A stretch of DNA of 64,000 bases from Stigmatella erecta. Lineage in GTDB: Bacteria; Myxococcota; Myxococcia; Myxococcales; Myxococcaceae. Every line of letters starts with the position of its first letter. Position 1 is the first letter of the stretch. The DNA lies in NCBI RefSeq assembly GCF_900111745.1, contig NZ_FOIJ01000017.1, positions 124,001-188,000 of the forward strand. The letters are read 5' to 3'. A program made the translations under genes and the position numbers. Positions 1-64,000 of this stretch are shown here, piece after piece. Under the pieces are notes generated by a model. It worked only from the letters and a program-made list of their open reading frames with translations, searched no databases and was not told the DNA's origin.

Positions 1-630
1 GGGTTTGTATGGCCGGGCGGAGCCCCTCTACCAGCGGGCTCTGGCCATCCGTGAGGGTTCCCTCAGCAAGCACCATCCCGACCTCGCCACCGCCCTCAAC
101 AACCTCGCCAGCCTCCACTCTGAGCAGGGTTTGTATGACCGGGCGGAACCCCTCTACCAGCGGGCTCTGGCCATCCGCGAGGCTTCCCTCCGCAGGAACC
201 ATCCTCTCGTCGCCGACTCTCTCAATAACCTCGCAAACCTCTACTCTGTACAGGGTTTTTATGACCGGGCGGAGCCCCTCCATCAGCAGGCTCTAGCCAT
301 CCGCGAGGCCGCCCTCGGCAAGCACCATCCCGATCTCGCCACGTCTCTCAACAACCTCGCCATCCTCTACTATGAGCAGGGTTTGTATGACCGTGCGCAA
401 CCCCTCTACCAGCGGGCTCTGGCCATTCGTGAGGCCTCTCTCGGCAAGCACCATCCCGACGTCGCCGCCTCTCTCCATAACCTCGCTAGCCTCTACGCTG
501 CTCAGGGTTTTTATAACCGGGCGGAACCTCTCTTCCAGCGCTCGCTATCTCTCAGGGAGACGTCTCTCGGCAACAATCACCCTGAACTCGCTAAATCTCT
601 CAACGATTTCGGCAAACTGCGTCTGATCCA
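1..630 (+). repeat. Five 126-bp tandem repeats encoding TPR units
   Basis: Units begin with GGGTTT(G/T)TAT at positions 1, 127, 253, 379 and 505, an exact 126-bp (42-codon) period. Similarity between units at DNA level is high in the first four and lower in the fifth. It is a coding repeat inside the TPR-CHAT gene, and the array probably continues to the left of the window. Near-identical DNA repeats of this kind can change copy number by recombination (inference). Confidence 0.85.
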
Positions 631-2407
631 GCATCGCCTTTATGACGCGTTACTGCTCTTCTCCCGTTCCTTCTCCATCTCCGAGCGCCGCCTTCGCCAT
701 GAGGCTCTCGACTTCTCCGAGTCCCGCCTCTCCGATTTCCTTTCCCACCTGCGCAATAACGGGCAAGGGCTTTATTCTCTGCTACGCGCCTACCCCCAGG
801 ACGCTCGCGTTCAACGCCTCGCCCTCAGCGCCGCTCTCCTTCTCAAGGGCCGTTCCGTCTCCGAGACCGCCGCCATCTCTCGCACCCTCTACGTCAGCAT
901 GGCTCCTGAAGATCGCGATACTTTCGAGCGCCTCCGGGACCTGCGCACCCAACTGGCCTCTCTCTCCTTCTCAGGCCCGGGCGCTCTCTCTCCGGAAGTT
1001 TACCAACAGCGCCTTCACTCCCTTACCCAGGAGGGTGACGCGCTCGAAGCGGAATTGGCTAAAACCTCTGTTCCCTTTCGATCTCTCGCCGCTCTTCCTT
1101 CCCCCGACAACATCATCGACCACGTCTCCTCTTCACTTCCCAAGGACGCTGCGCTCGTCGAATTCATCGCTTACAACGATATCCCCTTGACTCGCAATGG
1201 CAGCCACCTGCGCTACCTGGCTCTGGTTCTCTTCCCGGATGCTTCTATCCGCGCTGTCGACTTGGGCCCTGCTTCTCCCATTGACCAAGCCGTCTCTCGC
1301 CTTCGTGATGCTCTGGCGGACAAAGACGCCTCCTTCCTCACCGCTTCTCAGCAACTCTACCGAAGCGCCTTTGAACCTCTGCGGCCCCTGCTCGGAGCTA
1401 CCCGCCACATCTTCCTTTCTACTGACGGTCAGCTCAGCCTCGTCCCCTTCGCCGCGCTCCACGATGGCCACGCCTTCCTCCTAGACTCCTTCGACTTCTC
1501 CTATCTCACTTCCGGCCGTGAGTTACTGCCTCGTCCCCTGGACAGCGCTCCCGCCTCTTCCGTCTTTGTCTTCGCCGACCCTGACTTCTCTTCTTCCTTC
1601 TCTCCGGCGCCTTCTGGCCCGCTACCTTCCTCTCCTCCCTCCGAAGCTCTGGAGCGCTTCTTCTCCCTGCCTCCCTCCAACTTGGACAGAAGCGCCTGGG
1701 TTCCTCTTCCCGGCTCTCGTCTAGAAGCTCACGCCATTCAACGCCTGCTTCCTCAGGCTCAGCTCTTCCTCGGCCCAGAGGCTTCCAAGCAGCGGCTGCT
1801 CAACCTTCCGACCCCGGGCATTCTTCACTTGGCCACCCACGGCTTCTTTCTTGGCAATTCCTCTTCCTCTTCCTCCGAGTCTCGGGGCCTGGCCTTCGTC
1901 AATTCGTTGAGCAGTGCTCCCCCTCCCCAGGCAGAGCCTCTGCTCAACTCCGGCCTCGTCTTGGCGGGCGCCCTCGCCACGGCTCCGCCCTCTCTTCCTG
2001 CTCCCGAAGCCTCCCTCGTCACCGCCTTGGAATTGGCTGGGCTCAACCTCTGGGGCACTCAGCTCGTGGTCCTTTCCGCCTGCGACACAGGCCGCGGCGA
2101 AGTCCATCTCGGTCAGGGCGTCTATGGCCTTCGCCGTGCGCTCATGGCCGCTGGCGCTGAAACCCTCCTCGTCAGTCTTTGGAAGGTCAATGACAACTCC
2201 ACTCACCTTCTCATGGACCTCTATTACCGCAACCTCTTGAAGGGGCTGGGCCGGGCCTCTGCTCTTCGCGAGGCCATGCTCTCTCTGCGTGCAACACACC
2301 CCCATCCCCACGCCTGGGCTCCCTTCATCGCGCTGGGCAGCGATGCTCCCCTCCGTTCCATGACTCCTGTTCCTTCTCAGTCGCCGAAACCGGAGGACTC
2401 GCACTGA
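2..2407 (+). CDS. TPR-CHAT protein (caspase-like protease fold), 5' end outside window
   Basis: The reading frame is open to the left edge. The first TTG is only a repeat-internal Leu, so the true start lies upstream. The N-terminal 200 residues are kinesin-light-chain-type TPRs of 42 residues (GLYDRAEPLYQRALAIRE core). The last roughly 350 residues form a CHAT domain with the His motif HLATHGFF near residue 605 and the Cys motif LSACDTGRG near 695, the expected catalytic pair of this clan CD protease-like family. It ends with the family's LREAMLSLR...WAPFIALGSD segment. CHAT proteins are known as peptidases or regulatory platforms; the substrate here is unknown. Codon use is odd for this window: third positions are rich in C and T, with many TCT, GCT and CTC codons, whereas the neighbours favour C and G. 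A Ser/Thr kinase gene converges on it. Confidence 0.88.
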   Translation, partial: GLYGRAEPLYQRALAIREGSLSKHHPDLATALNNLASLHSEQGLYDRAEPLYQRALAIREASLRRNHPLVADSLNNLANLYSVQGFYDRAEPLHQQALAIREAALGKHHPDLATSLNNLAILYYEQGLYDRAQPLYQRALAIREASLGKHHPDVAASLHNLASLYAAQGFYNRAEPLFQRSLSLRETSLGNNHPELAKSLNDFGKLRLIQHRLYDALLLFSRSFSISERRLRHEALDFSESRLSDFLSHLRNNGQGLYSLLRAYPQDARVQRLALSAALLLKGRSVSETAAISRTLYVSMAPEDRDTFERLRDLRTQLASLSFSGPGALSPEVYQQRLHSLTQEGDALEAELAKTSVPFRSLAALPSPDNIIDHVSSSLPKDAALVEFIAYNDIPLTRNGSHLRYLALVLFPDASIRAVDLGPASPIDQAVSRLRDALADKDASFLTASQQLYRSAFEPLRPLLGATRHIFLSTDGQLSLVPFAALHDGHAFLLDSFDFSYLTSGRELLPRPLDSAPASSVFVFADPDFSSSFSPAPSGPLPSSPPSEALERFFSLPPSNLDRSAWVPLPGSRLEAHAIQRLLPQAQLFLGPEASKQRLLNLPTPGILHLATHGFFLGNSSSSSSESRGLAFVNSLSSAPPPQAEPLLNSGLVLAGALATAPPSLPAPEASLVTALELAGLNLWGTQLVVLSACDTGRGEVHLGQGVYGLRRALMAAGAETLLVSLWKVNDNSTHLLMDLYYRNLLKGLGRASALREAMLSLRATHPHPHAWAPFIALGSDAPLRSMTPVPSQSPKPEDSH

Positions 2408-2446
2408 CAGACATCACAGGAGATTCGATTCTGGAGATGACGGGAT

Positions 2447-2463
2447 TGACCCGACTGGGGTCA
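2447..2463. terminator. Small inverted repeat between convergent genes
   Basis: TGACCC and GGGTCA form a perfect 6-bp stem with a 5-nt loop between the ends of two convergent genes. The right arm overlaps the stop codon of the kinase gene. There is no T tract, so a terminator role is only a guess. Confidence 0.2.
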
Positions 2464-3846
2464 GGGGTATTTCGAGGTGTCGGGCCGCGGCCGGGCCTTG
2501 ACCGGCAGGAAACACTTCCCGTCCCACTCGAAGCCATCGTCCTCACAAGGCGCATGCACGTTGAGAGCGATCCAGCAACCTCCCCGGATTTCCATCTCCC
2601 GATGGGGTTTGCAAGGTGGCCGTTTCTGTCCCGTAAACGGCTGCTTGGGCATCTCCAACGCCACAATTTCCTTGGGCTGAGCGGCTTCCTCGAAGCGAGC
2701 TGCTGCAGCCAACGCTTCTGGTGTCATAGAGGCATCGGCTAGCCCCACCGTCCCCGCATCCGGTTGCCCTGCTTCCGGGGAAGCTATCCAGGACTGCCCG
2801 GATACGCGCTGCATGGCCAGCCCCATGGCAATGCACGCCAAAACAGCCCCCATCAGCCCGGCCCGGCCCGGAGACCGCCCGCCAAGTGGCTCCGGAACCG
2901 CGGCCACCTCCGGCCGGAATCCCGCCGAGGTCCCGATGGGACGGTCCGCCTCTGGACCCGCCCGGGCCGCCACAGCCTCCAGCGCGTCCGCCAGCTCGCG
3001 CGCACTGCCACGCTCCAAAGGGCTCTCCGCCAGCATCCGCTCAATGAGCGCCGAGAGTTCCGGAAGGATCTGGCGAACGCGCAGATGGGGCGGTTGCCGG
3101 ACAGGCCGGTCCTTCTGACGCACGCCCTGCCCCGCCTCGAGCTCTGCTTCCAGCGAAGGGTATACGCCGGTCACCATCCGGTAGGCGGTAACACCCAAGG
3201 CATAGACATCGTCCTCGGGCCCGGCGATGTACCGCGCGCCATCGCGCGGGTGAGCCGACGCGTGGAGCAGGGCCTGGGGGCTTCTGTAGAGCCGTGTTCC
3301 TGGAGCAAGAGGAGCCTCCGTGAGCGGCGGAGCCTCCGGGTACGTCCCAGAACCGAAATCCACCAGGGTCGCTTTCCCATCTGGGCCGATGAGAACATTG
3401 GCGCCTTTGACATCCCGGTGCAGACATTTCGCCGCGTGAACCGCTTCCAGGGCGCGGCACAACTGCGCGAGAAGACGGAGCACCTGACGCGAACTGGGAG
3501 ACTGCACCCAGGACCATGGGTAAAGGGGATCCCCCTCCACCCACTCCATCACAAGATAGGGATGGGGCACCCGCCAGCGGCCTCCCTTCCATTCCCCTTG
3601 GGCGAGCAAGCGGGGCACGCCCGGATGGCCAATCCGGGACAACACCTCCGCTTCGCGCTCGAAGCGCTCCTCGCGTGAGCGCAGGGCCACTTTGAGGGCC
3701 ACCCACCCTGCCTCTTCTTGCCCCACCTTCACAGCGCGGTAGACGGCACCGTATGCCCCCCGGCCCGCACCGCTGGTCACCTGCCAGGAGCCGATGACGG
3801 TGCCAGGGGAGAGCTTCTCGGGAACCGCTGTATCCACTGTATCCAT
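2461..3846 (-). CDS. Membrane Ser/Thr protein kinase with Cys-rich C-terminal module
   Basis: Hanks-type kinase of about 461 residues. Visible motifs, numbered from the chosen start, are a Gly-loop GAGRGAYGAVY at 26-36, VALK with Lys52, HRDVKGAN with Asp145, and DFG at 163-165. The usual APE is replaced by YRSPQAL. A single hydrophobic segment near 330-350 (GAVLACIAMGLAM) would anchor it, leaving a short outer tail with three Cys (PPCKPH, GGCWIAL, GKCFLP) and an FEWDGKCF-like ending that I recall from other myxobacterial kinases. I chose the ATG at 3846, preceded by GTGAGG at 5-nt spacing, over a TTG at 3879. All catalytic residues are present, so it should be active. Target unknown. Confidence 0.9.
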   Translation of the reverse strand: MDTVDTAVPEKLSPGTVIGSWQVTSGAGRGAYGAVYRAVKVGQEEAGWVALKVALRSREERFEREAEVLSRIGHPGVPRLLAQGEWKGGRWRVPHPYLVMEWVEGDPLYPWSWVQSPSSRQVLRLLAQLCRALEAVHAAKCLHRDVKGANVLIGPDGKATLVDFGSGTYPEAPPLTEAPLAPGTRLYRSPQALLHASAHPRDGARYIAGPEDDVYALGVTAYRMVTGVYPSLEAELEAGQGVRQKDRPVRQPPHLRVRQILPELSALIERMLAESPLERGSARELADALEAVAARAGPEADRPIGTSAGFRPEVAAVPEPLGGRSPGRAGLMGAVLACIAMGLAMQRVSGQSWIASPEAGQPDAGTVGLADASMTPEALAAAARFEEAAQPKEIVALEMPKQPFTGQKRPPCKPHREMEIRGGCWIALNVHAPCEDDGFEWDGKCFLPVKARPRPDTSKYP

Positions 3847-4013
3847 GGGAGCCTCACAAAGGCAGAGGGTGACCTCCAACAGTCCGCACCCTACGCCTCA
3901 AGTCACCGCCTGTCAGCCCGCCCCCTGAGGTTGCCCGCGAAGGCGGAACTCACGGCAAGAGACCTGACATCACCCAGGGCAAATGGACTTTCGCGGTGGG
4001 TGAACGGGAGGGG

Positions 4014-4763
4014 TCAAGGCGTTGAGCGCCCGCCGATCTCCGGGAAGCGCTCATAAGCCCGCAGGAGGGCAGCCAGGTGGTCGGGCTTGTCCAAATCGAG
4101 CGGCGCGTCCGTGAGCTGCACGACCCACCCGCCCGATGCCGTGCGCCGCGCCCGTGAAAGCAGGTCCGCGTCCTCGGCCGGGTCCGGGAACCCGATGGCC
4201 AGTGCGGCAGCGGCAGACCAGTAGTTCAGCCACCCCAGGCGATGCGGAATCTCAGGCGAGCGGATCTTCTCTGGGAGTTTGAGCGCTGGCAGCCCCCGAG
4301 GCGGAATCTCTGGCATATGTGGGTGGATCGTTTGCCCCGCGATTTCTGCGCTCGCCCGGAAGGGCGTAGCATGCCCCCACAACGCGCCCGCTCCCTCCGC
4401 CACGGCATCAAGCATGCCCACCGCAGCCGCTAACACGGCTGTGTGCAACGGAACGTCCGCGTGAACCTCAAACAGCGCTTGGCCACCGGGCCCAGAGCGC
4501 GCGGATAGCTCCAAACCGAAAATCGTTACTGGATAGCTCTCGTCATTGTTGCAGACGAGTGGAAAGCCTCCGTTTCTTCTAGCCTGAGCGAGCCAAGCCT
4601 CGCGCTGCTGCAGAGGGCGGAGTTGATGATCGTCAGAGACGGTCCACTCCAATCGCAAACTGGGGAGCGCGCGTTCCATTGCATGGACAACGGCAATAGG
4701 ACGACTGTCATCGCCCACCAGCGCTGGCCCGTAGACCTTGAGACCGAGGGTGTCTTGCATCAT
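4014..4763 (-). CDS. DUF5953-like protein, putative immunity protein
   Basis: About 249 residues, with no signal peptide or clear membrane segment, so probably cytoplasmic. The N-terminal LKVYGPALVGDD followed by AVVHAMERALPSLRLEW matches my memory of the myxobacterial DUF5953 family. The gene starts 2 bp after the stop of the upstream lipoprotein gene (ATG 4763; in-frame GTGs at 4778 and 4775 would overlap it). That layout, a secreted variable-C-terminus protein followed at once by a small soluble protein, is typical of toxin-immunity pairs, and it lies beside a decayed toxin/Imm11 remnant. The immunity role is inferred from context, not from any catalytic motif. Confidence 0.7.
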   Translation of the reverse strand: MMQDTLGLKVYGPALVGDDSRPIAVVHAMERALPSLRLEWTVSDDHQLRPLQQREAWLAQARRNGGFPLVCNNDESYPVTIFGLELSARSGPGGQALFEVHADVPLHTAVLAAAVGMLDAVAEGAGALWGHATPFRASAEIAGQTIHPHMPEIPPRGLPALKLPEKIRSPEIPHRLGWLNYWSAAAALAIGFPDPAEDADLLSRARRTASGGWVVQLTDAPLDLDKPDHLAALLRAYERFPEIGGRSTP

Positions 4764-4765
4764 CG

Positions 4766-5677
4766 TTATTTGCACCACGTCATGAGTACGACCTTGAGAT
4801 CGGGCGCTGCATTCTTGAGCATTTGCCGGTGTGCTTCGGTGCGAACACCGATGACAAAATCATAGCCGCAGGCCGCTGCGAGGTCTCGCTCGCGTCGCCC
4901 CTCCTCTACCTGCCTTTGAAGCTCAGTCCGCTGAACGAAGGGACTGTACGTCTCGATGGCGGTGGTCTTCACCTCCCAGAGCGTCCGCGCGGCAGGCTGT
5001 AATGCATCGTAAGCCTTGCCGTTAACAAGCGCATTAGCACCACGGAAGGCATTGAGCGGCACGTTGTCGGCACACCAGTTGTGCAAAGCGTTTCCGCCCT
5101 TGGGTGGAACGCGCTTGGGAACGCACTCCGGGCGGCGCTCTCGCTCTCGTGGCTCAGTCGGCACTGGGGGGAACCAGTCCTGCCCCGATGGCTCTGGCTT
5201 GGGCTTTTGATTCGCTGAGGGTGCCTGCGGGCCGGACTTCGTTTGGGGCGCAGGCTCTACCTCCTCCGAACTACTTCCTCTCAGCTCATACGCATCCAGC
5301 GCTTCCTTGATGGCTACTCCCACCACAACCACGCCAACGACGATCACCGCGCCCACAACGATCTCGGGAGCAGCCAAGACACAGAGGCCGATTCCAAGGG
5401 CCGCCGCGCCCGCCGAGGCAACGGCACACCTTCCCGTCGGATCATTGAACCGGATCCGGTCATGATCGAGGGCCTGAAAGCAGCGCTCCGCCAGCACGGG
5501 CCAAGGCTGGGACGCCTCACGGACGACGCACCGCCCCCCTTCCGTCCACGGCAGCTTTGCCGCTCGCTGGAGGTTGGCGATCCTCGGGTTCCGAGCCGCT
5601 GGCTCTTTCAAGCTCGGCGCCGAGCTAGCGCAGGCTGAGAGAAAGAGCAGAAGTGCGATGCAAGCTCGGAGACGCAC
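4766..5677 (-). CDS. Lipoprotein with putative nuclease-fold C-terminal toxin domain (DUF6310-like)
   Basis: About 303 residues. A lipoprotein signal ends in LSAC (Cys16). A small N-terminal region is followed by a long Gly/Val/Ala hydrophobic stretch near 86-123 (GAVIVVGVVVVGVAIKEAL), a Pro/Lys/Glu linker near 138-185, then a C-terminal domain of about 115 residues. That domain has CADNVPLNAF, KAYDAL and LWEVKTT: Asp224, Glu235 and Lys237 form a D-x10-E-x-K arrangement like the PD-(D/E)xK nuclease fold. I recall similar C-termini as DUF6310 in myxobacteria. The second GTG (5677) has AAAGGA at good spacing; the GTG at 5683 sits too close to it. The architecture recalls SitA-type lipoprotein toxins delivered by outer-membrane exchange, but homology to SitA is not shown. 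Confidence 0.65.
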   Translation of the reverse strand: MRLRACIALLLFLSACASSAPSLKEPAARNPRIANLQRAAKLPWTEGGRCVVREASQPWPVLAERCFQALDHDRIRFNDPTGRCAVASAGAAALGIGLCVLAAPEIVVGAVIVVGVVVVGVAIKEALDAYELRGSSSEEVEPAPQTKSGPQAPSANQKPKPEPSGQDWFPPVPTEPRERERRPECVPKRVPPKGGNALHNWCADNVPLNAFRGANALVNGKAYDALQPAARTLWEVKTTAIETYSPFVQRTELQRQVEEGRRERDLAAACGYDFVIGVRTEAHRQMLKNAAPDLKVVLMTWCK

Positions 5678-5760
5678 GGTCACGTCCTTTCAATCAAGCG
5701 TGATGCTGTCGCTCAAGGCTCTCCCGCCCTGGAGTATGCCAGCATGCACTGACGACTACG

Positions 5761-5985
5761 GTGCTCGGAGCGTGCCGAAGTGCGGCAGCACGGCCCGGAG
5801 CGCACCAGCACCCCAGGCGGTATCATCAGCTCATCTTTGACGAACTCCTCGAAGCCACGGCGGCCTGTCGCAGCGTCGTGGACTGCCGGGCGGTGTTGAC
5901 TGCCCAGCTCCGGAGACTGGCCAAGCAGATCGCCACCCCGGGAACTGAACTGAACCAACTCGTCACCCAGGCCACGCCGCGATAA
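5761..5985 (+). pseudogene. Remnant of a polymorphic toxin C-terminus (AHH-type locus)
   Basis: The frame encodes HQHPRRYHQLIFDELLEAT, a Cys-containing middle (CRSVVDCRAVLT) and RRLAKQIATPGTELNQLVT, which I recognise as the last roughly 60 residues of myxobacterial AHH/MXAN_0050-type toxins. No upstream part of such a protein is visible between this point and the divergent lipoprotein gene at 5677, so only the tail survives. A 9-bp gap separates it from the Imm11 remnant, as in intact toxin-immunity pairs. The GTG at 5761 is simply the first start codon in frame and is not expected to be functional. Confidence 0.5.
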
Positions 5986-5994
5986 ACGGAGTCC

Positions 5995-6451
5995 ATGACC
6001 AAGCGGTTCTTCAGACTCGCCGACGACGTGATGCTCCCGAACCGTTGGCACTTGGCGATGCCCCGGAACCCCCAGGGCGTCAAAGTGGACGATGACGAGT
6101 TCTGGAGGGGAACTCCCGTCCACATCAAGGGCCGCTTGAGAACCCCTATCGAGATCGAGGGCAAGCCGCTGGACTACACGGAGACGGGTCTCAACATCCC
6201 GGTGGTGCATGTCCGGGCCGCCTCCCTGTTCATGGCGTTGGCCCCAGACGACATGCAACTGCTCCCCGTGGATGTGGAGGGCCAACCCGATCAGTACCTC
6301 ATCCTCGTGTGAGGATGGAGTCCCTCACAAGGTCGGCCAGTATGCCTCCGTGCGTGAGATGCGCATCGACAAGGCCAAGGCAGGAAGCACGAAGGTGTTT
6401 CGCTGTGAGGGGTGGAGCAGCTCCCTGATCGTGTCGAGGATGTCTAGTTAG
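5995..6451 (+). pseudogene. Frameshifted Imm11 (MXAN_0049-family) immunity gene
   Basis: Frame 1 (5995-6312) gives MTKRFFRLADDVMLPNRWHL... to PVDVEGQPDQYLIL, matching the N-terminal two thirds of Imm11, then stops. Directly after, frame 2 from 6311 continues with EDGVPHKVGQYASVREMRID and TKVFRCEGWSSSLIVS, the family's C-terminal part, and stops at 6451. From memory, about 20 residues that normally join the two blocks are missing, so an internal deletion shifted the frame. The C-terminus is also short, ending where the acyl-CoA dehydrogenase gene ends on the other strand. The ATG at 5995 is a plausible original start. Confidence 0.65.
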
Positions 6452-7587
6452 AAGCCGTAGATCTTCGAGAGGATCTCCTTCATCACCTCGGAGGTGCCAC
6501 CGCCGATGGTGATGAGACGGATGTCCCGCCACGCGCGGGCGATGGGCGTCTCCTCGATGTAGCCCATGCCTCCGAAGAACTGCTGGCAGTCGTAGGCCAC
6601 GCGCTGCGCCAGGTCTCCGGCGAAGAGCTTCGCCATGGAGATCTCCTTCACCGCGTTCTCCTTCGCGTCGAAGACCGACACCGCGTGATAGGTGAGCCGC
6701 TTGGCCGCCTCGATGCCCGTGAGGTGCTCGACGAACTTGTGGCGCCACACCTGGAACTTGAGCAGCGGCCTGCCGAAGGCCTCGCGCTCGGTGCCGTAGC
6801 GCAGCGCGTCCTCCACCATGCGCTCCATGCCCGCCACCGCCGTGAGCGCGCCCACCAGCCGCTCGCCCTGGAAGTTGGTCATGATGGAGTAGAAGCCCGC
6901 GTTCTCCTCGCCCAGCACGTAGCGCCGGGGGATGCGGCAGTCCTCGAAGTAGAGGATGGCCGTGTCCGAGGAGAGGTTGCCCACCTTGTCGAGCTTCTTG
7001 GACACCGAGAAGCCCTTCACGTCCGTGGGGAACGTCACCAGGGAGATACCCCCGTAGCCGGCCTCGCCCGTGCGCACCCCCAGGGTGATGAAGTCCGCCC
7101 GGGTGCCGTTGGTGATCCACATCTTCGAGCCGTTGATGACGTAGTCATCCCCGTCGATGCGCGCCGTGGTCTTCATGTTGGCCACGTCCGAGCCCACGCC
7201 CGGCTCGCTCACGCCCAGCGCGGCGATGCGCTCGCCCTTGAGCGCCGGCTCCAGGAACTCGCGCTTCTGCTCGTCGGTGCCGATCTCGTTGATGATGGGC
7301 GTGGCCATCTGCCCCTGCACCAAGAGCGCCATGTTCACGCCCGCGTTCTGGCTGCGCGACAGCTCCTCGCAGAACGCCGTCACGAACCAGTAGTCCAGCC
7401 CGCTGCCGCCGTACTTCGGATCGTGGTTGATGCCCAGGAAGCCCAGCTCGCCGGCCTGCTTGAAGATTTCCTTGGGGAAGATGCCCGCCCGGTCCCACTC
7501 CAGGGCGTGCGGCGTCAGTTCCTTCTCGACCCAGGCGCGGACCGTCTTGCGAAAGGCCTCGTGCTCCGCGGTGAAGGGGGTGGGCAT
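6448..7587 (-). CDS. Acyl-CoA dehydrogenase (IVD/LCAD-type active site)
   Basis: 379 residues, normal length for the family. It oxidises an acyl-CoA to the enoyl-CoA with FAD, passing electrons to ETF. Signatures include [20 protein letters not shown] near 123-142, WITNGTRAD, and a C-terminal [11 protein letters not shown]. The usual Glu of the C-terminal YEGT motif is Gly here. Instead FQGERL carries Glu242 at the position that is catalytic in isovaleryl-CoA and long-chain acyl-CoA dehydrogenases. This suggests a branched or long-chain substrate. The ATG start is 74 bp from the divergent gene at 7662. Its stop codon overlaps the end of the Imm11 pseudogene. Confidence 0.93.
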
Positions 7588-7661
7588 GGCGGCTCCTCGG
7601 AAAGGTTGATTTCCAAGTCAATAGCAGGCGATGTGCTCCTGAACAAGCCTCCGGTCCCGCC

Positions 7662-8714
7662 ATGCCCTTCGTGCCCCTACTGCTCGTTGGCCTCTCCGCC
7701 GTGCCCTCGCCGCCCACCTCTCCGGAGGGGACGCTTCGCGCGGTGTGTCAAACCCACGCCGCGGATCCGGGCCACCCCTGGGCCCTCGCCCACGGCATCA
7801 CCCTGGAGGGCCAGGACTTCCGCACCCGCGATGGGCGCCGCGCCGTGGACGTCATCGTCTCGGACTTCGTGCGCCCGGGGCCGCGCTTCGAGCCCTTCAC
7901 CGCCGAGGGCATCCCCGTGCAACCCCACCCGGCCCTCCAGGAGAAGACGCTGGTGCTGGCCGGTGTCCCACTGGGCCGGCAGTTCCAGACCCCTCCAGGC
8001 CCGGTGACGCTGAAAGCCTTGGTGGAGGCCCTCCAGCGCGGCTTCTCCCCTGCCCTCGCCTCCTCGCCGGACGGCGCGTGGACGCTGGATGCCCTGGGCC
8101 ACGTCCTGCCACCCGGGACCACCTTCCGCAACGGCGCGGGGGAGACCGTGCGGTTCGATGCGGTGATGGACGAGGCGCTCGCCACACTGGAGCGTGCCCA
8201 GGCGGAGCTCGCCGAGGGCATGAAGGCGGGCCTGCCCCAGGTGCCCAAGCGCAAGCAGGGCATCTACACGCACCCGTGTGGTGGGCTGCACTTCTTCCAG
8301 GCGGTGGCGAGCTGGGCGCGCCACCCCGCCGTGCGCAAGGCATGGGGCGGAAGGCTGGAGGCCCAAGTAGAGGTGCTGATCTACCGGCTGGGCTCGGAGG
8401 CCCGTCAGTACGAGGCCGCGCTGGCCGCCTCCCCCGAACACCGGCTGGCGCTCCTCTCCCAGTCGCTCAAGTTCTATGGCCACTTCCTGGAGACGCTCGG
8501 GCGCTACCGGAAGGAGAACGGCTGGCGCCCTACCCCGAAGCAGCAGCAGGCCGTGCTGCGGGCCCGCCAGTTGCTGGAGGCCACCGTCCGCAGGCTGGGC
8601 GAAGCGCAGGCCTTTGAGCGGATGCCCACGCTCGCCCAGGAGAATCCCCAGCTCTCCTGGGATCTGCTCGGCGACGCCTGCCATGCGGCGCATGGCCTGG
8701 CGCTCTGGAAGTAA
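7662..8714 (+). CDS. Secreted protein of unknown function
   Basis: 350 residues. The first roughly 15 residues are hydrophobic (FVPLLLVGLSAVPS), then the protein is hydrophilic, so it is probably periplasmic or secreted, with an uncertain cleavage site. I do not recognise the family. Visible points are a Cys near 30, KQGIYTHPCGGLHFFQAV near 205-222, and a helical C-terminal half with regularly spaced Leu and Ala. The composition looks real: third positions are GC-rich in the same way as the neighbours. It ends 10 bp before the stop of the convergent acyl-AMP ligase gene. No clear Shine-Dalgarno precedes the ATG. Confidence 0.7.
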   Translation: MPFVPLLLVGLSAVPSPPTSPEGTLRAVCQTHAADPGHPWALAHGITLEGQDFRTRDGRRAVDVIVSDFVRPGPRFEPFTAEGIPVQPHPALQEKTLVLAGVPLGRQFQTPPGPVTLKALVEALQRGFSPALASSPDGAWTLDALGHVLPPGTTFRNGAGETVRFDAVMDEALATLERAQAELAEGMKAGLPQVPKRKQGIYTHPCGGLHFFQAVASWARHPAVRKAWGGRLEAQVEVLIYRLGSEARQYEAALAASPEHRLALLSQSLKFYGHFLETLGRYRKENGWRPTPKQQQAVLRARQLLEATVRRLGEAQAFERMPTLAQENPQLSWDLLGDACHAAHGLALWK

Positions 8715-8724
8715 GGAAGGCGGC

Positions 8725-10476
8725 TCAGGAGCGCGGGCGCGGCCACACCCCGGCCACGAGGCGCGCCTTGCCCTGACGCAGCCACTGGGCCCCGGAGCGC
8801 AGCAGCCTTCCTCCCCGCTGGCGGACCTCGAACACCGGCCCCAGGAAGAGCCGCTGAGCGCGGAGCTTCAGCAGGTCCGCGCGCAGCTGCGGGGCGGTGG
8901 CCACGCGGATGCGCCCCTGCTCGAAGGCCTCGGTGAGGGCCCGGCGCTGGAGCTTGCCGCTGCTCGTCTTGAGCAGCTGCCCGTAGCGGATGAACAGCAC
9001 GTCCTCGTGCGCCACGGTGACGCCCACCGCCTCCAGGATGGCGGCGGCCACCTGCTTCTGGCTCTCGGGCCGGTGCTCCAGCACCTCCGGGCGGCTCACC
9101 TCGGCGAGCACCACCACGCGCCCCTGCGCCTGGAGGACCGCCGTCCTGCCGGAGCGGATGAACGGAAGCCGCTCGATGGCCTGCTCGAAGTCGCTGGAGA
9201 AGTAGCTCTGGCCGTTGATCTTGATCCGGTCGTTGAGCCGGCCCGTGATGAACAGCTCGCCGCCCTCCACGAAGCCCAGGTCCCCCGTCGGGTAGAACCC
9301 CTCCTCGTCCCGCAGCGGGCGCTCGTCCGCGTAGTACGTCCGCGCCAGGCTCCCGCGCCGCAGCTCGATCTGGCCCAGTTCCCGCTCCCCACAGACGCGG
9401 CCCTCCTCGGTCCGGAGCCGCACCTCGAACTCGCTCAGAGGGCGCCCCACGGAGATGGCCGGCTGGCCGCTGGGCCCCGTCACCACCCGCCACCCCTCGT
9501 CCCCCACGCACGAGACCATCAGCACCACCTCGGCCATGCCGTAGCAGGGCTTGATCGCCTCGCGCCGCAACCCCTGCGGCGCGAGCCGTTCCGTGAAGCG
9601 CTCCAGGTTGGCGATGTTGATGGGCTCGCTGCCCAGGTACACGGTGCGCAGCGCCGACAGCTCCAGCCCCTGAAGGTCCTCGGCCTCCAGCCCGTTCAGG
9701 ATCTTCAGCGTGTAGTCGATCGCGAAGTTCGGGATGACGGCCAGGGTGGCGCGGTGCTCGGACAGGAACTCCAGCCAGCCCGCCGGATCCATCAGGAAGC
9801 TCATGGGCGGGGTGAGGAGCGTGTCACAGCCCCCGTAGAGGCACGACAGCATCCCGCCCACCAGCCCCATGTCGTGGTACAGCGGCAACCAGCTCACGCA
9901 CCGGTCCTGCGCGCCGAGCCGCCCCTGCTCGACGATCATCCGCAGGTTGGCGTGCAGGTTGCCCCAGGTGATGGGCACGCCCTTGGGGAACGCCGTCGAG
10001 CCCGACGAGAACTGCACGAAGGCCAGCGTGTCCTCGCCTGGCTCCCGCAGGCGCGCCCCCTCCACGCGCGCCCCAGCGGGCGGCAGGGGCACCCGCTCCA
10101 GGGACAGCTCCAGGGCGCGCAGGCTCGGCACGTCCAGGATGCGGCGCACCCCGTGCCGCTCGGAGAGCCTCGAGAGGAAGTCCCGGTAGGCACCCTTGGG
10201 CGTGCTGAGGATGTAGGGCTTCACCGAGAACGGCACCGCCCCCAGCGCCAGCAACCCGAGGAACGAGAGGACGACCGCCTCGGACGTCTCGAAGGGAAAG
10301 AGGATCCGGTCCCCGGGCTGGATGCCCTGGGCGCGGAAGTGCTCCGCGCTGGCGGCGATCCGCTCCGGCATCTGCCGGTAGGCGAGAAACGAGGACCGGT
10401 GGCCAAAATCCTCGAACAGGGCCAGGCCCCGCTGGGGATCCGCCGCCAGGAGCCGGGCGAAGAGGGTCTCGGTCAT
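8725..10476 (-). CDS. Fatty acyl-AMP ligase (FAAL)
   Basis: About 583 residues of the adenylate-forming superfamily. It should activate a free fatty acid as acyl-AMP and load it on an acyl carrier protein. The motifs FSSGSTAFPKGVPITWGNL, SWLPLYHDMGLVGG and CYGMAEVVLMVSC are typical of FAALs rather than acyl-CoA ligases; the C-terminal part has TGDLGFVEGGELFITGR and DRIKINGQSY. It is the last gene of a four-gene operon that also encodes a carrier protein, which is the obvious acceptor. I prefer the ATG at 10476 (16 bp after the thioesterase stop) over a GTG at 10509 that overlaps it. Confidence 0.88.
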   Translation of the reverse strand: MTETLFARLLAADPQRGLALFEDFGHRSSFLAYRQMPERIAASAEHFRAQGIQPGDRILFPFETSEAVVLSFLGLLALGAVPFSVKPYILSTPKGAYRDFLSRLSERHGVRRILDVPSLRALELSLERVPLPPAGARVEGARLREPGEDTLAFVQFSSGSTAFPKGVPITWGNLHANLRMIVEQGRLGAQDRCVSWLPLYHDMGLVGGMLSCLYGGCDTLLTPPMSFLMDPAGWLEFLSEHRATLAVIPNFAIDYTLKILNGLEAEDLQGLELSALRTVYLGSEPINIANLERFTERLAPQGLRREAIKPCYGMAEVVLMVSCVGDEGWRVVTGPSGQPAISVGRPLSEFEVRLRTEEGRVCGERELGQIELRRGSLARTYYADERPLRDEEGFYPTGDLGFVEGGELFITGRLNDRIKINGQSYFSSDFEQAIERLPFIRSGRTAVLQAQGRVVVLAEVSRPEVLEHRPESQKQVAAAILEAVGVTVAHEDVLFIRYGQLLKTSSGKLQRRALTEAFEQGRIRVATAPQLRADLLKLRAQRLFLGPVFEVRQRGGRLLRSGAQWLRQGKARLVAGVWPRPRS

Positions 10477-10492
10477 GGGGACGCCGTCCTGC

Positions 10493-10921
10493 TCAGGGCG
10501 AAGGGACACGGGATGCGGCCAGGAAGTCCTGGAGCGAGCACAGCGAGCGGTCCGCGGCGTGGACGAAGGCCGCCTGCACCCGGGCCTCCACCGCCAGCCG
10601 CGTCCCGGCGTCGATGAGGATCCGCTGGTGGAAGCGCACCCGGTAGTGCACCTCGTGCGCGTCCCCCAGCTCCTCCTCGGACGGGGCCTCCAGGCGGGTG
10701 TGCACCACCACCTCCTGCGGGGCGATCTCCTTGCGGTAGTCCACCTCCACCCGCATGGTGAGCGCCACCACCTGGGACACCTTGCGCAGGGCGTTGCGCT
10801 CCATCCACGCCCACCGCCCGGCCTCCAGGTACTCCAGGGCGGTGGCGTTGTTCACATGGCCCAGGCTGTCCAGGTCATTGGGCCGCACCCGCAGCGTCAG
10901 CAGGGACTCGTCGAAGCGCAC
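10493..10921 (-). CDS. Hotdog-fold acyl thioesterase (4HBT family)
   Basis: 142 residues, the standard size of a single hotdog. RPNDLDSLGHVNNATALEYL carries the catalytic Asp and HVNN signature of 4-hydroxybenzoyl-CoA-type and acyl-ACP thioesterases. It would release an acyl chain from CoA or ACP. It starts (GTG 10921) 3 bp after the desaturase stop and is followed by the FAAL gene, so translation is probably coupled. Whether it acts as product-releasing enzyme or as editor of mischarged carrier protein cannot be told from sequence. Confidence 0.85.
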   Translation of the reverse strand: MRFDESLLTLRVRPNDLDSLGHVNNATALEYLEAGRWAWMERNALRKVSQVVALTMRVEVDYRKEIAPQEVVVHTRLEAPSEEELGDAHEVHYRVRFHQRILIDAGTRLAVEARVQAAFVHAADRSLCSLQDFLAASRVPSP

Positions 10922-10924
10922 GGG

Positions 10925-11926
10925 TCAGCACCCGACCAGGTCCATCCAGTAGTCCTCCACCTCCTGGGCGGAGGCGCAGGCCACGCCGGTGATGCGCCGC
11001 AGCGAGTGCAGGATGAGCGAGCGCTTGCGGTCCAGCGCCTCGGGCGCCACGGCCGCCTGGCCCGCCTCGTTCTCCAGGTGGTCCCACCAGTTGATGTGGG
11101 TGCCCCGGTCCTCCACGTGCTCGCGCGCGCTGCCGTACAGCTCGCCCTCCTCCCGGAGGAAGAAGTGCGCCACGGCGAAGGCGTCCTTGATGGGGTAGGC
11201 CCCGCTGTCCACCAGCGCCTTGGCGAACGAGATGAAGTACTGCATGTGCTGCACCTCGTCGGCCCCCACGTGCTTGAACAGCGCCCGGAGGCCCGGGTCG
11301 GCCACCTGGCGCATGTACTGGCCGTAGTTGACCGAGGCGATGCTCTCGGAGAACGCCAGCATCGTCACCGTGCGCAGCAGGTCATCGTCCGGGAACACCT
11401 TGCGGTACTCGATGACCGTCGCGTCGCTCAGCGGCTCGAAGCCCACGCGCATGGCCAGCTGCGTGAAGCTCGTCTCGTGGTGCGACTCCTCCTCATTCCA
11501 GTAGCGGCTCCAGGTGCCCAGCGACTGGATGATGGCGGCCACCACGTTGTCCTTGCCCACCCAGCGCCGGCACTCCTGGTCGGCCAGCCGCGCCATGCGG
11601 TCCGCGCTGGGCTTGGCGGTCATCTCCGCCTTGCCGGCGTTCCACACCACGAACCGGTCCTTGTCGGAGAGCTGCTCCAGGCGCACGGACTCCACCAGCT
11701 CCGTGGCGCTCCAGCGGCGCGACTCGTGCAGCCGGTGCTGCTCCCAGGTGATGTCCACCAGCCGCCGGCCCTCCTCCTTGAAGGCCCGGTACAGGTCCGT
11801 CACCACCGCGGGCCTTCGCGGAGCGCTCAGCTCCACCGTGTTGCACTCCACCAGGCCCGCCATCCGCAAGAGGGCCTCCCCCAGCGGCGCCTGGACCCCC
11901 TCCGCCTCCCGGATGACCGCCCTCAA
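10925..11926 (-). CDS. Soluble diiron acyl-ACP desaturase-like protein
   Basis: About 333 residues of the ferritin-like desaturase type (FA_desaturase_2, related to plant stearoyl-ACP desaturase). Numbered from the chosen start, iron ligands are visible as Glu146/Glu147 with His149/His150 (NEEESHHETSF), Glu194 in FSESIAS, and Glu224/His227 in GADEVQHMQYF. It would insert a double bond, or another oxidation, in an ACP-bound chain using O2 and ferredoxin. The frame continues upstream to 12250 only as a shadow of the ACP gene. I place the start at TTG 11926, which overlaps the ACP stop as TTGA with GGGAG 6 nt before; ATG 11863 is an alternative. Confidence 0.85.
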   Translation of the reverse strand: MRAVIREAEGVQAPLGEALLRMAGLVECNTVELSAPRRPAVVTDLYRAFKEEGRRLVDITWEQHRLHESRRWSATELVESVRLEQLSDKDRFVVWNAGKAEMTAKPSADRMARLADQECRRWVGKDNVVAAIIQSLGTWSRYWNEEESHHETSFTQLAMRVGFEPLSDATVIEYRKVFPDDDLLRTVTMLAFSESIASVNYGQYMRQVADPGLRALFKHVGADEVQHMQYFISFAKALVDSGAYPIKDAFAVAHFFLREEGELYGSAREHVEDRGTHINWWDHLENEAGQAAVAPEALDRKRSLILHSLRRITGVACASAQEVEDYWMDLVGC

Positions 11927-12213
11927 ACCGGGCTCCCAGGCTGGCACTCCCGGACGAACAGCTCGACTACCTGGGAGATAGGGGTGTCCAGCGACAGCGC
12001 CGGCAGCCGCACGCGCACCGCGTACTGCTTGCGGAGCGCGTTGGAGGACTTCGCGAACGCCTCCATCAGGTCCACGCTGTTGTGCATCCGGTCCGACCGC
12101 GCGATGACCTCCGCCAAGGTGAGATTCGAGCCGAACAGCTCCTCGGCGTTCAGCCCCACGTGCTCGCAGAACTTCTGGCAGATGAACTCCTTCAACTCGC
12201 CCACGTCGGCCAT
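11923..12213 (-). CDS. Dedicated acyl carrier protein
   Basis: 96 residues, slightly longer than FabD-system ACPs. HNSVDLMEAFAK has the helix-2 ACP signature with Ser46 as the likely phosphopantetheine site; the usual Asp before the Ser is Asn. The acidic start (MADVGELKEFICQKF) and the size fit a free-standing ACP. ATG 12213 is preceded by GGGAGGG. It heads the ACP-desaturase-thioesterase-FAAL operon, so it is probably a dedicated carrier for that pathway rather than the housekeeping AcpP. The last residues overlap the desaturase start. Confidence 0.82.
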   Translation of the reverse strand: MADVGELKEFICQKFCEHVGLNAEELFGSNLTLAEVIARSDRMHNSVDLMEAFAKSSNALRKQYAVRVRLPALSLDTPISQVVELFVRECQPGSPV

Positions 12214-12334
12214 CGTTGCCCTCCCTGGCGCTGCCGGGCGATCCGAACACCGCCCAATTTCACAATTTCAGCGCAGTTAAAAGTGCCTGCCAAGACCTAC
12301 CCCGTCCGTAGGCCCGGGGCACTTTCTCAATTCC
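12214..12334 (-). promoter_or_regulatory. AT-richer leader ahead of the ACP operon
   Basis: This 121-bp gap contains a locally AT-rich stretch around 12248-12285, unusual for this window, just upstream of the ACP gene on the minus strand. It is the most likely place for the operon promoter. I could not find a convincing -35/-10 or -24/-12 pair. Confidence 0.3.
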
Positions 12335-13546
12335 TTATGAAACATCTTCGGAATCGCGAGAGACAACAGGAATAATGATTTTCAGATGCAGCATCTCTTC
12401 AGGCGTGAGGCCGGCCTCCGCCAAGATTTGCTGGGAGTGCTGGCCCAGGGTGGGCGGAGGCCGCAGCGGCGTGGGGCCCATCCGCAGGGGCGTCAGCAGG
12501 TGGGTCACCGTTCGCCCACGCTGCGCGTCCTGGGCCTCCACGAAGAGCCCCCGGGCCTGGAGTTGCGGGTCCTTCCATACTTCATCGCCTTCCAGGACAG
12601 GCTCGATGCACAGGTCCGTGCCCGCGAAGCGCTCCTGCCAGTAGGCCAGGGGGTGCTCGGCGAAGAGCCGCGCCAGTTCGGCCTTCACGCGCGCGCCGGC
12701 CTCCGCCGTGTCGTAGCCCTCGGCGAAGAGGTCCATCCGCCCCAGCCGCTCACACAGGCCCGCGAAGAACTTGGGCTCCAGCGCCCCCACCGCCAGCCAG
12801 CGGCCATCCTGCGTGCCGTACAGGCCGTAGCACGCGTAGCCCCCGTTGAGCGCCTCGCGCCCGCGCTGCAGCGGCTGGCCCTGCTCTCCCATGGCGAGCC
12901 GGGCGGCCAGGTGCATGTGCAGGAAGGCCATCGTCCCGTCCGTCATGGAGACGTCCACGAAGCGCCCCCGGCCCGTGCGCTCGCGCTCGTGCAGCGCCGC
13001 CAGGATGCCCACCAGCGCGAAGAGGCTCCCGCCGCCGATGTCCCCCATCTGCACGCCGGGAAAGGCCGGGGCCCCGCCGGCCGCCCCCCCGTAGGCGAGC
13101 ACGCCCGCGCGGGCCGCGTAGTTCAGGTCATGCCCCGCCTTGAGCCGGTCCGGCCCCGTCTGGCCGTAGCCGGAGATGGCGCAGTAGATGAGGCGCGGGT
13201 TCTCCGCCCGGAGCACCGCCTCGCCCAGGCCTAGCTTGTCCATCACGCCCGGGCGGAAGCTCTCCACCAGCACGTCATAGCCGCGCACGAGCCGCTTGAA
13301 GGCCTCGCGCCCCGCCTCGGACTTGAGGTCCAGCGCCAGCGAGCGCTTGTTGCGGTTGAGCCCGTAGAAGAGCGCGCTCTCGCCGTCGCGCAGCGGGGGC
13401 ATCTGCCGGATGTAGTCCCCGCCCTGGGGCTCCTCCACCTTGTCCACGGTGGCGCCCAGGTCCGCCAGCACGAGCGTGGCATACGGGCCGGGCAGCAGCC
13501 GCGAGAGGTCCAACACCTTGAGGCCTTGCAGCGGAAGCGTGTCCAT
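12335..13546 (-). CDS. CaiB/BaiF family protein, alpha-methylacyl-CoA racemase-like
   Basis: 403 residues of the type III CoA-transferase superfamily. LKVLDLSRLLPGPYAT at the N-terminus and ISGYGQTGP are family marks. GHDLNYAARAG (His139) and QMGDIGGG (Asp169) match the proton-transfer His and Asp of alpha-methylacyl-CoA racemases, so epimerisation of a 2-methyl branch is more likely than CoA transfer. A racemase would let branched chains enter beta-oxidation, which fits the nearby acyl-CoA dehydrogenase and SCP2 genes. It is transcribed toward the ACP operon but separated from it by 121 bp. Confidence 0.85.
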   Translation of the reverse strand: MDTLPLQGLKVLDLSRLLPGPYATLVLADLGATVDKVEEPQGGDYIRQMPPLRDGESALFYGLNRNKRSLALDLKSEAGREAFKRLVRGYDVLVESFRPGVMDKLGLGEAVLRAENPRLIYCAISGYGQTGPDRLKAGHDLNYAARAGVLAYGGAAGGAPAFPGVQMGDIGGGSLFALVGILAALHERERTGRGRFVDVSMTDGTMAFLHMHLAARLAMGEQGQPLQRGREALNGGYACYGLYGTQDGRWLAVGALEPKFFAGLCERLGRMDLFAEGYDTAEAGARVKAELARLFAEHPLAYWQERFAGTDLCIEPVLEGDEVWKDPQLQARGLFVEAQDAQRGRTVTHLLTPLRMGPTPLRPPPTLGQHSQQILAEAGLTPEEMLHLKIIIPVVSRDSEDVS

Positions 13547-13654
13547 GGGGGCACCCGGGGGGAGAAGACGGCAACGGCGCGGCTCCCGGAGAGGGAGGAC
13601 GCGCCGTTTCAGCCGGGCGCCCTCGCGGGACGCGCCGGAAACCGCCGGGGAGGC

Positions 13655-13981
13655 TCAGCCGAGCAGCTTGGCCAGCTTCATGGCGAGCCCCATGTCCATG
13701 GGCTTGAACTTGAGCTTGCCCTGCATGGCGGCCATCTGCGCGTTGAGCTTCTTCTCGCGGATCTTCACGAAGTCTTCGTCGCTCACGGTGATGGTCATCT
13801 TCGGCTCACCGGTGGTGCCCTTCGTCACCCAGTCCGAGTCCTTGGTGAGGTCCATCGTCCAGGTCCCGCCGCTGCCCCCGGTGATGTTGAAGTGGATGAT
13901 CGCGTTGATGTCCTTGCCCAGCTCGGGCTTCTGCTTGAGCAGGGTGGGGATGTCCGTCTCGAGGACTTGCTGCGCCGTCAT
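13655..13981 (-). CDS. SCP2 sterol/lipid-carrier domain protein
   Basis: 108 residues, a single SCP-2 domain. INAIIHFNITGGSGGTWTMD, PKMTITVSDEDFVKI and the closing GKLKFKPMDMGLAMKLAKLL are the classic pattern of small SCP2 proteins that bind acyl-CoA or other lipids. It probably delivers hydrophobic substrate to neighbouring acyl-CoA enzymes. The ATG lies about 10 bp after GGAGACAG. It precedes the racemase-like gene in the same direction with a 108-bp gap. Confidence 0.88.
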   Translation of the reverse strand: MTAQQVLETDIPTLLKQKPELGKDINAIIHFNITGGSGGTWTMDLTKDSDWVTKGTTGEPKMTITVSDEDFVKIREKKLNAQMAAMQGKLKFKPMDMGLAMKLAKLLG

Positions 13982-14051
13982 CGGTCTGTCTCCTGTCGAT
14001 TGACTGGTGAGTCAATACCCAGCCGACCGTAATGTCCGGCCCCCTCCCCGG

Positions 14052-14540
14052 TCAAGCACGAGGAAGGTTCGAGGAGAGCACTTTGGAGGCGGGCTCCAGC
14101 GCGCGGCGGACCATGTCGAGCAGATCATTGAGCTCGAAGGGCTTGGCCAGGTGCCCCACGGCGCCGATGTCCACCGCCTTGGAGCCCACGTTGCGGTCCG
14201 CGCTCAGCACGATGAGTGGGATGGAGGAGATGGCGGGGGGGCGCTGGCGCATGCGCTGGGCGAACTCCCACCCGTCCATCACCGGCATCATCAAGTCCAG
14301 CAGGATGAGCTGCGGAGGGTCAGGCTCCAGGCGGTCCAATGCCTCCTTGCCGTTGCGGGCGCGGCGGATCTCGAACCCCTCGGCCTCGAGAATCTCCGAG
14401 AGGGCCTCCAGGATGTCCGGATCATCGTCGACCACCAGGATGACGGTGGAACCACTGCCGTGTGCGCTTGCAGAAGCCAGAATCTTCTCCCGGGGACGCC
14501 CTATCGGATTTTCATACCAATCGGGGCAAGAAGGGCTCAA
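14052..14540 (-). CDS. Single-domain response regulator
   Basis: A receiver domain fills nearly the whole protein: VILVVDDDPD at its start, phospho-acceptor Asp in LILLDLMMPVMDG, and Lys in GHLAKPFELNDL. There is no output domain, so it probably acts by protein interaction or in a phosphorelay. The start is uncertain. There is no ATG close to the domain; TTG 14540 gives 162 residues, while the frame is open further upstream only by antisense to the divergent gene. The divergent neighbour is a degenerate histidine kinase, possibly its partner. Confidence 0.8.
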   Translation of the reverse strand: MSPSCPDWYENPIGRPREKILASASAHGSGSTVILVVDDDPDILEALSEILEAEGFEIRRARNGKEALDRLEPDPPQLILLDLMMPVMDGWEFAQRMRQRPPAISSIPLIVLSADRNVGSKAVDIGAVGHLAKPFELNDLLDMVRRALEPASKVLSSNLPRA

Positions 14541-14641
14541 TAAAATCGCGGCGGACCCCGGCGCGCGGGGGGCACGTTGCAAAACCGACAATCGCTGCCC
14601 ACCCTTTCCCCAGATTCGTTGAACCGCGAGCGGGAGGCCAG

Positions 14642-15670
14642 ATGGGTCAGAGGGTGCGAGGGCGGGAAGATGGGGCACGGCAGCCGCCGGGGCTCGTCCT
14701 GATTCCACGCCAGGGTGCCCCTCGGCTGCTGGGCCGGCTGCTGCTCGAGCACCTGGAGCTGGACGAGCTGCCGCCCTTTATCGGGTCGGCCGCAGACCTG
14801 CTGACCCTGGCGGGGTTCCGGCCCTGTCCGGGCGTGACGGACTGCTGGGAGCGCGAGGGGCGGACCCTCGGCGTTACCGAGGAGTTCCTGGAGGATGGGA
14901 CGCGGTGGATCTGCACCTGGCCCCTGGCCTCCACCGAGGAGCGGATGACGCCGGAGGCGAGGCACGACCGGGTGCGCTACCTGTCGCTCGCCTCGCATGA
15001 CCTGCGCGGGGCCCTGGCCAACGTCCGCTCGTACGCGGCGCTCTTGCTCGGGGGGCGGATCGTCCTGGAGCCCAAGGTGCAGCGGGGCCTGGAGACCATC
15101 CTGCGCAACGCGGACCGGGCGCTGATGTTCTCCCAGGACTTCTTCGACGCGAGCCGGGCGGACCTGAACTCGCTCGCCTTCGAACAGGAGCCCCAGGCGC
15201 TCGAACCCCTGCTTGCCGCCGCCGTGGAGCGGCACCAGGCGGCCGCCCGCACGGCCGGGGTGACGCTGGAGCTGGAGGGCCCCCTGGCGCTGCCGCAGCT
15301 GAACATCGACGGGGGCCGCATCCAGCACGCCGTGGAGGCCTTCGTCCTGTACCAGCTGGGCCGGTCCCACGCCGGGGAGCGCATCTTCGTGCGGGCCGTG
15401 CCGGGCCGCGCGGGGATCCGCGTCGAGGTCCAGCGCGAGGGCCTGCCCTTGTCGGAGGAAGAAGCGGGCCTTGTGTTCCAGCGCGAGGAGCGCGCCTTCC
15501 GGGAGAAGAAGCTGGAGGACGCGCTGCGCATCCACCTGGCGCTCCAGGAAGTCGAGGTCCACGGGGGCCGCGTCGGGGTGGAGACGGACACGGCCAGCAC
15601 CACGCTGTACCTCTCCTTGCCGGGCTCGCTTTCCCAGGAACTCGGCGGCACAGCGGCCTTGCATCCTTGA
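14642..15670 (+). CDS. Histidine kinase-like protein with degenerate ATPase domain
   Basis: 342 residues, no membrane segment seen. The HisKA box LASHDLRGALANVRSYAALL retains His119. The following HATPase region is clearly altered: the N-box (IQHAVEAFVLYQLGRS) has no Asn, no DxGxG G1 box is visible, and the G2 region reads LEDALRIHLALQEVEVHGG. It probably cannot bind ATP normally, so it may act as a phosphotransfer or scaffold protein. ATG 14642 with GGGAGG 5 nt upstream is the start; earlier ATGs in this frame lie in the divergent promoter region. The receiver gene 101 bp away on the other strand is a candidate partner. Confidence 0.78.
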   Translation: MGQRVRGREDGARQPPGLVLIPRQGAPRLLGRLLLEHLELDELPPFIGSAADLLTLAGFRPCPGVTDCWEREGRTLGVTEEFLEDGTRWICTWPLASTEERMTPEARHDRVRYLSLASHDLRGALANVRSYAALLLGGRIVLEPKVQRGLETILRNADRALMFSQDFFDASRADLNSLAFEQEPQALEPLLAAAVERHQAAARTAGVTLELEGPLALPQLNIDGGRIQHAVEAFVLYQLGRSHAGERIFVRAVPGRAGIRVEVQREGLPLSEEEAGLVFQREERAFREKKLEDALRIHLALQEVEVHGGRVGVETDTASTTLYLSLPGSLSQELGGTAALHP

Positions 15671-15745
15671 AGGCCTCCTGAGTTCACTGGCGGGGCACGG
15701 GCGGGGCCGGTATGCTCCGTCCGCTGACTTCAGAGGAGCGGTGCG

Positions 15746-15985
15746 ATGGGTCTCAAGATGTCGGAAATCCTGCTGATTATGGGCGTGCTGCTGCTCCTGT
15801 TCGGAGCGTCGCGGCTGCCACAACTCGGCTCGTCCTTGGGCAGCGCCATCCGCAACTTCAAGCGCGGTTTCGGTGGCGAGGGGGAGTCCGCCGCCGACGA
15901 GAAGAAGCCGCAGACCGGCACGCTCGCCAGCAGCTCCACGGTGGAGCCGGGCACCTCGGCCAAGTCGCCCAGCCACCCGGGCTGA
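15746..15985 (+). CDS. tatA: Twin-arginine translocase subunit TatA/E
   Basis: 79 residues. A short N-terminal membrane helix (SEILLIMGVLLLLFG) is followed by the hinge and amphipathic helix FGASRLPQLGSSLGSAIRNF, then a polar tail, the standard TatA plan. It would form the protein-conducting part of the Tat pathway for folded proteins in the inner membrane. No tatB or tatC is next to it. GAGGAGCGGTGCG precedes the ATG. It converges with the acyl-CoA synthetase gene. Confidence 0.92.
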   Translation: MGLKMSEILLIMGVLLLLFGASRLPQLGSSLGSAIRNFKRGFGGEGESAADEKKPQTGTLASSSTVEPGTSAKSPSHPG

Positions 15986-16037
15986 GCCGCCGCGCTCGCG
16001 CTGCCGTGAGCCCCGCCCGCCCCGCCCCGCCCCGCGC

Positions 16038-16080
16038 GGAGGCAGGCCGGGCGGTTTCTCTTTGCGGGCCTCCCCCGCCC
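16038..16080. terminator. Possible bidirectional terminator, GC-rich repeat
   Basis: The gap between two convergent genes holds GGAGGC/GCCTCC and, alternatively, GGGCGG/CCGCCC inverted repeats around a TTTCTCTTT stretch. The stems are short and the structure is ambiguous. Confidence 0.3.
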
Positions 16081-16126
16081 GGCGCCCCCCCTTGGACAGG
16101 AGGGGACGCACGGCGGGAGGCGGGCG

Positions 16127-17989
16127 CTAGTCGCCGCCCTTCCCGCCCTCGTACAGCTTGCCGATGATGGCGGCGTACTTCTGGCTGCAGAACTTGCGCT
16201 TCACCTTGAGCGTGGGCGTCAGCTCGCCGCTCTCCTGGGTGAAGTCCGCGTCCATGATCTCGAACTTCTTGAGCGTGCTGTAGGGCGGCTGATCCGAGTT
16301 GATCTTGTTGAGGATCTCCTGGACGGCGGCGCGGATCTCCGGGCGCTTGCCCAGCTCCGCGTAGGAGCTGGCCTGGACGCCCTTGTCGAGCAGCAGCTTG
16401 CGCGCGGCCTCCTCCGCCACGGTGACGAGCACCACGAGGAAGGGACGCTGATCGCCGTAGACCATCGACTGGCTGATGAGCGGGAACGTCTTCAGCGTGT
16501 TCTCGATGTTCTGCGGCGCCACGTTCTTGCCGCCCGCGGTGACGATGATGTCCTTCTTGCGGTCGGTGATGCGCAGGTAGCGGTCCGCGTCCAGCTCGCC
16601 GATGTCCCCGGTGTGGAACCAGCCATCGGCCTCCAGCGCCTCGGCGGTGGCGGTGGGGTTCTTGTAGTAGCCCTTCATCACGCACGGGCCGCGCACGAGG
16701 ATCTCCCCATCCGGGGCGATCTTCAGCTCGGTGCCGGGCAGGGCCGGGCCCACGGTGCCGATCTTGATCCGGGTCGGCAGGTTGACGTTGCAGGGCGCGG
16801 ACGTCTCGGTGAGGCCGTAGCCCTCCAGCACCTTGAAGCCGAGCAAGTCGAAGAAGTAGGCGATCTTCCCCGACAGCGGCGCGCCGCCGGAGATGAACAG
16901 GCGCATGTTGCCGCCGAGCTTCTCGTCGAGCGTGCCCCGCACCTTGCTGAACACCAGCTTGCGCGCCAGCGAGAACTGCAGCGAGCTGTACTCGCGCCCC
17001 TGGAGCCGCGCGTCGGCGTACTCATCGAACAGCCGGAAGGCCCAGCGGAACATCTTGCCCTTGAGCCCCGGGGCCGACGAGCCGTTGGACACGACGTTGT
17101 TGTAGACCTTCTCGAACACGCGCGGCACGGACGGCAGCACCGAGGGCCGCGTCTCCACGAGGTTGGGCAGCAGCTTGTCCACCGACTCGGCGAAGATGAG
17201 CCGGAAGGACATGCGCAGCCACGCGGCCTTCACCACCTGCGCGAACACGTGCGCCAGCGGCAGGAACAGCATCACCGAGTCCTGGGGCTCCATCAGGCCG
17301 ATGGCCTGCGCGGTGCGCGCCTCGTAGGCCCAGTTGCCGTGGGTGAGGATGACGCCCTTGGGCTCGCCCGTGGTGCCCGAGGTGTAGATGAAGCCCCAGG
17401 CATCGTCCACCGCCACCTGGCGCGAGCGCTCCTCGAACGCGTCCGGCTGCGCGGCCTCCGCCGCCTTGCCCTGCGCCATGACCTCCGAGAGTGGCACCTC
17501 CCGGTCTCCCGACACGGGCCCCTCGAACACGATGACCTTGCGCACCGTGGGACAGTCCGCCAGGCGCTGGCGGATGCGCGACAGGCGGCCGATCTGCTTG
17601 GAGTCCCGCTCGTCGTTGTCCACGAGCAGGACCGACGTCTCGGAGTGGTTGAGGATGTAGCGGCACTCATCCGGCGTGTTGGAGCCGTAGATGGGCACGG
17701 TGATGGCGCGCGCGGCGGAGATGGCCAGGTCGCTCACCACCCACTGCAGCGTGGTGTTGGCGAACAGGGCCACGCGGTCTCCGGGCTTCACCCCTTGCGC
17801 CAGGAGGCCCGCGGACAGCTCCTTCACCTGCTGGAGGACCTCGCCCCACGTCACCTCTTGCCACCGCCCGTCCTTCTTGTGGGACACGGCGACCTTGGAC
17901 GGATTCTTGGCCTGCTGAAGCAGCAGCTCCACCAGGTGCTGCTCGCCCCCCCCGGAGACGGGGGAGTGCATCTGACTCTCGGCTCTCAC
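16127..17989 (-). CDS. Long-chain acyl-CoA synthetase (AMP-forming)
   Basis: 620 residues, the long form typical of FadD15/FAA-type enzymes. GFIYTSGTTGEPKGVILTHG is the AMP-binding P-loop; EGYGLTETSAP, DGWFHTGDIGELD and RITDRKKDIIVTAGGKNVAP complete the superfamily motifs. It activates fatty acids to acyl-CoA for beta-oxidation or lipid synthesis and is probably membrane-associated. The GTG start overlaps the TGA of the upstream TPR gene (GTGA), suggesting coupled translation; ATG 17971 is an alternative start. Confidence 0.92.
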   Translation of the reverse strand: MRAESQMHSPVSGGGEQHLVELLLQQAKNPSKVAVSHKKDGRWQEVTWGEVLQQVKELSAGLLAQGVKPGDRVALFANTTLQWVVSDLAISAARAITVPIYGSNTPDECRYILNHSETSVLLVDNDERDSKQIGRLSRIRQRLADCPTVRKVIVFEGPVSGDREVPLSEVMAQGKAAEAAQPDAFEERSRQVAVDDAWGFIYTSGTTGEPKGVILTHGNWAYEARTAQAIGLMEPQDSVMLFLPLAHVFAQVVKAAWLRMSFRLIFAESVDKLLPNLVETRPSVLPSVPRVFEKVYNNVVSNGSSAPGLKGKMFRWAFRLFDEYADARLQGREYSSLQFSLARKLVFSKVRGTLDEKLGGNMRLFISGGAPLSGKIAYFFDLLGFKVLEGYGLTETSAPCNVNLPTRIKIGTVGPALPGTELKIAPDGEILVRGPCVMKGYYKNPTATAEALEADGWFHTGDIGELDADRYLRITDRKKDIIVTAGGKNVAPQNIENTLKTFPLISQSMVYGDQRPFLVVLVTVAEEAARKLLLDKGVQASSYAELGKRPEIRAAVQEILNKINSDQPPYSTLKKFEIMDADFTQESGELTPTLKVKRKFCSQKYAAIIGKLYEGGKGGD

Positions 17990-18726
17990 TTGAGTTCCTC
18001 CTCGATCTCCGCTTCGACCTTCTTGGACCGCGCCTGGATGAGCTGCGCTTCGGCCGGATTGTACGCCGTGCTGCCCTGCTTCACCTTCACGATGGCTTCC
18101 TGGGCCTTCGCGGCCTTGCCGTCCTTGAGCAGCGTCTCGGCCAGGTACGCGTGGGCGCGCAGGTTCTGCGGGAACTTGCCCGCCGCGCGCTCCAGGAGCT
18201 TCGCGGACTCGGCCAGGTTGCGCTTCGGCCAGGGCAGCTCGAAGTGGTAGCGCCCCTTGATGACCACCGGCCCGCCCCAGTCGAAGTCCGGATCAATGCG
18301 GATGGCCGCGTCCAGCCGCTCGTTGAACTTGCCCTCGAGCCCCTCGCCGAGCGCCTTCACGATGCCCACCGCCTGCGAGTAGGTGCCGATGCCCAGCGCC
18401 GCGTAGTACTGGCACTCGACGCGGTCCGGGGCGAGCTTCACGCCCTGCTCGCACCGGTCCCACGCCTGTTTGCCCAGCACCTTCTTGAGCCGGCTGTCCT
18501 GCGCCACATCGCCCTGCCACGTCAGCAGCCGCGCCGAGCGCCAGAGAAGCTCGTAGTCGTCCGGCGCCGCCTGCAGCTCCTTCTTCAGCGAGGCCTCCAG
18601 CTCCTTGGAGGCCGAAGCATCGGCCCTGCGCGCGTACAGGGCATCCAGGGAGGCCAGCAGCTCGGGCGGCGCGGCTTGCACCGGCCACGTGGCGAGCAAC
18701 GAAAGGGCGAGCAAAATCAAGCGCAT
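17986..18726 (-). CDS. Exported TPR protein (TatT-like)
   Basis: About 246 residues. A clear signal peptide (MRLILLALSLLATWPVQAAP) is followed by TPR-like helices. The block DPDFDWGGPVVIKGRYHFE...LPWPKRNL...LLERAAGKFP recalls TatT, the TPR subunit associated with periplasmic lipid-type TRAP transport; I give that only as a resemblance. It is coupled by a 4-bp overlap to the acyl-CoA synthetase gene, which fits a role in presenting or taking up a lipid ligand (inference). ATG 18726 is preferred to GTG 18744 because it starts directly at the signal peptide. Confidence 0.75.
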   Translation of the reverse strand: MRLILLALSLLATWPVQAAPPELLASLDALYARRADASASKELEASLKKELQAAPDDYELLWRSARLLTWQGDVAQDSRLKKVLGKQAWDRCEQGVKLAPDRVECQYYAALGIGTYSQAVGIVKALGEGLEGKFNERLDAAIRIDPDFDWGGPVVIKGRYHFELPWPKRNLAESAKLLERAAGKFPQNLRAHAYLAETLLKDGKAAKAQEAIVKVKQGSTAYNPAEAQLIQARSKKVEAEIEEELK

Positions 18727-18817
18727 GGGCGGCGGTGTTAGCACGCGGACTCCGCCCCCAGCAACCGATGCCCGACCTGACAGGGAGGATGTGCCAGACG
18801 CTGCGCGTCAAACGCAA

Positions 18818-18859
18818 GAAGGGCGGCACGCGGAGTGGAAGCCCCGCATACCGCCCTTC
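18818..18859 (-). terminator. Rho-independent terminator-like hairpin after the sigma factor gene
   Basis: GAAGGGCGG and CCGCCCTTC form a perfect 9-bp stem with a 24-nt GC-rich loop. On the minus strand it is followed by TTGCGTTT. It lies 38 bp beyond the sigma factor stop and ahead of the TPR gene. Confidence 0.5.
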
Positions 18860-18896
18860 CTGGGTTGTCTCTTCTCGGAGGAGGGGAACCGGCGGA

Positions 18897-19634
18897 TCAC
18901 GCCGCGTCGGCCGATACGTTCTCCTCGTCCTGGTTGAAGGCGACCAGGTAGCGCTCGAGGAAGCTCTTCGTCTTGAGCTCCACCTGACGCACCCGCTCCC
19001 GGGACACGCCCCACCGCTGGCCCAGCTCTTCCAGGGTCAGCGGCTTATCCTGCGTGAGACGCTCCTGGAGGATGTCCCAGCCCAGGTCGCCAATGCGCTT
19101 GCGCACCTTGACGAGGGCCTCGTGCACCTCCTGGTCCTGCTCCCGGGCCAGGTACACATCCGAGGGCGACGGGCCCCCGTCCTCCAGGCGATCCATGAAG
19201 GTGGTCTCGCCCTCCTCGTCGATGGAGGCGTCCAGCGAGAAGTCCACCATGCTGCCGCGCTCGGACTCGCCGCCGCGCACCTGGCTGCGGTTGTCCTTGA
19301 GGTAGCGGGTGATGTAGGCGCGAATCCACCAGACCGCGTAGGTGGCGAAGCGCACGTTCTTCTTGGGATCAAAGTGCTCGATCGCCTTCATCAGGCCGAC
19401 GTTGCCTTCCTGAATGAGGTCATCCAGCCGGGCCCCGCGGTTGGCGAACTTCTTGGCCACCGCGACCACGAAGGCCAGGTTGGAGGTGGCGAGCGTCTGG
19501 CGGGCGGACTCGTCGCCTTTGCGGGCCGCCCTCGCGAGTTCGTACTCCTGCTCACGCGTCAGCTGGTGGTGACCGCCCAGATGACGCAGGTAGTGCGACA
19601 AACCTTCCGCCGCATACTTCGTCGTGTTGGCCAT
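18897..19634 (-). CDS. RpoH-like (SigB/SigC-type) RNA polymerase sigma factor
   Basis: 245 residues of the sigma-70 family, group 3. There is no region 1.1. Region 2 shows LIQEGNVGLMKAIEHFDPKK and RFATYAVWWIRAYI, with the RpoH-like box SLDASIDEEGETTFMDRL before region 3. Region 4 is LTLEELGQRWGVSRERVRQV. It resembles the myxobacterial alternative factors SigB and SigC, linked in the literature to development and heat shock; which one it is cannot be decided here. ATG 19634 has GGAGG about 10 nt upstream. It stands alone, with a 219-bp upstream gap that should hold its promoter. Confidence 0.9.
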   Translation of the reverse strand: MANTTKYAAEGLSHYLRHLGGHHQLTREQEYELARAARKGDESARQTLATSNLAFVVAVAKKFANRGARLDDLIQEGNVGLMKAIEHFDPKKNVRFATYAVWWIRAYITRYLKDNRSQVRGGESERGSMVDFSLDASIDEEGETTFMDRLEDGGPSPSDVYLAREQDQEVHEALVKVRKRIGDLGWDILQERLTQDKPLTLEELGQRWGVSRERVRQVELKTKSFLERYLVAFNQDEENVSADAA

Positions 19635-19853
19635 GGTTCCAAACCTCCGTTCGTTCCGAGTGCTCCGGACGCGCGCGGTAACCCCCGTGGGCGTCCATGT
19701 GGAGATAAGACGCGCAACGGCGGAAAGAGTTTCTCATTCCGATCCAGGAGGCTTTTCAGCCACGCCTGGGGAATCTTCCGCGAGGTTCCCTGAGGGACTC
19801 CTCGCAGGAACTTCCGGACTCGAACGCGCCCCCAGCGATGAGTTGCTGTGCCA

Positions 19854-21284
19854 CTAGAAACAATCGGGCGCGGGAAAGATTTTCTCCGGGTTGAGCAGCC
19901 CTGATGGATCGAAAAAGGTTTTGAGCCGGCGTTGCAGTGCGATGACCGGCCCGGCTTGCTCCAATGCCAGGTAATCGCGTTTGGCGTGACCTACGCCGTG
20001 CTCGCCGGTGATGGTGCCGCCCAGCTCCACGGTGAGCTTCAACATCTGTTGGATGGCCTCCTCCACCAACGGCCGCTGGTGGGGCCCCTCGTAGAGGATG
20101 TTGGCGTGCAGGTTGCCGTCCCCCGCGTGACCATATGTGGCCACCAGCAGGCCCAGCCGGTCCCCCAGGGCCTTGAGCTGTTGGATGAGGTCCGGGATGC
20201 GCGAGCGGGGAACGACAATGTCCTCGGAAATCTTGTGCGGCTTGAGGCCGCGCAGCCCCGGGGAGACCAGGCGGCGGGCCGCCCAGAGCTTCTCGCGCTG
20301 CGCCTCGTTCTGGGCCACCAGGGTCTCGGTCGCCCCCATGCGGGTACAGACTTCTCCCACCTGGGCCAGCTCGGCGAGCAAGCCCTCCTCTGTACTCCCG
20401 TCCACCTCGACGATGACCGCCGACCCGGCGCCCGGCGGAAAGGGGTAGCCCTTGCCGGCGACCGCCTGGAGGGCCACCTCGTCGATGAGCTCCAGGGTCC
20501 GGGGCAGCACGCCCGAGGCCAGCACCGCCGAGACGGCGTGCGCGGCCCGCACCACCGAGTCAAAGATGACCAGGGCCGTCAGCACGTGCCGGGGCCGGGG
20601 AATGAGCTGGAGGGTGATTTCCGTGGCCACGCCGAGCGTGCCCTCGGAGCCCACGAACAGGCCCACGAGATCGTACCCCGCCACGCCTTTGATGGTGCGC
20701 CGGCCGACCCGGAGCACCTCCCCATCCGGCAACACCCACTCCAGGCCCAGGACGTAGTCGCGCGTCACCCCGTACTTGAGCGCCCGGGGCCCGCCCGCGT
20801 TCTCCGCGACGTTGCCCCCCAGCGTGCAAAATTCCCAGGAGTTCGGGTCTGGCGGGTAGAAGAGCCCCACGGCGTCCGCCGCCCGCATCAGGTCCCCGGT
20901 GATGACGCCCGGCTCCACGACGGCGGTGAGGTCCTCCGCGGAGACGGAGCGGATGCGGTTCATCCGCTCCAGGCTGACCATCACCCCTCCCCTCAAGGAG
21001 AGCGCGCCGCCGCTCTTGCCGCTGCGGGCCCCGCAGGGCGTGAAGGGCACGCCCTGGGCCTGGCACGCCTGGAAGACGGCCGACACCTGCGCGGTGGTTT
21101 CGGGGAAGGCGATGATGTCGGGGGGGTAGGTGCCGCTGTCGGACTCGTCCCGGGCATAGCGCTGGCGCGTCTCGTCGTCGCGGCGAAGCTGTTCCGAGGA
21201 GAGCACCTGCCCCAGCGCGGCCCACACGGCCTCCAGCCGTCCAGGCTCCACGCGGGGGAAGGTCTTCTCGGACGGCATCGTCAT
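19854..21284 (-). CDS. FAD-linked 2-hydroxy-acid oxidase/dehydrogenase (GlcD/D-lactate type)
   Basis: About 476 residues. The PCMH-type FAD domain shows PCGARSGKSGGAL, WEFCTLGGNVAENAGGPRAL and GSEGTLGVATEITLQLIP. The C-terminal cap domain has YGHAGDGNLHANI, GTITGEHGVG and DPSGLLNPEKIF, all diagnostic for the GlcD/D-LDH/D-2-hydroxyglutarate group. It oxidises a D-2-hydroxyacid to the keto acid; the exact substrate is unclear. ATG 21284 overlaps the folE stop (ATGA), so the two genes are translationally coupled. The longer frame beginning at 21308 would run into folE. Confidence 0.9.
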   Translation of the reverse strand: MTMPSEKTFPRVEPGRLEAVWAALGQVLSSEQLRRDDETRQRYARDESDSGTYPPDIIAFPETTAQVSAVFQACQAQGVPFTPCGARSGKSGGALSLRGGVMVSLERMNRIRSVSAEDLTAVVEPGVITGDLMRAADAVGLFYPPDPNSWEFCTLGGNVAENAGGPRALKYGVTRDYVLGLEWVLPDGEVLRVGRRTIKGVAGYDLVGLFVGSEGTLGVATEITLQLIPRPRHVLTALVIFDSVVRAAHAVSAVLASGVLPRTLELIDEVALQAVAGKGYPFPPGAGSAVIVEVDGSTEEGLLAELAQVGEVCTRMGATETLVAQNEAQREKLWAARRLVSPGLRGLKPHKISEDIVVPRSRIPDLIQQLKALGDRLGLLVATYGHAGDGNLHANILYEGPHQRPLVEEAIQQMLKLTVELGGTITGEHGVGHAKRDYLALEQAGPVIALQRRLKTFFDPSGLLNPEKIFPAPDCF

Positions 21285-21910
21285 TTCAGCGCTCCCAGGC
21301 GGGCCCACAGCTCCCGGCGCAGCGAGCCCTCCTTGCGCAAGCGGCCCTCATAGGCTTCGACGTGCGTGACGGCATCGCGTTGCTCGCCGCCCCGGAGGCG
21401 CATGCAGGCCTGCTTCGCCTCCAGGATGCAGGCGGTGGCGGGGCTGCCCAGCACCCGGGCCATGGAGCCCGCCACACACCGCGCCAGATCCTCCTGGAGG
21501 ATGAGGCGGTGCGCGAAGCAGTTCAGCAGCGAGCCCAGGCGCCCGAAGCCCACCACGTGCTTGCCCGGGACGTAGGCCAGGTGGGCCCGGCCCTCATAGG
21601 GCAGCAGGTGGTGGGGGCACATGGAGTGGAAGCGCAGGTCCGTCACCACCACCATCTCGCCGGCGGACGTGGGGGGCGCGGGGTACATCGCCCCGATCGC
21701 CTCCTCGGGGGTGAGGGCATAGCCGTCCAGGAACTCGGTCATCCACACCTCGGCGACGCGCGTGGGCGTGCGCTGGAGGTTGAGGTCCGTCTCCAGGGGC
21801 AGGCCCGCGGCGCGCAGGAAGTCCTTCACCGCCTGGGCCATGGCGGCGGCGTCCGGACGGGCCCGGGGGGCTTCACGGGGAGGGCGGCGAGGGGCTCGGG
21901 GGGTTCCCAC
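21281..21910 (-). CDS. folE: GTP cyclohydrolase I
   Basis: 209 residues. It converts GTP to dihydroneopterin triphosphate, the first step of tetrahydrofolate and pterin synthesis. The zinc ligands of the type I enzyme are all present: Cys98 and His101 in FHSMCPHHLLPYEG and Cys169 in QACMRLRGG. GKHVVGFGRL and the C-terminal THVEAYEGRL fit. The GTG at 21910 gives a basic Pro/Arg-rich extension of about 23 residues; Met24 (21841) may be the real start. It is divergent from the metal-uptake operon with a 210-bp shared upstream region. Confidence 0.94.
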   Translation of the reverse strand: MGTPRAPRRPPREAPRARPDAAAMAQAVKDFLRAAGLPLETDLNLQRTPTRVAEVWMTEFLDGYALTPEEAIGAMYPAPPTSAGEMVVVTDLRFHSMCPHHLLPYEGRAHLAYVPGKHVVGFGRLGSLLNCFAHRLILQEDLARCVAGSMARVLGSPATACILEAKQACMRLRGGEQRDAVTHVEAYEGRLRKEGSLRRELWARLGALK

Positions 21911-22069
21911 GGATGAGACTCCTTAGAGGGCAAGCGTCAGCGGACGGGCCAGGTCCGGAGGGACCTCCGGTACGGACGAGCAGGCTCCCGAGCGTATAAT
22001 CGAAGGCCCCGGCATGCAGGGGGACAATGCAGGGGAAGACTCGGGAGGGTGGGCCCGGAGGCCCCTGCC

Positions 22070-22098
22070 TTGACACGTCCGGGGTACACCGTTAGAGC
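22070..22098 (+). promoter_or_regulatory. Candidate sigma-70 promoter for the metal-uptake operon
   Basis: A perfect TTGACA at 22070-22075 is followed after 17 bp by TAGAGC, a weak -10. A start site near 22105 would leave a leader of about 15 nt before the ATG at 22121, which has no visible Shine-Dalgarno. No recognisable Zur or Fur palindrome was found beside it. Confidence 0.4.
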
Positions 22099-22120
22099 AC
22101 CCGGGCGGTACGCCCTGCGC

Positions 22121-22543
22121 ATGTCCACCCGAGCCTCCAGCCTTCGACGCTCCACCGCGACGGTGCTCGCCGTGCTGTGGTTGTTGCCGCTGCTGAGCGC
22201 GCTCGGGCACTCCGAGGAGCACGCGCACCGCTTCTGCGCGGAGCACCAGGCCTTCGAGGAGACGGTGCGCGGCATGGGACAGAGGGTGTCCCAGTTCGCC
22301 ACGCACACGCCGGTGCTCTCCGCCTCCCGGCTGAACGAGGGGCTGGATGCCTCGCGGCTCACCCACGAGGCGTGCCCGGTGCTGACGGCCGGCATGGGCC
22401 AGGAGCTGCTGCCGCCCGAGGCGGTGTGGGCCCTCACGGCCTGCCTCAGCGTGAGCCTCCCGGCCACCGCGCCCCCGCAGCCCATCGTCTCGCTCCCCAT
22501 CCTCGCCCTCGCGCCCAAGTCATCGCCACCGGCACGCGCCTAG
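22121..22543 (+). CDS. Small exported His/Cys protein of the metal-uptake operon
   Basis: 140 residues. An N-terminal membrane/signal segment (TATVLAVLWLLPLLSALGH) is followed at once by HSEEHAHRFCAEH, dense in His, Cys and Glu, which could bind a metal. There is a second Cys near THEACPVL and a third in LTACLSV. The C-terminus ends LALAPKSSPP. A similar ending and the same plan occur in the gene at 30910-31329, so the two look like divergent paralogues. No family is recognised. Its place as first gene before porin, ZnuA-like, lipoprotein and ABC genes points to metal handling. ATG 22121 begins the signal; the frame is open further upstream. Confidence 0.65.
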   Translation: MSTRASSLRRSTATVLAVLWLLPLLSALGHSEEHAHRFCAEHQAFEETVRGMGQRVSQFATHTPVLSASRLNEGLDASRLTHEACPVLTAGMGQELLPPEAVWALTACLSVSLPATAPPQPIVSLPILALAPKSSPPARA

Positions 22544-22608
22544 CGTCCCGAAGCGGTTGACCGTGGTGGGCGCCCGTGACCGGGTGCCTGATTCCGAGGA
22601 GTCCGAAG

Positions 22609-23907
<1,299 letters not shown>

Positions 23908-23931
23908 CCCCTTTTGTCCCGGAGCCTTCCG

Positions 23932-24849
23932 ATGAGACACCTCTTCACGGCCCTGAGTGCCGCCCTCCTCTGCCTGCTGTCCCTGCCGGCCCACGCCGCC
24001 CTCAACGTCGTCACCTCCGTGCCGGACCTGGCCGCGCTGGCCAAGGCCGTCGGCGGGGACAAGGTCAACGTCACCGCGCTGGCATCCCCCTCGCAGGACC
24101 CTCACTTCGTGGACGCCCGGCCCAACCTCGCCCTGGCGCTCAACCGCGCGGACCTGCTCATCACCGTGGGGCTGGAGCTGGAGGTGGGCTGGCTGCCCAC
24201 GCTGCAGATCGGCGCCCGCAACGCGAAGATCCAGACCGGCAACCCCGGCTACCTGGATGCCTCGCAGCTCGTGAGCCTGCTCGAGGTGCCCACCGTCAAG
24301 GTCGAGCGCAGCCAGGGCGATGTCCACCCGGGCGGCAACCCGCACTACCTCTATGATCCGCGGGCCGCCCTGGCCGTGGCCCAGGGCATCGCGGCGCGCC
24401 TGGCGCAGCTCGACTCGAAGAACGCGGCCACCTACCAGGCCAACCTCCAGACGTTCACCACCGCGCTGGAGAAGGCCCGCGCGGACTGGGAGAAGCGCCT
24501 GGCCGGGCTGCGCGGCGCGCCGGTCATCTCGTACCACCGCACGACGGCCTATCTGTCCGGCTGGCTGGGCTTCACGCAGCTCGCCTTCCTCGAGCCCAAG
24601 CCGGGCATCCCGCCCAACCCCTCCCACGTGGCCCAGGTGCTGACCGAGGGCCGCGCGCGGAAGGCGCGCTTCCTGTTCCAGGAGGACTACTACCCGGACA
24701 CCACCGCCCGGCTCGTGGCGTCCAAGCTCCCCGCGCCCCTGGTCATCATCCCGGGCGGCACGAACTTCCGGGGCGGCGAGACGTACCTCCAGCGCATGGA
24801 GGAGCTGGTGAAGCGGCTCGAGCAGGGCCTCGCGGGCAAGGGGACCTGA
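23932..24849 (+). CDS. Periplasmic metal-binding protein of ABC transporter (ZnuA-like)
   Basis: About 305 residues of the cluster A-I (SBP_bac_9) family. The signal peptide ends in LPAHAA. Likely ligands are His58 (DPHFVD), His138 (GNPHYLYDP), His202 (ISYHRTT) and an acidic pair at 251-252 (FQEDYYPD), the His/His/His/acid set of Zn and Mn binding proteins. There is no long His-rich loop of the enterobacterial ZnuA kind, so zinc is likely but not proven. GGAG lies 8 nt before ATG 23932. The cognate ATPase and permease follow after one lipoprotein gene. Confidence 0.9.
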   Translation: MRHLFTALSAALLCLLSLPAHAALNVVTSVPDLAALAKAVGGDKVNVTALASPSQDPHFVDARPNLALALNRADLLITVGLELEVGWLPTLQIGARNAKIQTGNPGYLDASQLVSLLEVPTVKVERSQGDVHPGGNPHYLYDPRAALAVAQGIAARLAQLDSKNAATYQANLQTFTTALEKARADWEKRLAGLRGAPVISYHRTTAYLSGWLGFTQLAFLEPKPGIPPNPSHVAQVLTEGRARKARFLFQEDYYPDTTARLVASKLPAPLVIIPGGTNFRGGETYLQRMEELVKRLEQGLAGKGT

Positions 24850-24852
24850 GCC

Positions 24853-25698
24853 ATGCGCCTGCACCTGCTCCTGCCCCTGTTCCTGCTGGGTGGCTGCGCC
24901 TGGGAGGCCGGTGAGGGCTTCGCCATGCTGGAGCCCACCGTGCGCGCCGCCTATGCCCCCGAGCCCTCCCGGCTCACGCCAGAGGGGTACCGGCGGCTCA
25001 GCTCCGACTACCAGGTGCGCCTCACCACCGCGACGATGCGGCTGGAGCGCATCGAGCTGACGGCCCAGTCCGGTGGAGGCGGGGGCGGCGCCTTTGATCC
25101 CGCGAACCCACCCCCGGGCTACAGCCTGTGCCACAACGGCCACTGCCACCGCGATGATGGCGCCCTCATCGACTACGAGGACATCGCCGCGGAGCTGGGC
25201 GGCGGGGGCACCTCCCCCCAGACCGTGGCCACCCTGCCCGTGGGAGAGGTGGACCTGCTCGCCCCGGAGACGCGCCAGGTGACGTGCAGCCCGGCCTGTG
25301 AGCTGCCCAGTGGCGCGGTGTCGCGGGGCCAGTGGGCGGTGACCGCCCTGACGCTGGAGGGCCTCGCGCGGGATGGGCGGGACACCCCGCGCTTCGTCGG
25401 CGAGAAGCCCTTCCGCCTGGAGCTGGCTCCTGGCGGGGACCCCGTCGAGCCGCTCGCGGTGCTCCGCGGGGACCTGGACATTCCCGCGGACCGGGAGCAC
25501 GCGCCGCGCGTCCGGCTGGCGCTCCAGCTGGAGATGACGTCCCGCGTCTTCGACAGCGTGGACTGGGCGCTTCCGCAGCCGGAGGGCACCGGCACCGTGG
25601 ACCTCAACGCGGCGGCCAACGCCCCGGCGCGAGAGGCCATCCTGAAGGGCGTGACGGAGCTGACCCCCACGGCGGAGGTGACGCGTGAAGACCGGTGA
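24853..25698 (+). CDS. His/Cys-containing lipoprotein within the metal-uptake operon
   Basis: 281 residues. The signal MRLHLLLPLFLLGGC is a lipobox with Cys15. A glycine-rich loop near 73-78 precedes SLCHNGHCHRDDGALIDYED, a compact cluster of two Cys, three His and several Asp that looks like a metal site. A second Cys pair, TCSPACELP, lies near 141-148. The rest reads as beta-sandwich-like (LRGDLDIPADREHAPRVRLA). Not recognised as a named family. It starts 3 bp after the ZnuA-like gene and overlaps the ATPase gene by 14 bp, so it is very likely part of the same system, perhaps a metal-handing chaperone or a surface receptor. Confidence 0.75.
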   Translation: MRLHLLLPLFLLGGCAWEAGEGFAMLEPTVRAAYAPEPSRLTPEGYRRLSSDYQVRLTTATMRLERIELTAQSGGGGGGAFDPANPPPGYSLCHNGHCHRDDGALIDYEDIAAELGGGGTSPQTVATLPVGEVDLLAPETRQVTCSPACELPSGAVSRGQWAVTALTLEGLARDGRDTPRFVGEKPFRLELAPGGDPVEPLAVLRGDLDIPADREHAPRVRLALQLEMTSRVFDSVDWALPQPEGTGTVDLNAAANAPAREAILKGVTELTPTAEVTREDR

Positions 25699-26497
25699 CT
25701 CCACCCTCCCCCACGAGGCCGCCGCCGCCACGGTGCCCCCGCCCGAGGTGCTCCTGTCCTGCGAGCAGCTCGTCATCGGCTACGGGAACAAGGCGCTGCT
25801 GCCCCCCATCCACCTCCAGGTGCGGCGCGGCGACTTCGTGGCCGTGGTGGGCCGCAATGGCTCGGGCAAGAGCACCTGGTTCAAGACGCTGCTCGGCCTG
25901 CTTGCCCCCGTCTCGGGCCGCATCGAGAAGGGCGTGCCCGGCATGCGCAGCGCGTACGTGCCGCAGACGGCGAGCATCGACGCCCTGCTGCCCGTGCGCC
26001 CCAAGGAGATGGTCCTCTGGGGCCGGCTGACCGGGTGGAACTTCCTGCGCCCCTTCTCCAGCCCGGAGGACCGCCGGGTGGCCCAGGAGGCCCTCGACAC
26101 CGTGGGCGCCCGGGCGTTCGCCCACCGCCCCTTCCGCGAGCTGTCCGAGGGGCAGAAGCAACGCGCGCTGCTCGCCCGGGTGCTCGCCAGCGACGCGGAC
26201 CTCGTCCTGCTGGATGAGCCCACCGCCGCCATGGACGCGGTGGCCGAGCGCGAGACGATGCAGCGGCTGGCGGCGCTGGCCCGCGAGCGGCGCATCGCCG
26301 TGGTGGTGGTGAGCCACGATCTGGCGATGGCCGCCGAGTACGCAAGCACCCTGCTCTTCGTGGACCGGGAGGCGCCCGCCGTCGTCCTGGGCAACGCCCA
26401 GGCCGTGTTCACCCACCCCGCCTTCCGCCACCAATACGGCGACGAGTACGCCGCCCGCCTCGGTTCTGGATCATCCCTTGGACCCATCCCTGGTTGA
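25685..26497 (+). CDS. Metal ABC transporter ATP-binding protein (ZnuC-like)
   Basis: 270 residues, one complete ABC domain. Walker A GRNGSGKST is at 56-64, the Q-loop YVPQ at 91-94, the signature LSEGQKQR near 155, Walker B LVLLDEPTAAMD near 173, and the switch His in VVVSHDLAMA. It would power the permease encoded next door. GTG 25685 overlaps the lipoprotein gene by 14 bp, and the 3' end overlaps the permease gene by 20 bp, showing tight coupling. The N-terminal roughly 20 residues before the domain are unusual for this family and may be partly untranslated if a later start is used. Confidence 0.9.
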   Translation: MKTGDSTLPHEAAAATVPPPEVLLSCEQLVIGYGNKALLPPIHLQVRRGDFVAVVGRNGSGKSTWFKTLLGLLAPVSGRIEKGVPGMRSAYVPQTASIDALLPVRPKEMVLWGRLTGWNFLRPFSSPEDRRVAQEALDTVGARAFAHRPFRELSEGQKQRALLARVLASDADLVLLDEPTAAMDAVAERETMQRLAALARERRIAVVVVSHDLAMAAEYASTLLFVDREAPAVVLGNAQAVFTHPAFRHQYGDEYAARLGSGSSLGPIPG

Positions 26498-27350
26498 ACC
26501 CTCGAAGTGGGAGCAGTTCGCCGCGAGCCTCGACCTGTTCCTGGACCCGGTCCTGTGCGCGCTGATCGCCGGGGGCGTGCTGGGGTTCCTGAGCGTCTAC
26601 GTGGTGCTGCGGCGCATGGTGTTCGTCAGCGCCGCCGTCACCCAGGCCGCGGGGCTGGGCGTGGCGCTCGCCTTCTTCGCGGAGATTCACCTGGGCATGC
26701 ACGTGGACCCCATGCTGGGGGCCACCGGCCTGTCCCTGCTGGCCACGGCGCTGCTGATGGCGGACCCGTCCCGCCTGAAGCTCACCCGGGAGAGCGTGCT
26801 CGGCCTGGCGTTCGCGTTCTCAGGCGGGGCCGCCGTGCTGGTGGGAGACCGCATCGCCCAGGAGGCCCACGACATCCAGGGCATCCTCTTCGGCACCGCG
26901 GTGCTGGTGACGCCCGAGCAGTTCGCCGCCGTGGCCGGGGTGGGTGGGGCCATCCTCTTCATCCACCTGTGGTGGTTCCGGGGCATCACCTTCGCCAGCT
27001 TCGACCGGGTGGGCGCCCGGGTGCAGGGGCTGCCGGTGCGGCTGCTCGACGCGGTGTTGATGGTCTCCATCGGCATCATGGTGGGCGTGTCGGCCCGGGC
27101 ACTCGGGGCCTTGCCCGTATTCGCCTTCTCCACCCTGTCCGCCATCGCCGCGCTGGTGCTGGACCTGCGGCTGCCGTGGACGTTCCTGCTGGCCACGCTC
27201 GCCGGATGCCTCTCCGGCGCGGGCGGCTACCTGTTCGCCTTCTTCTATGACTTCCCGGTCGGGGCCTCGCAGACGGTGTGCGCCAGCCTGCTGGTGGGCG
27301 TCTGCGTGCTGCTGAGCGGGGTGCGCCGGCTCGTGCGCCCCGCCCGCTGA
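26478..27350 (+). CDS. Metal ABC transporter permease (ZnuB-like, ABC-3 family)
   Basis: 290 residues with about eight hydrophobic segments. LCALIAGGVLGFLSVYVVLR, SAAVTQAAGLGVALAFF and DIQGILFGTAVLVTPEQ are hallmarks of the ABC-3 metal permease family, which moves Zn, Mn or Fe ions through the inner membrane as a homodimer. It is the last gene of the operon; the convergent TPR gene begins 3 bp later, so there is no room for a terminator between them. The start is TTG 26478 inside the ATPase gene. Confidence 0.9.
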   Translation: MDPSLVEPSKWEQFAASLDLFLDPVLCALIAGGVLGFLSVYVVLRRMVFVSAAVTQAAGLGVALAFFAEIHLGMHVDPMLGATGLSLLATALLMADPSRLKLTRESVLGLAFAFSGGAAVLVGDRIAQEAHDIQGILFGTAVLVTPEQFAAVAGVGGAILFIHLWWFRGITFASFDRVGARVQGLPVRLLDAVLMVSIGIMVGVSARALGALPVFAFSTLSAIAALVLDLRLPWTFLLATLAGCLSGAGGYLFAFFYDFPVGASQTVCASLLVGVCVLLSGVRRLVRPAR

Positions 27351-27353
27351 AGC

Positions 27354-29033
27354 TCAGTACGGCGCCTCGGTGCTTCCCACCAGGCGAAGCGCATGGCCCC
27401 GCCCGGTCACGAACGACCGGGCCCGCCGCAGCTCGGGCAGGTGGGCATCCGCCTGGCGCCAGCATTCGAGGAAGCGGGCGAAATCCCGCGCGGCCTCCGG
27501 GAAGTCCCCCTGCCCCACCCGGGCTTCCGCGGCGAGCAGCCGCGCATGGCCACTGCCGGGCCGCTCCGCCACGAGCTCGAGCGCCAGCTCCAGCGCCTTG
27601 TCCTCGCGCCCGAAGCGCAGCCGCGTCCGCGCCAGCGTCTCGCGCGCGGGCCGGGAGAAGGCGGGCGGGCCCACGGGGCGCAACCGGCGCTCCAGCCGGA
27701 ACGCCCGGATGAGGGTCGCCTCGGCCCGGGCGGAGTCGCCCCGGCGCGCCTCCAGCGCCCCGCGCAGCTCCTGGCCGGCCGTCTCCAGCACCCGCGCCAC
27801 GTCCCGGGGGCAGAGGATGCGGCCCTCGGCACGGCGCTCATCCCCAAGGGCCGTGTGCAGCGCATCGAGCAGGCCGCACACGCGCTCCGCCTCGAAGAGC
27901 TTGCCCACCTCCAGCGCGCAGAGCCCCCGGGTGTAGAGGCGCAGGCCTTCGAGCAGCCCGCGCTCCGCGGCCGTCGCGCCCTCGCCGAGCCCGCCGTGGA
28001 TGTCCGCCGCCGCACGCCCGAAGCCAAAACGCAGGTGCAGCCCCGAGAGGACGCAGGCCGAGAGCACCACCGCCTGTCCATCGCCCAGGCCTTCCACCCG
28101 GGCGCGCAGCCGCCGGGCCCAGACCTGGCCCTCGCCGTACTGGCCTGCCTCGGCGCAGCCCGTCACGAGCAGCCGCATCGCCAGCTCCGCGCAGGGCGCC
28201 GCGTTCGCGGACAGGCGCTCCCGCGCGAGGTACGCGTCATCGGCCTCCACCGCGCGCTGGAGCACCTCGTGGGCCTCCTCGGTGAGGCCCATGCGCTGGA
28301 GCAGCCGCCCCACGCCCAGCAGGGCCGGGCCCGCCTGGGGCGCCAGGGCCACCAGTTGCCGCGCGCTGTCCAGGGCACCTTCGGGCCGGGCGCTGTCCAC
28401 GAGCGCGCTCACCCACGCGTGGTGGACGCCCTCGTGGTGAGGGTGCGTGCGCACCATCTCCCGGAGCAGGGACTGGGCATAGGCCTGGCCCGGGCAGGGC
28501 CTGCCGCTGGGCTCGAACCCATCCGCCAGAAAGCCCGCGAGCAGCAGCCGGGCCTCCGCCTCGTCAGGGTACAGCTCGATGAGGTACTCCATCTCCCGGA
28601 CGAAGGACTGGCGGCCGTTGGCCGGGCCCTTCTCGGCCAGAAGGCTCGCGGCGACGATGTGGCGCTGCTCGAGATCCGTGGCCCCCTCGCACAGCGCGAG
28701 CGCCTGGCGGATGGCCTCGTTGCGCTCGGCGGCGAAGCGGCCTCCCGCGCCGCGCGTCAGGGCCAGCCCCCAGAAGGCCATGGCCAGGCGAGGGTCCTGC
28801 CGCGCGGCCTCGGCGAAGGCCCGCCGCGCCTCGGTGCCCCACCCCAGGTGCAGCAGGCGCAGCCCCTGATCGAAGTACGCCTGGGCCCGGGGCACGCGGG
28901 TGCTCACCCGCATGTGGGCCTGTCCCAGCCCCTCGCGCAGCGGCGGCGTGGGAAGCTCGGCGTTGGGGATGTCCTCCCACGGCGCGTGGGAGAAGAGGGA
29001 GGGTTCCTCGGCTCGAAGAAGTCTCGCCAGCAT
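27354..29033 (-). CDS. Large TPR-like protein of unknown function
   Basis: 559 residues, no signal peptide. The helical repeats are TPR-like: FDQGLRLLHLGWGTEARRAF near 54-73 and QDPRLAMAFWGLAL suit the motif, followed by Ala/Leu/Arg-rich helices throughout. It resembles the family of cytoplasmic TPR proteins that take part in regulatory complexes, but nothing points to a specific partner. It follows the 29044 gene by 10 bp in the same direction, so the two are probably co-transcribed. Confidence 0.7.
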   Translation of the reverse strand: MLARLLRAEEPSLFSHAPWEDIPNAELPTPPLREGLGQAHMRVSTRVPRAQAYFDQGLRLLHLGWGTEARRAFAEAARQDPRLAMAFWGLALTRGAGGRFAAERNEAIRQALALCEGATDLEQRHIVAASLLAEKGPANGRQSFVREMEYLIELYPDEAEARLLLAGFLADGFEPSGRPCPGQAYAQSLLREMVRTHPHHEGVHHAWVSALVDSARPEGALDSARQLVALAPQAGPALLGVGRLLQRMGLTEEAHEVLQRAVEADDAYLARERLSANAAPCAELAMRLLVTGCAEAGQYGEGQVWARRLRARVEGLGDGQAVVLSACVLSGLHLRFGFGRAAADIHGGLGEGATAAERGLLEGLRLYTRGLCALEVGKLFEAERVCGLLDALHTALGDERRAEGRILCPRDVARVLETAGQELRGALEARRGDSARAEATLIRAFRLERRLRPVGPPAFSRPARETLARTRLRFGREDKALELALELVAERPGSGHARLLAAEARVGQGDFPEAARDFARFLECWRQADAHLPELRRARSFVTGRGHALRLVGSTEAPY

Positions 29034-29043
29034 GTTGTCCTCC

Positions 29044-29649
29044 TCAGGCCCCAGCCTGCGGGGCGCTCGAGTCCATTCCTGCGAATTCCAATGCCCGGGC
29101 GCGCGTGGCCATGCGCCACCACGCTCCCGGCAGCGCCTCGGCCCTCACGGACGACGCCTTCCGGCGGCTCACCAGACACTCCCGCCGCCAGTCCACGCCC
29201 ACCTCCGTGAGCACCCACTCCTCGTACACGGCCAGCCACTCGGCCACCGTCACCACGGCCCTGCGCGCGGCCCGCTGCTCCTCGAACCGCAGCGGCTCCC
29301 GGAGCGGCCCCAGCCCCTCGGCCAGGAACACCGGCCACCGCACGCACGCGGGCTCCACCCGGCGCGGGGAGAAGCCGTCGCGTGCGAGGAAGAGGGCCTC
29401 CGGCTCCTCCTGGAGCAGCATCCCGAACCCCCACATCGTGAGGGTGGCCCCGCCTGGCAGCACGCAGCCGTACGCGCTGCACCCCTTCTGGTCCTCCGGA
29501 CGGCGCGTGCGGGACATCCCCCGGCGCAGCAGGAGGTTGCCCTCCGGGCACGCGACATCCTTTCCGAGACACCACAGGGTGATGTCGAACAGGCGCTCCG
29601 CATCACGCCGGAGCTCCAGGGGCAACACGGCAGGCAGCGCGGTGGCCAT
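29044..29649 (-). CDS. Conserved-looking protein of unknown function
   Basis: 201 residues, soluble. I do not recognise it. The central segment CPEGNLLLRRGMSR...GCSAYGCVLPGG has four Cys and a Gly-rich turn that look structurally constrained. The C-terminal half is rich in Trp, Arg and Glu (VAEWLAVYEEWVLTEVGVDW). It is flanked closely (about 10 bp each side) by the TPR gene and the small basic-protein gene, suggesting one transcription unit of functionally unknown proteins. Confidence 0.65.
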   Translation of the reverse strand: MATALPAVLPLELRRDAERLFDITLWCLGKDVACPEGNLLLRRGMSRTRRPEDQKGCSAYGCVLPGGATLTMWGFGMLLQEEPEALFLARDGFSPRRVEPACVRWPVFLAEGLGPLREPLRFEEQRAARRAVVTVAEWLAVYEEWVLTEVGVDWRRECLVSRRKASSVRAEALPGAWWRMATRARALEFAGMDSSAPQAGA

Positions 29650-29659
29650 GACGGGCGCC

Positions 29660-30037
29660 TCAGCTCGCCTTGGCCGGCGCGTTCTGCCGGGGCTTGATGT
29701 CCCCGAAGAGGGCGGCCGGCGCGACGGCCGAGGCCCCCTTCTTGGTGAGCAGGGCGTTCACCGCGCGGACGATCTTGCCGCGCACGCGGGGCGGCAGCGG
29801 CCGGTCCGAGAGCGCCGCCTGGAGCTGACGCGCACTCACCCCCCGCCCGCTCTTCGGCTTGCCGATGCCGAGCTCCGCGTAGGCCTTGTCCTGGTTGTCC
29901 TTGTCGCGCCGCTTGGCCCAGCGCTTGTGCGCCAGGAGGCGATCCGCGTCCGAGTGGTCCTCGAGCTGGGCCGAGAGGCGCACCACGGCCCGGGTGTCGA
30001 TCTTCTGGTCATTCAGGAACTGCTGAAAGGTACCCAT
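29660..30037 (-). CDS. Small basic conserved hypothetical protein
   Basis: 125 residues, rich in Lys, Arg and Ala, with no membrane segment. The body is helical (FQQFLNDQKIDTRAVVRLSA, SARQLQAALSDRPLPPRVRG) and the tail is a basic Ala/Lys linker. A nucleic-acid or protein-binding role is possible but unsupported. ATG 30037 follows AGGAGAGACAGC, a strong ribosome site; the longer frame reaching 30163 runs into the neighbouring gene region and is rejected. Confidence 0.68.
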   Translation of the reverse strand: MGTFQQFLNDQKIDTRAVVRLSAQLEDHSDADRLLAHKRWAKRRDKDNQDKAYAELGIGKPKSGRGVSARQLQAALSDRPLPPRVRGKIVRAVNALLTKKGASAVAPAALFGDIKPRQNAPAKAS

Positions 30038-30134
30038 GCTGTCTCTCCTGGGACTTCGGGGAAACGGAGCCAGGCTTCCCTGGCTCCGGAAAGAGGGACA
30101 GGAGGCCCACGAGGCCCCTGCCCCCGGGGGAAGC

Positions 30135-30635
30135 TCAGTGCTCGTGGTCGTGCGCGTGCTCACCGTGCTCGGCGACGAGCGAGATGGACGTCTTCGAGGT
30201 GGGCCCGAAGGTGAGCACGTGGGTGCCCACGCCCAGGTCCACCGTGTACCGGCCCTTGATGTCCGAGCACTCGGTGGAGCTCTTCACCACCTCCTCGGGC
30301 TGGATGGCCACGCCATTGATGGTCTGGATGGCCATCGGCACGTCCTCGCTGATGAAGAAGAGGTAGTCGCCCTCCTCCGCCACCGCGAAGGTGACGCTGC
30401 CGCCCTTTCCACCCGTCACGTCGATGAGGGAGATGTCGTAGCGCTTGTGATCCGTGTTCACCGCCGGAGCGCCCGAGGCCGTGGCGGTGGCGGTGATGGG
30501 CGCGGAGGGGCCCTTCTGAAGGTGCGCGCATCCCTCGGTATCGAGGCTCTCGGTCTCCTCCTCGTCGTCGCCGCAACCGGCGCTGAAGAGGATCGAGGTG
30601 GACAGCAGCACGGCGGACAACAGCTTCCTGTTCAT
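30135..30635 (-). CDS. Lipoprotein with His-rich C-terminal tail
   Basis: About 166 residues. The signal MNRKLLSAVLLSTSILFSAG ends at a lipobox Cys, followed by the acidic stretch DDEEETE. The domain after it is beta-rich (GGKGGSVTFAVAEEGDYLFF), and the protein closes with EHGEHAHDHEH, five His in eleven residues with Glu and Asp, a likely metal-binding tail. ATG 30635 is chosen over Met1 of the longer frame at 30647, four residues earlier. I infer a surface or periplasmic metal-binding lipoprotein. The next gene in this orientation upstream (30910) is the paralogue of the metal operon's first gene. Confidence 0.75.
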   Translation of the reverse strand: MNRKLLSAVLLSTSILFSAGCGDDEEETESLDTEGCAHLQKGPSAPITATATASGAPAVNTDHKRYDISLIDVTGGKGGSVTFAVAEEGDYLFFISEDVPMAIQTINGVAIQPEEVVKSSTECSDIKGRYTVDLGVGTHVLTFGPTSKTSISLVAEHGEHAHDHEH

Positions 30636-30909
30636 GTGTGACTCCACGGGTGAGTACGGCGTACGGCAGACGAAGGCCCTCGGGCGCCCTGGCCTTCAGT
30701 GGCAGGACACGGAGCGCAAGACGGGGGCATGAAGGCAGGGGCCCGCGGCGAGGAGGGTCTTCCCGCGCGCAGGGGGGAGCGTCACGTCCAGCAGGGCGAG
30801 GAACGGTGCACGGGCCGGCAGGGGCGCTCAGGGCCCCCCGCGGACGCACACCCTCGACAGCCCGCACGCACGGCCCACGCAGGGCCGTGACGGACGCGCT
30901 CCAGGGCCG

Positions 30910-31329
30910 TCAGGACTGAGGAGGAGACGACTTGGGGGCTACGCGGAGCCGGGCCACGGGCTCCGATTGCCCCTGCGCCCGCACGGACACCGGCCCCGAA
31001 GGGGCAGGCGCTTCCGAGCGCAGGAGGACTTCACCGGCGGGCGGCAGCAGCTCGCGGCGGAAGAAGGCATGCGCGCAGTGGGCCTCGGAGCCGTGGGAGA
31101 CCGTGGCCTCCCCGGCCGAGGTGGCCACGCGGGAGTCATCGAAGGACTCCTGCGCCGGCCCGAGCCGGGCGTGGCTTCCCTCCTCACCGGCATGGACCAT
31201 CTCGCCGTGTTCCGGGCACAGGGTGTGCTGGACGAGGGCGAAGTGGGCCACGCTGCCCAGATACGCCAGCATGCAGAGCACCACGAGCGGCAGCGCCAGC
31301 AGGCGCGGCCGGTGGAGGCTCCAGGGCAT
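30910..31329 (-). CDS. Small exported His/Cys protein, paralogue of the 22121 gene
   Basis: 139 residues. One hydrophobic segment (LLALPLVVLCMLAYLGSVAH) precedes HTLCPEHGEMVHAGEEGSH. Further His and Cys occur in SHGSEAHCAHAFFRRE. The end, VARLRVAPKSSPP, matches the tail of the 22121 product, and both have a signal-anchor followed by a Cys-x-Glu-His motif. The shared plan suggests a common, probably metal-related, function outside the cytoplasm. ATG 31329 starts right before the signal; the longer frame extends into non-coding sequence. A His-tailed lipoprotein gene lies downstream. Confidence 0.7.
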   Translation of the reverse strand: MPWSLHRPRLLALPLVVLCMLAYLGSVAHFALVQHTLCPEHGEMVHAGEEGSHARLGPAQESFDDSRVATSAGEATVSHGSEAHCAHAFFRRELLPPAGEVLLRSEAPAPSGPVSVRAQGQSEPVARLRVAPKSSPPQS

Positions 31330-31429
31330 GTGGCGTTCCGAGCGTCTCACGGCGATGAAGGTCCCAAATGAATCCGAGTTGCGTTTGTAAGCCAGTTTGA
31401 TTTCCGGCGCAAGCAGGACGGCGGCGGGC

Positions 31430-32023
31430 TCACGCCGCTCGCAGCCGCTGCTCCACCAGGGGCAAGCGGTCGTTGCCGAAGAACATGTCCTCGCCCACGA
31501 AGAACGTGGGGGCCCCGAACGCCCCCCGGGCAATCGCCTCCTCGGTGTTGCGCTTCAGCGCGTCCTTGATCTCCTGGTTCTCGATGCGGGCCAGCACCTT
31601 CTCTGGCTCCAGCCCAGCGGCACGCGCCACCTCCGTGAGAACGGCGGGGTCCGCCAGGTTCTTGCCCTCGGCGAAGGCGGCCCGGTAGGCGGCATGGCTG
31701 AACGGGACGATGAGCCCCTGCTCCGCCGCCACCAGCCCCAGGCGGCCGGCCTGGAGCGAGTTCGTGGGGAAGGAGTCCGGCATGCGGAAGTCCGGCAGGC
31801 CCAGCAGCCGCGCCCAGTCCGCCAAATCCTTCAACAAATACCGGGCCTTGGCCGGGTTGGTGACGGGAGACTGGTTGCCGGTGGCCTTGAAGACCGCCCC
31901 GAGCAGGAAGGGGCGCCAGCGCAGCTCCGCCCCGGTGCGTGCCGCAAGCGCTTCCACCTGGGCCGAAGCGAGGTAGGAATAGGGACTTGCGTAGTCGAAA
32001 AAGAACTCGAGCGTCTTGGCCAT
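31430..32023 (-). CDS. DsbA-family 2-hydroxychromene-2-carboxylate isomerase-like protein
   Basis: 197 residues, kappa-class GST/HCCA isomerase fold. FFFDYASPYSYLASAQVEAL carries Ser13 where the known isomerase has its catalytic Ser; the C-terminal GAFGAPTFFVGEDMFFGNDR has the cis-Pro region and the family end. It probably performs a glutathione-assisted isomerisation or reduction. The aromatic-degradation substrate of the original enzyme need not apply, as no other degradation genes are present. It is divergent from the ATP-grasp-like gene with only 24 bp between starts. Confidence 0.87.
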   Translation of the reverse strand: MAKTLEFFFDYASPYSYLASAQVEALAARTGAELRWRPFLLGAVFKATGNQSPVTNPAKARYLLKDLADWARLLGLPDFRMPDSFPTNSLQAGRLGLVAAEQGLIVPFSHAAYRAAFAEGKNLADPAVLTEVARAAGLEPEKVLARIENQEIKDALKRNTEEAIARGAFGAPTFFVGEDMFFGNDRLPLVEQRLRAA

Positions 32024-32047
32024 GAGTGAGCCAGAAGGTGTAGCCCC

Positions 32048-33520
32048 GTGAATGAGCTTTTAGAAGTGCTGCGTCACCAGGCCGCCCATTTTGGGCCCGA
32101 GCTGGCCCGGACCGCCTTCCAGCGGGGCCTGGCGGTGACGAAGAAGGACGGCACCCGCCAGCCCATTCCCATCACCGCCACCCCGGTCATCCTGGAGGCC
32201 GCGGAGGTGCGCCGCCGTTGCGAGCTGGCCGCGCGGCTGTCCTCCGCCGCGCTGAAGATGGCCGAGGCGGTGCTCGGAGGGGACACCCGGGAGGTGCTGC
32301 TCGGGGGCCTGTCCCCCCTGGAGCGCGCCATCGCCGAGCGCACCTGGCGCCAGGTGTCCCGGCTGGCCACCACGCGCGTGGACTTCTTCGTGGGCGCGGG
32401 CCAGCAACCCCGCGCGCTGGAGGTCAACACGACCATTCCCGCGATGCAGGGCTACTCGGACATCGCGGCGCGCGTCTTCCTGGAGGTGGTGGCCCGGCAC
32501 TTCCGCTATCCAGAGCGCGCCATCGCCTCGCTGCTGACGCTCAACGGCAGCAATGCCCTGGCGCTCTACCGCGCGCTGCTGGATGGCTATGCCGCCGAGC
32601 GTCCCGGGCAGATGCCGGAGACCATCGCCCTGCTCTGCCGCCGCCATGACGCGCAGATCTCCGAGCTGCAGTACCTGGCGGAGCGCTTCCGGGAGTTCGG
32701 CGCGGACGCGGACGTGGTCCACCCCGAGGACGTCTCCGGCGACGAGGCCTTCATCGCCCACGGCAAGACGTACCAGATGGTCTACCGCCACCTCTTCGTC
32801 CGGAGGCTGGAGGAAAACCCCTCGCCGTGGATGGAGGACTTCTTCGGCACGGTGCCGGGCCGCAAGGCCGTCTTCCTCAACCCGCCCACCTCCCAGGTCG
32901 AAGAGAAGGTGACCTTCGCCCTGCTCTCCCAGGCGCTCGCCACCCCGGAGCTGGCCGAGGGGGCGGGGTTGACGCCCGAGGAGCTGGAGGCCATCCGCGT
33001 CTCCGTGCCGTGGACGCGCCGCTTCCGGCACGGCCCCACCACGGGCCCCTCGGGCGAGCCCCTCGAGGACCTGGTGGCCACGGTCGCCGCCGAGCCCCAG
33101 CGGTTCGTCCTCAAACGCTCGTGGGACTACGGCGGCAAGGCCGTCTTCATTGGCCGCTCCGTGGGCACCGTGCCCTACAGCGAGCGCGCGCAGGCGCTCT
33201 ACGGGGCCCCCCTGCCCTGGGCGGAGCTGTGCGAGCGCGCCGTGGCGGACCCCACGGGGGGCGGCTACGTGGTGCAGGAGCTCGTGGAGACGTCCCCCGA
33301 GGCCCACGTGCTGTGCACCGAGACCGGGGTGCTGCCCACCTCGCTCTACGTGGACTACTCCGCCTACGCGTCGGTGGGGCTCGCACGGCAACCCGCCTGG
33401 GGCGGGGTGTGCCGGGGCTCCATGGCGGAGATCGTCAACATCGTGGGCGGCGGCGGGGTGATTCCGCTCATCACCGCCGAGGTGGCCCACAAGCTGCTCA
33501 TGGCCTGGAAGGCCCTCTAA
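32048..33520 (+). CDS. Circularly permuted ATP-grasp-like enzyme, substrate unknown
   Basis: 490 residues, soluble. FLNPPTSQVEEK, FVLKRSWDYGGKAVFIGR and VNTTIPAMQGYSDIAARVF resemble the glutathionylspermidine-synthase-like or CP-ATP-grasp group, which forms amide bonds with acyl-phosphate intermediates. GGYVVQELVETSPEAHVLC and GSMAEIVNIVGGGGVIPLI fit the ATP- and metal-binding end of the fold. The substrate pair is unknown, and the position beside a GST-like isomerase might hint at a thiol or peptide substrate, but that is weak. ATG 32048 immediately follows a GTG; no clear Shine-Dalgarno is seen. Confidence 0.65.
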   Translation: MNELLEVLRHQAAHFGPELARTAFQRGLAVTKKDGTRQPIPITATPVILEAAEVRRRCELAARLSSAALKMAEAVLGGDTREVLLGGLSPLERAIAERTWRQVSRLATTRVDFFVGAGQQPRALEVNTTIPAMQGYSDIAARVFLEVVARHFRYPERAIASLLTLNGSNALALYRALLDGYAAERPGQMPETIALLCRRHDAQISELQYLAERFREFGADADVVHPEDVSGDEAFIAHGKTYQMVYRHLFVRRLEENPSPWMEDFFGTVPGRKAVFLNPPTSQVEEKVTFALLSQALATPELAEGAGLTPEELEAIRVSVPWTRRFRHGPTTGPSGEPLEDLVATVAAEPQRFVLKRSWDYGGKAVFIGRSVGTVPYSERAQALYGAPLPWAELCERAVADPTGGGYVVQELVETSPEAHVLCTETGVLPTSLYVDYSAYASVGLARQPAWGGVCRGSMAEIVNIVGGGGVIPLITAEVAHKLLMAWKAL

Positions 33521-33619
33521 TCCTTCGCGCCGCGGCGGCCAGCAGGGCCCGGCGCTCCGCGTTATAAGGATGCCGGACCGCCGGGACGCCTGCCGGCACA
33601 GCAAAAGGACACAGCTCGC

Positions 33620-34330
33620 ATGGCTTGGGAAAACCCGGGATGGCAGACGGCCTCCTCGTCGGAGGTGCACACCGCGCTCGTGCAGGAGTCACAGCGCGCG
33701 TTCATGTCGCGCGTGTATGGCTGGATGTTCGCGGGGCTGATGCTGACCGGGGTGGTGGCCCTCTACACGGTGAGCCATGAGGCGCTGCTGCAGTGGGCGC
33801 TCCAGTGGCGGCTGGGCCTGCTCGTGGCGGAGCTGGGCGCCGTCTTCGCCCTCTCCTTCCTCGCGCCCCGGCTGTCCGGGCCCGTGGCCGCGGCCCTCTT
33901 CCTGGGCTACGCGGCGCTCACGGGGATGACGCTCTCCATCTACTTCCTCATCTATACGGCGGGCTCCATTGGCCAGGCGCTGCTGATGACGGGCGGCGTC
34001 TTCGGGGCGCTGAGCCTCTACGGCACGCTCACCAAGAAGGACCTCAGCGCCTGGGGGGCGTTCCTCTTCATGGGCCTGGTGGGGGTGGTGCTGGCAGGCG
34101 TGGCCAACATCTTCCTGCGCAGCGAAGGCATGTCCTTCGTCACCGCGTGCGCGTGCGTCGTCGTCTTCGCGGGGCTGACGGCCTACGACACCCAGAAGCT
34201 GCGCCAGATGCACGCCTCCTCCGGCTACAGCAGCGCCGCCACGCTCAGCGTGGTGGGCGCGCTCACGCTGTACCTGGACTTCATCAACCTGTTCCTGGCC
34301 CTGCTGCGGCTCTTCGGCCGCCGCCGCTAG
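33620..34330 (+). CDS. Bax inhibitor-1/YccA family membrane protein
   Basis: 236 residues with seven hydrophobic helices. FMSRVYGWMFAGLMLTGVVA near the N-terminus, GALSLYGTLTKKDLSAWGAF in the middle and TAYDTQKLRQMH with LYLDFINLFLALLRLFG at the end are the BI-1 signatures, including the conserved Asp residues of the C-terminal pore region. Family members are inner-membrane proteins linked to ion leak or membrane protease control. It stands alone in a 99-bp gap after the ATP-grasp gene and converges with the ferredoxin gene. Confidence 0.92.
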   Translation: MAWENPGWQTASSSEVHTALVQESQRAFMSRVYGWMFAGLMLTGVVALYTVSHEALLQWALQWRLGLLVAELGAVFALSFLAPRLSGPVAAALFLGYAALTGMTLSIYFLIYTAGSIGQALLMTGGVFGALSLYGTLTKKDLSAWGAFLFMGLVGVVLAGVANIFLRSEGMSFVTACACVVVFAGLTAYDTQKLRQMHASSGYSSAATLSVVGALTLYLDFINLFLALLRLFGRRR

Positions 34331-34342
34331 GCCCGCCGGCGC

Positions 34343-34693
34343 CTACGTTCCGGCCTCCGGCTTCGGTGCCTTCTTCATGACGGGCATCAGGAGCCGCTCC
34401 ACCGGCCGGCCCCCCACGAGGTGCTCGTCCACGATGGCGGGCACATCCTCCGTCTTCACCCCGGCGTACCAGACCCCCTCCGGGTAGACGACGACCGAGA
34501 CGCCGAAGGTGCACGTGTCGAGGCACCCGGCGGCGTTGGCGCGCATCTGCCCCTTGATTCCGCGCTTCTCCAGCTCGCTCTTGAAGGCGGCGCGCACCTC
34601 CTCCGCCCCCTTGGTGGCACAGCACCCCTTGGGGTGCCCGTCCGGGCGTCGGTTGGTGCAAACGAACACGTGTCTCTGAAAGGGAGGGGCCAT
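34343..34693 (-). CDS. Thioredoxin-like [2Fe-2S] ferredoxin
   Basis: 116 residues. Four Cys at 12, 24 (or 25), 57 and 61 (HVFVCTNRR, HPKGCCATKG, AAGCLDTCTFG) follow the C-x11-12-C...C-x3-C pattern of the thioredoxin-like ferredoxins related to the NuoE and HoxE cluster. It should carry one 2Fe-2S cluster and transfer electrons in the cytoplasm. A possible client is the diiron desaturase at 10925, but that is not supported by closeness. Starts at ATG 34693. Confidence 0.88.
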   Translation of the reverse strand: MAPPFQRHVFVCTNRRPDGHPKGCCATKGAEEVRAAFKSELEKRGIKGQMRANAAGCLDTCTFGVSVVVYPEGVWYAGVKTEDVPAIVDEHLVGGRPVERLLMPVMKKAPKPEAGT

Positions 34694-35279
34694 GGCGCCC
34701 TCTTCCCTAACGCACCGCCCGGCGGAAAAACACCCTCGTCCCGAGGTCCCAGCCGCGCTTTGCCCCGGGGGGACTTGGCAGCCGGAAGTTCATGTACAGA
34801 TCACCGGAAGCATCGCCCAGTGATCAGTTCCTCTTCTAGCCGCATTGTGACCATACATGTCATGCCAAGTGACGGCGCGCCACGGGAAGGCAAATTTGAT
34901 CCGCCCTGCGTTTGGACCTAGATCCGCGCTCCCCGTCTCGCCGCCCGGTGCCCTGTCCGCCGAGCGCCCCGGAGCATTCGCGCCCTTGGGTACCACCACC
35001 TATCGTTTGTCAGATGGCAACGGCCACAACATCTGGGGGTGTCCAGGAAGGCTTCCGAGAAGCCAAGGGTTGATCTGGCAGGAACATCTCCTGCCCTGGC
35101 GGCCTTGAGGCCGGCAGGCGGGCTGCCCTGCTCCCGGGTGCGTGAACCCCGGTCAGGGCCTCTTCGAGCCGTCCAGCGCCGCCGCGCGGGGACGGACCAC
35201 ACGGCGAGCGGCTGGAAGCTCGCGGTCTCGCAGGTTGGGTGCGGTCACATTCTTGAGTGCATCAGCGGGAGGGCGGTCC
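34694..35279. other. 586-bp divergent intergenic region upstream of nrdJ
   Basis: No convincing coding frame is present, and base composition falls below the local average around 34840-34900. It must hold promoters for both divergent genes. A 7-bp hairpin (GGCAGGA at 35077-35083, TCCTGCC at 35089-35095) and a smaller GGCC/GGCC pair just after it lie in the probable nrdJ leader. I looked for a cobalamin riboswitch and NrdR boxes by eye and saw neither. Confidence 0.55.
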
Positions 35280-38057
35280 ATGGAGAAGGAACTCAATTCG
35301 AAGCCGTTGCTGAATGGGAAGAAGGTGGGGAAGAAGCCGAAGTCCCCCGCCGCCGGGCTGACGGTGGAGCGCTTCTTCACCACGCCGGGCGTGGATCCCG
35401 CGGATGAGCTGGCGTGGGAGTACCGCACCGCGAGCATCACCGGCGAGGACGGCAAGAGCGTCTTCGAGCAGAAGCAGATCGAAGTGCCCAAGGCCTGGTC
35501 CATGCTGGCCACGAACGTGGTGGCCTCGAAGTACTTCCGCGGCGCGCCCGGCACCCCGGAGCGCGAGGGCAGCGTGCGCAAGCTCGTGGCCCGCGTGGTG
35601 GACACCCTGGCCCGCTGGGGCACCGAAGGGGGCTACTTCGCCCGCCAGGAGGACCGCGACACCTTCCACGCGGAGCTGACGCACCTGCTCTTGCGCCAGA
35701 AGGCGGCCTTCAACTCCCCCGTCTGGTTCAACGTGGGCGTGGAGGAGCACCCGCAGTGCTCGGCGTGCTTCATCAACTCGGTGGAGGACTCCATGGAGTC
35801 CATCCTCACGCTGGCCAAGACGGAGGCCATGCTCTTCAAGTACGGCTCGGGCACGGGCAGCAACCTGTCCACCCTGCGCTCCAGCCGGGAGCACCTGGCC
35901 GGCGGCGGCACCGCCTCGGGCCCCGTCTCCTTCATGCGCGGCTTCGACGCGTTCGCCGGCGTGATTAAAAGCGGCGGCAAGACGCGCCGCGCCGCGAAGA
36001 TGGTCATCCTCAACGCGGACCACCCGGACATCCTCGAATTCATCCGCTGCAAGACGAACGAGGAGAAGAAGGCCTGGGCGCTCATCGAGGCCGGCTACGA
36101 CGCGTCCTTCAATGGCGAGGCCTACGGCTCCGTCTACTTCCAGAACTCGAATAACTCCGTGCGCGTCACCGACGAGTTCATGCGCGCGGTGGTGAACGAC
36201 GGCGCGTGGACGACGCGCGCGGTGCGCGACGGGCAGCCCCAGGAGACGCACATGGCCCGGGAGCTGTTCCGGGAGATCTCCGAGGCGGCGCACCTGTGCG
36301 GCGATCCGGGCATGCAGTTCGACACCACGGTGAACAGCTGGCACACGTGCGCCAACACCGCGCGCATCAACGCCTCCAACCCGTGCTCCGAGTACATGTT
36401 CCTCGACGACTCGGCCTGCAACCTGGCGTCGCTGAACCTGATGCACTTCCGCAGCATCGACGGGTGCTTTGATCCGGTGGCCTTCAAGCACGCGGTGAAC
36501 GTGGTGCTCCTGGCCATGGAGATCATCGTCGGCTTCTCGCGCTACCCCACCGAGCGAATCACCCGCAACAGCCACGACTACCGGCCCCTGGGCCTGGGCT
36601 ACGCCAACCTGGGCGCCCTGCTGATGGCGTGCGGCCTGCCGTATGACTCGGCGGAGGGGCGCAACTACGCGGGCGCCATCACCTCGCTCATGTGCGGACA
36701 GGCGTACGCGATGAGCGCGCGGCTGGCCGAGCGCATGGGGCCCTTCGCGGGCTACGCGCAGAACGCCGAGCCGATGCTCGGGGTCATCCGCAAGCACCGC
36801 AAGGCGGGGCACCAGCTGGCCCCCACGGGCGTGAGCCCGGAGCTGTACGCGGCGCAGAAGTCCGCCTGGGACGAGGCGCTGGCGCTGGGAAGCGAGCACG
36901 GCTTCCGCAACAGCCAGGTCACCGTGCTGGCCCCCACGGGCACCATCGGCTTCATGATGGACTGCGACACCACCGGCATCGAGCCGGACATCGCCCTCAT
37001 CAAGTACAAGAAGCTGGTGGGCGGCGGCATGCTGAAGATCGTCAACCAGACGGTGCCTCAGGCCCTGGAGCGCCTGGGCTACCGCCAGTCCCAGGCCCAG
37101 GAGATCATCGCCTACCTGGACAAGAACGAGACGATCGAGGGCGCCCCGCACCTCAAGCCCGAGCACCTGCCGGTGTTCGACTGCGCCTTCAAGCCCTCGC
37201 GCGGCCAGCGCAGCATCCAGTGGATGGGCCACATCCAGATGATGGAGGCCTGCCAGCCGTTCCTCTCGGGCGCCATCTCCAAGACGGTGAACATGCCGTC
37301 GGACGCCACCGTGGAGGACATCGAGAAGGCCTACCTGGAGGCGTGGAAGCGCGGCCTGAAGGCCATCGCCGTGTACCGGGATGGCTGCAAGCGCACCCAG
37401 CCGCTGAACACCTCGAAGGACACGATCAAGGACACGAAGGTGCAGGTGGCCGCGCAGCCCGAGCCCCTGGTGAAGCCCGAGCCCCAGGCGATGCGCCGGC
37501 GCCTGCCGGACGAGCGCCAGTCCATCACCCACAAGTTCTCGATCGGCGGGCACGAGGGCTACCTCACCGTGGGCATGTACGAGGACGGCAAGCCCGGCGA
37601 GCTCTTCGTGGTGATGGCCAAGGAGGGCTCGGTGGTGAGCGGCCTCATGGACAGCTTCGCCACGACGGTGTCCCTGTCGCTCCAGTACGGCGTGCCGCTG
37701 CAGGTGCTGGTGGACAAGCTCAGCCACACCCGCTTCGAGCCGAGCGGCTTCACGGGCAACCCCGCCATCCCCATCGCCAAGTCCATCACCGACTACATCT
37801 TCCGGTGGCTGGCGCTGAAGTTCCTGCCGAGCCACGCGCCGGAGGAGGCGGAGGTGACCGCGGTGGAGGTGAAGGCCGCGCCCGAGGCCCCGGCGCCCGC
37901 CGAGCCCGTGGCCCTGCAGCTGCCCGCGGTGGCCCCGCGCAGCACCTGGCTCAACCAGGCCGATGCTCCGCCCTGCCACACGTGCGGCGCGATCATGGTT
38001 CGCAGCGGTGCCTGCTACAAGTGCTCCAACTGCGGCACCACGAGCGGCTGTAGCTGA
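35280..38057 (+). CDS. nrdJ: Adenosylcobalamin-dependent ribonucleotide reductase, class II
   Basis: 925 residues. It reduces ribonucleotides to deoxyribonucleotides by a radical formed from coenzyme B12. Signatures include NASNPCSEYMFLDDSACNLA (active-site region), GTIGFMMDCDTTGIEPD, and the YRPLGLGYANLGALL block. The C-terminal end CHTCGAIMVRSGACYKCSNC is a zinc-ribbon-like Cys cluster common in NrdJ. A Lys-rich extension of about 25 residues (NGKKVGKKPKSP) precedes the catalytic part. ATG 35280 with GGGAGGG 7 nt upstream; the open frame to 35142 is rejected. It is divergent from the ferredoxin gene. Confidence 0.95.
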   Translation: MEKELNSKPLLNGKKVGKKPKSPAAGLTVERFFTTPGVDPADELAWEYRTASITGEDGKSVFEQKQIEVPKAWSMLATNVVASKYFRGAPGTPEREGSVRKLVARVVDTLARWGTEGGYFARQEDRDTFHAELTHLLLRQKAAFNSPVWFNVGVEEHPQCSACFINSVEDSMESILTLAKTEAMLFKYGSGTGSNLSTLRSSREHLAGGGTASGPVSFMRGFDAFAGVIKSGGKTRRAAKMVILNADHPDILEFIRCKTNEEKKAWALIEAGYDASFNGEAYGSVYFQNSNNSVRVTDEFMRAVVNDGAWTTRAVRDGQPQETHMARELFREISEAAHLCGDPGMQFDTTVNSWHTCANTARINASNPCSEYMFLDDSACNLASLNLMHFRSIDGCFDPVAFKHAVNVVLLAMEIIVGFSRYPTERITRNSHDYRPLGLGYANLGALLMACGLPYDSAEGRNYAGAITSLMCGQAYAMSARLAERMGPFAGYAQNAEPMLGVIRKHRKAGHQLAPTGVSPELYAAQKSAWDEALALGSEHGFRNSQVTVLAPTGTIGFMMDCDTTGIEPDIALIKYKKLVGGGMLKIVNQTVPQALERLGYRQSQAQEIIAYLDKNETIEGAPHLKPEHLPVFDCAFKPSRGQRSIQWMGHIQMMEACQPFLSGAISKTVNMPSDATVEDIEKAYLEAWKRGLKAIAVYRDGCKRTQPLNTSKDTIKDTKVQVAAQPEPLVKPEPQAMRRRLPDERQSITHKFSIGGHEGYLTVGMYEDGKPGELFVVMAKEGSVVSGLMDSFATTVSLSLQYGVPLQVLVDKLSHTRFEPSGFTGNPAIPIAKSITDYIFRWLALKFLPSHAPEEAEVTAVEVKAAPEAPAPAEPVALQLPAVAPRSTWLNQADAPPCHTCGAIMVRSGACYKCSNCGTTSGCS

Positions 38058-38069
38058 GCCGGAACTCCG

Positions 38070-38095
38070 GGGCCCTGGATTCGCCTCCAGGGCCC
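38070..38095. terminator. Bidirectional terminator between convergent genes
   Basis: GGGCCCTGGA and TCCAGGGCCC form a perfect 10-bp stem with a 6-nt loop, in the 50-bp gap between nrdJ and the GspE-N protein gene, which converge. No long T run follows on either strand, so it may need Rho or act purely by stability. Confidence 0.55.
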
Positions 38096-38107
38096 TCGGG
38101 GGCCTGC

Positions 38108-41100
38108 TCAGTCCTCTTTGTCTCCCGCGCTGTCGTCCCAGGGCACGGACGCAGGCGCCCTCCCCTCGGGAGGCTTCGCGGCCTCCGACGCCGCGAACTC
38201 CTCGAAGGGATCCGTCTCCACCTCCGGGAACCCGGGCAAGGGGCTGGAGGCGGGGGCAATTCCGTACTTCGCCGTGGTCGTCACCGCGGAGGACGCGGAG
38301 GAGGTGATGCCGTAGCGGTGCGTCGTGGGCTCCGGACTGGAGAGCTCCGGCGCCAGGACCGGAAGCGCCGTCACCGTCGCGGGTGGCTTCGGAGGACTCG
38401 GAGGCACCGGCGCGGCGGGCGCCCCGGGCTGATACGGCGGCACGAAGCTCCAGGTGGGCACCAGCGCCACCTCGTCCTGAGGGGTGCCAGGGCGCTCCGG
38501 GGCCGCGGCCGCGGGCGTCTCCAGGTCCACCCCGCGCAACTCCCACGAGGGCGTGGACTCGTGTCCGGCATGGACCTCCGTCCCCGCCCCTTGCGTGACG
38601 AACTCCCACGTCGCCGCGAGCTGCAGCGGCTCCTCGGGCTCGGGCGGAAGTTCGCCGAGATCAATGGGGGCACGCGGCTTCTCCACCACGGCCGGGGGCT
38701 CCTCCTCCTCGGGAACCTCGGGCTCCTCCGCCTGGGCCTCCGCCGGGGCCTCGGCCGGGGGTGGCGGCTGGGTCTTGAGCCCATCCAGGGTCCAGGCGCC
38801 GGACGAGACCGTCTCGTCCTCCTCCTCGGAGGCCTCCTGGGACGGCTCGGGCTCTGTCACCGTGCCGATGTCGATCTCGGGCAAGGAGGCCTCGGCCTCC
38901 ACGGCCGGGGCGTCCTCGTCGTCTTCTTCGATCTCCGCCTCTTCGAGGGCGGCCTCGGGCTCGAGGGTCTCCTCCTCCTCGTCGATGCTCTCGCTCTCCA
39001 GCTCGATCACCGGCGGGGGCGCGGCGTCCTCGGCCGGAAGCTCCGGCGTGTACACCGGTGCGGGCAGCGCGATCACCGGAAGGTCCGCGGACACGGACGG
39101 TGCCGAGGGCGCGGGGAGCGGCACTGCGAACGCGTTGGGAGACGCCGCCGGCGGAACGGGCGCGATGGCCGGCGGTGGAGAGGCGGGCGCCGGGAGCGGC
39201 ACGGGCGCCGCGGACCGAGCGGACGGCGAAGCCTCCCCAGGCACCGGCGGCATCGGGGGCCGCTGGGAAACCGGGGCGGCGACACCCGGATGACCCGGTG
39301 CAAGCGGCGGGGCCGGCCGCCCTGGAGCAACGGCCGGAGGCGGAGCACCGACCGCAGGGATCGCGGCCCGGCTCGGGGGCTCTTGCCGCACAGGAGCCCC
39401 TGGGGGCACGGCCACCGGCGGTGGAGCGCCCACCGCGGGGATCGCAGCCCGGCTCGGCGGCTCTTGCCGCGCAGGAGCCCCAGGCGGGGCCACCGGCGGC
39501 GGAGCACCGACCGCGGGAATCGCGACCCGGCTCGGCGGCTCTTGCCGCACAGCCGCCACGGGAGGAAGGGCTCCCACGGCGGGGATGGCGGCCCGGCTCG
39601 GCGGCTCCTGCCGGACGGAGGCCACGGAGGGCACGGGCGCAGCCACCGGCGGCGGAGCACCGACCACGGGAATCGCGGCCCGGCTGGGCGGCTCTTGCCG
39701 GACGGGGGCCACTGGGGGTGCGGCGGCAGGAGGCGGGGCCCCCACGGCGGGGATCGCGGCCCGGCTGGGCGGCTCCTGCCGGACGGGGGCGCCCGGAGGA
39801 CGCGCCCCAGCAGGAGCGCCGGTGGGCGAAGCCATGCCCGGAGCCTGTCCTGGCGGTGAAGGCGGCCGGGCCGCGGCGGACGGCTGGATGGCGGGAATCC
39901 CCGTCAACGTCGCCCGCACCGGAGGTGCCACGGGCACCGCGCCCGCAGGCGCGGGAGGTCCCCCCGGCGGCGCCATCGTGGGCCGGGCGCCCCCTGGGGG
40001 AGCCGGTTGAGGCGCACCTTGAGGCGGCCGAGGCGCTGCGCCTGGCGCCATGCCTGGCGCGGCCGGAGGGCCCGCCACGGGCGGTTGAAGGGGCCGGGGG
40101 GGCGCCACCGGCGGCCGCGTCTCCCCCGGTGCAGCAGGGGGCATGAGGGGAGGCCCCGCGACCGGCGCCTGAGGCCCCCCAGGGGAGCCCGAGGCGCCCG
40201 CAGGCGCGATCGGCCGGGCGGCGGGCACGGAAGGCATCGAGGCCTGCGTCTGCCGCGCCGCGGGAGGCAAGGGCACCGCCTGCGACGGAGGAGACGCGGG
40301 AGGCAAGGGCACCGCCTGCGACGGAGGCGCCACGGGAGACGGCGGCTGGGGCTTGGCGGCGGCCACGGGGGCCTGAGGAGGCAACGGCACCGCCGTCGGC
40401 CGCGGAGCGCCCTGCCCCGCCGCGCTCGCGGAGGGGCCCGGAGGCGCAGCAGCCGAGGCCGCGGGCGAAGACACCGGCGCGGGCAGTGGAATGGCCCCGG
40501 GGCCCATCGCGCCCAGGAGCTGAGGGGACGAAGGCAGGGAAATCGGAGGCGGCGGGCGGCTCACGGGAGCGGCCACGGGCGAGGGGCTCCCCTGCGGCGG
40601 AGCCGTTGCCGCCTTGGCGGGCGCCGGGGCCGCTGGGCTGGGCGGGGGAAGCGCGGGGGCCTTCTCGGCGGCCTCGAACGGCCCATCGAGCGACAGCCCG
40701 GGAGGCGCATCGAGCGGCTCCAGCATGAACGACGTGGGAACCGAGAGGGCCGTGGGCGGCCCGGAAGGTGCCGGAGGCTTGGGCGCTGCGGCGGCAGGAG
40801 CCACGGGAGCAGCGGGGGCGGCGGCAGGAGCGGCCGGGGCGGCGGGCGGCGTGGCGCGCGGCTTCGGCAGCGAGATGCCCTGCCCGTCGGGGAAGTCCAG
40901 CGCGTCCCCGTCTCCCGCCGAGGGAATCGCGAGGGGCTTCGGGGCCCGGGGCGGCGGCGCGGGCTTGGGAGCGGGGGCCGCTGTCGGCGTGGAGCGCAGC
41001 TTCGGCAGCGAGATGCCCTGCCCGTCGGGGAAGTCCAGCGCGTTCAGATCATTGTCCGGCGAGGGCCGGCTGGGCGCGAGCGCGGGGCTCGCCTTCATCG

Positions 41101-41830
41101 GAGGCAGCTCCGAGGGGAAGTCGATCGCATCCTCCATCTGCGAGGCGGCAGGCTTCGGCGCAGTCTTCGGAGCACTGGCGCCCGGCGCCGCGGGAGCCCC
41201 GGGCACCTCCTCGGGCGCGTCATCGCTCAGGTACGCGCCGTCATCGAGCCCACCGAACATCGCCTTGGACTCGGGGGTGCCACCGGGCGCGGCGGCCTGC
41301 GGGGTGGCGGGGGCCGCGGGGGCTGGCGGCTTCGGGGCATGCACCCCGGGGAGCCCCTGCGGCCGGGTGTCCGGATCCAACCGGATGAAGCGCTCCGGCC
41401 GGACGATGCCATAGCGCTTCTCCAGGTAGATGAAGAGGCGCAGCTCCGGCACGATGCACGGCACGATGCGCAGGCCCGTGGTGAACGCGAGCGCGTCCAC
41501 GTGCTCCATGTCGGAGGGGCTCGCCATGGCCACCTTCAGCCGGCGCCCCTCCAACTGCAGGGGAAACGCCGAGTGCTTCTCGGCCAGCGCCGCGGGCAGC
41601 GCCGCGAGCGTCGCCACGGTGACCGACTCGAACTCCTGCACCGTGGCCTGCGGATAGCGCGACTGCTCCGAGAGCACCTCGCCCAGCTTCTCGATGCTCA
41701 GAAACTCCAGCTCCACCAGGTTCGTCCCCAGGCGGCCGCCGTAGATCATCTGGGCCTTGAGGCCCTCGTCGAGTTGGGTCTGATTGATGAGGCCCTTGCG
41801 GACCAGAAGGGCACCGAGCTTTTCCGCCAT
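38108..41830 (-). CDS. GspE N-terminal domain protein with long Pro/Ala-rich repeat tail
   Basis: 1240 residues. Only the first roughly 160 are a folded domain: GALLVRKGLINQTQLDEGLK and LGEVLSEQSRYPQATVQEFE match the GspE/PilB N-terminal domain (GSPII_E_N). There is no ATPase domain. From about 165 onward the protein is low-complexity Pro/Ala/Gly, then acidic, and is likely disordered. Embedded are a DFPDGQGISLPK-type motif twice plus one variant near 225-330, and six QEPPSRAAIPAVGAPPP-like units near 680-840. I infer an adaptor that uses the GspE-N domain to bind a partner, with the tail as a flexible linker or interaction surface. It follows the polysaccharide genes' direction. Confidence 0.75.
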   Translation of the reverse strand: MAEKLGALLVRKGLINQTQLDEGLKAQMIYGGRLGTNLVELEFLSIEKLGEVLSEQSRYPQATVQEFESVTVATLAALPAALAEKHSAFPLQLEGRRLKVAMASPSDMEHVDALAFTTGLRIVPCIVPELRLFIYLEKRYGIVRPERFIRLDPDTRPQGLPGVHAPKPPAPAAPATPQAAAPGGTPESKAMFGGLDDGAYLSDDAPEEVPGAPAAPGASAPKTAPKPAASQMEDAIDFPSELPPMKASPALAPSRPSPDNDLNALDFPDGQGISLPKLRSTPTAAPAPKPAPPPRAPKPLAIPSAGDGDALDFPDGQGISLPKPRATPPAAPAAPAAAPAAPVAPAAAAPKPPAPSGPPTALSVPTSFMLEPLDAPPGLSLDGPFEAAEKAPALPPPSPAAPAPAKAATAPPQGSPSPVAAPVSRPPPPISLPSSPQLLGAMGPGAIPLPAPVSSPAASAAAPPGPSASAAGQGAPRPTAVPLPPQAPVAAAKPQPPSPVAPPSQAVPLPPASPPSQAVPLPPAARQTQASMPSVPAARPIAPAGASGSPGGPQAPVAGPPLMPPAAPGETRPPVAPPRPLQPPVAGPPAAPGMAPGAAPRPPQGAPQPAPPGGARPTMAPPGGPPAPAGAVPVAPPVRATLTGIPAIQPSAAARPPSPPGQAPGMASPTGAPAGARPPGAPVRQEPPSRAAIPAVGAPPPAAAPPVAPVRQEPPSRAAIPVVGAPPPVAAPVPSVASVRQEPPSRAAIPAVGALPPVAAVRQEPPSRVAIPAVGAPPPVAPPGAPARQEPPSRAAIPAVGAPPPVAVPPGAPVRQEPPSRAAIPAVGAPPPAVAPGRPAPPLAPGHPGVAAPVSQRPPMPPVPGEASPSARSAAPVPLPAPASPPPAIAPVPPAASPNAFAVPLPAPSAPSVSADLPVIALPAPVYTPELPAEDAAPPPVIELESESIDEEEETLEPEAALEEAEIEEDDEDAPAVEAEASLPEIDIGTVTEPEPSQEASEEEDETVSSGAWTLDGLKTQPPPPAEAPAEAQAEEPEVPEEEEPPAVVEKPRAPIDLGELPPEPEEPLQLAATWEFVTQGAGTEVHAGHESTPSWELRGVDLETPAAAAPERPGTPQDEVALVPTWSFVPPYQPGAPAAPVPPSPPKPPATVTALPVLAPELSSPEPTTHRYGITSSASSAVTTTAKYGIAPASSPLPGFPEVETDPFEEFAASEAAKPPEGRAPASVPWDDSAGDKED
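39325..39800 (-). repeat. Six imperfect coding repeats, QEPPSRAAIPAVGAPPP-type
   Basis: Each unit starts with RQEPPSR and continues (A/V)AIP(A/V)VGA(P/L)PP plus a variable Ala/Pro spacer, giving periods of roughly 23 to 29 residues. The units lie inside the Pro/Ala tail of the GspE-N protein gene and are similar at DNA level, so copy number may vary between strains (inference). Confidence 0.8.
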
Positions 41831-41887
41831 GAGGCCGCCGATTCTAGACGGCTTCCCGGGCGTTCGGGTTGCGGGTTTTCCCCGGGC

Positions 41888-43282
41888 TCAGTACGCGTTC
41901 TTGGACAGGAAGCCGCCCAGCGCGGTGCGCACCAGAATCTTCAGGTCCATCAGCAGCGACCAGTTCTCGATGTAGTACAGGTCGTATTCGATGCGCTTCT
42001 GGATGGAAGTCTGTCCCCGAAGCCCGTTGATTTGCGCCCAACCCGTAATGCCCGACTTCACCTTGTGTCTCAGGTGATACCGGGGAATCTGCCGCTTGAA
42101 CTCCTCGATGAACACGGGCCGCTCGGGGCGCGGGCCCACCAGGCTCATGTCGCCGCGCAGCACGTTGAAGAACTGGGGCAATTCATCAATGGAGTACTTG
42201 CGCAGGAAGGTGCCGATGGGCGTGCGCCGCGGGTCCTCCAGGCTGGCCATCTTCGCGCCCGCCACCTCGGCGTCCGTGCGCATGGTGCGGAACTTGAGGA
42301 TGGGGAAGGTGCGCCCGTCGATGCCCATGCGCTCCTGGGCATAGAGGATGGGCCCCTTGCTGGTGAGCTTCACCATCACCGCCGTCACCAGCATGAGGGG
42401 CGCCGTCAGCGCGATGGCCACCAGCGAGAAGACGATGTCGAAGGCGCGCTTGGCCACCCGGCTCCACCCATCCATCGGGTCGCCCTGGAGGCTGATGATG
42501 GGCAGCCCGCCGAACTCCTCCAGCCCGCCGTACAGGGTGATGTACTGGTAGAGGTCCGGCACCACCTTCACGTCCACGGTGCGCAGCGCCAGCTGCTCCA
42601 TCAGCTCCTTCACCACGAGCTGCTCGGCGAGCGGCAGCGCGATGATGACCTGGTCCACGGGCCAGGCATCCAGGATGCGCTCCACGTCCTTCACCTCGCC
42701 CAGCACCGGCGCGCCCCGCACCCGCCGCCCCACCTTGGCCGGATCCTGCGCGAGCACCCCCACCACCCGGAAGCCCAGCTCGCGGTGCTCGCGCACCGTC
42801 TCGACCACCCGGCGGCCCAGCGAGCCCTCGCCGATGACGAGAATGGTTTTCAGGTTGTAGCCCCGGCGGCGCACCTCGGACAGCGCCACCCGGAGCACCA
42901 GCCGCGTCACCGACACGAGCACCAGCGCGTAGCCCAGGAAGAGCGCCAGCGTGAGGCGCGAGTAGCGCTCGCGCGTGAAGTACGTGAGCGCCACGAGGAT
43001 GAGCGTCGCGGTGATGGACGCCTTGAAGACCGCGAACAGCTCCCCGAAGTGGGTGCGCGCGCGGTTGGTGATGTAGAGCCGCGACTGGTGGAAGGTGAAG
43101 GGGAAGATGGCCAGCGCCATCGCCAGCGACACGGCCGTCTCCTCCAGGGGAGGAATGCCGTCCTTCACGGGGATGAGCCCCACGAAGCGCGTGGCGTACG
43201 CCAGCACGAATGCCACCGTCAGCATGCAGACGTCGGTGGCAACCTTGATGGACGTGTAGAAACGCTGGAGACGACTGAACAC
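41888..43282 (-). CDS. Polyprenyl-phosphate sugar phosphotransferase (WcaJ/EpsZ-type)
   Basis: 464 residues. Four N-terminal membrane segments, a CoA-binding-like middle (NLKTILVIGEGSLGRRVVET) and the bacterial sugar transferase catalytic part: PMDGWSRVAKRAFDI, LKFRTMRTDAE, SIDELPQFFNVLRGDMSLVG and KVKSGITGWAQINGLRG. This enzyme attaches the first sugar phosphate to undecaprenyl phosphate in exopolysaccharide or O-antigen synthesis. GTG 43282, with AGGAGT 6 nt upstream, is the start; the frame reaching 43393 is a shadow extension. Neighbouring glycosyltransferase genes support a surface-polysaccharide role. Confidence 0.9.
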   Translation of the reverse strand: MFSRLQRFYTSIKVATDVCMLTVAFVLAYATRFVGLIPVKDGIPPLEETAVSLAMALAIFPFTFHQSRLYITNRARTHFGELFAVFKASITATLILVALTYFTRERYSRLTLALFLGYALVLVSVTRLVLRVALSEVRRRGYNLKTILVIGEGSLGRRVVETVREHRELGFRVVGVLAQDPAKVGRRVRGAPVLGEVKDVERILDAWPVDQVIIALPLAEQLVVKELMEQLALRTVDVKVVPDLYQYITLYGGLEEFGGLPIISLQGDPMDGWSRVAKRAFDIVFSLVAIALTAPLMLVTAVMVKLTSKGPILYAQERMGIDGRTFPILKFRTMRTDAEVAGAKMASLEDPRRTPIGTFLRKYSIDELPQFFNVLRGDMSLVGPRPERPVFIEEFKRQIPRYHLRHKVKSGITGWAQINGLRGQTSIQKRIEYDLYYIENWSLLMDLKILVRTALGGFLSKNAY

Positions 43283-43501
43283 GCCAGGACTCCTGTGGCC
43301 TGCCAACTGCCGGCCGCACGGGTGCAAATCCCGCGCCCAGCTCCCAGAGCGGGATGCTGCGCGAAGCCCCCGGACGCGCCGGGCACCTAACACGGAAAGC
43401 TTCGTGAAACCAAGGAGTTGCCCGGGAGGGAGGCGGACACCCCCGGGGCACCGGCCCCCCGGGGCGTCAAAAAAAGGAGGCCCCTGTCAGAAACGTCACA
43501 G

Positions 43502-44620
43502 TTATCTGACGGCAGGCGAGCCGAGGAGCGCTTCCACCTCGGCCTGCATTCCGCGCAGGAAGGCCTGCCGGGAGAAGCGCTGCGCCTGGGCCCGGGCCTC
43601 GGCGGGCACGAAGGCGTGCTCCCAGGCCTCGAACTGGCGCACGGCGGTGGCGAGGGCCTCGGGGGTCTGCTCGGAGAAGAAGAGGCCGGTGCGCGGCGTG
43701 ACGGTCTCCAGCACGCCCCCCTTGGCGTAGGCGATGAGGGGCCGGCCCGTGGCCTGGGCCTCCAGCGGGGTGATGCCGAAGTCCTCCTCGCCCGTGAAGA
43801 GGAGCGCCCGGGCGTCGCGGTAGAGCGCGGGCAGTTCGGCATCCGGCACGTTGCCCAGGAAGCGGATGTGGGGCGGCAGCGCGCCCGAGGTGAGCTTCGA
43901 GGCCTCCTGCCCGGTGCCCACCACCCACAGCTCGGCGTCCAGGGTGCGGAAGGCCTCCAGCGCGATGTCGAGCCGCTTGTAGGGCGCGAAGGCCCCGAGC
44001 CACAGGAAGTAGCCCCCCTGCCCCGTGCCCTCCAGCGGCGCCGCGCAGAAGCGCTCCAGGTCCACCGGCGGGTGCACGACGTGGGCGTCGCGGCCCCAGA
44101 ACCGGTGAATCTTCCCGGCGATGTGCTGGCTGTTGGCGACGAAGCGGTCGACCCCGGCCGCGGTGCGCCGGTCCCACCGCTGGAGCCACGGCCTCACGGC
44201 GCGCGCCGCGGTGCGCACGGGCACCGAGGCCCGGCCCGGCCCGAAGTAGTCGTCGAAGAGATCCCACATGTACCGCATGGGCGCATGGATGTAGCCGAGG
44301 TGCCGGGCCCCGGGCGGCGTGCGGATCCCCTTGGCGACGCAGTGGCTGGAGGAGAGCACCAGCTCATAGCCCTCCAGGCGGAAGGACTCGATGGCGCGGG
44401 GGAACAGCGGCAGGAAGTGCCGGTAGCGCGTGTGGATGCCGGGGATGTCCTGGAGGAACGAGGTGTAGATGCGCCGGTCCTCGATGAGGGGCGGCATCGT
44501 CCCGGGCTGGTGGATGAGCGTATAGATGTCCGCTCCGGGGAACAGCTCACAGAGCGCTTCGAGCACACGCTCGCCGCCGCGCAGCGTGACGAGCCAGTCA
44601 TGAACCAGGGCAACCTTCAC
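43502..44620 (-). CDS. GT4-family glycosyltransferase
   Basis: 372 residues, GT-B fold. KVALVHDWLVTLRGGERVLE is the usual N-terminal nucleotide-sugar acceptor region, FLWLGAFAPYKRLDIALEAF the start of the C-terminal domain, and FTGEEDFGITPLEAQATGRP the diagnostic E-x7-E motif. It would add a sugar to the lipid-linked chain begun by the phosphotransferase. GTG 44620 is chosen because the family start VKVALVHDW begins there; the region to 44725 reads antisense to the opposite glycosyltransferase start. Sugar and linkage unknown. Confidence 0.88.
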   Translation of the reverse strand: MKVALVHDWLVTLRGGERVLEALCELFPGADIYTLIHQPGTMPPLIEDRRIYTSFLQDIPGIHTRYRHFLPLFPRAIESFRLEGYELVLSSSHCVAKGIRTPPGARHLGYIHAPMRYMWDLFDDYFGPGRASVPVRTAARAVRPWLQRWDRRTAAGVDRFVANSQHIAGKIHRFWGRDAHVVHPPVDLERFCAAPLEGTGQGGYFLWLGAFAPYKRLDIALEAFRTLDAELWVVGTGQEASKLTSGALPPHIRFLGNVPDAELPALYRDARALLFTGEEDFGITPLEAQATGRPLIAYAKGGVLETVTPRTGLFFSEQTPEALATAVRQFEAWEHAFVPAEARAQAQRFSRQAFLRGMQAEVEALLGSPAVR

Positions 44621-44672
44621 GGGCGCCCTTCTAGCATCCCCGCCCCGGGCCGTGTGTGCTACGCCAGGGGGC

Positions 44673-45770
44673 GTGGCGAGCATCCTCATCGATCTGCGCA
44701 TGGTCCAGGGCAGGCTGCACGGCATCGCGCGCTATGCCCTGGAGCTGGCACGGCGGCTGCCCGCCCTCGCGCCGGACCTCCACTTCATGGGCCTCACGGC
44801 CCCGGAGGGCTTGCCGCCGGGGCTGGGCGAGCTGACCCCTTCCCTGCCGCTGTACCCCAGCCGCGCGGGCTTCCTGTCGCCGCTGAAGGAACAGCCCGCG
44901 CTGCTCCGGGATCTGCTGAAGCTCGCCCCGGATGTCTTCCATGCCACCTCGTTCTCGCTGCCGGGGCTGTGGAACGGCAGGCTCGTGGCCACGCTCCATG
45001 ACGCCAACCACCTGGCGCTGCCCGCCAACTACAGCCCGCTGCACACGCTCTATTACCGGCTCATCGTGAGGCCGCGCGCCAAGCAGGCCGCCGCGCTGCT
45101 GACCGTCTCCGAGTTCTCCCGCGAGGAGCTGGCGAAGCACCTGGGCCTGACGCCCTACCGGTTCCAGGTCATCGCGCCGGGGGTGGATGGGCACTACCGG
45201 CCGCCCACCGCGTCCGAGGCCCGGGCCTTCATCGAGCGGCACCAGCTCCCCTCGCGCTACCTCGCGGCGGTCGGCAACCCCAAGGCCCACAAGAACCTCG
45301 GCCTGCTGGCGAAGCTGGCCCCGGAGCTTCCCGTGCCCCTCGTGCTCCTGGCGGGAAAGGGGGCCGCGAAGGCGCTCGGCTTCCCCTCCACCACGGTGGA
45401 GCTGGAGGAGCTGCCGGAAGCGGAGATGCCCCTCTTCTACGGCGCGGCGCGGGCGCTGCTCCTGCCCTCCCGGTACGAGGGCTTCGGCCTGCCCGTGCTG
45501 GAGGCCATGGCCTCGGGGTGCCCGGTGCTGGCGTCGAACACCTCCTCGCTGCCCGAGGTGGCCGGACAGGCCGCCCTGCTGGTGCCTCCGGAGGATGTCC
45601 GTGCCTGGCGCGACACCACGCTGCGCCTGCTCCGGGACGAGGCCCTGCGCCAGACGCTGGTGGAGAAAGGCCGGGACCGGGCCGCCCACTTCACCTGGGA
45701 GGACTGCGCGCGGCGGACGCTCGCGGCCTATCGCCGGGTCCTGGACAGGCCGGCCCCGCGCGCCTCATGA
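44673..45770 (+). CDS. GT4-family glycosyltransferase (mannosyltransferase-like)
   Basis: 365 residues, GT-B fold. SILIDLRMVQGRLHGIARYA is the start, KNLGLLAKLAPELPVPLVLL the mid region and LPSRYEGFGLPVLEAMASGC the E-x7-E nucleotide-binding motif. Similar enzymes include WbaZ/MtfB-like mannosyl and N-acetylglucosamine transferases, but the sugar is unclear. It is divergent (52 bp) from the other glycosyltransferase and convergent, overlapping by 6 bp, with the GT87 gene. GTG 44673, preceded by CAGGGGG, marks the start rather than GTG 44652. Confidence 0.88.
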   Translation: MASILIDLRMVQGRLHGIARYALELARRLPALAPDLHFMGLTAPEGLPPGLGELTPSLPLYPSRAGFLSPLKEQPALLRDLLKLAPDVFHATSFSLPGLWNGRLVATLHDANHLALPANYSPLHTLYYRLIVRPRAKQAAALLTVSEFSREELAKHLGLTPYRFQVIAPGVDGHYRPPTASEARAFIERHQLPSRYLAAVGNPKAHKNLGLLAKLAPELPVPLVLLAGKGAAKALGFPSTTVELEELPEAEMPLFYGAARALLLPSRYEGFGLPVLEAMASGCPVLASNTSSLPEVAGQAALLVPPEDVRAWRDTTLRLLRDEALRQTLVEKGRDRAAHFTWEDCARRTLAAYRRVLDRPAPRAS

Positions 45771-46943
45771 GGCAGGCGCGGCCGCCCCCCGGCGCTCCTC
45801 CCACGCGGCCCACACCATCAACGCCGTGAAGACGAGCGCATAGGGGCGCCAGAGCAGCACCTGCTCCGCGCGCTCCGTGCCCACCACGAAGTCCGCGCTG
45901 AACACCCCCACGAGGCCCGCCAACGCCACCAGGGCCAGCCCTCCCCGCGTCTTCCGCTCCGCCGCGAGCCGCAGCAGCGGCCAGGCCATGACGAAGTTGG
46001 CGCGCCAGGCCAGCGGGGAGAGCAGCGTCACCCCGAGGCAGCACAGGGCGAACAGCGCCAGGGGCCGCGGCCGGCTCCAGGCCAGCACCGCCACGAACAC
46101 GGCCAGGGCGAGCCCCTGCGCCAGGGAGATCGCCGCGCCCGAGGGCATGGGCTCCCGGGGGACCATGAACGAGAGCAGCAACGTGGGCAGCCCCTGGGCA
46201 TTGGCCCCCAGCGCCCACGGCGGCGTGGTGCGCGCGAGCGTGTCCAGCCAGTCGTGCGTCTGCGCCAGCAGGCCGGTGACCCCATAGCGCGCGAGCGCGG
46301 GCACCGCGAGCACGAGCCCCACCGCCACGCTGGCCCCCATCACCCGCCAGTGGCGGCGCGCCAGCAGAAACAATACGAGCAGCGCCGCGGGCGGCTTGAG
46401 CAACACGGCCACGGCGAACGCCGCGCCCGGGCCCCACGTGCGGCCCTTCTCCGCGCCCAGGGCGGTGAGCGCCAGCAGGAGCAGCAGCACGGCGTCCACC
46501 TGGCCGTAGAAGAACGCGAACCGGAAGGCGGGCAGCAGCGCCAGCGTGGCGAGCACGGGCGCCCAGGGCCAGACTCCCTGCCCCTCCGCGGCGGCCGCCG
46601 GGCGCGAGGTGAGCCGGACCACGGCCACCAGCGCCGCCACCAGGCCCAGGTTCCAGAGCGCGGAGGCCACCCGCGCGGGCAACAGCGTGAAGGGCAGGAA
46701 CAGCGGCGCCGTCACGGGGGCGTACTTGAAGGGCATGGTGCCATCCGAGACGGGGTAGAGGTCCACGCCCGCCAGGAAGCGCTCCGCGGCCAGCAGGTAG
46801 ACGCGGAAGTCCACGCCCCGCCGGGGGTGCTGCCCCAGCGAGACCGCCACGGCCGCGAGCCCCAGCATCAGCGCCCAGAAGACCCACTGCGGCGTCCGGG
46901 ACGAAGCGCGCGCGCCGGCGCTCAAGGGGTCAGCGGCCCTCAT
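45765..46943 (-). CDS. GT87-type integral membrane glycosyltransferase (DUF2029)
   Basis: 392 residues with about ten hydrophobic helices. DFRVYLLAAERFLAGVDLY after the first helix, PFKYAPVTAPLFLPFTLLP and FYGQVDAVLLLLLALTALG follow the pattern of polyprenol-linked glycosyltransferases of the GT87 family, with the essential Asp after helix 1. It would use a polyprenyl-phosphate sugar on the periplasmic side. The start overlaps the O-antigen ligase gene by 14 bp, so it is the last gene of the purH-led operon. Confidence 0.8.
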   Translation of the reverse strand: MRAADPLSAGARASSRTPQWVFWALMLGLAAVAVSLGQHPRRGVDFRVYLLAAERFLAGVDLYPVSDGTMPFKYAPVTAPLFLPFTLLPARVASALWNLGLVAALVAVVRLTSRPAAAAEGQGVWPWAPVLATLALLPAFRFAFFYGQVDAVLLLLLALTALGAEKGRTWGPGAAFAVAVLLKPPAALLVLFLLARRHWRVMGASVAVGLVLAVPALARYGVTGLLAQTHDWLDTLARTTPPWALGANAQGLPTLLLSFMVPREPMPSGAAISLAQGLALAVFVAVLAWSRPRPLALFALCCLGVTLLSPLAWRANFVMAWPLLRLAAERKTRGGLALVALAGLVGVFSADFVVGTERAEQVLLWRPYALVFTALMVWAAWEERRGAAAPAS

Positions 46944-48171
46944 CGGCTCTCTCCGGATGCTTCCACTCGCACAAGCCCAGGCCCCAGACGAACGCGAAGG
47001 ACAGGTGAACGCTGGAGTGAAACGGCAGGTAGTGCACCAGCGCGAGGAGGTGGAACCCCACGAAGGACAGCAGCGCGCCCGTGGCCGGAAGCGAGCCCCG
47101 GCGGTGCCGCCGGATCAACGCCCGCGCGAGCAAGCCGTGCACGGCGGCCAGCAGGAGGAGCCCCACCAGTCCCGTCTCCGCCCACACCGTCAGCCACAGG
47201 TTGTGCGCATCCGTGGACAGGAGATCCGAGATGCCCGTCTCCTCCTGGGTCGCGAGCGCCGCGGGCTTGTAGTTGCCAAACCCCACGCCCACCAGCGGAT
47301 GCTCCCTCACGAGCCGGCTGCCCACGGACATCGCCAGCGAGCGCTCGCCGCCATAGATGTTCTCCACGGCCTTGCCCAGCCGCGCCCGCCACGCGGGCGT
47401 CGCCACCACCATCCCCACCAGCACCACGGCCAGCGCCATGCCCACCTTCCGGGGCGTGCCCCGGAGGAGCAGCGCCAGCGCCACGGCACACACCGCCAGC
47501 CCCGTCAGCAACGCGGCGCGCGCGAACGCCGTATAGGGGGCCAGCAGCAGGGCGCAGACGCACCCCGCGGCGAGCCCCCGGAGCCACACCCGCCGCGCGC
47601 GGGCCATGCAGGCCAGCGCCGGGCCGAGCATCGCCATGGCGCCATGCGAGAAGCGCAGCCGGTGGAAGAGAAACCCACCGGCCGCGTAGCGGGGGTGCTC
47701 CTCGGTGCCGAAGTTCTCGTGCAGCCGGGCCAGGCTCAGCTTGAAGAGCGCCGGGGGCTCCCACGGCCAGCGCACCAGGTGCTGGAACACGCCCAGCGCC
47801 CCCGACAGCACCCAGCCGCCCAGGGCCAGCCCCGCGATGAGCAACCACGGCACGCCCACGGTGCCCGCCGAGGCCACTGCCGCGGCCGAGGCCGTGTCAA
47901 GCACCTGCCCATACCGCGACCACCTCGGCCAGCGGTCCGCCGCGCCCGTCAGGAGCGCCACCGCCGGGGAGACCACCTGCCAGGACGTCAGCGCCACCGT
48001 GGCCAGGACATAGGCTTTGACGTCCTGCGCCAGCGGGAGCCTCCGGCGAAACGCCAGCACGAGCGCGCACAGCACCGCCGCCCCAGCCGCCACCTGCTGG
48101 ACGAGCTCTCCCAGGGCCAAACCCACGGCCCACACGGCGAAGATAAGGGTGACAGCGCGGCGCACTGCCAC
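46930..48171 (-). CDS. O-antigen ligase/polymerase family membrane protein
   Basis: 413 residues with about eleven hydrophobic helices. The periplasmic loop YAAGGFLFHRLRFSHGAMAM and the later LVREHPLVGVGFGNYKPAAL and DAHNLWLTVWAETGLVGLL are the Wzy_C signature found in O-antigen ligases (WaaL) and polymerases (Wzy). Sequence cannot tell ligase from polymerase. GTG 48171 is 35 bp after the lptG stop, in the same direction. Together with lptF and lptG it points to lipopolysaccharide or lipid-linked glycan export. Confidence 0.85.
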   Translation of the reverse strand: MAVRRAVTLIFAVWAVGLALGELVQQVAAGAAVLCALVLAFRRRLPLAQDVKAYVLATVALTSWQVVSPAVALLTGAADRWPRWSRYGQVLDTASAAAVASAGTVGVPWLLIAGLALGGWVLSGALGVFQHLVRWPWEPPALFKLSLARLHENFGTEEHPRYAAGGFLFHRLRFSHGAMAMLGPALACMARARRVWLRGLAAGCVCALLLAPYTAFARAALLTGLAVCAVALALLLRGTPRKVGMALAVVLVGMVVATPAWRARLGKAVENIYGGERSLAMSVGSRLVREHPLVGVGFGNYKPAALATQEETGISDLLSTDAHNLWLTVWAETGLVGLLLLAAVHGLLARALIRRHRRGSLPATGALLSFVGFHLLALVHYLPFHSSVHLSFAFVWGLGLCEWKHPERADEGR

Positions 48172-48206
48172 GAGGGATTAACCCAAACCGCCCAGGCGTG
48201 CGACGG

Positions 48207-49328
48207 CTATCGTGACGGGGCAGTCACGGAACGGCGCGGCATCAGTAGCCAGCCTTCCCGGCGCAGCCACAATCCCGTGGCCGCCACCACGAGCACGCAG
48301 GACGGCAACCAGGCAGCCAGCCCCGGCGCCATGCGATCCGTCATCACCAGGGTCCGGGACACCACGATGAGCCCCCACATCGCCACCGCGATGAGCAGCC
48401 CCTCGACGATGGCCACCGTCAGGTGGCCCTTGCGGCTGGGACGCAGCGCCAACCCCACCGCCATCAGGGCCGCCGGCAGGCCCACCATCGGGTAGGCGAA
48501 GCGGTTGTACAGCGCCAGCTCGTACTGCCGTGAGTCCAGACCGACCTCGGTGCGGGCGTGGATCTGCTCGCGCAGCTCCGGCAGGCGCATCTGCTCGGGC
48601 CTCCCTGGGCGGATGAGGAACGCGCGGGCGGGAACGCCCAGGTCATACTCCGCCTCCGGCTGCGCCGAGACCGTGGTGCGGCCATCCGGAAAGAACGCCC
48701 GCTCCTGGACGCCCGTGAGGCGCCAGCGGGTGCCCTCCAGGGGCACCATCGTGTCCGCGTCCAACCGGCGCACGAGCTTGAAGTCGGAGGAGAGCGTGAG
48801 GACGGCCACCTCCTGGAAGCCCTCCTGCACGCTCCCACTGCGCAGGAAGAAGACGTGCTCGCCCCGCCGGAACCACTGCTTGGGCGTGTAGTAGAGCCGC
48901 CAGTCTCCCCACCGGTTGAAGCGCTGGGTGGTGATTTCATCCACCCGCCGGCTGGCCTTGGCCACCACCCACTCATCGAAGGCGATGAGCCCCGCGACCA
49001 TCATCAGCGCGAAGGCCCCCACGGGCAGGTAGAGCGACGCGGGGCCGAACGTCAGCGAGCGCAGCGCCGTCACCTCGCCGCGCTTGCGCATCGTGGACAC
49101 GGCCGCCCCGGCCGCCAGCAGCAGGGCCGCGGGGCCCAGAAGCTGCGTCGTCACGAGCAGCTTGTTCCAGTACAGCTCCAGCACGGCCAGCACCCACCCC
49201 TCGCCCGTGTAGGCGCGCGAGCGGTCCACGAAGTCCACCACCAGGAACACCGTGAGCAACGCGGCGAGGATGCCCACGACGAACCGGGCATAGGTCCACA
49301 TCACGTAGCGGAAGAGCGTGCCCCTCAC
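48207..49328 (-). CDS. lptG: LPS export permease LptG
   Basis: About 373 residues, LptF/LptG fold: six membrane helices with a large periplasmic beta-jellyroll domain between helices 3 and 4 (RLYYTPKQWFRRGEHVFFLR). YARFVVGILAALLTVFLVVD and NRFAYPMVGLPAALMAVGLA are typical. It partners LptF and LptB to pull LPS to the outer membrane. GTG 49328 overlaps the lptF stop as GTGA; the longer frame from GTG 49358 would overlap 34 bp, so I reject it. LptG rather than LptF is assigned by position and by the N-terminal RGTLFRYVMW pattern. Confidence 0.85.
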   Translation of the reverse strand: MRGTLFRYVMWTYARFVVGILAALLTVFLVVDFVDRSRAYTGEGWVLAVLELYWNKLLVTTQLLGPAALLLAAGAAVSTMRKRGEVTALRSLTFGPASLYLPVGAFALMMVAGLIAFDEWVVAKASRRVDEITTQRFNRWGDWRLYYTPKQWFRRGEHVFFLRSGSVQEGFQEVAVLTLSSDFKLVRRLDADTMVPLEGTRWRLTGVQERAFFPDGRTTVSAQPEAEYDLGVPARAFLIRPGRPEQMRLPELREQIHARTEVGLDSRQYELALYNRFAYPMVGLPAALMAVGLALRPSRKGHLTVAIVEGLLIAVAMWGLIVVSRTLVMTDRMAPGLAAWLPSCVLVVAATGLWLRREGWLLMPRRSVTAPSR

Positions 49329-50440
49329 CGCACCGTCCCCGAGCGGCTCACGCGCCACATGGCCACCACGCCCACGGTGATGAACAGGAGGTTGGGCAGC
49401 TGCGCGGCCAGCAGCATCGGCAGCTTCTGCTGGTTGCCCAGCGTCTCGAACACCCGGCTGAGCACGTAGAAGAGCACATACCCGCCCAGCGTCAGCAGGT
49501 ACCCCCAGGCGCGGCCGCCCTGCTTGCGCCCGATGGCCAGGGGCGTGCCCAGCAGCGCGAACGAGAACGGCGCCACCGCGTTGCTCACGCGCATGTGGAT
49601 GGCCATCCAGAAGGGCCGGGGGTCTCCCCCGCTCTTCCCGGCCTCCTCCGCCGCCTGCATCAGCTCCCCGGGCGACATCTCCTCCTTCTGCGAGCGGAAG
49701 CGGTTGCCCTTGCGGTTCATGGAGCTGCCCAGCCCCACGGACACCTCGCCCTGCTCGAAGCGCAGCAGGCTGTAGTCCGTGGTGGAGCGGTTGGCGCGGT
49801 GTACCTCGCCTTCCTCCAGCACGAGCCGCAGCGCATCGTCGCTCCCGCGCATGTTCACCCGGCCGCGCTGCGCCAGCACCAGCAACGGGGAGGAGGGCTC
49901 CCGGTCATCGTGCAGCAGCACGTGCGTCCACTCGCCTCCCTGGCGCGAGACGTGCTCCGCGTAGAGCGTCAAGTCGCTCAGGTCCTCGTAGAAGACGCCC
50001 GACTTCACATCGCCCGCCACGTTCTTCTTGATGACCTCGTTGACCAGCGCCTTGACGCTCGTCAGGCCCCAGGGCTGAGCGGTGAAGGCGAGCAGCGCCA
50101 TCAGCCCGCCGAGCACCAGGCCGATGGCCACGGGCCCCAGCAGGAGCTGCACGGGGCTGATGCCCAGCGCCTGGAGCGCGGTCAGCTCCCGGTCCTCGCT
50201 CAGCCGCCCCAGCCCCAGCAGGATGGCCATCAGGAACGCGATGGGCAGCGCCTTCACCAGGAAGTGCGGCGTCAAATAGAGGATGAGCCGACCCACGTCC
50301 GAGAGCGTCACCGCCGAGCCGAGCAGCACCTCGGTGCCCACGAGGAACTGCATGACGAACAGCAGCAGGAACATGAACGCCACCCACACCACCAGGGGGC
50401 CGAGCAGCTCCTTCAGCAGGTAGCGCGCCAGCAGGATCAC
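49325..50440 (-). CDS. lptF: LPS export permease LptF
   Basis: 371 residues of the same fold as LptG. LLARYLLKELLGPLVVWVAF starts the protein; LSEDRELTALQALGISPVQL is the conserved coupling-helix region that meets LptB; the periplasmic domain follows from about 130 to 260. It works with LptG in LPS extraction. GTG 50440 overlaps the purD stop (GTGA). That purine synthesis and LPS export share overlapping genes is unusual. Confidence 0.87.
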   Translation of the reverse strand: MILLARYLLKELLGPLVVWVAFMFLLLFVMQFLVGTEVLLGSAVTLSDVGRLILYLTPHFLVKALPIAFLMAILLGLGRLSEDRELTALQALGISPVQLLLGPVAIGLVLGGLMALLAFTAQPWGLTSVKALVNEVIKKNVAGDVKSGVFYEDLSDLTLYAEHVSRQGGEWTHVLLHDDREPSSPLLVLAQRGRVNMRGSDDALRLVLEEGEVHRANRSTTDYSLLRFEQGEVSVGLGSSMNRKGNRFRSQKEEMSPGELMQAAEEAGKSGGDPRPFWMAIHMRVSNAVAPFSFALLGTPLAIGRKQGGRAWGYLLTLGGYVLFYVLSRVFETLGNQQKLPMLLAAQLPNLLFITVGVVAMWRVSRSGTVR

Positions 50441-51696
50441 GGCGCGGTGCGCACCCCTCGCGCTCCAATATCGCGGCGGAAGTGCATGCCCTCGAAGCGC
50501 AGCCCCGCCACGGCCTCATACGCCCGGGCCCGCGCCTCCACGAGGTTCGCCCCCCGCGCGCAGACCGTCAGCACCCGGCCGCCGGAGGTGACGATGGCGC
50601 CGCCCTTCGCCTCGGCGCCCGCCACGAACACCGTGGCGCCCGCGGGGACTGTCCCCAGCCCCTGGATTTCCTGGCCCCGCTTGGGTGTCTCCGGGTAGCC
50701 CTCCGCGGCGAGGACGATGCCCACCGAGGCCCCCGGCTCCAGCGTCAGGGGGCGGGGCTCCAGCTGCCCCCGGGCGCACGCATCCAGCAGCGGCAGCAGA
50801 TCCTCGCCGAGCTGAAGCATCAGCACCTGCGTCTCCGGATCCCCGAAGCGCGCGTTGAACTCGAGCACCTTGGGCCCGCTGCGCGTGAGCATCAGCCCCG
50901 CGTACAGCGCGCCGCGAAAGGGCGCCCCGCGCCGGCGCATCACCGCGAGCATCGGGGCGATGACGTCCTTGCCCACCTGCTCCAGCGCCTCGGCGGACAG
51001 GAAGGGGGCCGGGCAGTACGCGCCCATGCCGCCGGTGTTCGGGCCCGTGTCCCCCTCCCCCACCCGCTTGTGGTCCTGCGCGGGGGGAAGCAGCACGTAC
51101 CGCTCGCCATCGCACAACGCGATGACGGAGACCTCTTCGCCCTCCAGCAGCTCCTCCAGCACCATGCGCTGGCTGGCCGGGCCCATCGCCGCCACGGCCC
51201 GCACCGCGGCCCGGGCGGACGCCACATCCGGCGCCACGATGACGCCCTTGCCCGCGGCCAGGCCGTCCGCCTTGACGACGATCTTCCCGCGCGCCACCGC
51301 ATACGCCTCGGCGGCGGCCACCTCGTCAAAGACCTGGAAGTCCGCGGTGGGCACCCCCGCCTCGGCCATGATCTCCTTGGCGAAGGCCTTGGAGCCCTCG
51401 AGCCGCGCGGCGGCGGCCACCGGCCCGAAGCAGGCGATGCCCTCGGCGGCCAGCGCATCCGCCACGCCCGCCACCAGCGGGGCCTCCGGGCCCACCACCA
51501 CCAGGTCCACCTTCTCCCGCTTCGCCAGGGCCGCGACCGCCTCGGGCGCGTCCGGCTTCAGGGCCACCTGCGTGCCCAGGCCGGCCATGCCGGGGTTGCC
51601 GGGACCGCAGAGCAAGGCCGAGAGCTTCGGGCTGCGCGCCAACTTCCACGCCAGGGCGTGCTCACGGCCCCCGGCCCCCAACAGAAGCACCTTCAC
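50437..51696 (-). CDS. purD: Phosphoribosylamine-glycine ligase
   Basis: 419 residues, usual length. It makes glycinamide ribonucleotide from phosphoribosylamine, glycine and ATP in purine synthesis. KVLLLGAGGREHALAWKLAR is the PurD N-terminus; VVKADGLAAGKGV and NTGGMGAYCPAPFL are the ATP-grasp loops; LEFNARFGDPETQVLM closes the active site. GTG 51696 is 3 bp after the TPR gene stop. It lies between the TPR protein gene and lptF in one continuous operon. Confidence 0.96.
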   Translation of the reverse strand: MKVLLLGAGGREHALAWKLARSPKLSALLCGPGNPGMAGLGTQVALKPDAPEAVAALAKREKVDLVVVGPEAPLVAGVADALAAEGIACFGPVAAAARLEGSKAFAKEIMAEAGVPTADFQVFDEVAAAEAYAVARGKIVVKADGLAAGKGVIVAPDVASARAAVRAVAAMGPASQRMVLEELLEGEEVSVIALCDGERYVLLPPAQDHKRVGEGDTGPNTGGMGAYCPAPFLSAEALEQVGKDVIAPMLAVMRRRGAPFRGALYAGLMLTRSGPKVLEFNARFGDPETQVLMLQLGEDLLPLLDACARGQLEPRPLTLEPGASVGIVLAAEGYPETPKRGQEIQGLGTVPAGATVFVAGAEAKGGAIVTSGGRVLTVCARGANLVEARARAYEAVAGLRFEGMHFRRDIGARGVRTAP

Positions 51697-51699
51697 GAA

Positions 51700-54315
51700 T
51701 CACCCTTGACGGTCGAGCAGGAACAGCAGCCGCTTGGCGGCCAGATACGTCGGGTCCAACCCGGCGACCTTCAGGAGGCGCTCCCGGGCCGAGGTCCGGT
51801 TCGAGGCCATCTCCATCTCCGCCAGCTTCACCTCCGCGGACAGCAGCGCGGGCGCCAGCCCCAGCGCATCGCGCAGGGAGCGCTTGGCGGGCTCCCACTT
51901 CTTGCTCTCCTCGAGCGCCAGGCCATTGGCGAAGTGGGCGATGGGCTGCTGGCGGCCAATGGTCACCGCCTGGGAGCCGAAGGTGCGCGCCTTGGAACCC
52001 TCGCCGCGCTGCAGGGCCAGCAGGGACAGGTAGGCCGCCGCGCCCGCGTTGTTGGGGTCCAGCTCGAACACCTCGCGGAACAGCCGCTCCGCCTCGGGGC
52101 GCTCGCCCATGTGGACGAGCAGCAGCCCCTCGTACAGCGAGGGCGCCACGTCCATGGACTCCTTCTTCATCTCCAGGATGGCGCCCTTGAGCCCCACGAG
52201 CGTCTCGCCCGGGCGCAGGAAGTACAGCGTCGTCACCGGGCGCGGCATCGGGCGCATGGGGTCCGACTGGAGCGCCTGGAAGAAGAAGCGGAACGCGTCA
52301 TCCCGGCGGCCCGCCCCCGCCGCGGCGATGCCCGCCAGGAGCATCGCGTCCTCGCGGCGCGAATCGAGCTTGAGGGCTTCCTGGAACAGCTCCAGCGCCT
52401 CGGCGGGCTTGCGCTCGGTCAGCCGCAGCCGGCCTTCGAGCACCTTCTCCAGCGCGGCATCCTCGGTCTTCCCCTGGAAGCCCTGCAGGTGCGGGGCGGC
52501 CTTGGCGGCTTCCCCACGCCCGAGGGCGGCGAGGAACAGCTGCAGGTGCGCCGCGGGCATGTCCTTGACGGTGGCCAGGGCCTCTTCGGCGGCCTTGTTC
52601 CCCGCCTCGCCATTGCCCGCCATGCGCTCGGCGGCCGCGAGGTGAACGAGCGCCTCGGACACCTCCCGCTCCCCGAAGCGCTGCCGGTTCTTGAGCAGGG
52701 CGCGAAGCTCCTTGGCGGCGGCCCCCGCGTTGCCGTCCACCTGGTAGCGCATCACCGCCAGCGTCAACAGGGCGCGGCCATCCGCCTCCGGCCCCTTGGC
52801 GCGGGACTCGTAGAGCTTCCGGGCCTGCTCCACCTCACCAACTTCCAGGTAGATGCGGGCCATGGCGGCCAGGCTGTCCCAGTGCTCGGGGTCCTTCTCC
52901 AGCCGCCCCTTCAGCGCCTCGAGCGCCCGGGAGTACTCGCCCGCGGACTCGTGGGCCAGCGCCCGGTAATAGGCGACGCGCTGGAGGTTGGGGGCGAGCG
53001 TGAGCGCCGTATCGAAGTGCTGGTTGGCCAGCCCCTGGGACGTTTTCAGGTAGGTCCGGCCGATGACCACGTGGGCCTCGGCCTTGTCCATGTCGATGCC
53101 CTGGGTGAGCACCTCCTCCGCCAGCCGCCGGGCCTGGCCCGCGGCCTCGGGCTGGTTGGGGCGGGTCAGCATCAGGTTCGCATGGGCCAGCAGCAGCGCC
53201 GGGGTGCGGCCCGCGCGCTCCTCGGCCGCCTCGATGAGCGCGAGCGACTCATCGAACGTGGCCTTGTCGATGCTGGTGCCCCGCCCGAGCGCCACGGCCT
53301 GCACGTAGCCGGCGATGGCCGCGTCGCTGCGCGGATCGATCAGCAGCGCCTGCTGGAAGGACTCCTCCGCCTCCGCGTAGGCGGACCGCTGGTCCTCGGC
53401 CAGCAGCCGCATGCCCACCTCAAGCCGCTGGGCGCTGGTGCCGGTCAGGTCCAGGAACCGCAGCTCCCAGCGTGGCAGCACCGCCTGGATGGCGGCGGGA
53501 ACGGGCGGCGGCCCCACCGGCTGCACGGGCTTGGCCACCACCTCCGTCTGCGGCTTCATCACCAAGAAGTAGTACGCGGCCCCGGCACCGCCGCCCACCA
53601 GCACCAGCGCCAGCAGGAGGCCGAGCAGGATGCCCCCCGCGCCCCCGGACCTCTTCACGGGCTTCGGGGACGGGGACGCCGCATACGGCCGGGGCGGCTG
53701 GGAGCGGTTGGCGCTGCTCCGCGGCTCGGGCCCCAGCGCGGGCGCGCCCGTGGCGGACACCCCCGACATGTCGATGGACTCGAGCGGGGGCAGATCGATT
53801 TCCTGGAAGCCCTGGCTCGCCGGGGCGGCGCTGGCGGCAGGCGCCGCAGCGGCTTCCGAAGGCTTGGCCTTCTGCCGGCAGTCCTCGCAGGTGCCAATCG
53901 CCTGATCGAACGGATCCGGCAGGGGCTTGCTGCACTCCCGGCACTTCACCGGCGCCGGCTCTGCGGGCTTGGCGGGCGCGGCCCCTGCGGCGGGCCGGGA
54001 GGGCCCGGAGGGGATGAGCCCATCGAACAGCGGATCGGACGCCGGTTCTCCGCCGGGCACGTTGCCGTAACCCGGCAGGGCATCCTCCGAGGACAGCGGC
54101 CGGGCCGGGGCCCGGGCCGCCGCCGCCACGGGCGGTACGGCCTGCGGCGCGGAGGCCGCGGCGGGCTCGGGGGCTCCGGCGTCAGCGCCGGCCGGATCCT
54201 TCTTCACGAGCTGAAGGTGCCGGCACCGAGGGCACTGCGCACGAATCCCCTTCGGCGAAATCAGCCGATCTTCGATGGCATAAGCAGCCGCACATTTCTG
54301 GCAGACGATCCGCAT
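51700..54315 (-). CDS. Zinc-ribbon / membrane / TPR protein
   Basis: 871 residues in three parts. An N-terminal MJ0042-type zinc ribbon has Cys5, Cys8, Cys28 and Cys31 (IVCQKCAAAY, AQCPRCRHLQ). A Pro/Ala linker contains a second Cys pattern (VKCRECSKPL, GTCEDCRQK) near 125-148. A single membrane helix (GGILLGLLLALVLVGGGAGA) near 230-250 is followed by about 600 residues of TPRs. The TPR part should lie outside the inner membrane. Function unknown; the architecture is common in myxobacteria. It starts 3 bp after purH and ends 3 bp before purD. Confidence 0.85.
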   Translation of the reverse strand: MRIVCQKCAAAYAIEDRLISPKGIRAQCPRCRHLQLVKKDPAGADAGAPEPAAASAPQAVPPVAAAARAPARPLSSEDALPGYGNVPGGEPASDPLFDGLIPSGPSRPAAGAAPAKPAEPAPVKCRECSKPLPDPFDQAIGTCEDCRQKAKPSEAAAAPAASAAPASQGFQEIDLPPLESIDMSGVSATGAPALGPEPRSSANRSQPPRPYAASPSPKPVKRSGGAGGILLGLLLALVLVGGGAGAAYYFLVMKPQTEVVAKPVQPVGPPPVPAAIQAVLPRWELRFLDLTGTSAQRLEVGMRLLAEDQRSAYAEAEESFQQALLIDPRSDAAIAGYVQAVALGRGTSIDKATFDESLALIEAAEERAGRTPALLLAHANLMLTRPNQPEAAGQARRLAEEVLTQGIDMDKAEAHVVIGRTYLKTSQGLANQHFDTALTLAPNLQRVAYYRALAHESAGEYSRALEALKGRLEKDPEHWDSLAAMARIYLEVGEVEQARKLYESRAKGPEADGRALLTLAVMRYQVDGNAGAAAKELRALLKNRQRFGEREVSEALVHLAAAERMAGNGEAGNKAAEEALATVKDMPAAHLQLFLAALGRGEAAKAAPHLQGFQGKTEDAALEKVLEGRLRLTERKPAEALELFQEALKLDSRREDAMLLAGIAAAGAGRRDDAFRFFFQALQSDPMRPMPRPVTTLYFLRPGETLVGLKGAILEMKKESMDVAPSLYEGLLLVHMGERPEAERLFREVFELDPNNAGAAAYLSLLALQRGEGSKARTFGSQAVTIGRQQPIAHFANGLALEESKKWEPAKRSLRDALGLAPALLSAEVKLAEMEMASNRTSARERLLKVAGLDPTYLAAKRLLFLLDRQG

Positions 54316-54318
54316 GGC

Positions 54319-55863
54319 TCAGTGACGGAAGTGTCGCACTCCAGTCAGGACCATCGCCAGATTGTGTTCGTCGGCGGCGGCGATGAGCTCCGCATCGCGG
54401 ACAGAGCCCCCCGGCTGGATGACACAGGTGGCTCCCGCCCGGGCGGCCTCATCCAGCCCGTCGCGGAAGGGAAAGAACGCATCCGAGGCCACAGCACTCC
54501 CGCGGAGGGCCTCGCCTCCCCGCGCGGCGGCGATCTTCACCGAGTCCACGCGGCTGGTCTGCCCTCCGCCCGCGGCCAGCAGCTTCTGCGGCTGGGCGAA
54601 GACGATGGCGTTGCTCTTGACATGCTTGCAGATTCTCCACGCGAAGCGGAGCGCCTGCTCCTCCTCGGCCGTGGGGGCCCGCCGGGTGACCACCTTCCAC
54701 TCCAGGGGCGGCTCGGCGGCATCCCGGTCCTGCAGGAGCAGCCCGCCCGAGACGCTCCGCGCATCCAGCTGCACCCGGGGCCGCGCCTGGGCAGAGGCCA
54801 GGCCCGGGCCCGCCTCCAGCAGCCGCAGGTTCTTCTTCGCGGAGAGCACCTGGAGCGCGGCGGCCGAGTACGAGGGGGCGATGACGGCCTCCAGGAACGT
54901 CTCCGCCAGCGCCTGGGCACACGCCTCGTCCACCTCGCGGTTGAGCGCGACGATGCCGCCGAAGGCGGACACCTCGTCGATGGCCCGCGCCGTGCGGTAC
55001 GCCCGGGCGAGCGGCTCCTCCACCGCCACCCCACAGGGGGTGTTGTGCTTGATGATGACCGCGCACGGCTGCTCGGGGAACTCCAGCACCAGCCCCAGCG
55101 CGGCATCCAGGTCCAGGATGTTGTTGTAGGACAGCTCCTTACCCTGAAGGACCTTGGAGAAGGCCACCGTCGGCTGGGCGGGGGCGGTGTGCTCCCGGTA
55201 GAAGGCGCCCTGCTGGTGGGGGTTCTCGCCGTAGCGCAGGCCCTGCACCTTCTGGAAGGCCAGGGACAGCTCGGCCGGGAAGGGCTCCTGGGCCTGCCCC
55301 CCGAGCCACCCGGCGATGGCCGCGTCATAGGCGGCCGTGTGCGCGAACGCCTTGCGCATGAGCCGGCGCCGCGTCTCCTCCCCCACCCCGCCCGTGCCCT
55401 CCAGCTCCGCCAGCACCGCGCCGTAATCGTCCGGGTCCACCACCACGCAGACATGGCGGAAGTTCTTCGCCGCCGCGCGCACCATGGCCGGACCGCCGAT
55501 GTCGATCTGCTCGATGACGTCGGCCTCGCCCGCCCCGGAGGCCACCGTCTGCCGGAAGGGGTAGAGGTTCACCACCACCAGGGAGATGGGCAGGATGCCA
55601 TGGGCGGCCATCTCCGCCTGGTCACCGGCCAGGTCCACCCGGCCCAGGATGCCGCCGTGGATGCGCGGGTGGAGCGTCTTCACCCGGCCGCCGAGGATTT
55701 CAGGGCTCTGGGTGTGCTCGGAGACGGGGGTGGCGGCCACGCCCGCGGCCTGAAGCGCCGACAGGGTGCCACCCGTGGACAGCAACTGAATGCCACGCCG
55801 GGCAAGGCCCTGCGCGAAGGGAATCAGCCCGCGTTTGTCGGAAACGCTGAGGAGAGCCAGCAC
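54319..55863 (-). CDS. purH: Bifunctional AICAR formyltransferase / IMP cyclohydrolase
   Basis: 514 residues. The two domains carry out the last two steps of IMP synthesis. The N-terminal cyclohydrolase has [34 protein letters not shown] and [20 protein letters not shown]. The C-terminal formyltransferase has [16 protein letters not shown] and [20 protein letters not shown] with its catalytic His. GTG 55863 starts the first gene of the operon that continues through the TPR protein, purD, lptF, lptG, the O-antigen ligase and the GT87 gene. A strong hairpin lies just upstream. Confidence 0.96.
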
Positions 55864-55945
55864 GAGCGTGTACGCCTCATGGGAGACGGAGGGGAGGCGG
55901 CGGTGTTAGCAACCGCATCCCAGGGTGTCAACGCGCCGTCACGGG

Positions 55946-55967
55946 CGGGCCCTTCGAAAAGGGCCCG
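55946..55967 (-). terminator. Hairpin between the regulator gene and purH
   Basis: CGGGCCCTT and AAGGGCCCG form a perfect 9-bp stem with a CGAA loop, 6 bp after the stop of the sigma-4-like gene and about 80 bp before purH. No T run follows, so it may end transcription of the regulator gene or act as a leader element for the purH operon. Confidence 0.45.
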
Positions 55968-55972
55968 GGAAT

Positions 55973-56464
<492 letters not shown>

Positions 56465-56515
56465 GACCCCTCCAGAAAGATTCCAATCCGTGCGGTTGCC
56501 CTGGCCGCCGGCATC

Positions 56516-57040
56516 CTAATGCGAACTGCCCGTTTCGTCTTCGTGCGCGGTGACGGCACTGCCCAGCCGGGCCACGTCCCGGACCAGATCCTGCGCGCGA
56601 CTCCTCAGGTTTGCCAACTCCTCCTCGAGCACCCGCCGGTGCGCCCCGCCAAAGGGGCGGTCTCCCAGCTCGGCCTGGAAGCCGTCAAGCACCTCGGCCA
56701 GATTCCGCTGGAGCTGGTCGATGTGGTTCTTGTGGAAGAGAAATGAGCGCTTGATGTCCTCCAGGGTGTGCCCCTCCGCCATCATCTTCTTGATGGCGTT
56801 GATGCGCCGGACGGACTCCACCGGGTAGAGCCCCCGGCTGCCCTGGTGCTTGCCCTTGCGGCCCACCCGCCGGCTGCGCGGCAGCAATCCCGCCTGGACG
56901 TACTTGCGGAACGTCGCCTCCGACAGCTGAACGCCGCACGGACGGAAGATCTCCAGGATGGCGCTCGCCGGCAGTCCGCCCGCGTGGTCGCGCTCGATCC
57001 GCTCGATGTCCTCAAGGCCCAGTAAGTCCATTGCTTCCAT
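56516..57040 (-). CDS. MerR-family transcriptional regulator
   Basis: 174 residues. The MerR-type winged helix is seen in SEATFRKYVQAGLLPRSRRV and GLYPVESVRRINAIKKMMAE, followed by a helical dimerisation region (FHKNHIDQLQRNLAEVLDGF) and a second coiled helix. There are no Cys for metal sensing in the C-terminal part, and no known effector domain. An N-terminal segment of about 25 residues precedes the HTH, unlike classic MerR. It is the first gene of the small regulator pair upstream of purH. Confidence 0.85.
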   Translation of the reverse strand: MEAMDLLGLEDIERIERDHAGGLPASAILEIFRPCGVQLSEATFRKYVQAGLLPRSRRVGRKGKHQGSRGLYPVESVRRINAIKKMMAEGHTLEDIKRSFLFHKNHIDQLQRNLAEVLDGFQAELGDRPFGGAHRRVLEEELANLRSRAQDLVRDVARLGSAVTAHEDETGSSH

Positions 57041-57150
57041 TCAAGAGAGGATACTGAAGATACGCCACTGAGTGCCAGAACCGGTCGAGCCCGTCAAGAC
57101 GGAACTCGGCCTCGCGGGCTCTGTTCAGCAGTGGACAAAAGAGTGCCCCT

Positions 57151-57169
57151 CCGGGCCGGAAAGGCCCGG
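57151..57169 (-). terminator. Rho-independent terminator for the PEGA kinase operon
   Basis: CCGGGCC and GGCCCGG form a perfect 7-bp stem with a GGAAA loop, 64 bp past the stop of the kinase gene on the minus strand. Nine nucleotides after the stem that strand reads CTCTTTTG. It separates the kinases from the MerR gene. Confidence 0.5.
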
Positions 57170-57232
57170 TCTGGACGCGCCACGGCGGCCGAGGCTCAGC
57201 CCCGGAGGGGGGGAGGGACAGGCGCGCGGCGC

Positions 57233-59071
57233 TCAGGGCGCCAGGGCGCGGAACTCCCGGGTCACCGTTCCATCGGACACGATGGTGATGGACTCGGTCC
57301 TGGTCTTCTTGGGGTGCACCAGCGTGAGCTGGTAGCTCCCGGGCGCCAGGGGGAAGACCTTGCGGCTCTGCACCTCGCCCAGGGAACGCCCATTCACCAG
57401 CACCGTGGCGTAGGGCGTCGCCTTGACGATGAGGCGGCCCTTCGGTGGGGACGAGGGCTTGGCCGCAGGAGGCGCCGCTTCCGCCGCGACGGGCGCTGTC
57501 GCCGGTGGGGAGGGCACGGCCTGCGCGGTTTCCGGAGCCGAAGGCCCCGGGGACGTCTCCCCCGGCGGGGGAACGGGCCCCCCGGCTTCCGGTTCCTTCA
57601 CGGGCGGAGCGGAAGGCTTCCCGGCCACCCGCGGCGGTTCGGACGCCTCGGGCGCGGGCGGCGGGGCCTGCTCCCGAGACAAGGCCAGGCCCCCTGCGCC
57701 CGCGATGGCCACGAGGACTCCCAGCCCGAGCCCCACCCACAGCCCCTTGCGCCCGGAAGACGCTGCCCCTCCCCGCCCCTCGGGCTTCGCCAGCGGGGGC
57801 ATCGGGTCCTGAGGGGAAGCCCTCCCCGCGGGCAGCGGCTCGGCCGGCCGGCGTGAGGGGGCCTCCCCTGCCCCCCCTTCCGAGGCCCGGCGGTCTACCC
57901 GGTGCGTGGGCGCGAGAAAGTCCTCATCCGGCGAGACCGCGGCCTGACTCCCGGAACTTCCCGGGCTCGCGCCCCGGCGGCGCGGAGAGCCCGGCATCAC
58001 GGCCGTGGGCTCGCGAACCCCCGGCTCGGGCATCGGGTGCTCTTCCGGCACGGCGCCAGCCACGGCGGGCGGGGTCCGGCCTGCGACGGCCGGCAGGAGC
58101 TGGGAGGGCGCCCCGCCAAAGAGCCGCCGCAGAAAGGCCCCCACGTCCGTGTCGTCCACGGACTGGGCATGGTTCAGCACACACTGGGCCAGCGCCCGCT
58201 CGAACTCCGCCGCCGTCTGGTAGCGCTCCGAGACGTCCCGGCGGAGCGCCTTCATCACCACGTCGCCCAGTTCCTGCGGCACCTCCGGGTTGAGCCGCGA
58301 GGGCGGCGCGATGGCGCTCTCCTGGACGGCGCGCAGCACGGCGAGCTCCGAGTCCCCTTCGAACAGCCGCCCGCCGGTGAGCATCTCCCAGAGCACGATG
58401 CCGAGCGCGAAGACATCCGTGCGCGCATCCACGTGCTCGCCCCGGGACTGCTCGGGGGACATGTACGCGAACTTGCCCTTGAGCATGCCCGGCGAGGTGA
58501 GCTTGTTGCCCGCCTTGGCGATGCCGAAGTCGGTGAGCTTCACCGCCCCGTCGAACGAGAGCAGCACGTTGTGCGGGGTGACATCCCGGTGAACCAGGAA
58601 GAGCGGCTCGCCGTTCACCCGGAGCCGGTGCGCGTAGTGGAGCCCGCGCGCCACCTCCACGCCGATGTGCGCCACCAGCACGGGCGGCATGGGCTCCCGC
58701 TGCTCCTTGCACTTCTTGCGCAAGTCCCACAGCGTGCAGCCCCGCACGTACTCCATCGCCAGGTAGTACGTGTCCTCGTGCTTCTCGAAGTCGAAGATCT
58801 GCACCACGTTGGCGTGGTTGAGCCGCGAGGCCAGCCGCGCCTCCGCGATGAACATCTCCACGAAGCCCGGATCGCTCGCCAGGAACGCGCGCACCTGCTT
58901 GATGACGACTTCCTTCTCGAAGCCCTCCGCCCCCTGCGCGGTGCACAGGTAGATCTCCGCCATCCCGCCCTCGGCGAGCTTCCGGCGGACGATGTACTTG
59001 CCGATCTGGGCACCAGCGGAGAGCGTCACGGGTGGATCCGGACCATGGCTAGAAGTGGACGTCCACTTCAT
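57233..59071 (-). CDS. Membrane Ser/Thr protein kinase with C-terminal PEGA domain
   Basis: Up to 612 residues. The Hanks kinase part spans about 20-290: RRKLAEGGMAEIYLCTAQGA (Gly-loop), VVIKQVRAFL (Lys), VHRDVTPHNVLL (catalytic Asp), LTDFGIAKAGN (DFG) and YMSPEQSRGE. A Pro/Ala linker leads to one membrane helix (GLWVGLGLGVLVAIAGAGGL), then an outer PEGA domain (GRLIVKATPYATVLVNGRSL, LAPGSYQLTLVHP). All key residues are intact. ATG 59071 overlaps the upstream kinase gene by 23 bp; GTG 59029 (starting TLSAGAQIGKYIV) is a reasonable alternative. Likely signalling kinase with a surface-facing sensor. Confidence 0.9.
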   Translation of the reverse strand: MKWTSTSSHGPDPPVTLSAGAQIGKYIVRRKLAEGGMAEIYLCTAQGAEGFEKEVVIKQVRAFLASDPGFVEMFIAEARLASRLNHANVVQIFDFEKHEDTYYLAMEYVRGCTLWDLRKKCKEQREPMPPVLVAHIGVEVARGLHYAHRLRVNGEPLFLVHRDVTPHNVLLSFDGAVKLTDFGIAKAGNKLTSPGMLKGKFAYMSPEQSRGEHVDARTDVFALGIVLWEMLTGGRLFEGDSELAVLRAVQESAIAPPSRLNPEVPQELGDVVMKALRRDVSERYQTAAEFERALAQCVLNHAQSVDDTDVGAFLRRLFGGAPSQLLPAVAGRTPPAVAGAVPEEHPMPEPGVREPTAVMPGSPRRRGASPGSSGSQAAVSPDEDFLAPTHRVDRRASEGGAGEAPSRRPAEPLPAGRASPQDPMPPLAKPEGRGGAASSGRKGLWVGLGLGVLVAIAGAGGLALSREQAPPPAPEASEPPRVAGKPSAPPVKEPEAGGPVPPPGETSPGPSAPETAQAVPSPPATAPVAAEAAPPAAKPSSPPKGRLIVKATPYATVLVNGRSLGEVQSRKVFPLAPGSYQLTLVHPKKTRTESITIVSDGTVTREFRALAP

Positions 59072-61079
59072 TGAGCGTGAGCGCCTTCACCTCGACGCTC
59101 TGGGCGTGAGACCGGTTCAGGTCGGGGTTATGGAAGGTGCACGTGTACAACCCCACCGGCAGCGTCACTTCTTTCATCATGGGCGTGGTGCCCAGGGTGC
59201 GCCCATTACAGGACACCCTCGCCCAGGGCGTGACGGTGAAGCGCACCTTCGCCTTGGCGGCCTCCTCCCCGCGGGAGGTCTTGATGGGCGCCGCCGCCAC
59301 CACCGGGAGCGAAGGCCGCGGCGGGCGTGACAGCACGAACAGCTCCCGCTGCTCGGGGCCCGCCGCCACCTTCACGCGCCGGCTGGCGCTCTGGTAGTCC
59401 GGCGCCGACACCCGCACCTCCAGCTCCTGATTCTGCGCGGCCTGGATCACCACCGGGCGCGGCCCCTGCTGCTCCTGGCCATCCACGAAGAGCACCGCAT
59501 CGGCGGGCTTCGTCTCCAGGGTGAGCTGAACGAGCGCGGGCACGGGCGCGGGCGCGGGCCTCTCCGGGACGGGCGCCGGGGGCGCCGGCACGGGCGCGGG
59601 CACGGTGTGCGCCGTCTCGGGCGCCAGGAGCCCAGGCGCCAACCACACCCACAGCAGGGCCGTGCCCCCCGCGACGAGCAGGAACGCGGCAAGGCCCATC
59701 ACCCACCCCCACCGCGGGAACGCCCCCGGGCTGCGGCGCGAGGGCGCCCGCGTCGTGTCCGTCACCGACAACGAGTGCGCCTCTTGCTCCGTGCGCGTCT
59801 GGACGGAGACCGTGGGCTCCGGGCGGCGCACCTCCAGGGCCCGGGGCGTGACGATCCGCCGCTCGGGACGCTGGCGGTCCGTCTCATCCGGATCATACAC
59901 CGGCGGCTCGGCCGGACGGCCCGGCCGGGCGGAACGGCCCGGCGAGCGCGCCGTGGCCTCCAGCTCCACGGCCTCCCCCCCCTCGCCCCGGTCCGCCCGG
60001 GTGACATCCTTCGAGGAGGGGCTCGCGCTCCCCCCCGGGCGGCGAGGCGTCTCCCCCGAGGGGCGCTGCCCCTGCGCGGGCAGCTCCTCTTCCACCGCCA
60101 CCTGCCCCGTGCGGGCCTCTCGGGCCAGGCGCTCCGCGTATACCGCCTGCATGAACTCCGACAGGTCCTCCGAGGAGGACGCCGAGGGGTGCTTGCGCAG
60201 CCACGCCTCCAGCGCCACCTGGAGCTGGAGCGCCTCGGCGTAGCGCGCGTCGGGATCCTTCGCGAGCGCCTTCAGGACGATGGCATCCAGATCTACCGGG
60301 ACGCGCGGGCTGATCTCCGACGGCGGCGTCACGTGGCACTCGGACACCGCGGACAACGTCTGCATGTCCGTGGTGCGCTTGAACAGGCGCGTGCCGGTGA
60401 TCAGCTCGTAGAGCACCACCCCCAGCGCGAACACATCGCTGCGGCAGTCCACCCGCTTGCCCGCCGCCTGCTCCGGGGACATGTACGAGTACTTGCCCTT
60501 GAGCACCCCCGAGCGCGTCACCGTGGCCTGGTCCGCCGCCTTGGCGATGCCAAAGTCCACCACCTTCACCTCGCCCGCGAACGACACGAGGATGTTCTGC
60601 GGCGACACATCCCGGTGGACGATGCCCAGCGGCTTGCCCAGCGGATCCACCTTCTTGTGCGCGTAGTCCAGCCCCGCGCACGCGTCGATGATGATGCGGC
60701 AGGCGAGCGCCACCGGCAGCGGGTGCGCCAGGGACTCGGCACGCTTGCAGATGCGCCGCACGTCGTCCCCATGGATGTACTCCATGGCCAGGAAGAAGCT
60801 GTCGTCCTGCGCCCCCAAGTCGTAGAGCTGGACGATGTTCGGGTGGGCCAGCCGCGCGGCGATCCGCGCCTCATCCAGGAACATCCGGACAAACTCGAGA
60901 TTCTCGGCCAGATGGGGAAGAATGCGTTTGACGACCACCAGGGGGGCCGAGGCGTCCTGCCCCTTGCGGCGCGCGAGGTAAATCTGCGCCATCCCGCCCA
61001 GGGCGAGCCGTTTCACGAGCTGATAATTGCCGTAGTTCTCGAGCGACACGGTGCAACTTGCCCCCCCGTGCCCGGTCAT
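59049..61079 (-). CDS. Membrane Ser/Thr protein kinase with C-terminal PEGA domain
   Basis: About 676 residues, same plan as the downstream kinase. KRLALGGMAQIYLARRKGQD (Gly-loop), VVVKRILPHL (Lys), IVHRDVSPQNILV (catalytic Asp), VVDFGIAKAADQ and YSYMSPEQAA are present. A charged Pro/Arg linker and a membrane helix (WGWVMGLAAFLLVAGGTALL) lead to a PEGA-like outer domain with two units (QLTLETKPADAVLFVDGQEQ, VRFTVTPWARVSCNGRTLG). ATG 61079 is chosen over the frame start at 61106. Tandem arrangement with the next kinase suggests duplication, though linkers and outer domains differ. Confidence 0.9.
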   Translation of the reverse strand: MTGHGGASCTVSLENYGNYQLVKRLALGGMAQIYLARRKGQDASAPLVVVKRILPHLAENLEFVRMFLDEARIAARLAHPNIVQLYDLGAQDDSFFLAMEYIHGDDVRRICKRAESLAHPLPVALACRIIIDACAGLDYAHKKVDPLGKPLGIVHRDVSPQNILVSFAGEVKVVDFGIAKAADQATVTRSGVLKGKYSYMSPEQAAGKRVDCRSDVFALGVVLYELITGTRLFKRTTDMQTLSAVSECHVTPPSEISPRVPVDLDAIVLKALAKDPDARYAEALQLQVALEAWLRKHPSASSSEDLSEFMQAVYAERLAREARTGQVAVEEELPAQGQRPSGETPRRPGGSASPSSKDVTRADRGEGGEAVELEATARSPGRSARPGRPAEPPVYDPDETDRQRPERRIVTPRALEVRRPEPTVSVQTRTEQEAHSLSVTDTTRAPSRRSPGAFPRWGWVMGLAAFLLVAGGTALLWVWLAPGLLAPETAHTVPAPVPAPPAPVPERPAPAPVPALVQLTLETKPADAVLFVDGQEQQGPRPVVIQAAQNQELEVRVSAPDYQSASRRVKVAAGPEQRELFVLSRPPRPSLPVVAAAPIKTSRGEEAAKAKVRFTVTPWARVSCNGRTLGTTPMMKEVTLPVGLYTCTFHNPDLNRSHAQSVEVKALTLNEVDVHF

Positions 61080-61210
61080 CGAGCCAGGGGAAGCCCAGGA
61101 GGCCAAAGGCCCCGAGCGTATGTCCCACCGGCGAGGGGGTCAAACCCCCCATCCAGATTCCACGGGGGCCCGCCCTGCCCCCTACCCGGGCGGGACAAGA
61201 CGGCGGGCGA

Positions 61211-61564
61211 TCACCCGCCCCGGCGCAGGGGACGGCGGGCGCGGGTCTCGCGCATCAGGGCTTCCAGCTCATCCAGGTGCCGCCGCAGCACCGGCATCAG
61301 CACCGGGACGCTGTCCACGCGATCAAACAACTCCAGCACCTGGTCGACCTGGCGCTCGATTTCCTCGGCCCGCGCCGAGGAGATGTTGCGCAGCAACAGG
61401 TCGGCCCCCGCTTCGATGAGCACCCGGGCCACCGCGTCGCGCGACGTGAGCGGCTCCGGGGGGCGCCGCTTCCCTTCTCCCCGGATCACCCGGAGGTTCG
61501 GCCCCGGCGAGGCGGACACCGTCCGCTCCGCGGACATCGAAGGCTTGGGCTGACGTGTGCTCAC
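61211..61564 (-). CDS. Small conserved-looking protein of unknown function
   Basis: 117 residues, soluble. The first 40 residues are basic and Pro-rich (RVIRGEGKRRPPEPLTSRDA), the rest is amphipathic helix with heptad-like spacing (EEIERQVDQVLELFDRVDSV and LRRHLDELEALMRETRARR), suggesting a coiled-coil dimer or kinase partner. Not recognised. GTG 61564 has GAGGAG 8 nt upstream and gives the shorter form; the open frame extends to 61612. It precedes the PEGA kinases in the same direction. Confidence 0.55.
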   Translation of the reverse strand: MSTRQPKPSMSAERTVSASPGPNLRVIRGEGKRRPPEPLTSRDAVARVLIEAGADLLLRNISSARAEEIERQVDQVLELFDRVDSVPVLMPVLRRHLDELEALMRETRARRPLRRGG

Positions 61565-61731
61565 CGGGCGTCTCCTCGGCTGCTGCAGTGACGGGCTCAG
61601 GGTACTCAGCACGCGGTGTCCTCCAATTTTCTGGTCATCCGCACAGCTCCATGCAGCCCTGTAGCACCGGGGGCTGACACGTCTGTGCGGGGCCGGAAAT
61701 CAGGGCTCCGCGTGCTGCTCCCTTGCAGCGT

Positions 61732-64000
61732 TCACTGGCAGGCGCGCCGGTAGGAGACCTCCACCTTGGCGCCGGGCGCGGGGCCCGGCGAGAAGACGAC
61801 GGCGTTGGAGGCGCTGTCGTACGTCCACCCGCTGGTGGCGGGCACACCGTTGATCCGCACCACGACCGAGCCCACCTCTGGCAGCACGCTCAGCGGGAAG
61901 CGGTCCTGGGGCGAGAACGCCTTGTTGGCCACGTTGCGGAGCAGCGGCGCGTAGTCCGGGGCGCAGACGGAGACCACCTCGCCGCCGGTGCGCTGGGCGG
62001 CCTCGGAGTAGCGGAGCCCGGTGCCGCCCGCGGTGCCACAGGCGCTGCCCGTGGGCGCGATGGCGTAGATGGACATGCGCTGCGGCTGGTACAGGCCCTT
62101 CTTCGCCTGGAACGAGCGCACGTACGTGTCCACGCTGTCGGGCGAGTGGTCGTCCTCGTCGCCCACGAACACCACCACCAGCGCGGCCTCGTCGCGCAGG
62201 AAGCCCAGGTTGCCGTCGTTGGGCTGGGGCGTGCGCGGATCATCCGCGCTGTTCACCAGCGGCTCGGAGAGCGCGCGGCGCACCGCCTCGAAGCCCTGCT
62301 CCACCGCGGCGCACTGCCCCACCTGGGCATTGGCCTGGAGCCGCGCGGCCAGGTCCGGCATCTGGTGGGTGAGCACGCGCGGCGCGCTGCCATCCACCGG
62401 GAAGAACCGGCCGGCCTCACCGCCCTGGGCCCCACCGGGGCAGGCATTCGACTCCGGGGTGATGCCCGTGGTGGTGACCGCCACGTGCAGGTCCACCTGC
62501 TTGTCGAGCGCCGTGCTCACGAAGGCGGGCAGCGCCTGGATGAAGCGCGGCTGCTCCTCCACCATGGACGCGGTGTTGTCCACCACGAAGAGCACGTCCA
62601 CCTTGGTGGCATCCTGCTGGATGAACGTGTCCGTGTTCTCGACCTTCTTGGAGGACTCGCCCAAGAGCGGCACGAGCAGCGGATGGGGCAGATCGCTCGA
62701 CTCCACGAAGAGCGGCGACAGGTTCATGCCGCTCACCTGGGCGAAGTAGTCCACCTCCACCGTGAAGCCCTCGTTCGGCAGCAGCTCGAAGGGCATGGGC
62801 GAGGGCGCCGAGCGCAGCGCGAACTCCAGGTCCGTGGTGCCCGGGCCCACGCGCACGTTGGAGATCGTCACCGGATCCTGGCACGCGTTGAGGTAGCGCA
62901 CCTGCCGCGGCGCGGCCGGGCAGTCCCGGCGCGCCAGGCCGAAGTCCACGAAGTACGGGTCCGGAATGAGGCACGTGCCCTGGGAGTGGGCGCTCAGCGG
63001 CACGAGCACGAGCGGGGTGACGGGATCCGCCTGTTCGATCTGCAGCGTGCCCAGGAACGTGCCCCCCGTGGCCGGGGCCGTGAAGGCCACCTGGAAGGCG
63101 AACCAGTCGCCCGGGTAGATGACCAGCCCGTCCAGGTCCCCGCCCGGCAGCCGGAACACCCCTCCCCCATCGTCGCGCAGGCGGATGTTCTTCACCGGGC
63201 ACACGTCGTGGCCCCGGTTCTCCACCTTCACGCCCAGCACCGCGCCCTTGCGGGGCCGCACGGTGCCAAAGTCCACGGCCACCGGGTTGATGGCCAGCTC
63301 ACACGGCGCATGGGGCTCGGCCCCGCCCTTGAAGTCGAGCTGCACCCGCCCGGCGTTGAAGGCGTTCGTCTCCACCACCAGCGCCCCCGTGGCGGGCCCC
63401 ACCACCGAGGGCTCGAAGAAGACCTTGAGGTTGAGCTCCTCGCCGGGCTGCAGCGTGTGCGGCAGCGCCACGGCGGGCGAGAGGTTGAACTGCGGCTGCC
63501 CCGAGGCGTCCGGCTGGAGCGCCAGGCCGGTGAGCCGCAGCGGGCCCCCGTTCTCCGAGCCGCAGTGCTTGATGTTGACGTTCACCGCCGTCTTCGAGCC
63601 GATGGGCTTCTGGCCGAAGTCGTGCGCCATGGGCGAAATGCACAGCTCCGCCGCGCCGCCATGCCCCAGCAGCGAGATGGAGGTGGTGGGGTGGCGCTTG
63701 CTCACCACCTGGAACGTCATCACGTCGTCCGCGGGCCCCATGTGGCCAGGGCTGTAGCGCGTCTCCCACTCGCGCACCTCGCCCGGCTGGAGCACCAGCG
63801 GGAACGCCGTGGTGGCATGGGTGAAGGAGGCGTCCTTGCCCCCCAGGTCCATGCGCGACACCGTCATCGGCTCGGTGCTCAGGTTGTGCAGGCGGGCCAT
63901 CAGGCGCTTGTCCCGGTCCACGGGCACCCCGCCGAAGTCCAGCTCGCCCGGCTCGGCCACCACCGCCTGCTCCAGCGACTCGGCCGTCACCAGCACGGGA
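61732..64000 (-). CDS. Large secreted ASH/choice-of-anchor and VWA-like protein, 5' end outside window
   Basis: At least 754 residues; the frame is open to the right edge, so the N-terminus and signal are missing. Repeated beta-sandwich units of the ASH/choice-of-anchor-D kind appear as DFGGVPVDRDKRLMARLHNL, DFGQKPIGSKTAVNVNI, DFGTVRPRKGAVLGVKVENR and DFGLARRDCPAAPRQVRYLN. Then DATKVDVLFVVDNTASMVEE opens a von Willebrand A-like domain in which the MIDAS motif DxSxS reads DNTAS. VVVFVGDEDDHSPDS continues it. The protein ends with a short beta domain (VEVSYRRACQ). Cys pairs suggest an exported, disulfide-bonded protein, often surface-linked in myxobacteria. Confidence 0.82.
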   Translation of the reverse strand, partial: PVLVTAESLEQAVVAEPGELDFGGVPVDRDKRLMARLHNLSTEPMTVSRMDLGGKDASFTHATTAFPLVLQPGEVREWETRYSPGHMGPADDVMTFQVVSKRHPTTSISLLGHGGAAELCISPMAHDFGQKPIGSKTAVNVNIKHCGSENGGPLRLTGLALQPDASGQPQFNLSPAVALPHTLQPGEELNLKVFFEPSVVGPATGALVVETNAFNAGRVQLDFKGGAEPHAPCELAINPVAVDFGTVRPRKGAVLGVKVENRGHDVCPVKNIRLRDDGGGVFRLPGGDLDGLVIYPGDWFAFQVAFTAPATGGTFLGTLQIEQADPVTPLVLVPLSAHSQGTCLIPDPYFVDFGLARRDCPAAPRQVRYLNACQDPVTISNVRVGPGTTDLEFALRSAPSPMPFELLPNEGFTVEVDYFAQVSGMNLSPLFVESSDLPHPLLVPLLGESSKKVENTDTFIQQDATKVDVLFVVDNTASMVEEQPRFIQALPAFVSTALDKQVDLHVAVTTTGITPESNACPGGAQGGEAGRFFPVDGSAPRVLTHQMPDLAARLQANAQVGQCAAVEQGFEAVRRALSEPLVNSADDPRTPQPNDGNLGFLRDEAALVVVFVGDEDDHSPDSVDTYVRSFQAKKGLYQPQRMSIYAIAPTGSACGTAGGTGLRYSEAAQRTGGEVVSVCAPDYAPLLRNVANKAFSPQDRFPLSVLPEVGSVVVRINGVPATSGWTYDSASNAVVFSPGPAPGAKVEVSYRRACQ

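Follow-up and report, generated by a model that had tools for sequence, protein, structure and literature searches.

Four same-strand genes of Stigmatella erecta, at 8725 to 12213 on the minus strand of the 64-kb stretch of DNA analyzed here (the window), encode an ACP, a soluble diiron desaturase-like enzyme, a hotdog thioesterase, and a FAAL, and together they are the reduced form of a six-gene cassette found in relatives. With moderate confidence, we propose that the FAAL charges the dedicated ACP with a free fatty acid, which is oxidized there, probably by desaturation, and then freed by the thioesterase; each catalytic step we infer from family membership. The original prediction had described the genes as loading, carrying, oxidizing, and releasing an acyl chain, and as a reading of the conserved gene set this logic is supported.

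Gene content of the S. erecta window

The genes encoding the ACP-like carrier (96 aa; 11923..12213), the ferritin-like diiron enzyme resembling acyl-ACP desaturases (333 aa, TTG start; 10925..11926), the hotdog-fold thioesterase (142 aa, GTG start; 10493..10921), and the FAAL-like enzyme (583 aa, ATG start; 8725..10476) all lie on the minus strand. The first two overlap by 4 bp when TTG is taken as the desaturase start codon, and the remaining intergenic gaps are 3 and 16 bp, confirming to the base the predicted packing with an overlap or gaps of 3 to 16 bp. The relatives L020 and L021 read TTGATG at this position, and the desaturase start is therefore that TTG or one codon downstream; the N terminus of the window enzyme aligns throughout with the proteins of both relatives. 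Relative to L020, dN/dS was 0.11 for the ACP, 0.23 for the desaturase, 0.26 for the thioesterase, and 0.24 for the FAAL, showing that the cassette genes are under purifying selection; the value for the neighboring CoA-transferase was 0.13. As predicted, the surroundings of the cassette showed no PKS or NRPS in approximate gene calls across all 64 kb combined with a domain scan of a minority of the window genes, and the longest protein called (1240 aa) had an MshEN domain as its sole match. The cassette itself contains no ferredoxin gene. Promoter and terminator scans returned no promoter-like sites and two terminator-like sites, compared with 1.5 expected; the window had no match in Rfam, nor did the carrier, desaturase, or thioesterase in PADLOC.

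The designation of the carrier as an ACP drew support from a serine motif, from the predicted fold, and from linkage to AcpS in relatives, but not from Pfam, in which none of the nine cassette carriers scanned gave a PP-binding match. Residues N45, S46, D48, L49, and M50 were invariant in two alignments of overlapping sets (n = 13 and n = 9), and Ser46 of the motif NS(V/I)DLM, where a long helix begins, presumably carries the phosphopantetheine. The AlphaFold2 model of the carrier (mean pLDDT of 85.9) has helices at residues 4-19, 23-27, 33-39, 46-64, and 79-90; model and alignments together describe a small helical bundle with a conserved Ser at a helix start. In a Foldseek search with this model, none of the 149 matches reached an E value of ≤0.001, and carrier proteins or their complexes, as judged by title, occupied ranks 1, 3, 5, 6, 10, 11, and 13 (E values of 0.31 to 1.5).

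The thioesterase matched PF13279 (4HBT_2; E value of 1e-14) and PF20791 (acyl-ACP thioesterase C-terminal domain; E value of 1e-6), both above the cut-offs, and scored under the cut-offs of the YbgC/FadM models. Its DLDxxGHVN motif was invariant in all 22 cassettes compared, as was PCYGMAE of the FAAL. The FAAL matched the Pfam families AMP-binding and PF23024 (43.2 bits), and FAAL-type entries ranked first among solved proteins. In NCBIfam, however, a CoA-ligase model (267.8 bits) came ahead of the fatty acyl-AMP ligase model (262 bits), both being below their cut-offs. The distance from YGMAE to TGD was 85 to 86 residues in the cassette FAALs (18 of the 22 were measurable), compared with 105 in two other FAALs and 69 in the acyl-CoA ligase encoded in the window; the FAAL-specific insertion presumably lies in the stretch behind YGMAE. 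Given this shorter stretch and the top-scoring CoA-ligase model, the preference of the cassette FAAL for a carrier over CoA is putative.

The cassette in relatives and on plasmids

The predicted joint conservation of the ACP, desaturase, thioesterase, and FAAL genes was observed at 24 of the 25 loci read, and the grouping is more than chance. At the exception, L027, the ACP and desaturase genes are followed by an MFS gene, and the thioesterase and FAAL genes are missing. Although the four predicted genes hold together, the fullest cassettes, such as L062, have six, in the order ACP, desaturase, AcpS phosphopantetheinyl transferase (PPTase), thioesterase, alpha/beta hydrolase, and FAAL. AcpS was detected at 18 of the 25 loci by tblastn, and the hydrolase stood at its cassette place in 15; both are missing from the window and from its three nearest relatives (L019, L020, and L021). 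Two of the 18 AcpS copies were scanned against PF01648 (cut-off of 25) and scored 27.6 bits (L025) and 38.6 bits (Nostoc). The identity matrices of the six proteins correlated pairwise at 0.82 to 0.99 over 66 to 231 locus pairs, values that are uncorrected for shared descent. The profile searches of genomes covered the window's phylum, and the wider survey consisted of a plasmid collection and one contig pattern scan (two loci).

The cassette is flanked by two unrelated genes, between which it can be absent as a unit, and it has another location in some genomes. In the window its left flank is a CoA-transferase family III gene (12335..13546, minus strand) and its right flank a convergent gene with no Pfam match (7662..8714, plus strand). 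Empty sites place both outside the cassette: at 4 of the 10 cassette-free main sites read, the CoA-transferase abuts the right-hand flank, with match ends 19 to 120 bp apart. A block comprising a CFA synthase and a membrane desaturase was considered as an obligate partner and rejected; it lies ahead of the cassette genes in L025 and L027 but occurs without them in L140 and L141, and thus adjoins cassette genes in two of the four genomes that hold it (96 searched).

In a tblastn search of plasmids, the desaturase matched exactly three records at an E value of ≤0.01, and the three best matches of the FAAL were these same records. Two are from Nostoc and one is from Xenorhabdus, and no ketosynthase or NRPS lies inside their cassettes. 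Both Nostoc plasmids were typed as conjugative, and their copies are annotated as acyl-ACP desaturase and holo-ACP synthase. The cassette was thus observed in predatory soil bacteria, and its plasmid copies came from cyanobacteria and from a bacterium associated with insects.

The ferritin-like diiron enzyme

The original prediction called for diiron ligands to be present after alignment. Six ligand positions (E, ExxH, E, ExxH) were invariant in alignments of 13 and 16 rows, and we propose E101, E147, H150, E194, E224, and H227 as the ligands. HMMER placed the last five on equivalent residues of mycobacterial DesA2 (1za0). For the first Glu the choice lay between E101 and E118, which is likewise invariant, each of the two falling on a Glu of the distant homolog L029. 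E101 appears to be the likelier ligand because E101-x4-P matches an E-x3/4-P pattern found in five of five PF03405 proteins and in L029 and L073, where ExxH follows at a distance of 31 or 42 residues; the corresponding distance in the window enzyme is 46 residues.

PF03405 (FA_desaturase_2) was the only desaturase family matched by the window enzyme, in accordance with the predicted soluble, ferritin-like type as opposed to the membrane type. The window enzyme scored 14.1 bits, below the gathering cut-off of 22.7, and two relatives scored above it (G125 at 28.5 bits; G006 copy 2, with its neighbors included in the frame, at 23.3 bits). All 16 family rows matched PF03405 at an E value of ≤0.1 (best, 4.3e-7), and 12 of the 16 also matched Rubrerythrin at this threshold. 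When searched alone against solved proteins, the window enzyme matched the encapsulated ferritin EncB (E value of 0.001) ahead of DesA2 (0.023); with the family profile, DesA2 was the best match (E values of 2.1e-4 and 5.9e-5), over a stretch covering five of the six ligands. The AlphaFold2 model of the window desaturase had a pLDDT of 37, too low for use. By hhalign, the window-type enzyme is related to the distant L029/L073 enzyme (probability of 96.5 over 173 columns), whose gene also adjoins thioesterase, ACP, FAAL, and hydrolase genes. The loci L023 and L024 carry two desaturase-like enzymes in tandem, of which the window keeps the diverged type only.

Proposed pathway, alternatives, and known systems

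The cassette would be self-contained and tailor fatty acids by oxidation, building no chains itself. The FAAL would adenylate a free fatty acid and attach it to the phosphopantetheine arm of the cassette's own small carrier, which in fuller cassettes would be armed by the linked AcpS-type PPTase and in the window by a PPTase from elsewhere in the genome. With electrons from a ferredoxin encoded elsewhere, the ferritin-like diiron enzyme would activate O2 and oxidize the carrier-bound acyl chain at an unactivated position, most likely introducing a double bond. The hotdog thioesterase would then hydrolyze the acyl-carrier to give a modified free fatty acid, and the alpha/beta hydrolase of fuller cassettes may free the substrate from a lipid or aid release. 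The original prediction named a free unsaturated fatty acid or a signaling lipid as possible products. More broadly, and only tentatively, the loci may represent a distinct class of cassette for editing fatty acids that moves horizontally and occurs in three or more phyla. Such a cassette would take in a free fatty acid and return it re-functionalized, bringing along the loader, the carrier and the enzyme that arms it, the soluble diiron oxidase, and the release enzyme. The oxidase of the window's clade would be the diverged daughter of a tandem ACP-desaturase duplication, the older copy having been lost, and its regiochemistry may thus be new, or it may catalyze a second step toward a diene or alkyne.

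The chemistry of ferritin-like enzymes changes easily, and with the loading and carrier logic unchanged, the diiron enzyme might hydroxylate the acyl-ACP or chlorinate it in the manner of CylC, an outcome that we regard as unlikely. The distant L029 cousin had a weak AurF match (23.7 bits versus a cut-off of 29.6), but AurF was absent from the seven Pfam families matched by the 16 rows, all of which matched PF03405 as described above. CylC homologs carry QExxH and HxxDExxH (PMC12101540), whereas all 16 rows have EExxH and (V/I)xxDExxH at these places; with the signature Gln and the extra His missing throughout, a CylC-type halogenase was rejected. Ligand invariance together with the missing CylC residues favors a desaturase or hydroxylase. 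It is also unlikely that the acyl-ACP is instead passed in trans to an assembly line or an acyltransferase encoded at another locus, with the thioesterase only clearing stalled carrier. FAALs typically accompany PKS or NRPS systems (PMC11837247), and in Xenorhabdus TH1 a 6-kb AMP-binding gene that looks like an NRPS, beside a thioester reductase gene, ends about 8 kb upstream of the cassette with two transposase genes between. Set against this, a ketosynthase or NRPS gene was found inside the cassette at none of the 25 loci read, the incomplete gene table of the two Nostoc plasmids lists none within 15 kb, and the thioesterase accompanies the FAAL at 24 of 24 loci.

That the window copy is a decaying remnant is very unlikely. 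The absence of AcpS and the hydrolase from the window and its nearest relatives would fit such decay, as would a short AcpS-like remnant seen by eye in L028 and an AcpS-like sequence spread over more than one frame in L108, but the window retains four tightly packed open reading frames with the low dN/dS given above and all six ligands. The CoA-transferase, SCP2, and acyl-CoA ligase genes adjoin the cassette on the same strand in main-site loci, yet their membership in the same pathway, as fatty-acid degradation or CoA recycling, is highly improbable, being largely refuted by the empty sites and by cassettes at other sites that lack these genes. The Stigmatella imidacin pathway has its own PKS genes (PMC11301661), and no link between it and the cassette locus was found; it was rejected as a candidate.

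FAAL-ACP pairs are a main route for the diversion of fatty acids into specialized bacterial products. If our proposal of loading, oxidation on the ACP, and release is correct, it would add a diiron oxidase that is soluble and comes with a dedicated carrier and loader; such a set might serve as a tool to introduce a double bond (or hydroxyl) into a fatty acid of choice. With Nostoc plasmids typed as conjugative and clean gain or loss among related myxobacteria, the product and its use are testable by strain comparison.

The predicted likeness to the JamABC terminal-alkyne cassette held for the FAAL, the dedicated ACP, and the presence of an oxidase for the acyl-ACP, but not for the type of oxidase. 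The window enzyme is ferritin-like and not of the IPR005804 (membrane) type sought in JamABC and polyyne cassettes; moreover, the carrier escapes Pfam PP-binding, and thioesterase, AcpS, and hydrolase are added. A survey of alkynes and polyynes (PMC8406139) demanded an IPR005804 desaturase and an IPR009081 carrier and for this reason would probably have passed over the present cassette type, the carrier and oxidase of which would lie outside the domain models used in published alkyne-cassette mining. By gene content, polyyne clusters and CylABC are also near. The former (pgn, cay, collimonin, cepacin, and ergoyne) share FAAL, ACP, desaturase, and thioesterase genes with the cassette but encode a rubredoxin, which the cassette lacks, and three desaturases (jamB and two more) in place of one ferritin-like enzyme, or two in L023 and L024; the pgn product is protegencin, C18H18O2 (PMC8406139). 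The halogenating CylA-CylB-CylC trio shares the FAAL, the ACP, and a ferritin-like diiron enzyme acting on acyl-ACP and differs in the CylC signature residues. AFC-BC11 (afc) of Burkholderia has the FAAL AfcA, one carrier (AfcK), and the putative acyl-ACP desaturases AfcN and AfcD, but it makes a lipopeptide and includes adenylation and KAS III-like enzymes among many others, and the term thioesterase does not occur in the main text of its paper (PMC12186527). Among the matches listed from open-access PMC, as represented by titles and abstract openings, none was recognized as describing the cassette gene set. DesA2, which ranked first among solved proteins with the family profile, and the plant acyl-ACP desaturases act on the ACP of fatty-acid synthesis, whereas the cassette enzyme has its own carrier and loader.

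Conservation of the four-gene cassette

All four genes were confirmed on the minus strand with the coordinates, overlap and gaps of the original prediction: the carrier gene (12213-11923) overlaps the gene for the ferritin-like enzyme (11926-10925, TTG start) by 4 bp, and the thioesterase (10921-10493) and FAAL (10476-8725) genes follow after gaps of 3 bp and 16 bp, respectively. At the place equivalent to the TTG start, the related loci L020 and L021 read TTGATG.

A profile of this oxidase was searched against 195 genomes of the window's phylum and found matches in 28: 4 distant and 24 close, the latter with E values no higher than 1.6e-158. These 24 came from 7/7 genomes of the window's genus (G006 included), 2/2 of genus g17, 14/16 of genus g43 and the genome G020, all within one family. 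The surroundings were read at 22 close Myxococcota loci (covering 10 of the 14 g43 genomes) and three plasmid loci. The carrier gene adjoined the oxidase gene in all 25, and thioesterase and FAAL genes followed in 24, the exception being L027 with an MFS gene there; the four genes are kept together in relatives, as the original prediction required. An AcpS-type PPTase gene lay between the desaturase and thioesterase genes in 18/25 loci (both of two copies scanned exceeded the Pfam cut-off), and an alpha/beta hydrolase gene lay upstream of FAAL in 15/25. Identity matrices of the six cassette proteins gave pairwise correlations of 0.82 to 0.99, uncorrected for common descent.

The carrier-desaturase pair was duplicated in tandem in two loci, L023 and L024. 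A tree of 21 desaturase rows, rooted only at its midpoint, put the window's enzyme and the first tandem copies in one clade of 7 rows (support 100/100, stem 0.64); the second copies clustered with that of an extra cassette, L028 (98/97). By this grouping, the window cassette probably arose from a duplicated ancestor and retained the diverged desaturase copy.

The predicted metal site of the ferritin-like enzyme

Taken alone, the window oxidase scored 14.1 bits against PF03405, under the 22.7 cut-off, and among solved proteins the ferritin EncB (0.001) ranked ahead of DesA2 (0.023). PF03405 was matched at E<=0.1 by 16/16 aligned family members (best 4.3e-7), 12 of which also matched Rubrerythrin; two family members passed the PF03405 cut-off, and the family profile had DesA2 as its best solved relative (2.1e-4 and 5.9e-5). 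By these profile matches, the family as a whole is at the fringe of PF03405.

Related cassettes from two other myxobacteria (L029:6251-10854 and L073:6207-11109) combine a distant ferritin-like enzyme of 402 to 416 amino acids, with a longer N-terminus, with a thioesterase unlike that of our cassette (4HBT-type in L029), a carrier, a FAAL and a similar alpha/beta hydrolase, as identified by Pfam in L029 and by resemblance of start sequences in L073. In hhalign, the oxidase family matched these enzymes with a probability of 96.5 over 173 columns, versus 78.8 over 77 columns for five plain PF03405 proteins. Still more distant ferritin-like proteins stand next to a small protein about the size of a carrier at L030:9835-11090, where ketosynthase-type genes follow the pair, and at L031:1588-3054, where the ferritin-like protein has an N-terminal 4Fe-4S ferredoxin domain.

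Two oxidase alignments, one of 13 rows and one of 16, together covered 21 of the 27 sequences collected. E147, H150, E194, E224 and H227 (window numbering) aligned onto the matching DesA2 residues and, with E101, were invariant in all 21, in agreement with the diiron ligands expected of a desaturase. E101 is likely, rather than proven, to be the first ligand, because E118 is also invariant and also aligns with a Glu of the L029 enzyme. The choice of E101 rests on an E-x3/4-P pattern that 5/5 PF03405 proteins and the L029 and L073 enzymes carry at a distance of 31 or 42 residues upstream of ExxH; in the window oxidase the distance is 46. An AlphaFold2 model of the oxidase from four input sequences had a pLDDT of 37, too low for any reading of the pocket or chain length.

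The CylC halogenases are described in PMC12101540 as having QExxH and HxxDExxH signatures. The oxidase reads EExxH and (V/I)xxDExxH at these places in 16/16 rows, which disfavors an AurF/CylC three-histidine site. The aligned residues argue for the two-His, four-carboxylate type of desaturases and hydroxylases.

Mobility of the cassette

The main-site flanks of the cassette are a CoA-transferase gene (12335-13546) and a convergent gene (7662-8714). A search of 12 genomes provided ten cassette-free main sites, where the flanks were adjacent in four (L126, L130, L133 and L134; match ends 19 to 120 bp apart) and about 3 kb apart in L129, and the right flank was not detected in 5/10. L133 and L134 belong to G121 and G127, the only two of the 16 g43 genomes that lack the desaturase. 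In G020 the main site is empty and the cassette is at another place (L025). The cassette is a removable, roaming block.

Cassettes were also found on three plasmids, two from Nostoc that PLSDB types as conjugative and one from Xenorhabdus typed as non-mobilizable, with desaturases 51 to 56% identical to that of the window. The same three records were the best plasmid matches of the FAAL (39 to 49%; next match, 33%). On both Nostoc plasmids (L107:11918-14106 and L109:11527-14061) a site-specific integrase gene is followed by hypothetical genes and then the cassette; three of these hypothetical proteins were scanned and had no Pfam match. CHAT genes are annotated near the cassette on both, and a TPR-CHAT protein occupies the window's left edge (5-2407, possibly truncated by the boundary), probably a coincidence.

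Several observations concern the surroundings. A conserved block (L025:2374-8884 and L027:3199-8911) that encodes an amidohydrolase, hydrolases, a CFA synthase and a membrane desaturase precedes the cassette genes in these two loci; the block stands alone in L140 and L141, and cassette genes are attached to it in 2/4 genomes. Its pairing of a CFA synthase with a desaturase is a hint of a cyclopropane or a methyl-branched fatty acid. Near the main site of G114, an additional FAAL-like gene (L070:17848-18996, 35% identical) lies where the other main-site loci have the sigma factor gene. CoA-transferase homologs L113 (G102) and L122 (G021) have one in-frame TAG within the matched stretch. In the window, overlapping DUF5953 and DUF6310 genes (4014-5683) might, as a guess only, be an effector-immunity type pair, and MshEN, at the N-terminus, is the only domain recognized in a 1,240-residue protein (38108-41830).

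Predicted chemistry and its alternatives

The FAAL has AMP-binding and DIP2-like C-domains in Pfam. Among solved proteins, the polyketide-synthase adenylating domain 7r7e, which we take to be a FAAL domain, topped at 198 bits, followed by the fatty acyl-adenylate ligase 3pbk (186 bits) and 3kxw (185 bits; presumably a FAAL), then a FadD32-type group (about 158 to 126 bits); McyG (154 bits) and the amino-acid-adenylation entry 6ulx (141 bits) also matched. Outside the FadD FAAL group, the best match named as acyl-CoA-making was oxalyl-CoA synthetase 6qjz (64 bits). Counting against the assignment from solved proteins, NCBIfam ranked a long-chain CoA ligase model first (267.8 bits) and fatty acyl-AMP ligase at 262, both under cut-off. 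The PCYGMAE motif was invariant in 22/22 cassettes, and its spacing to TGD, measurable in 18, was of intermediate length at 85 to 86 residues, compared with 105 in the L029 and L073 FAALs and 69 in an acyl-CoA ligase encoded in the window. Carrier rather than CoA is the putative preferred acceptor.

The thioesterase matched 4HBT_2 and, more weakly, an acyl-ACP thioesterase C-domain (Pfam). Carrier-family Pfam matches were found for 0/9 carriers scanned; the alignments showed a motif NS(V/I)DLM with invariant Ser, and the confident predicted model is small and helical, with a long helix starting at that Ser. A fold search placed carrier proteins among its top matches, yet at non-significant E values of 0.31 to 1.5.

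We hold with moderate confidence that the cassette performs oxidative tailoring of a fatty acid. FAAL would load the free acid onto the carrier, the diiron enzyme would oxidize the chain there, probably by desaturation, and the thioesterase would free the modified acid. The gene set, the conserved residues and the mobility are observed; every chemical step is a prediction. In L029 and L073 a distant oxidase is accompanied by the same functions, which supports this reading. Hydroxylation or chlorination by the diiron enzyme instead is unlikely. Handover of the acyl chain in trans is possible, if doubtful. Against it, no ketosynthase or NRPS genes were found inside cassettes at the plasmid or Myxococcota loci read; in its favor, an NRPS-looking gene on the Xenorhabdus plasmid ends about 8 kb upstream, with two transposase genes between. 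Both AcpS and the alpha/beta hydrolase are absent from the cassettes of the window, L019, L020 and L021, and AcpS traces comprise an apparent short remnant in L028 (by eye) and a broken copy in L108; decay of the window cassette is nevertheless very improbable. Least credible is that neighboring genes are pathway partners of this roaming block.

A FAAL, a carrier and an oxidase are shared with the JamABC and polyyne cassettes, and the polyyne cassettes have the thioesterase as well, but the desaturase type differs from the window's in both. A published survey used the domains IPR005804 (desaturase) and IPR009081 (carrier) as its screen (PMC8406139), which would probably miss a window-type cassette. 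The AFC-BC11 cluster (PMC12186527) also unites a FAAL and a carrier with putative acyl-ACP desaturases, but within a lipopeptide pathway.
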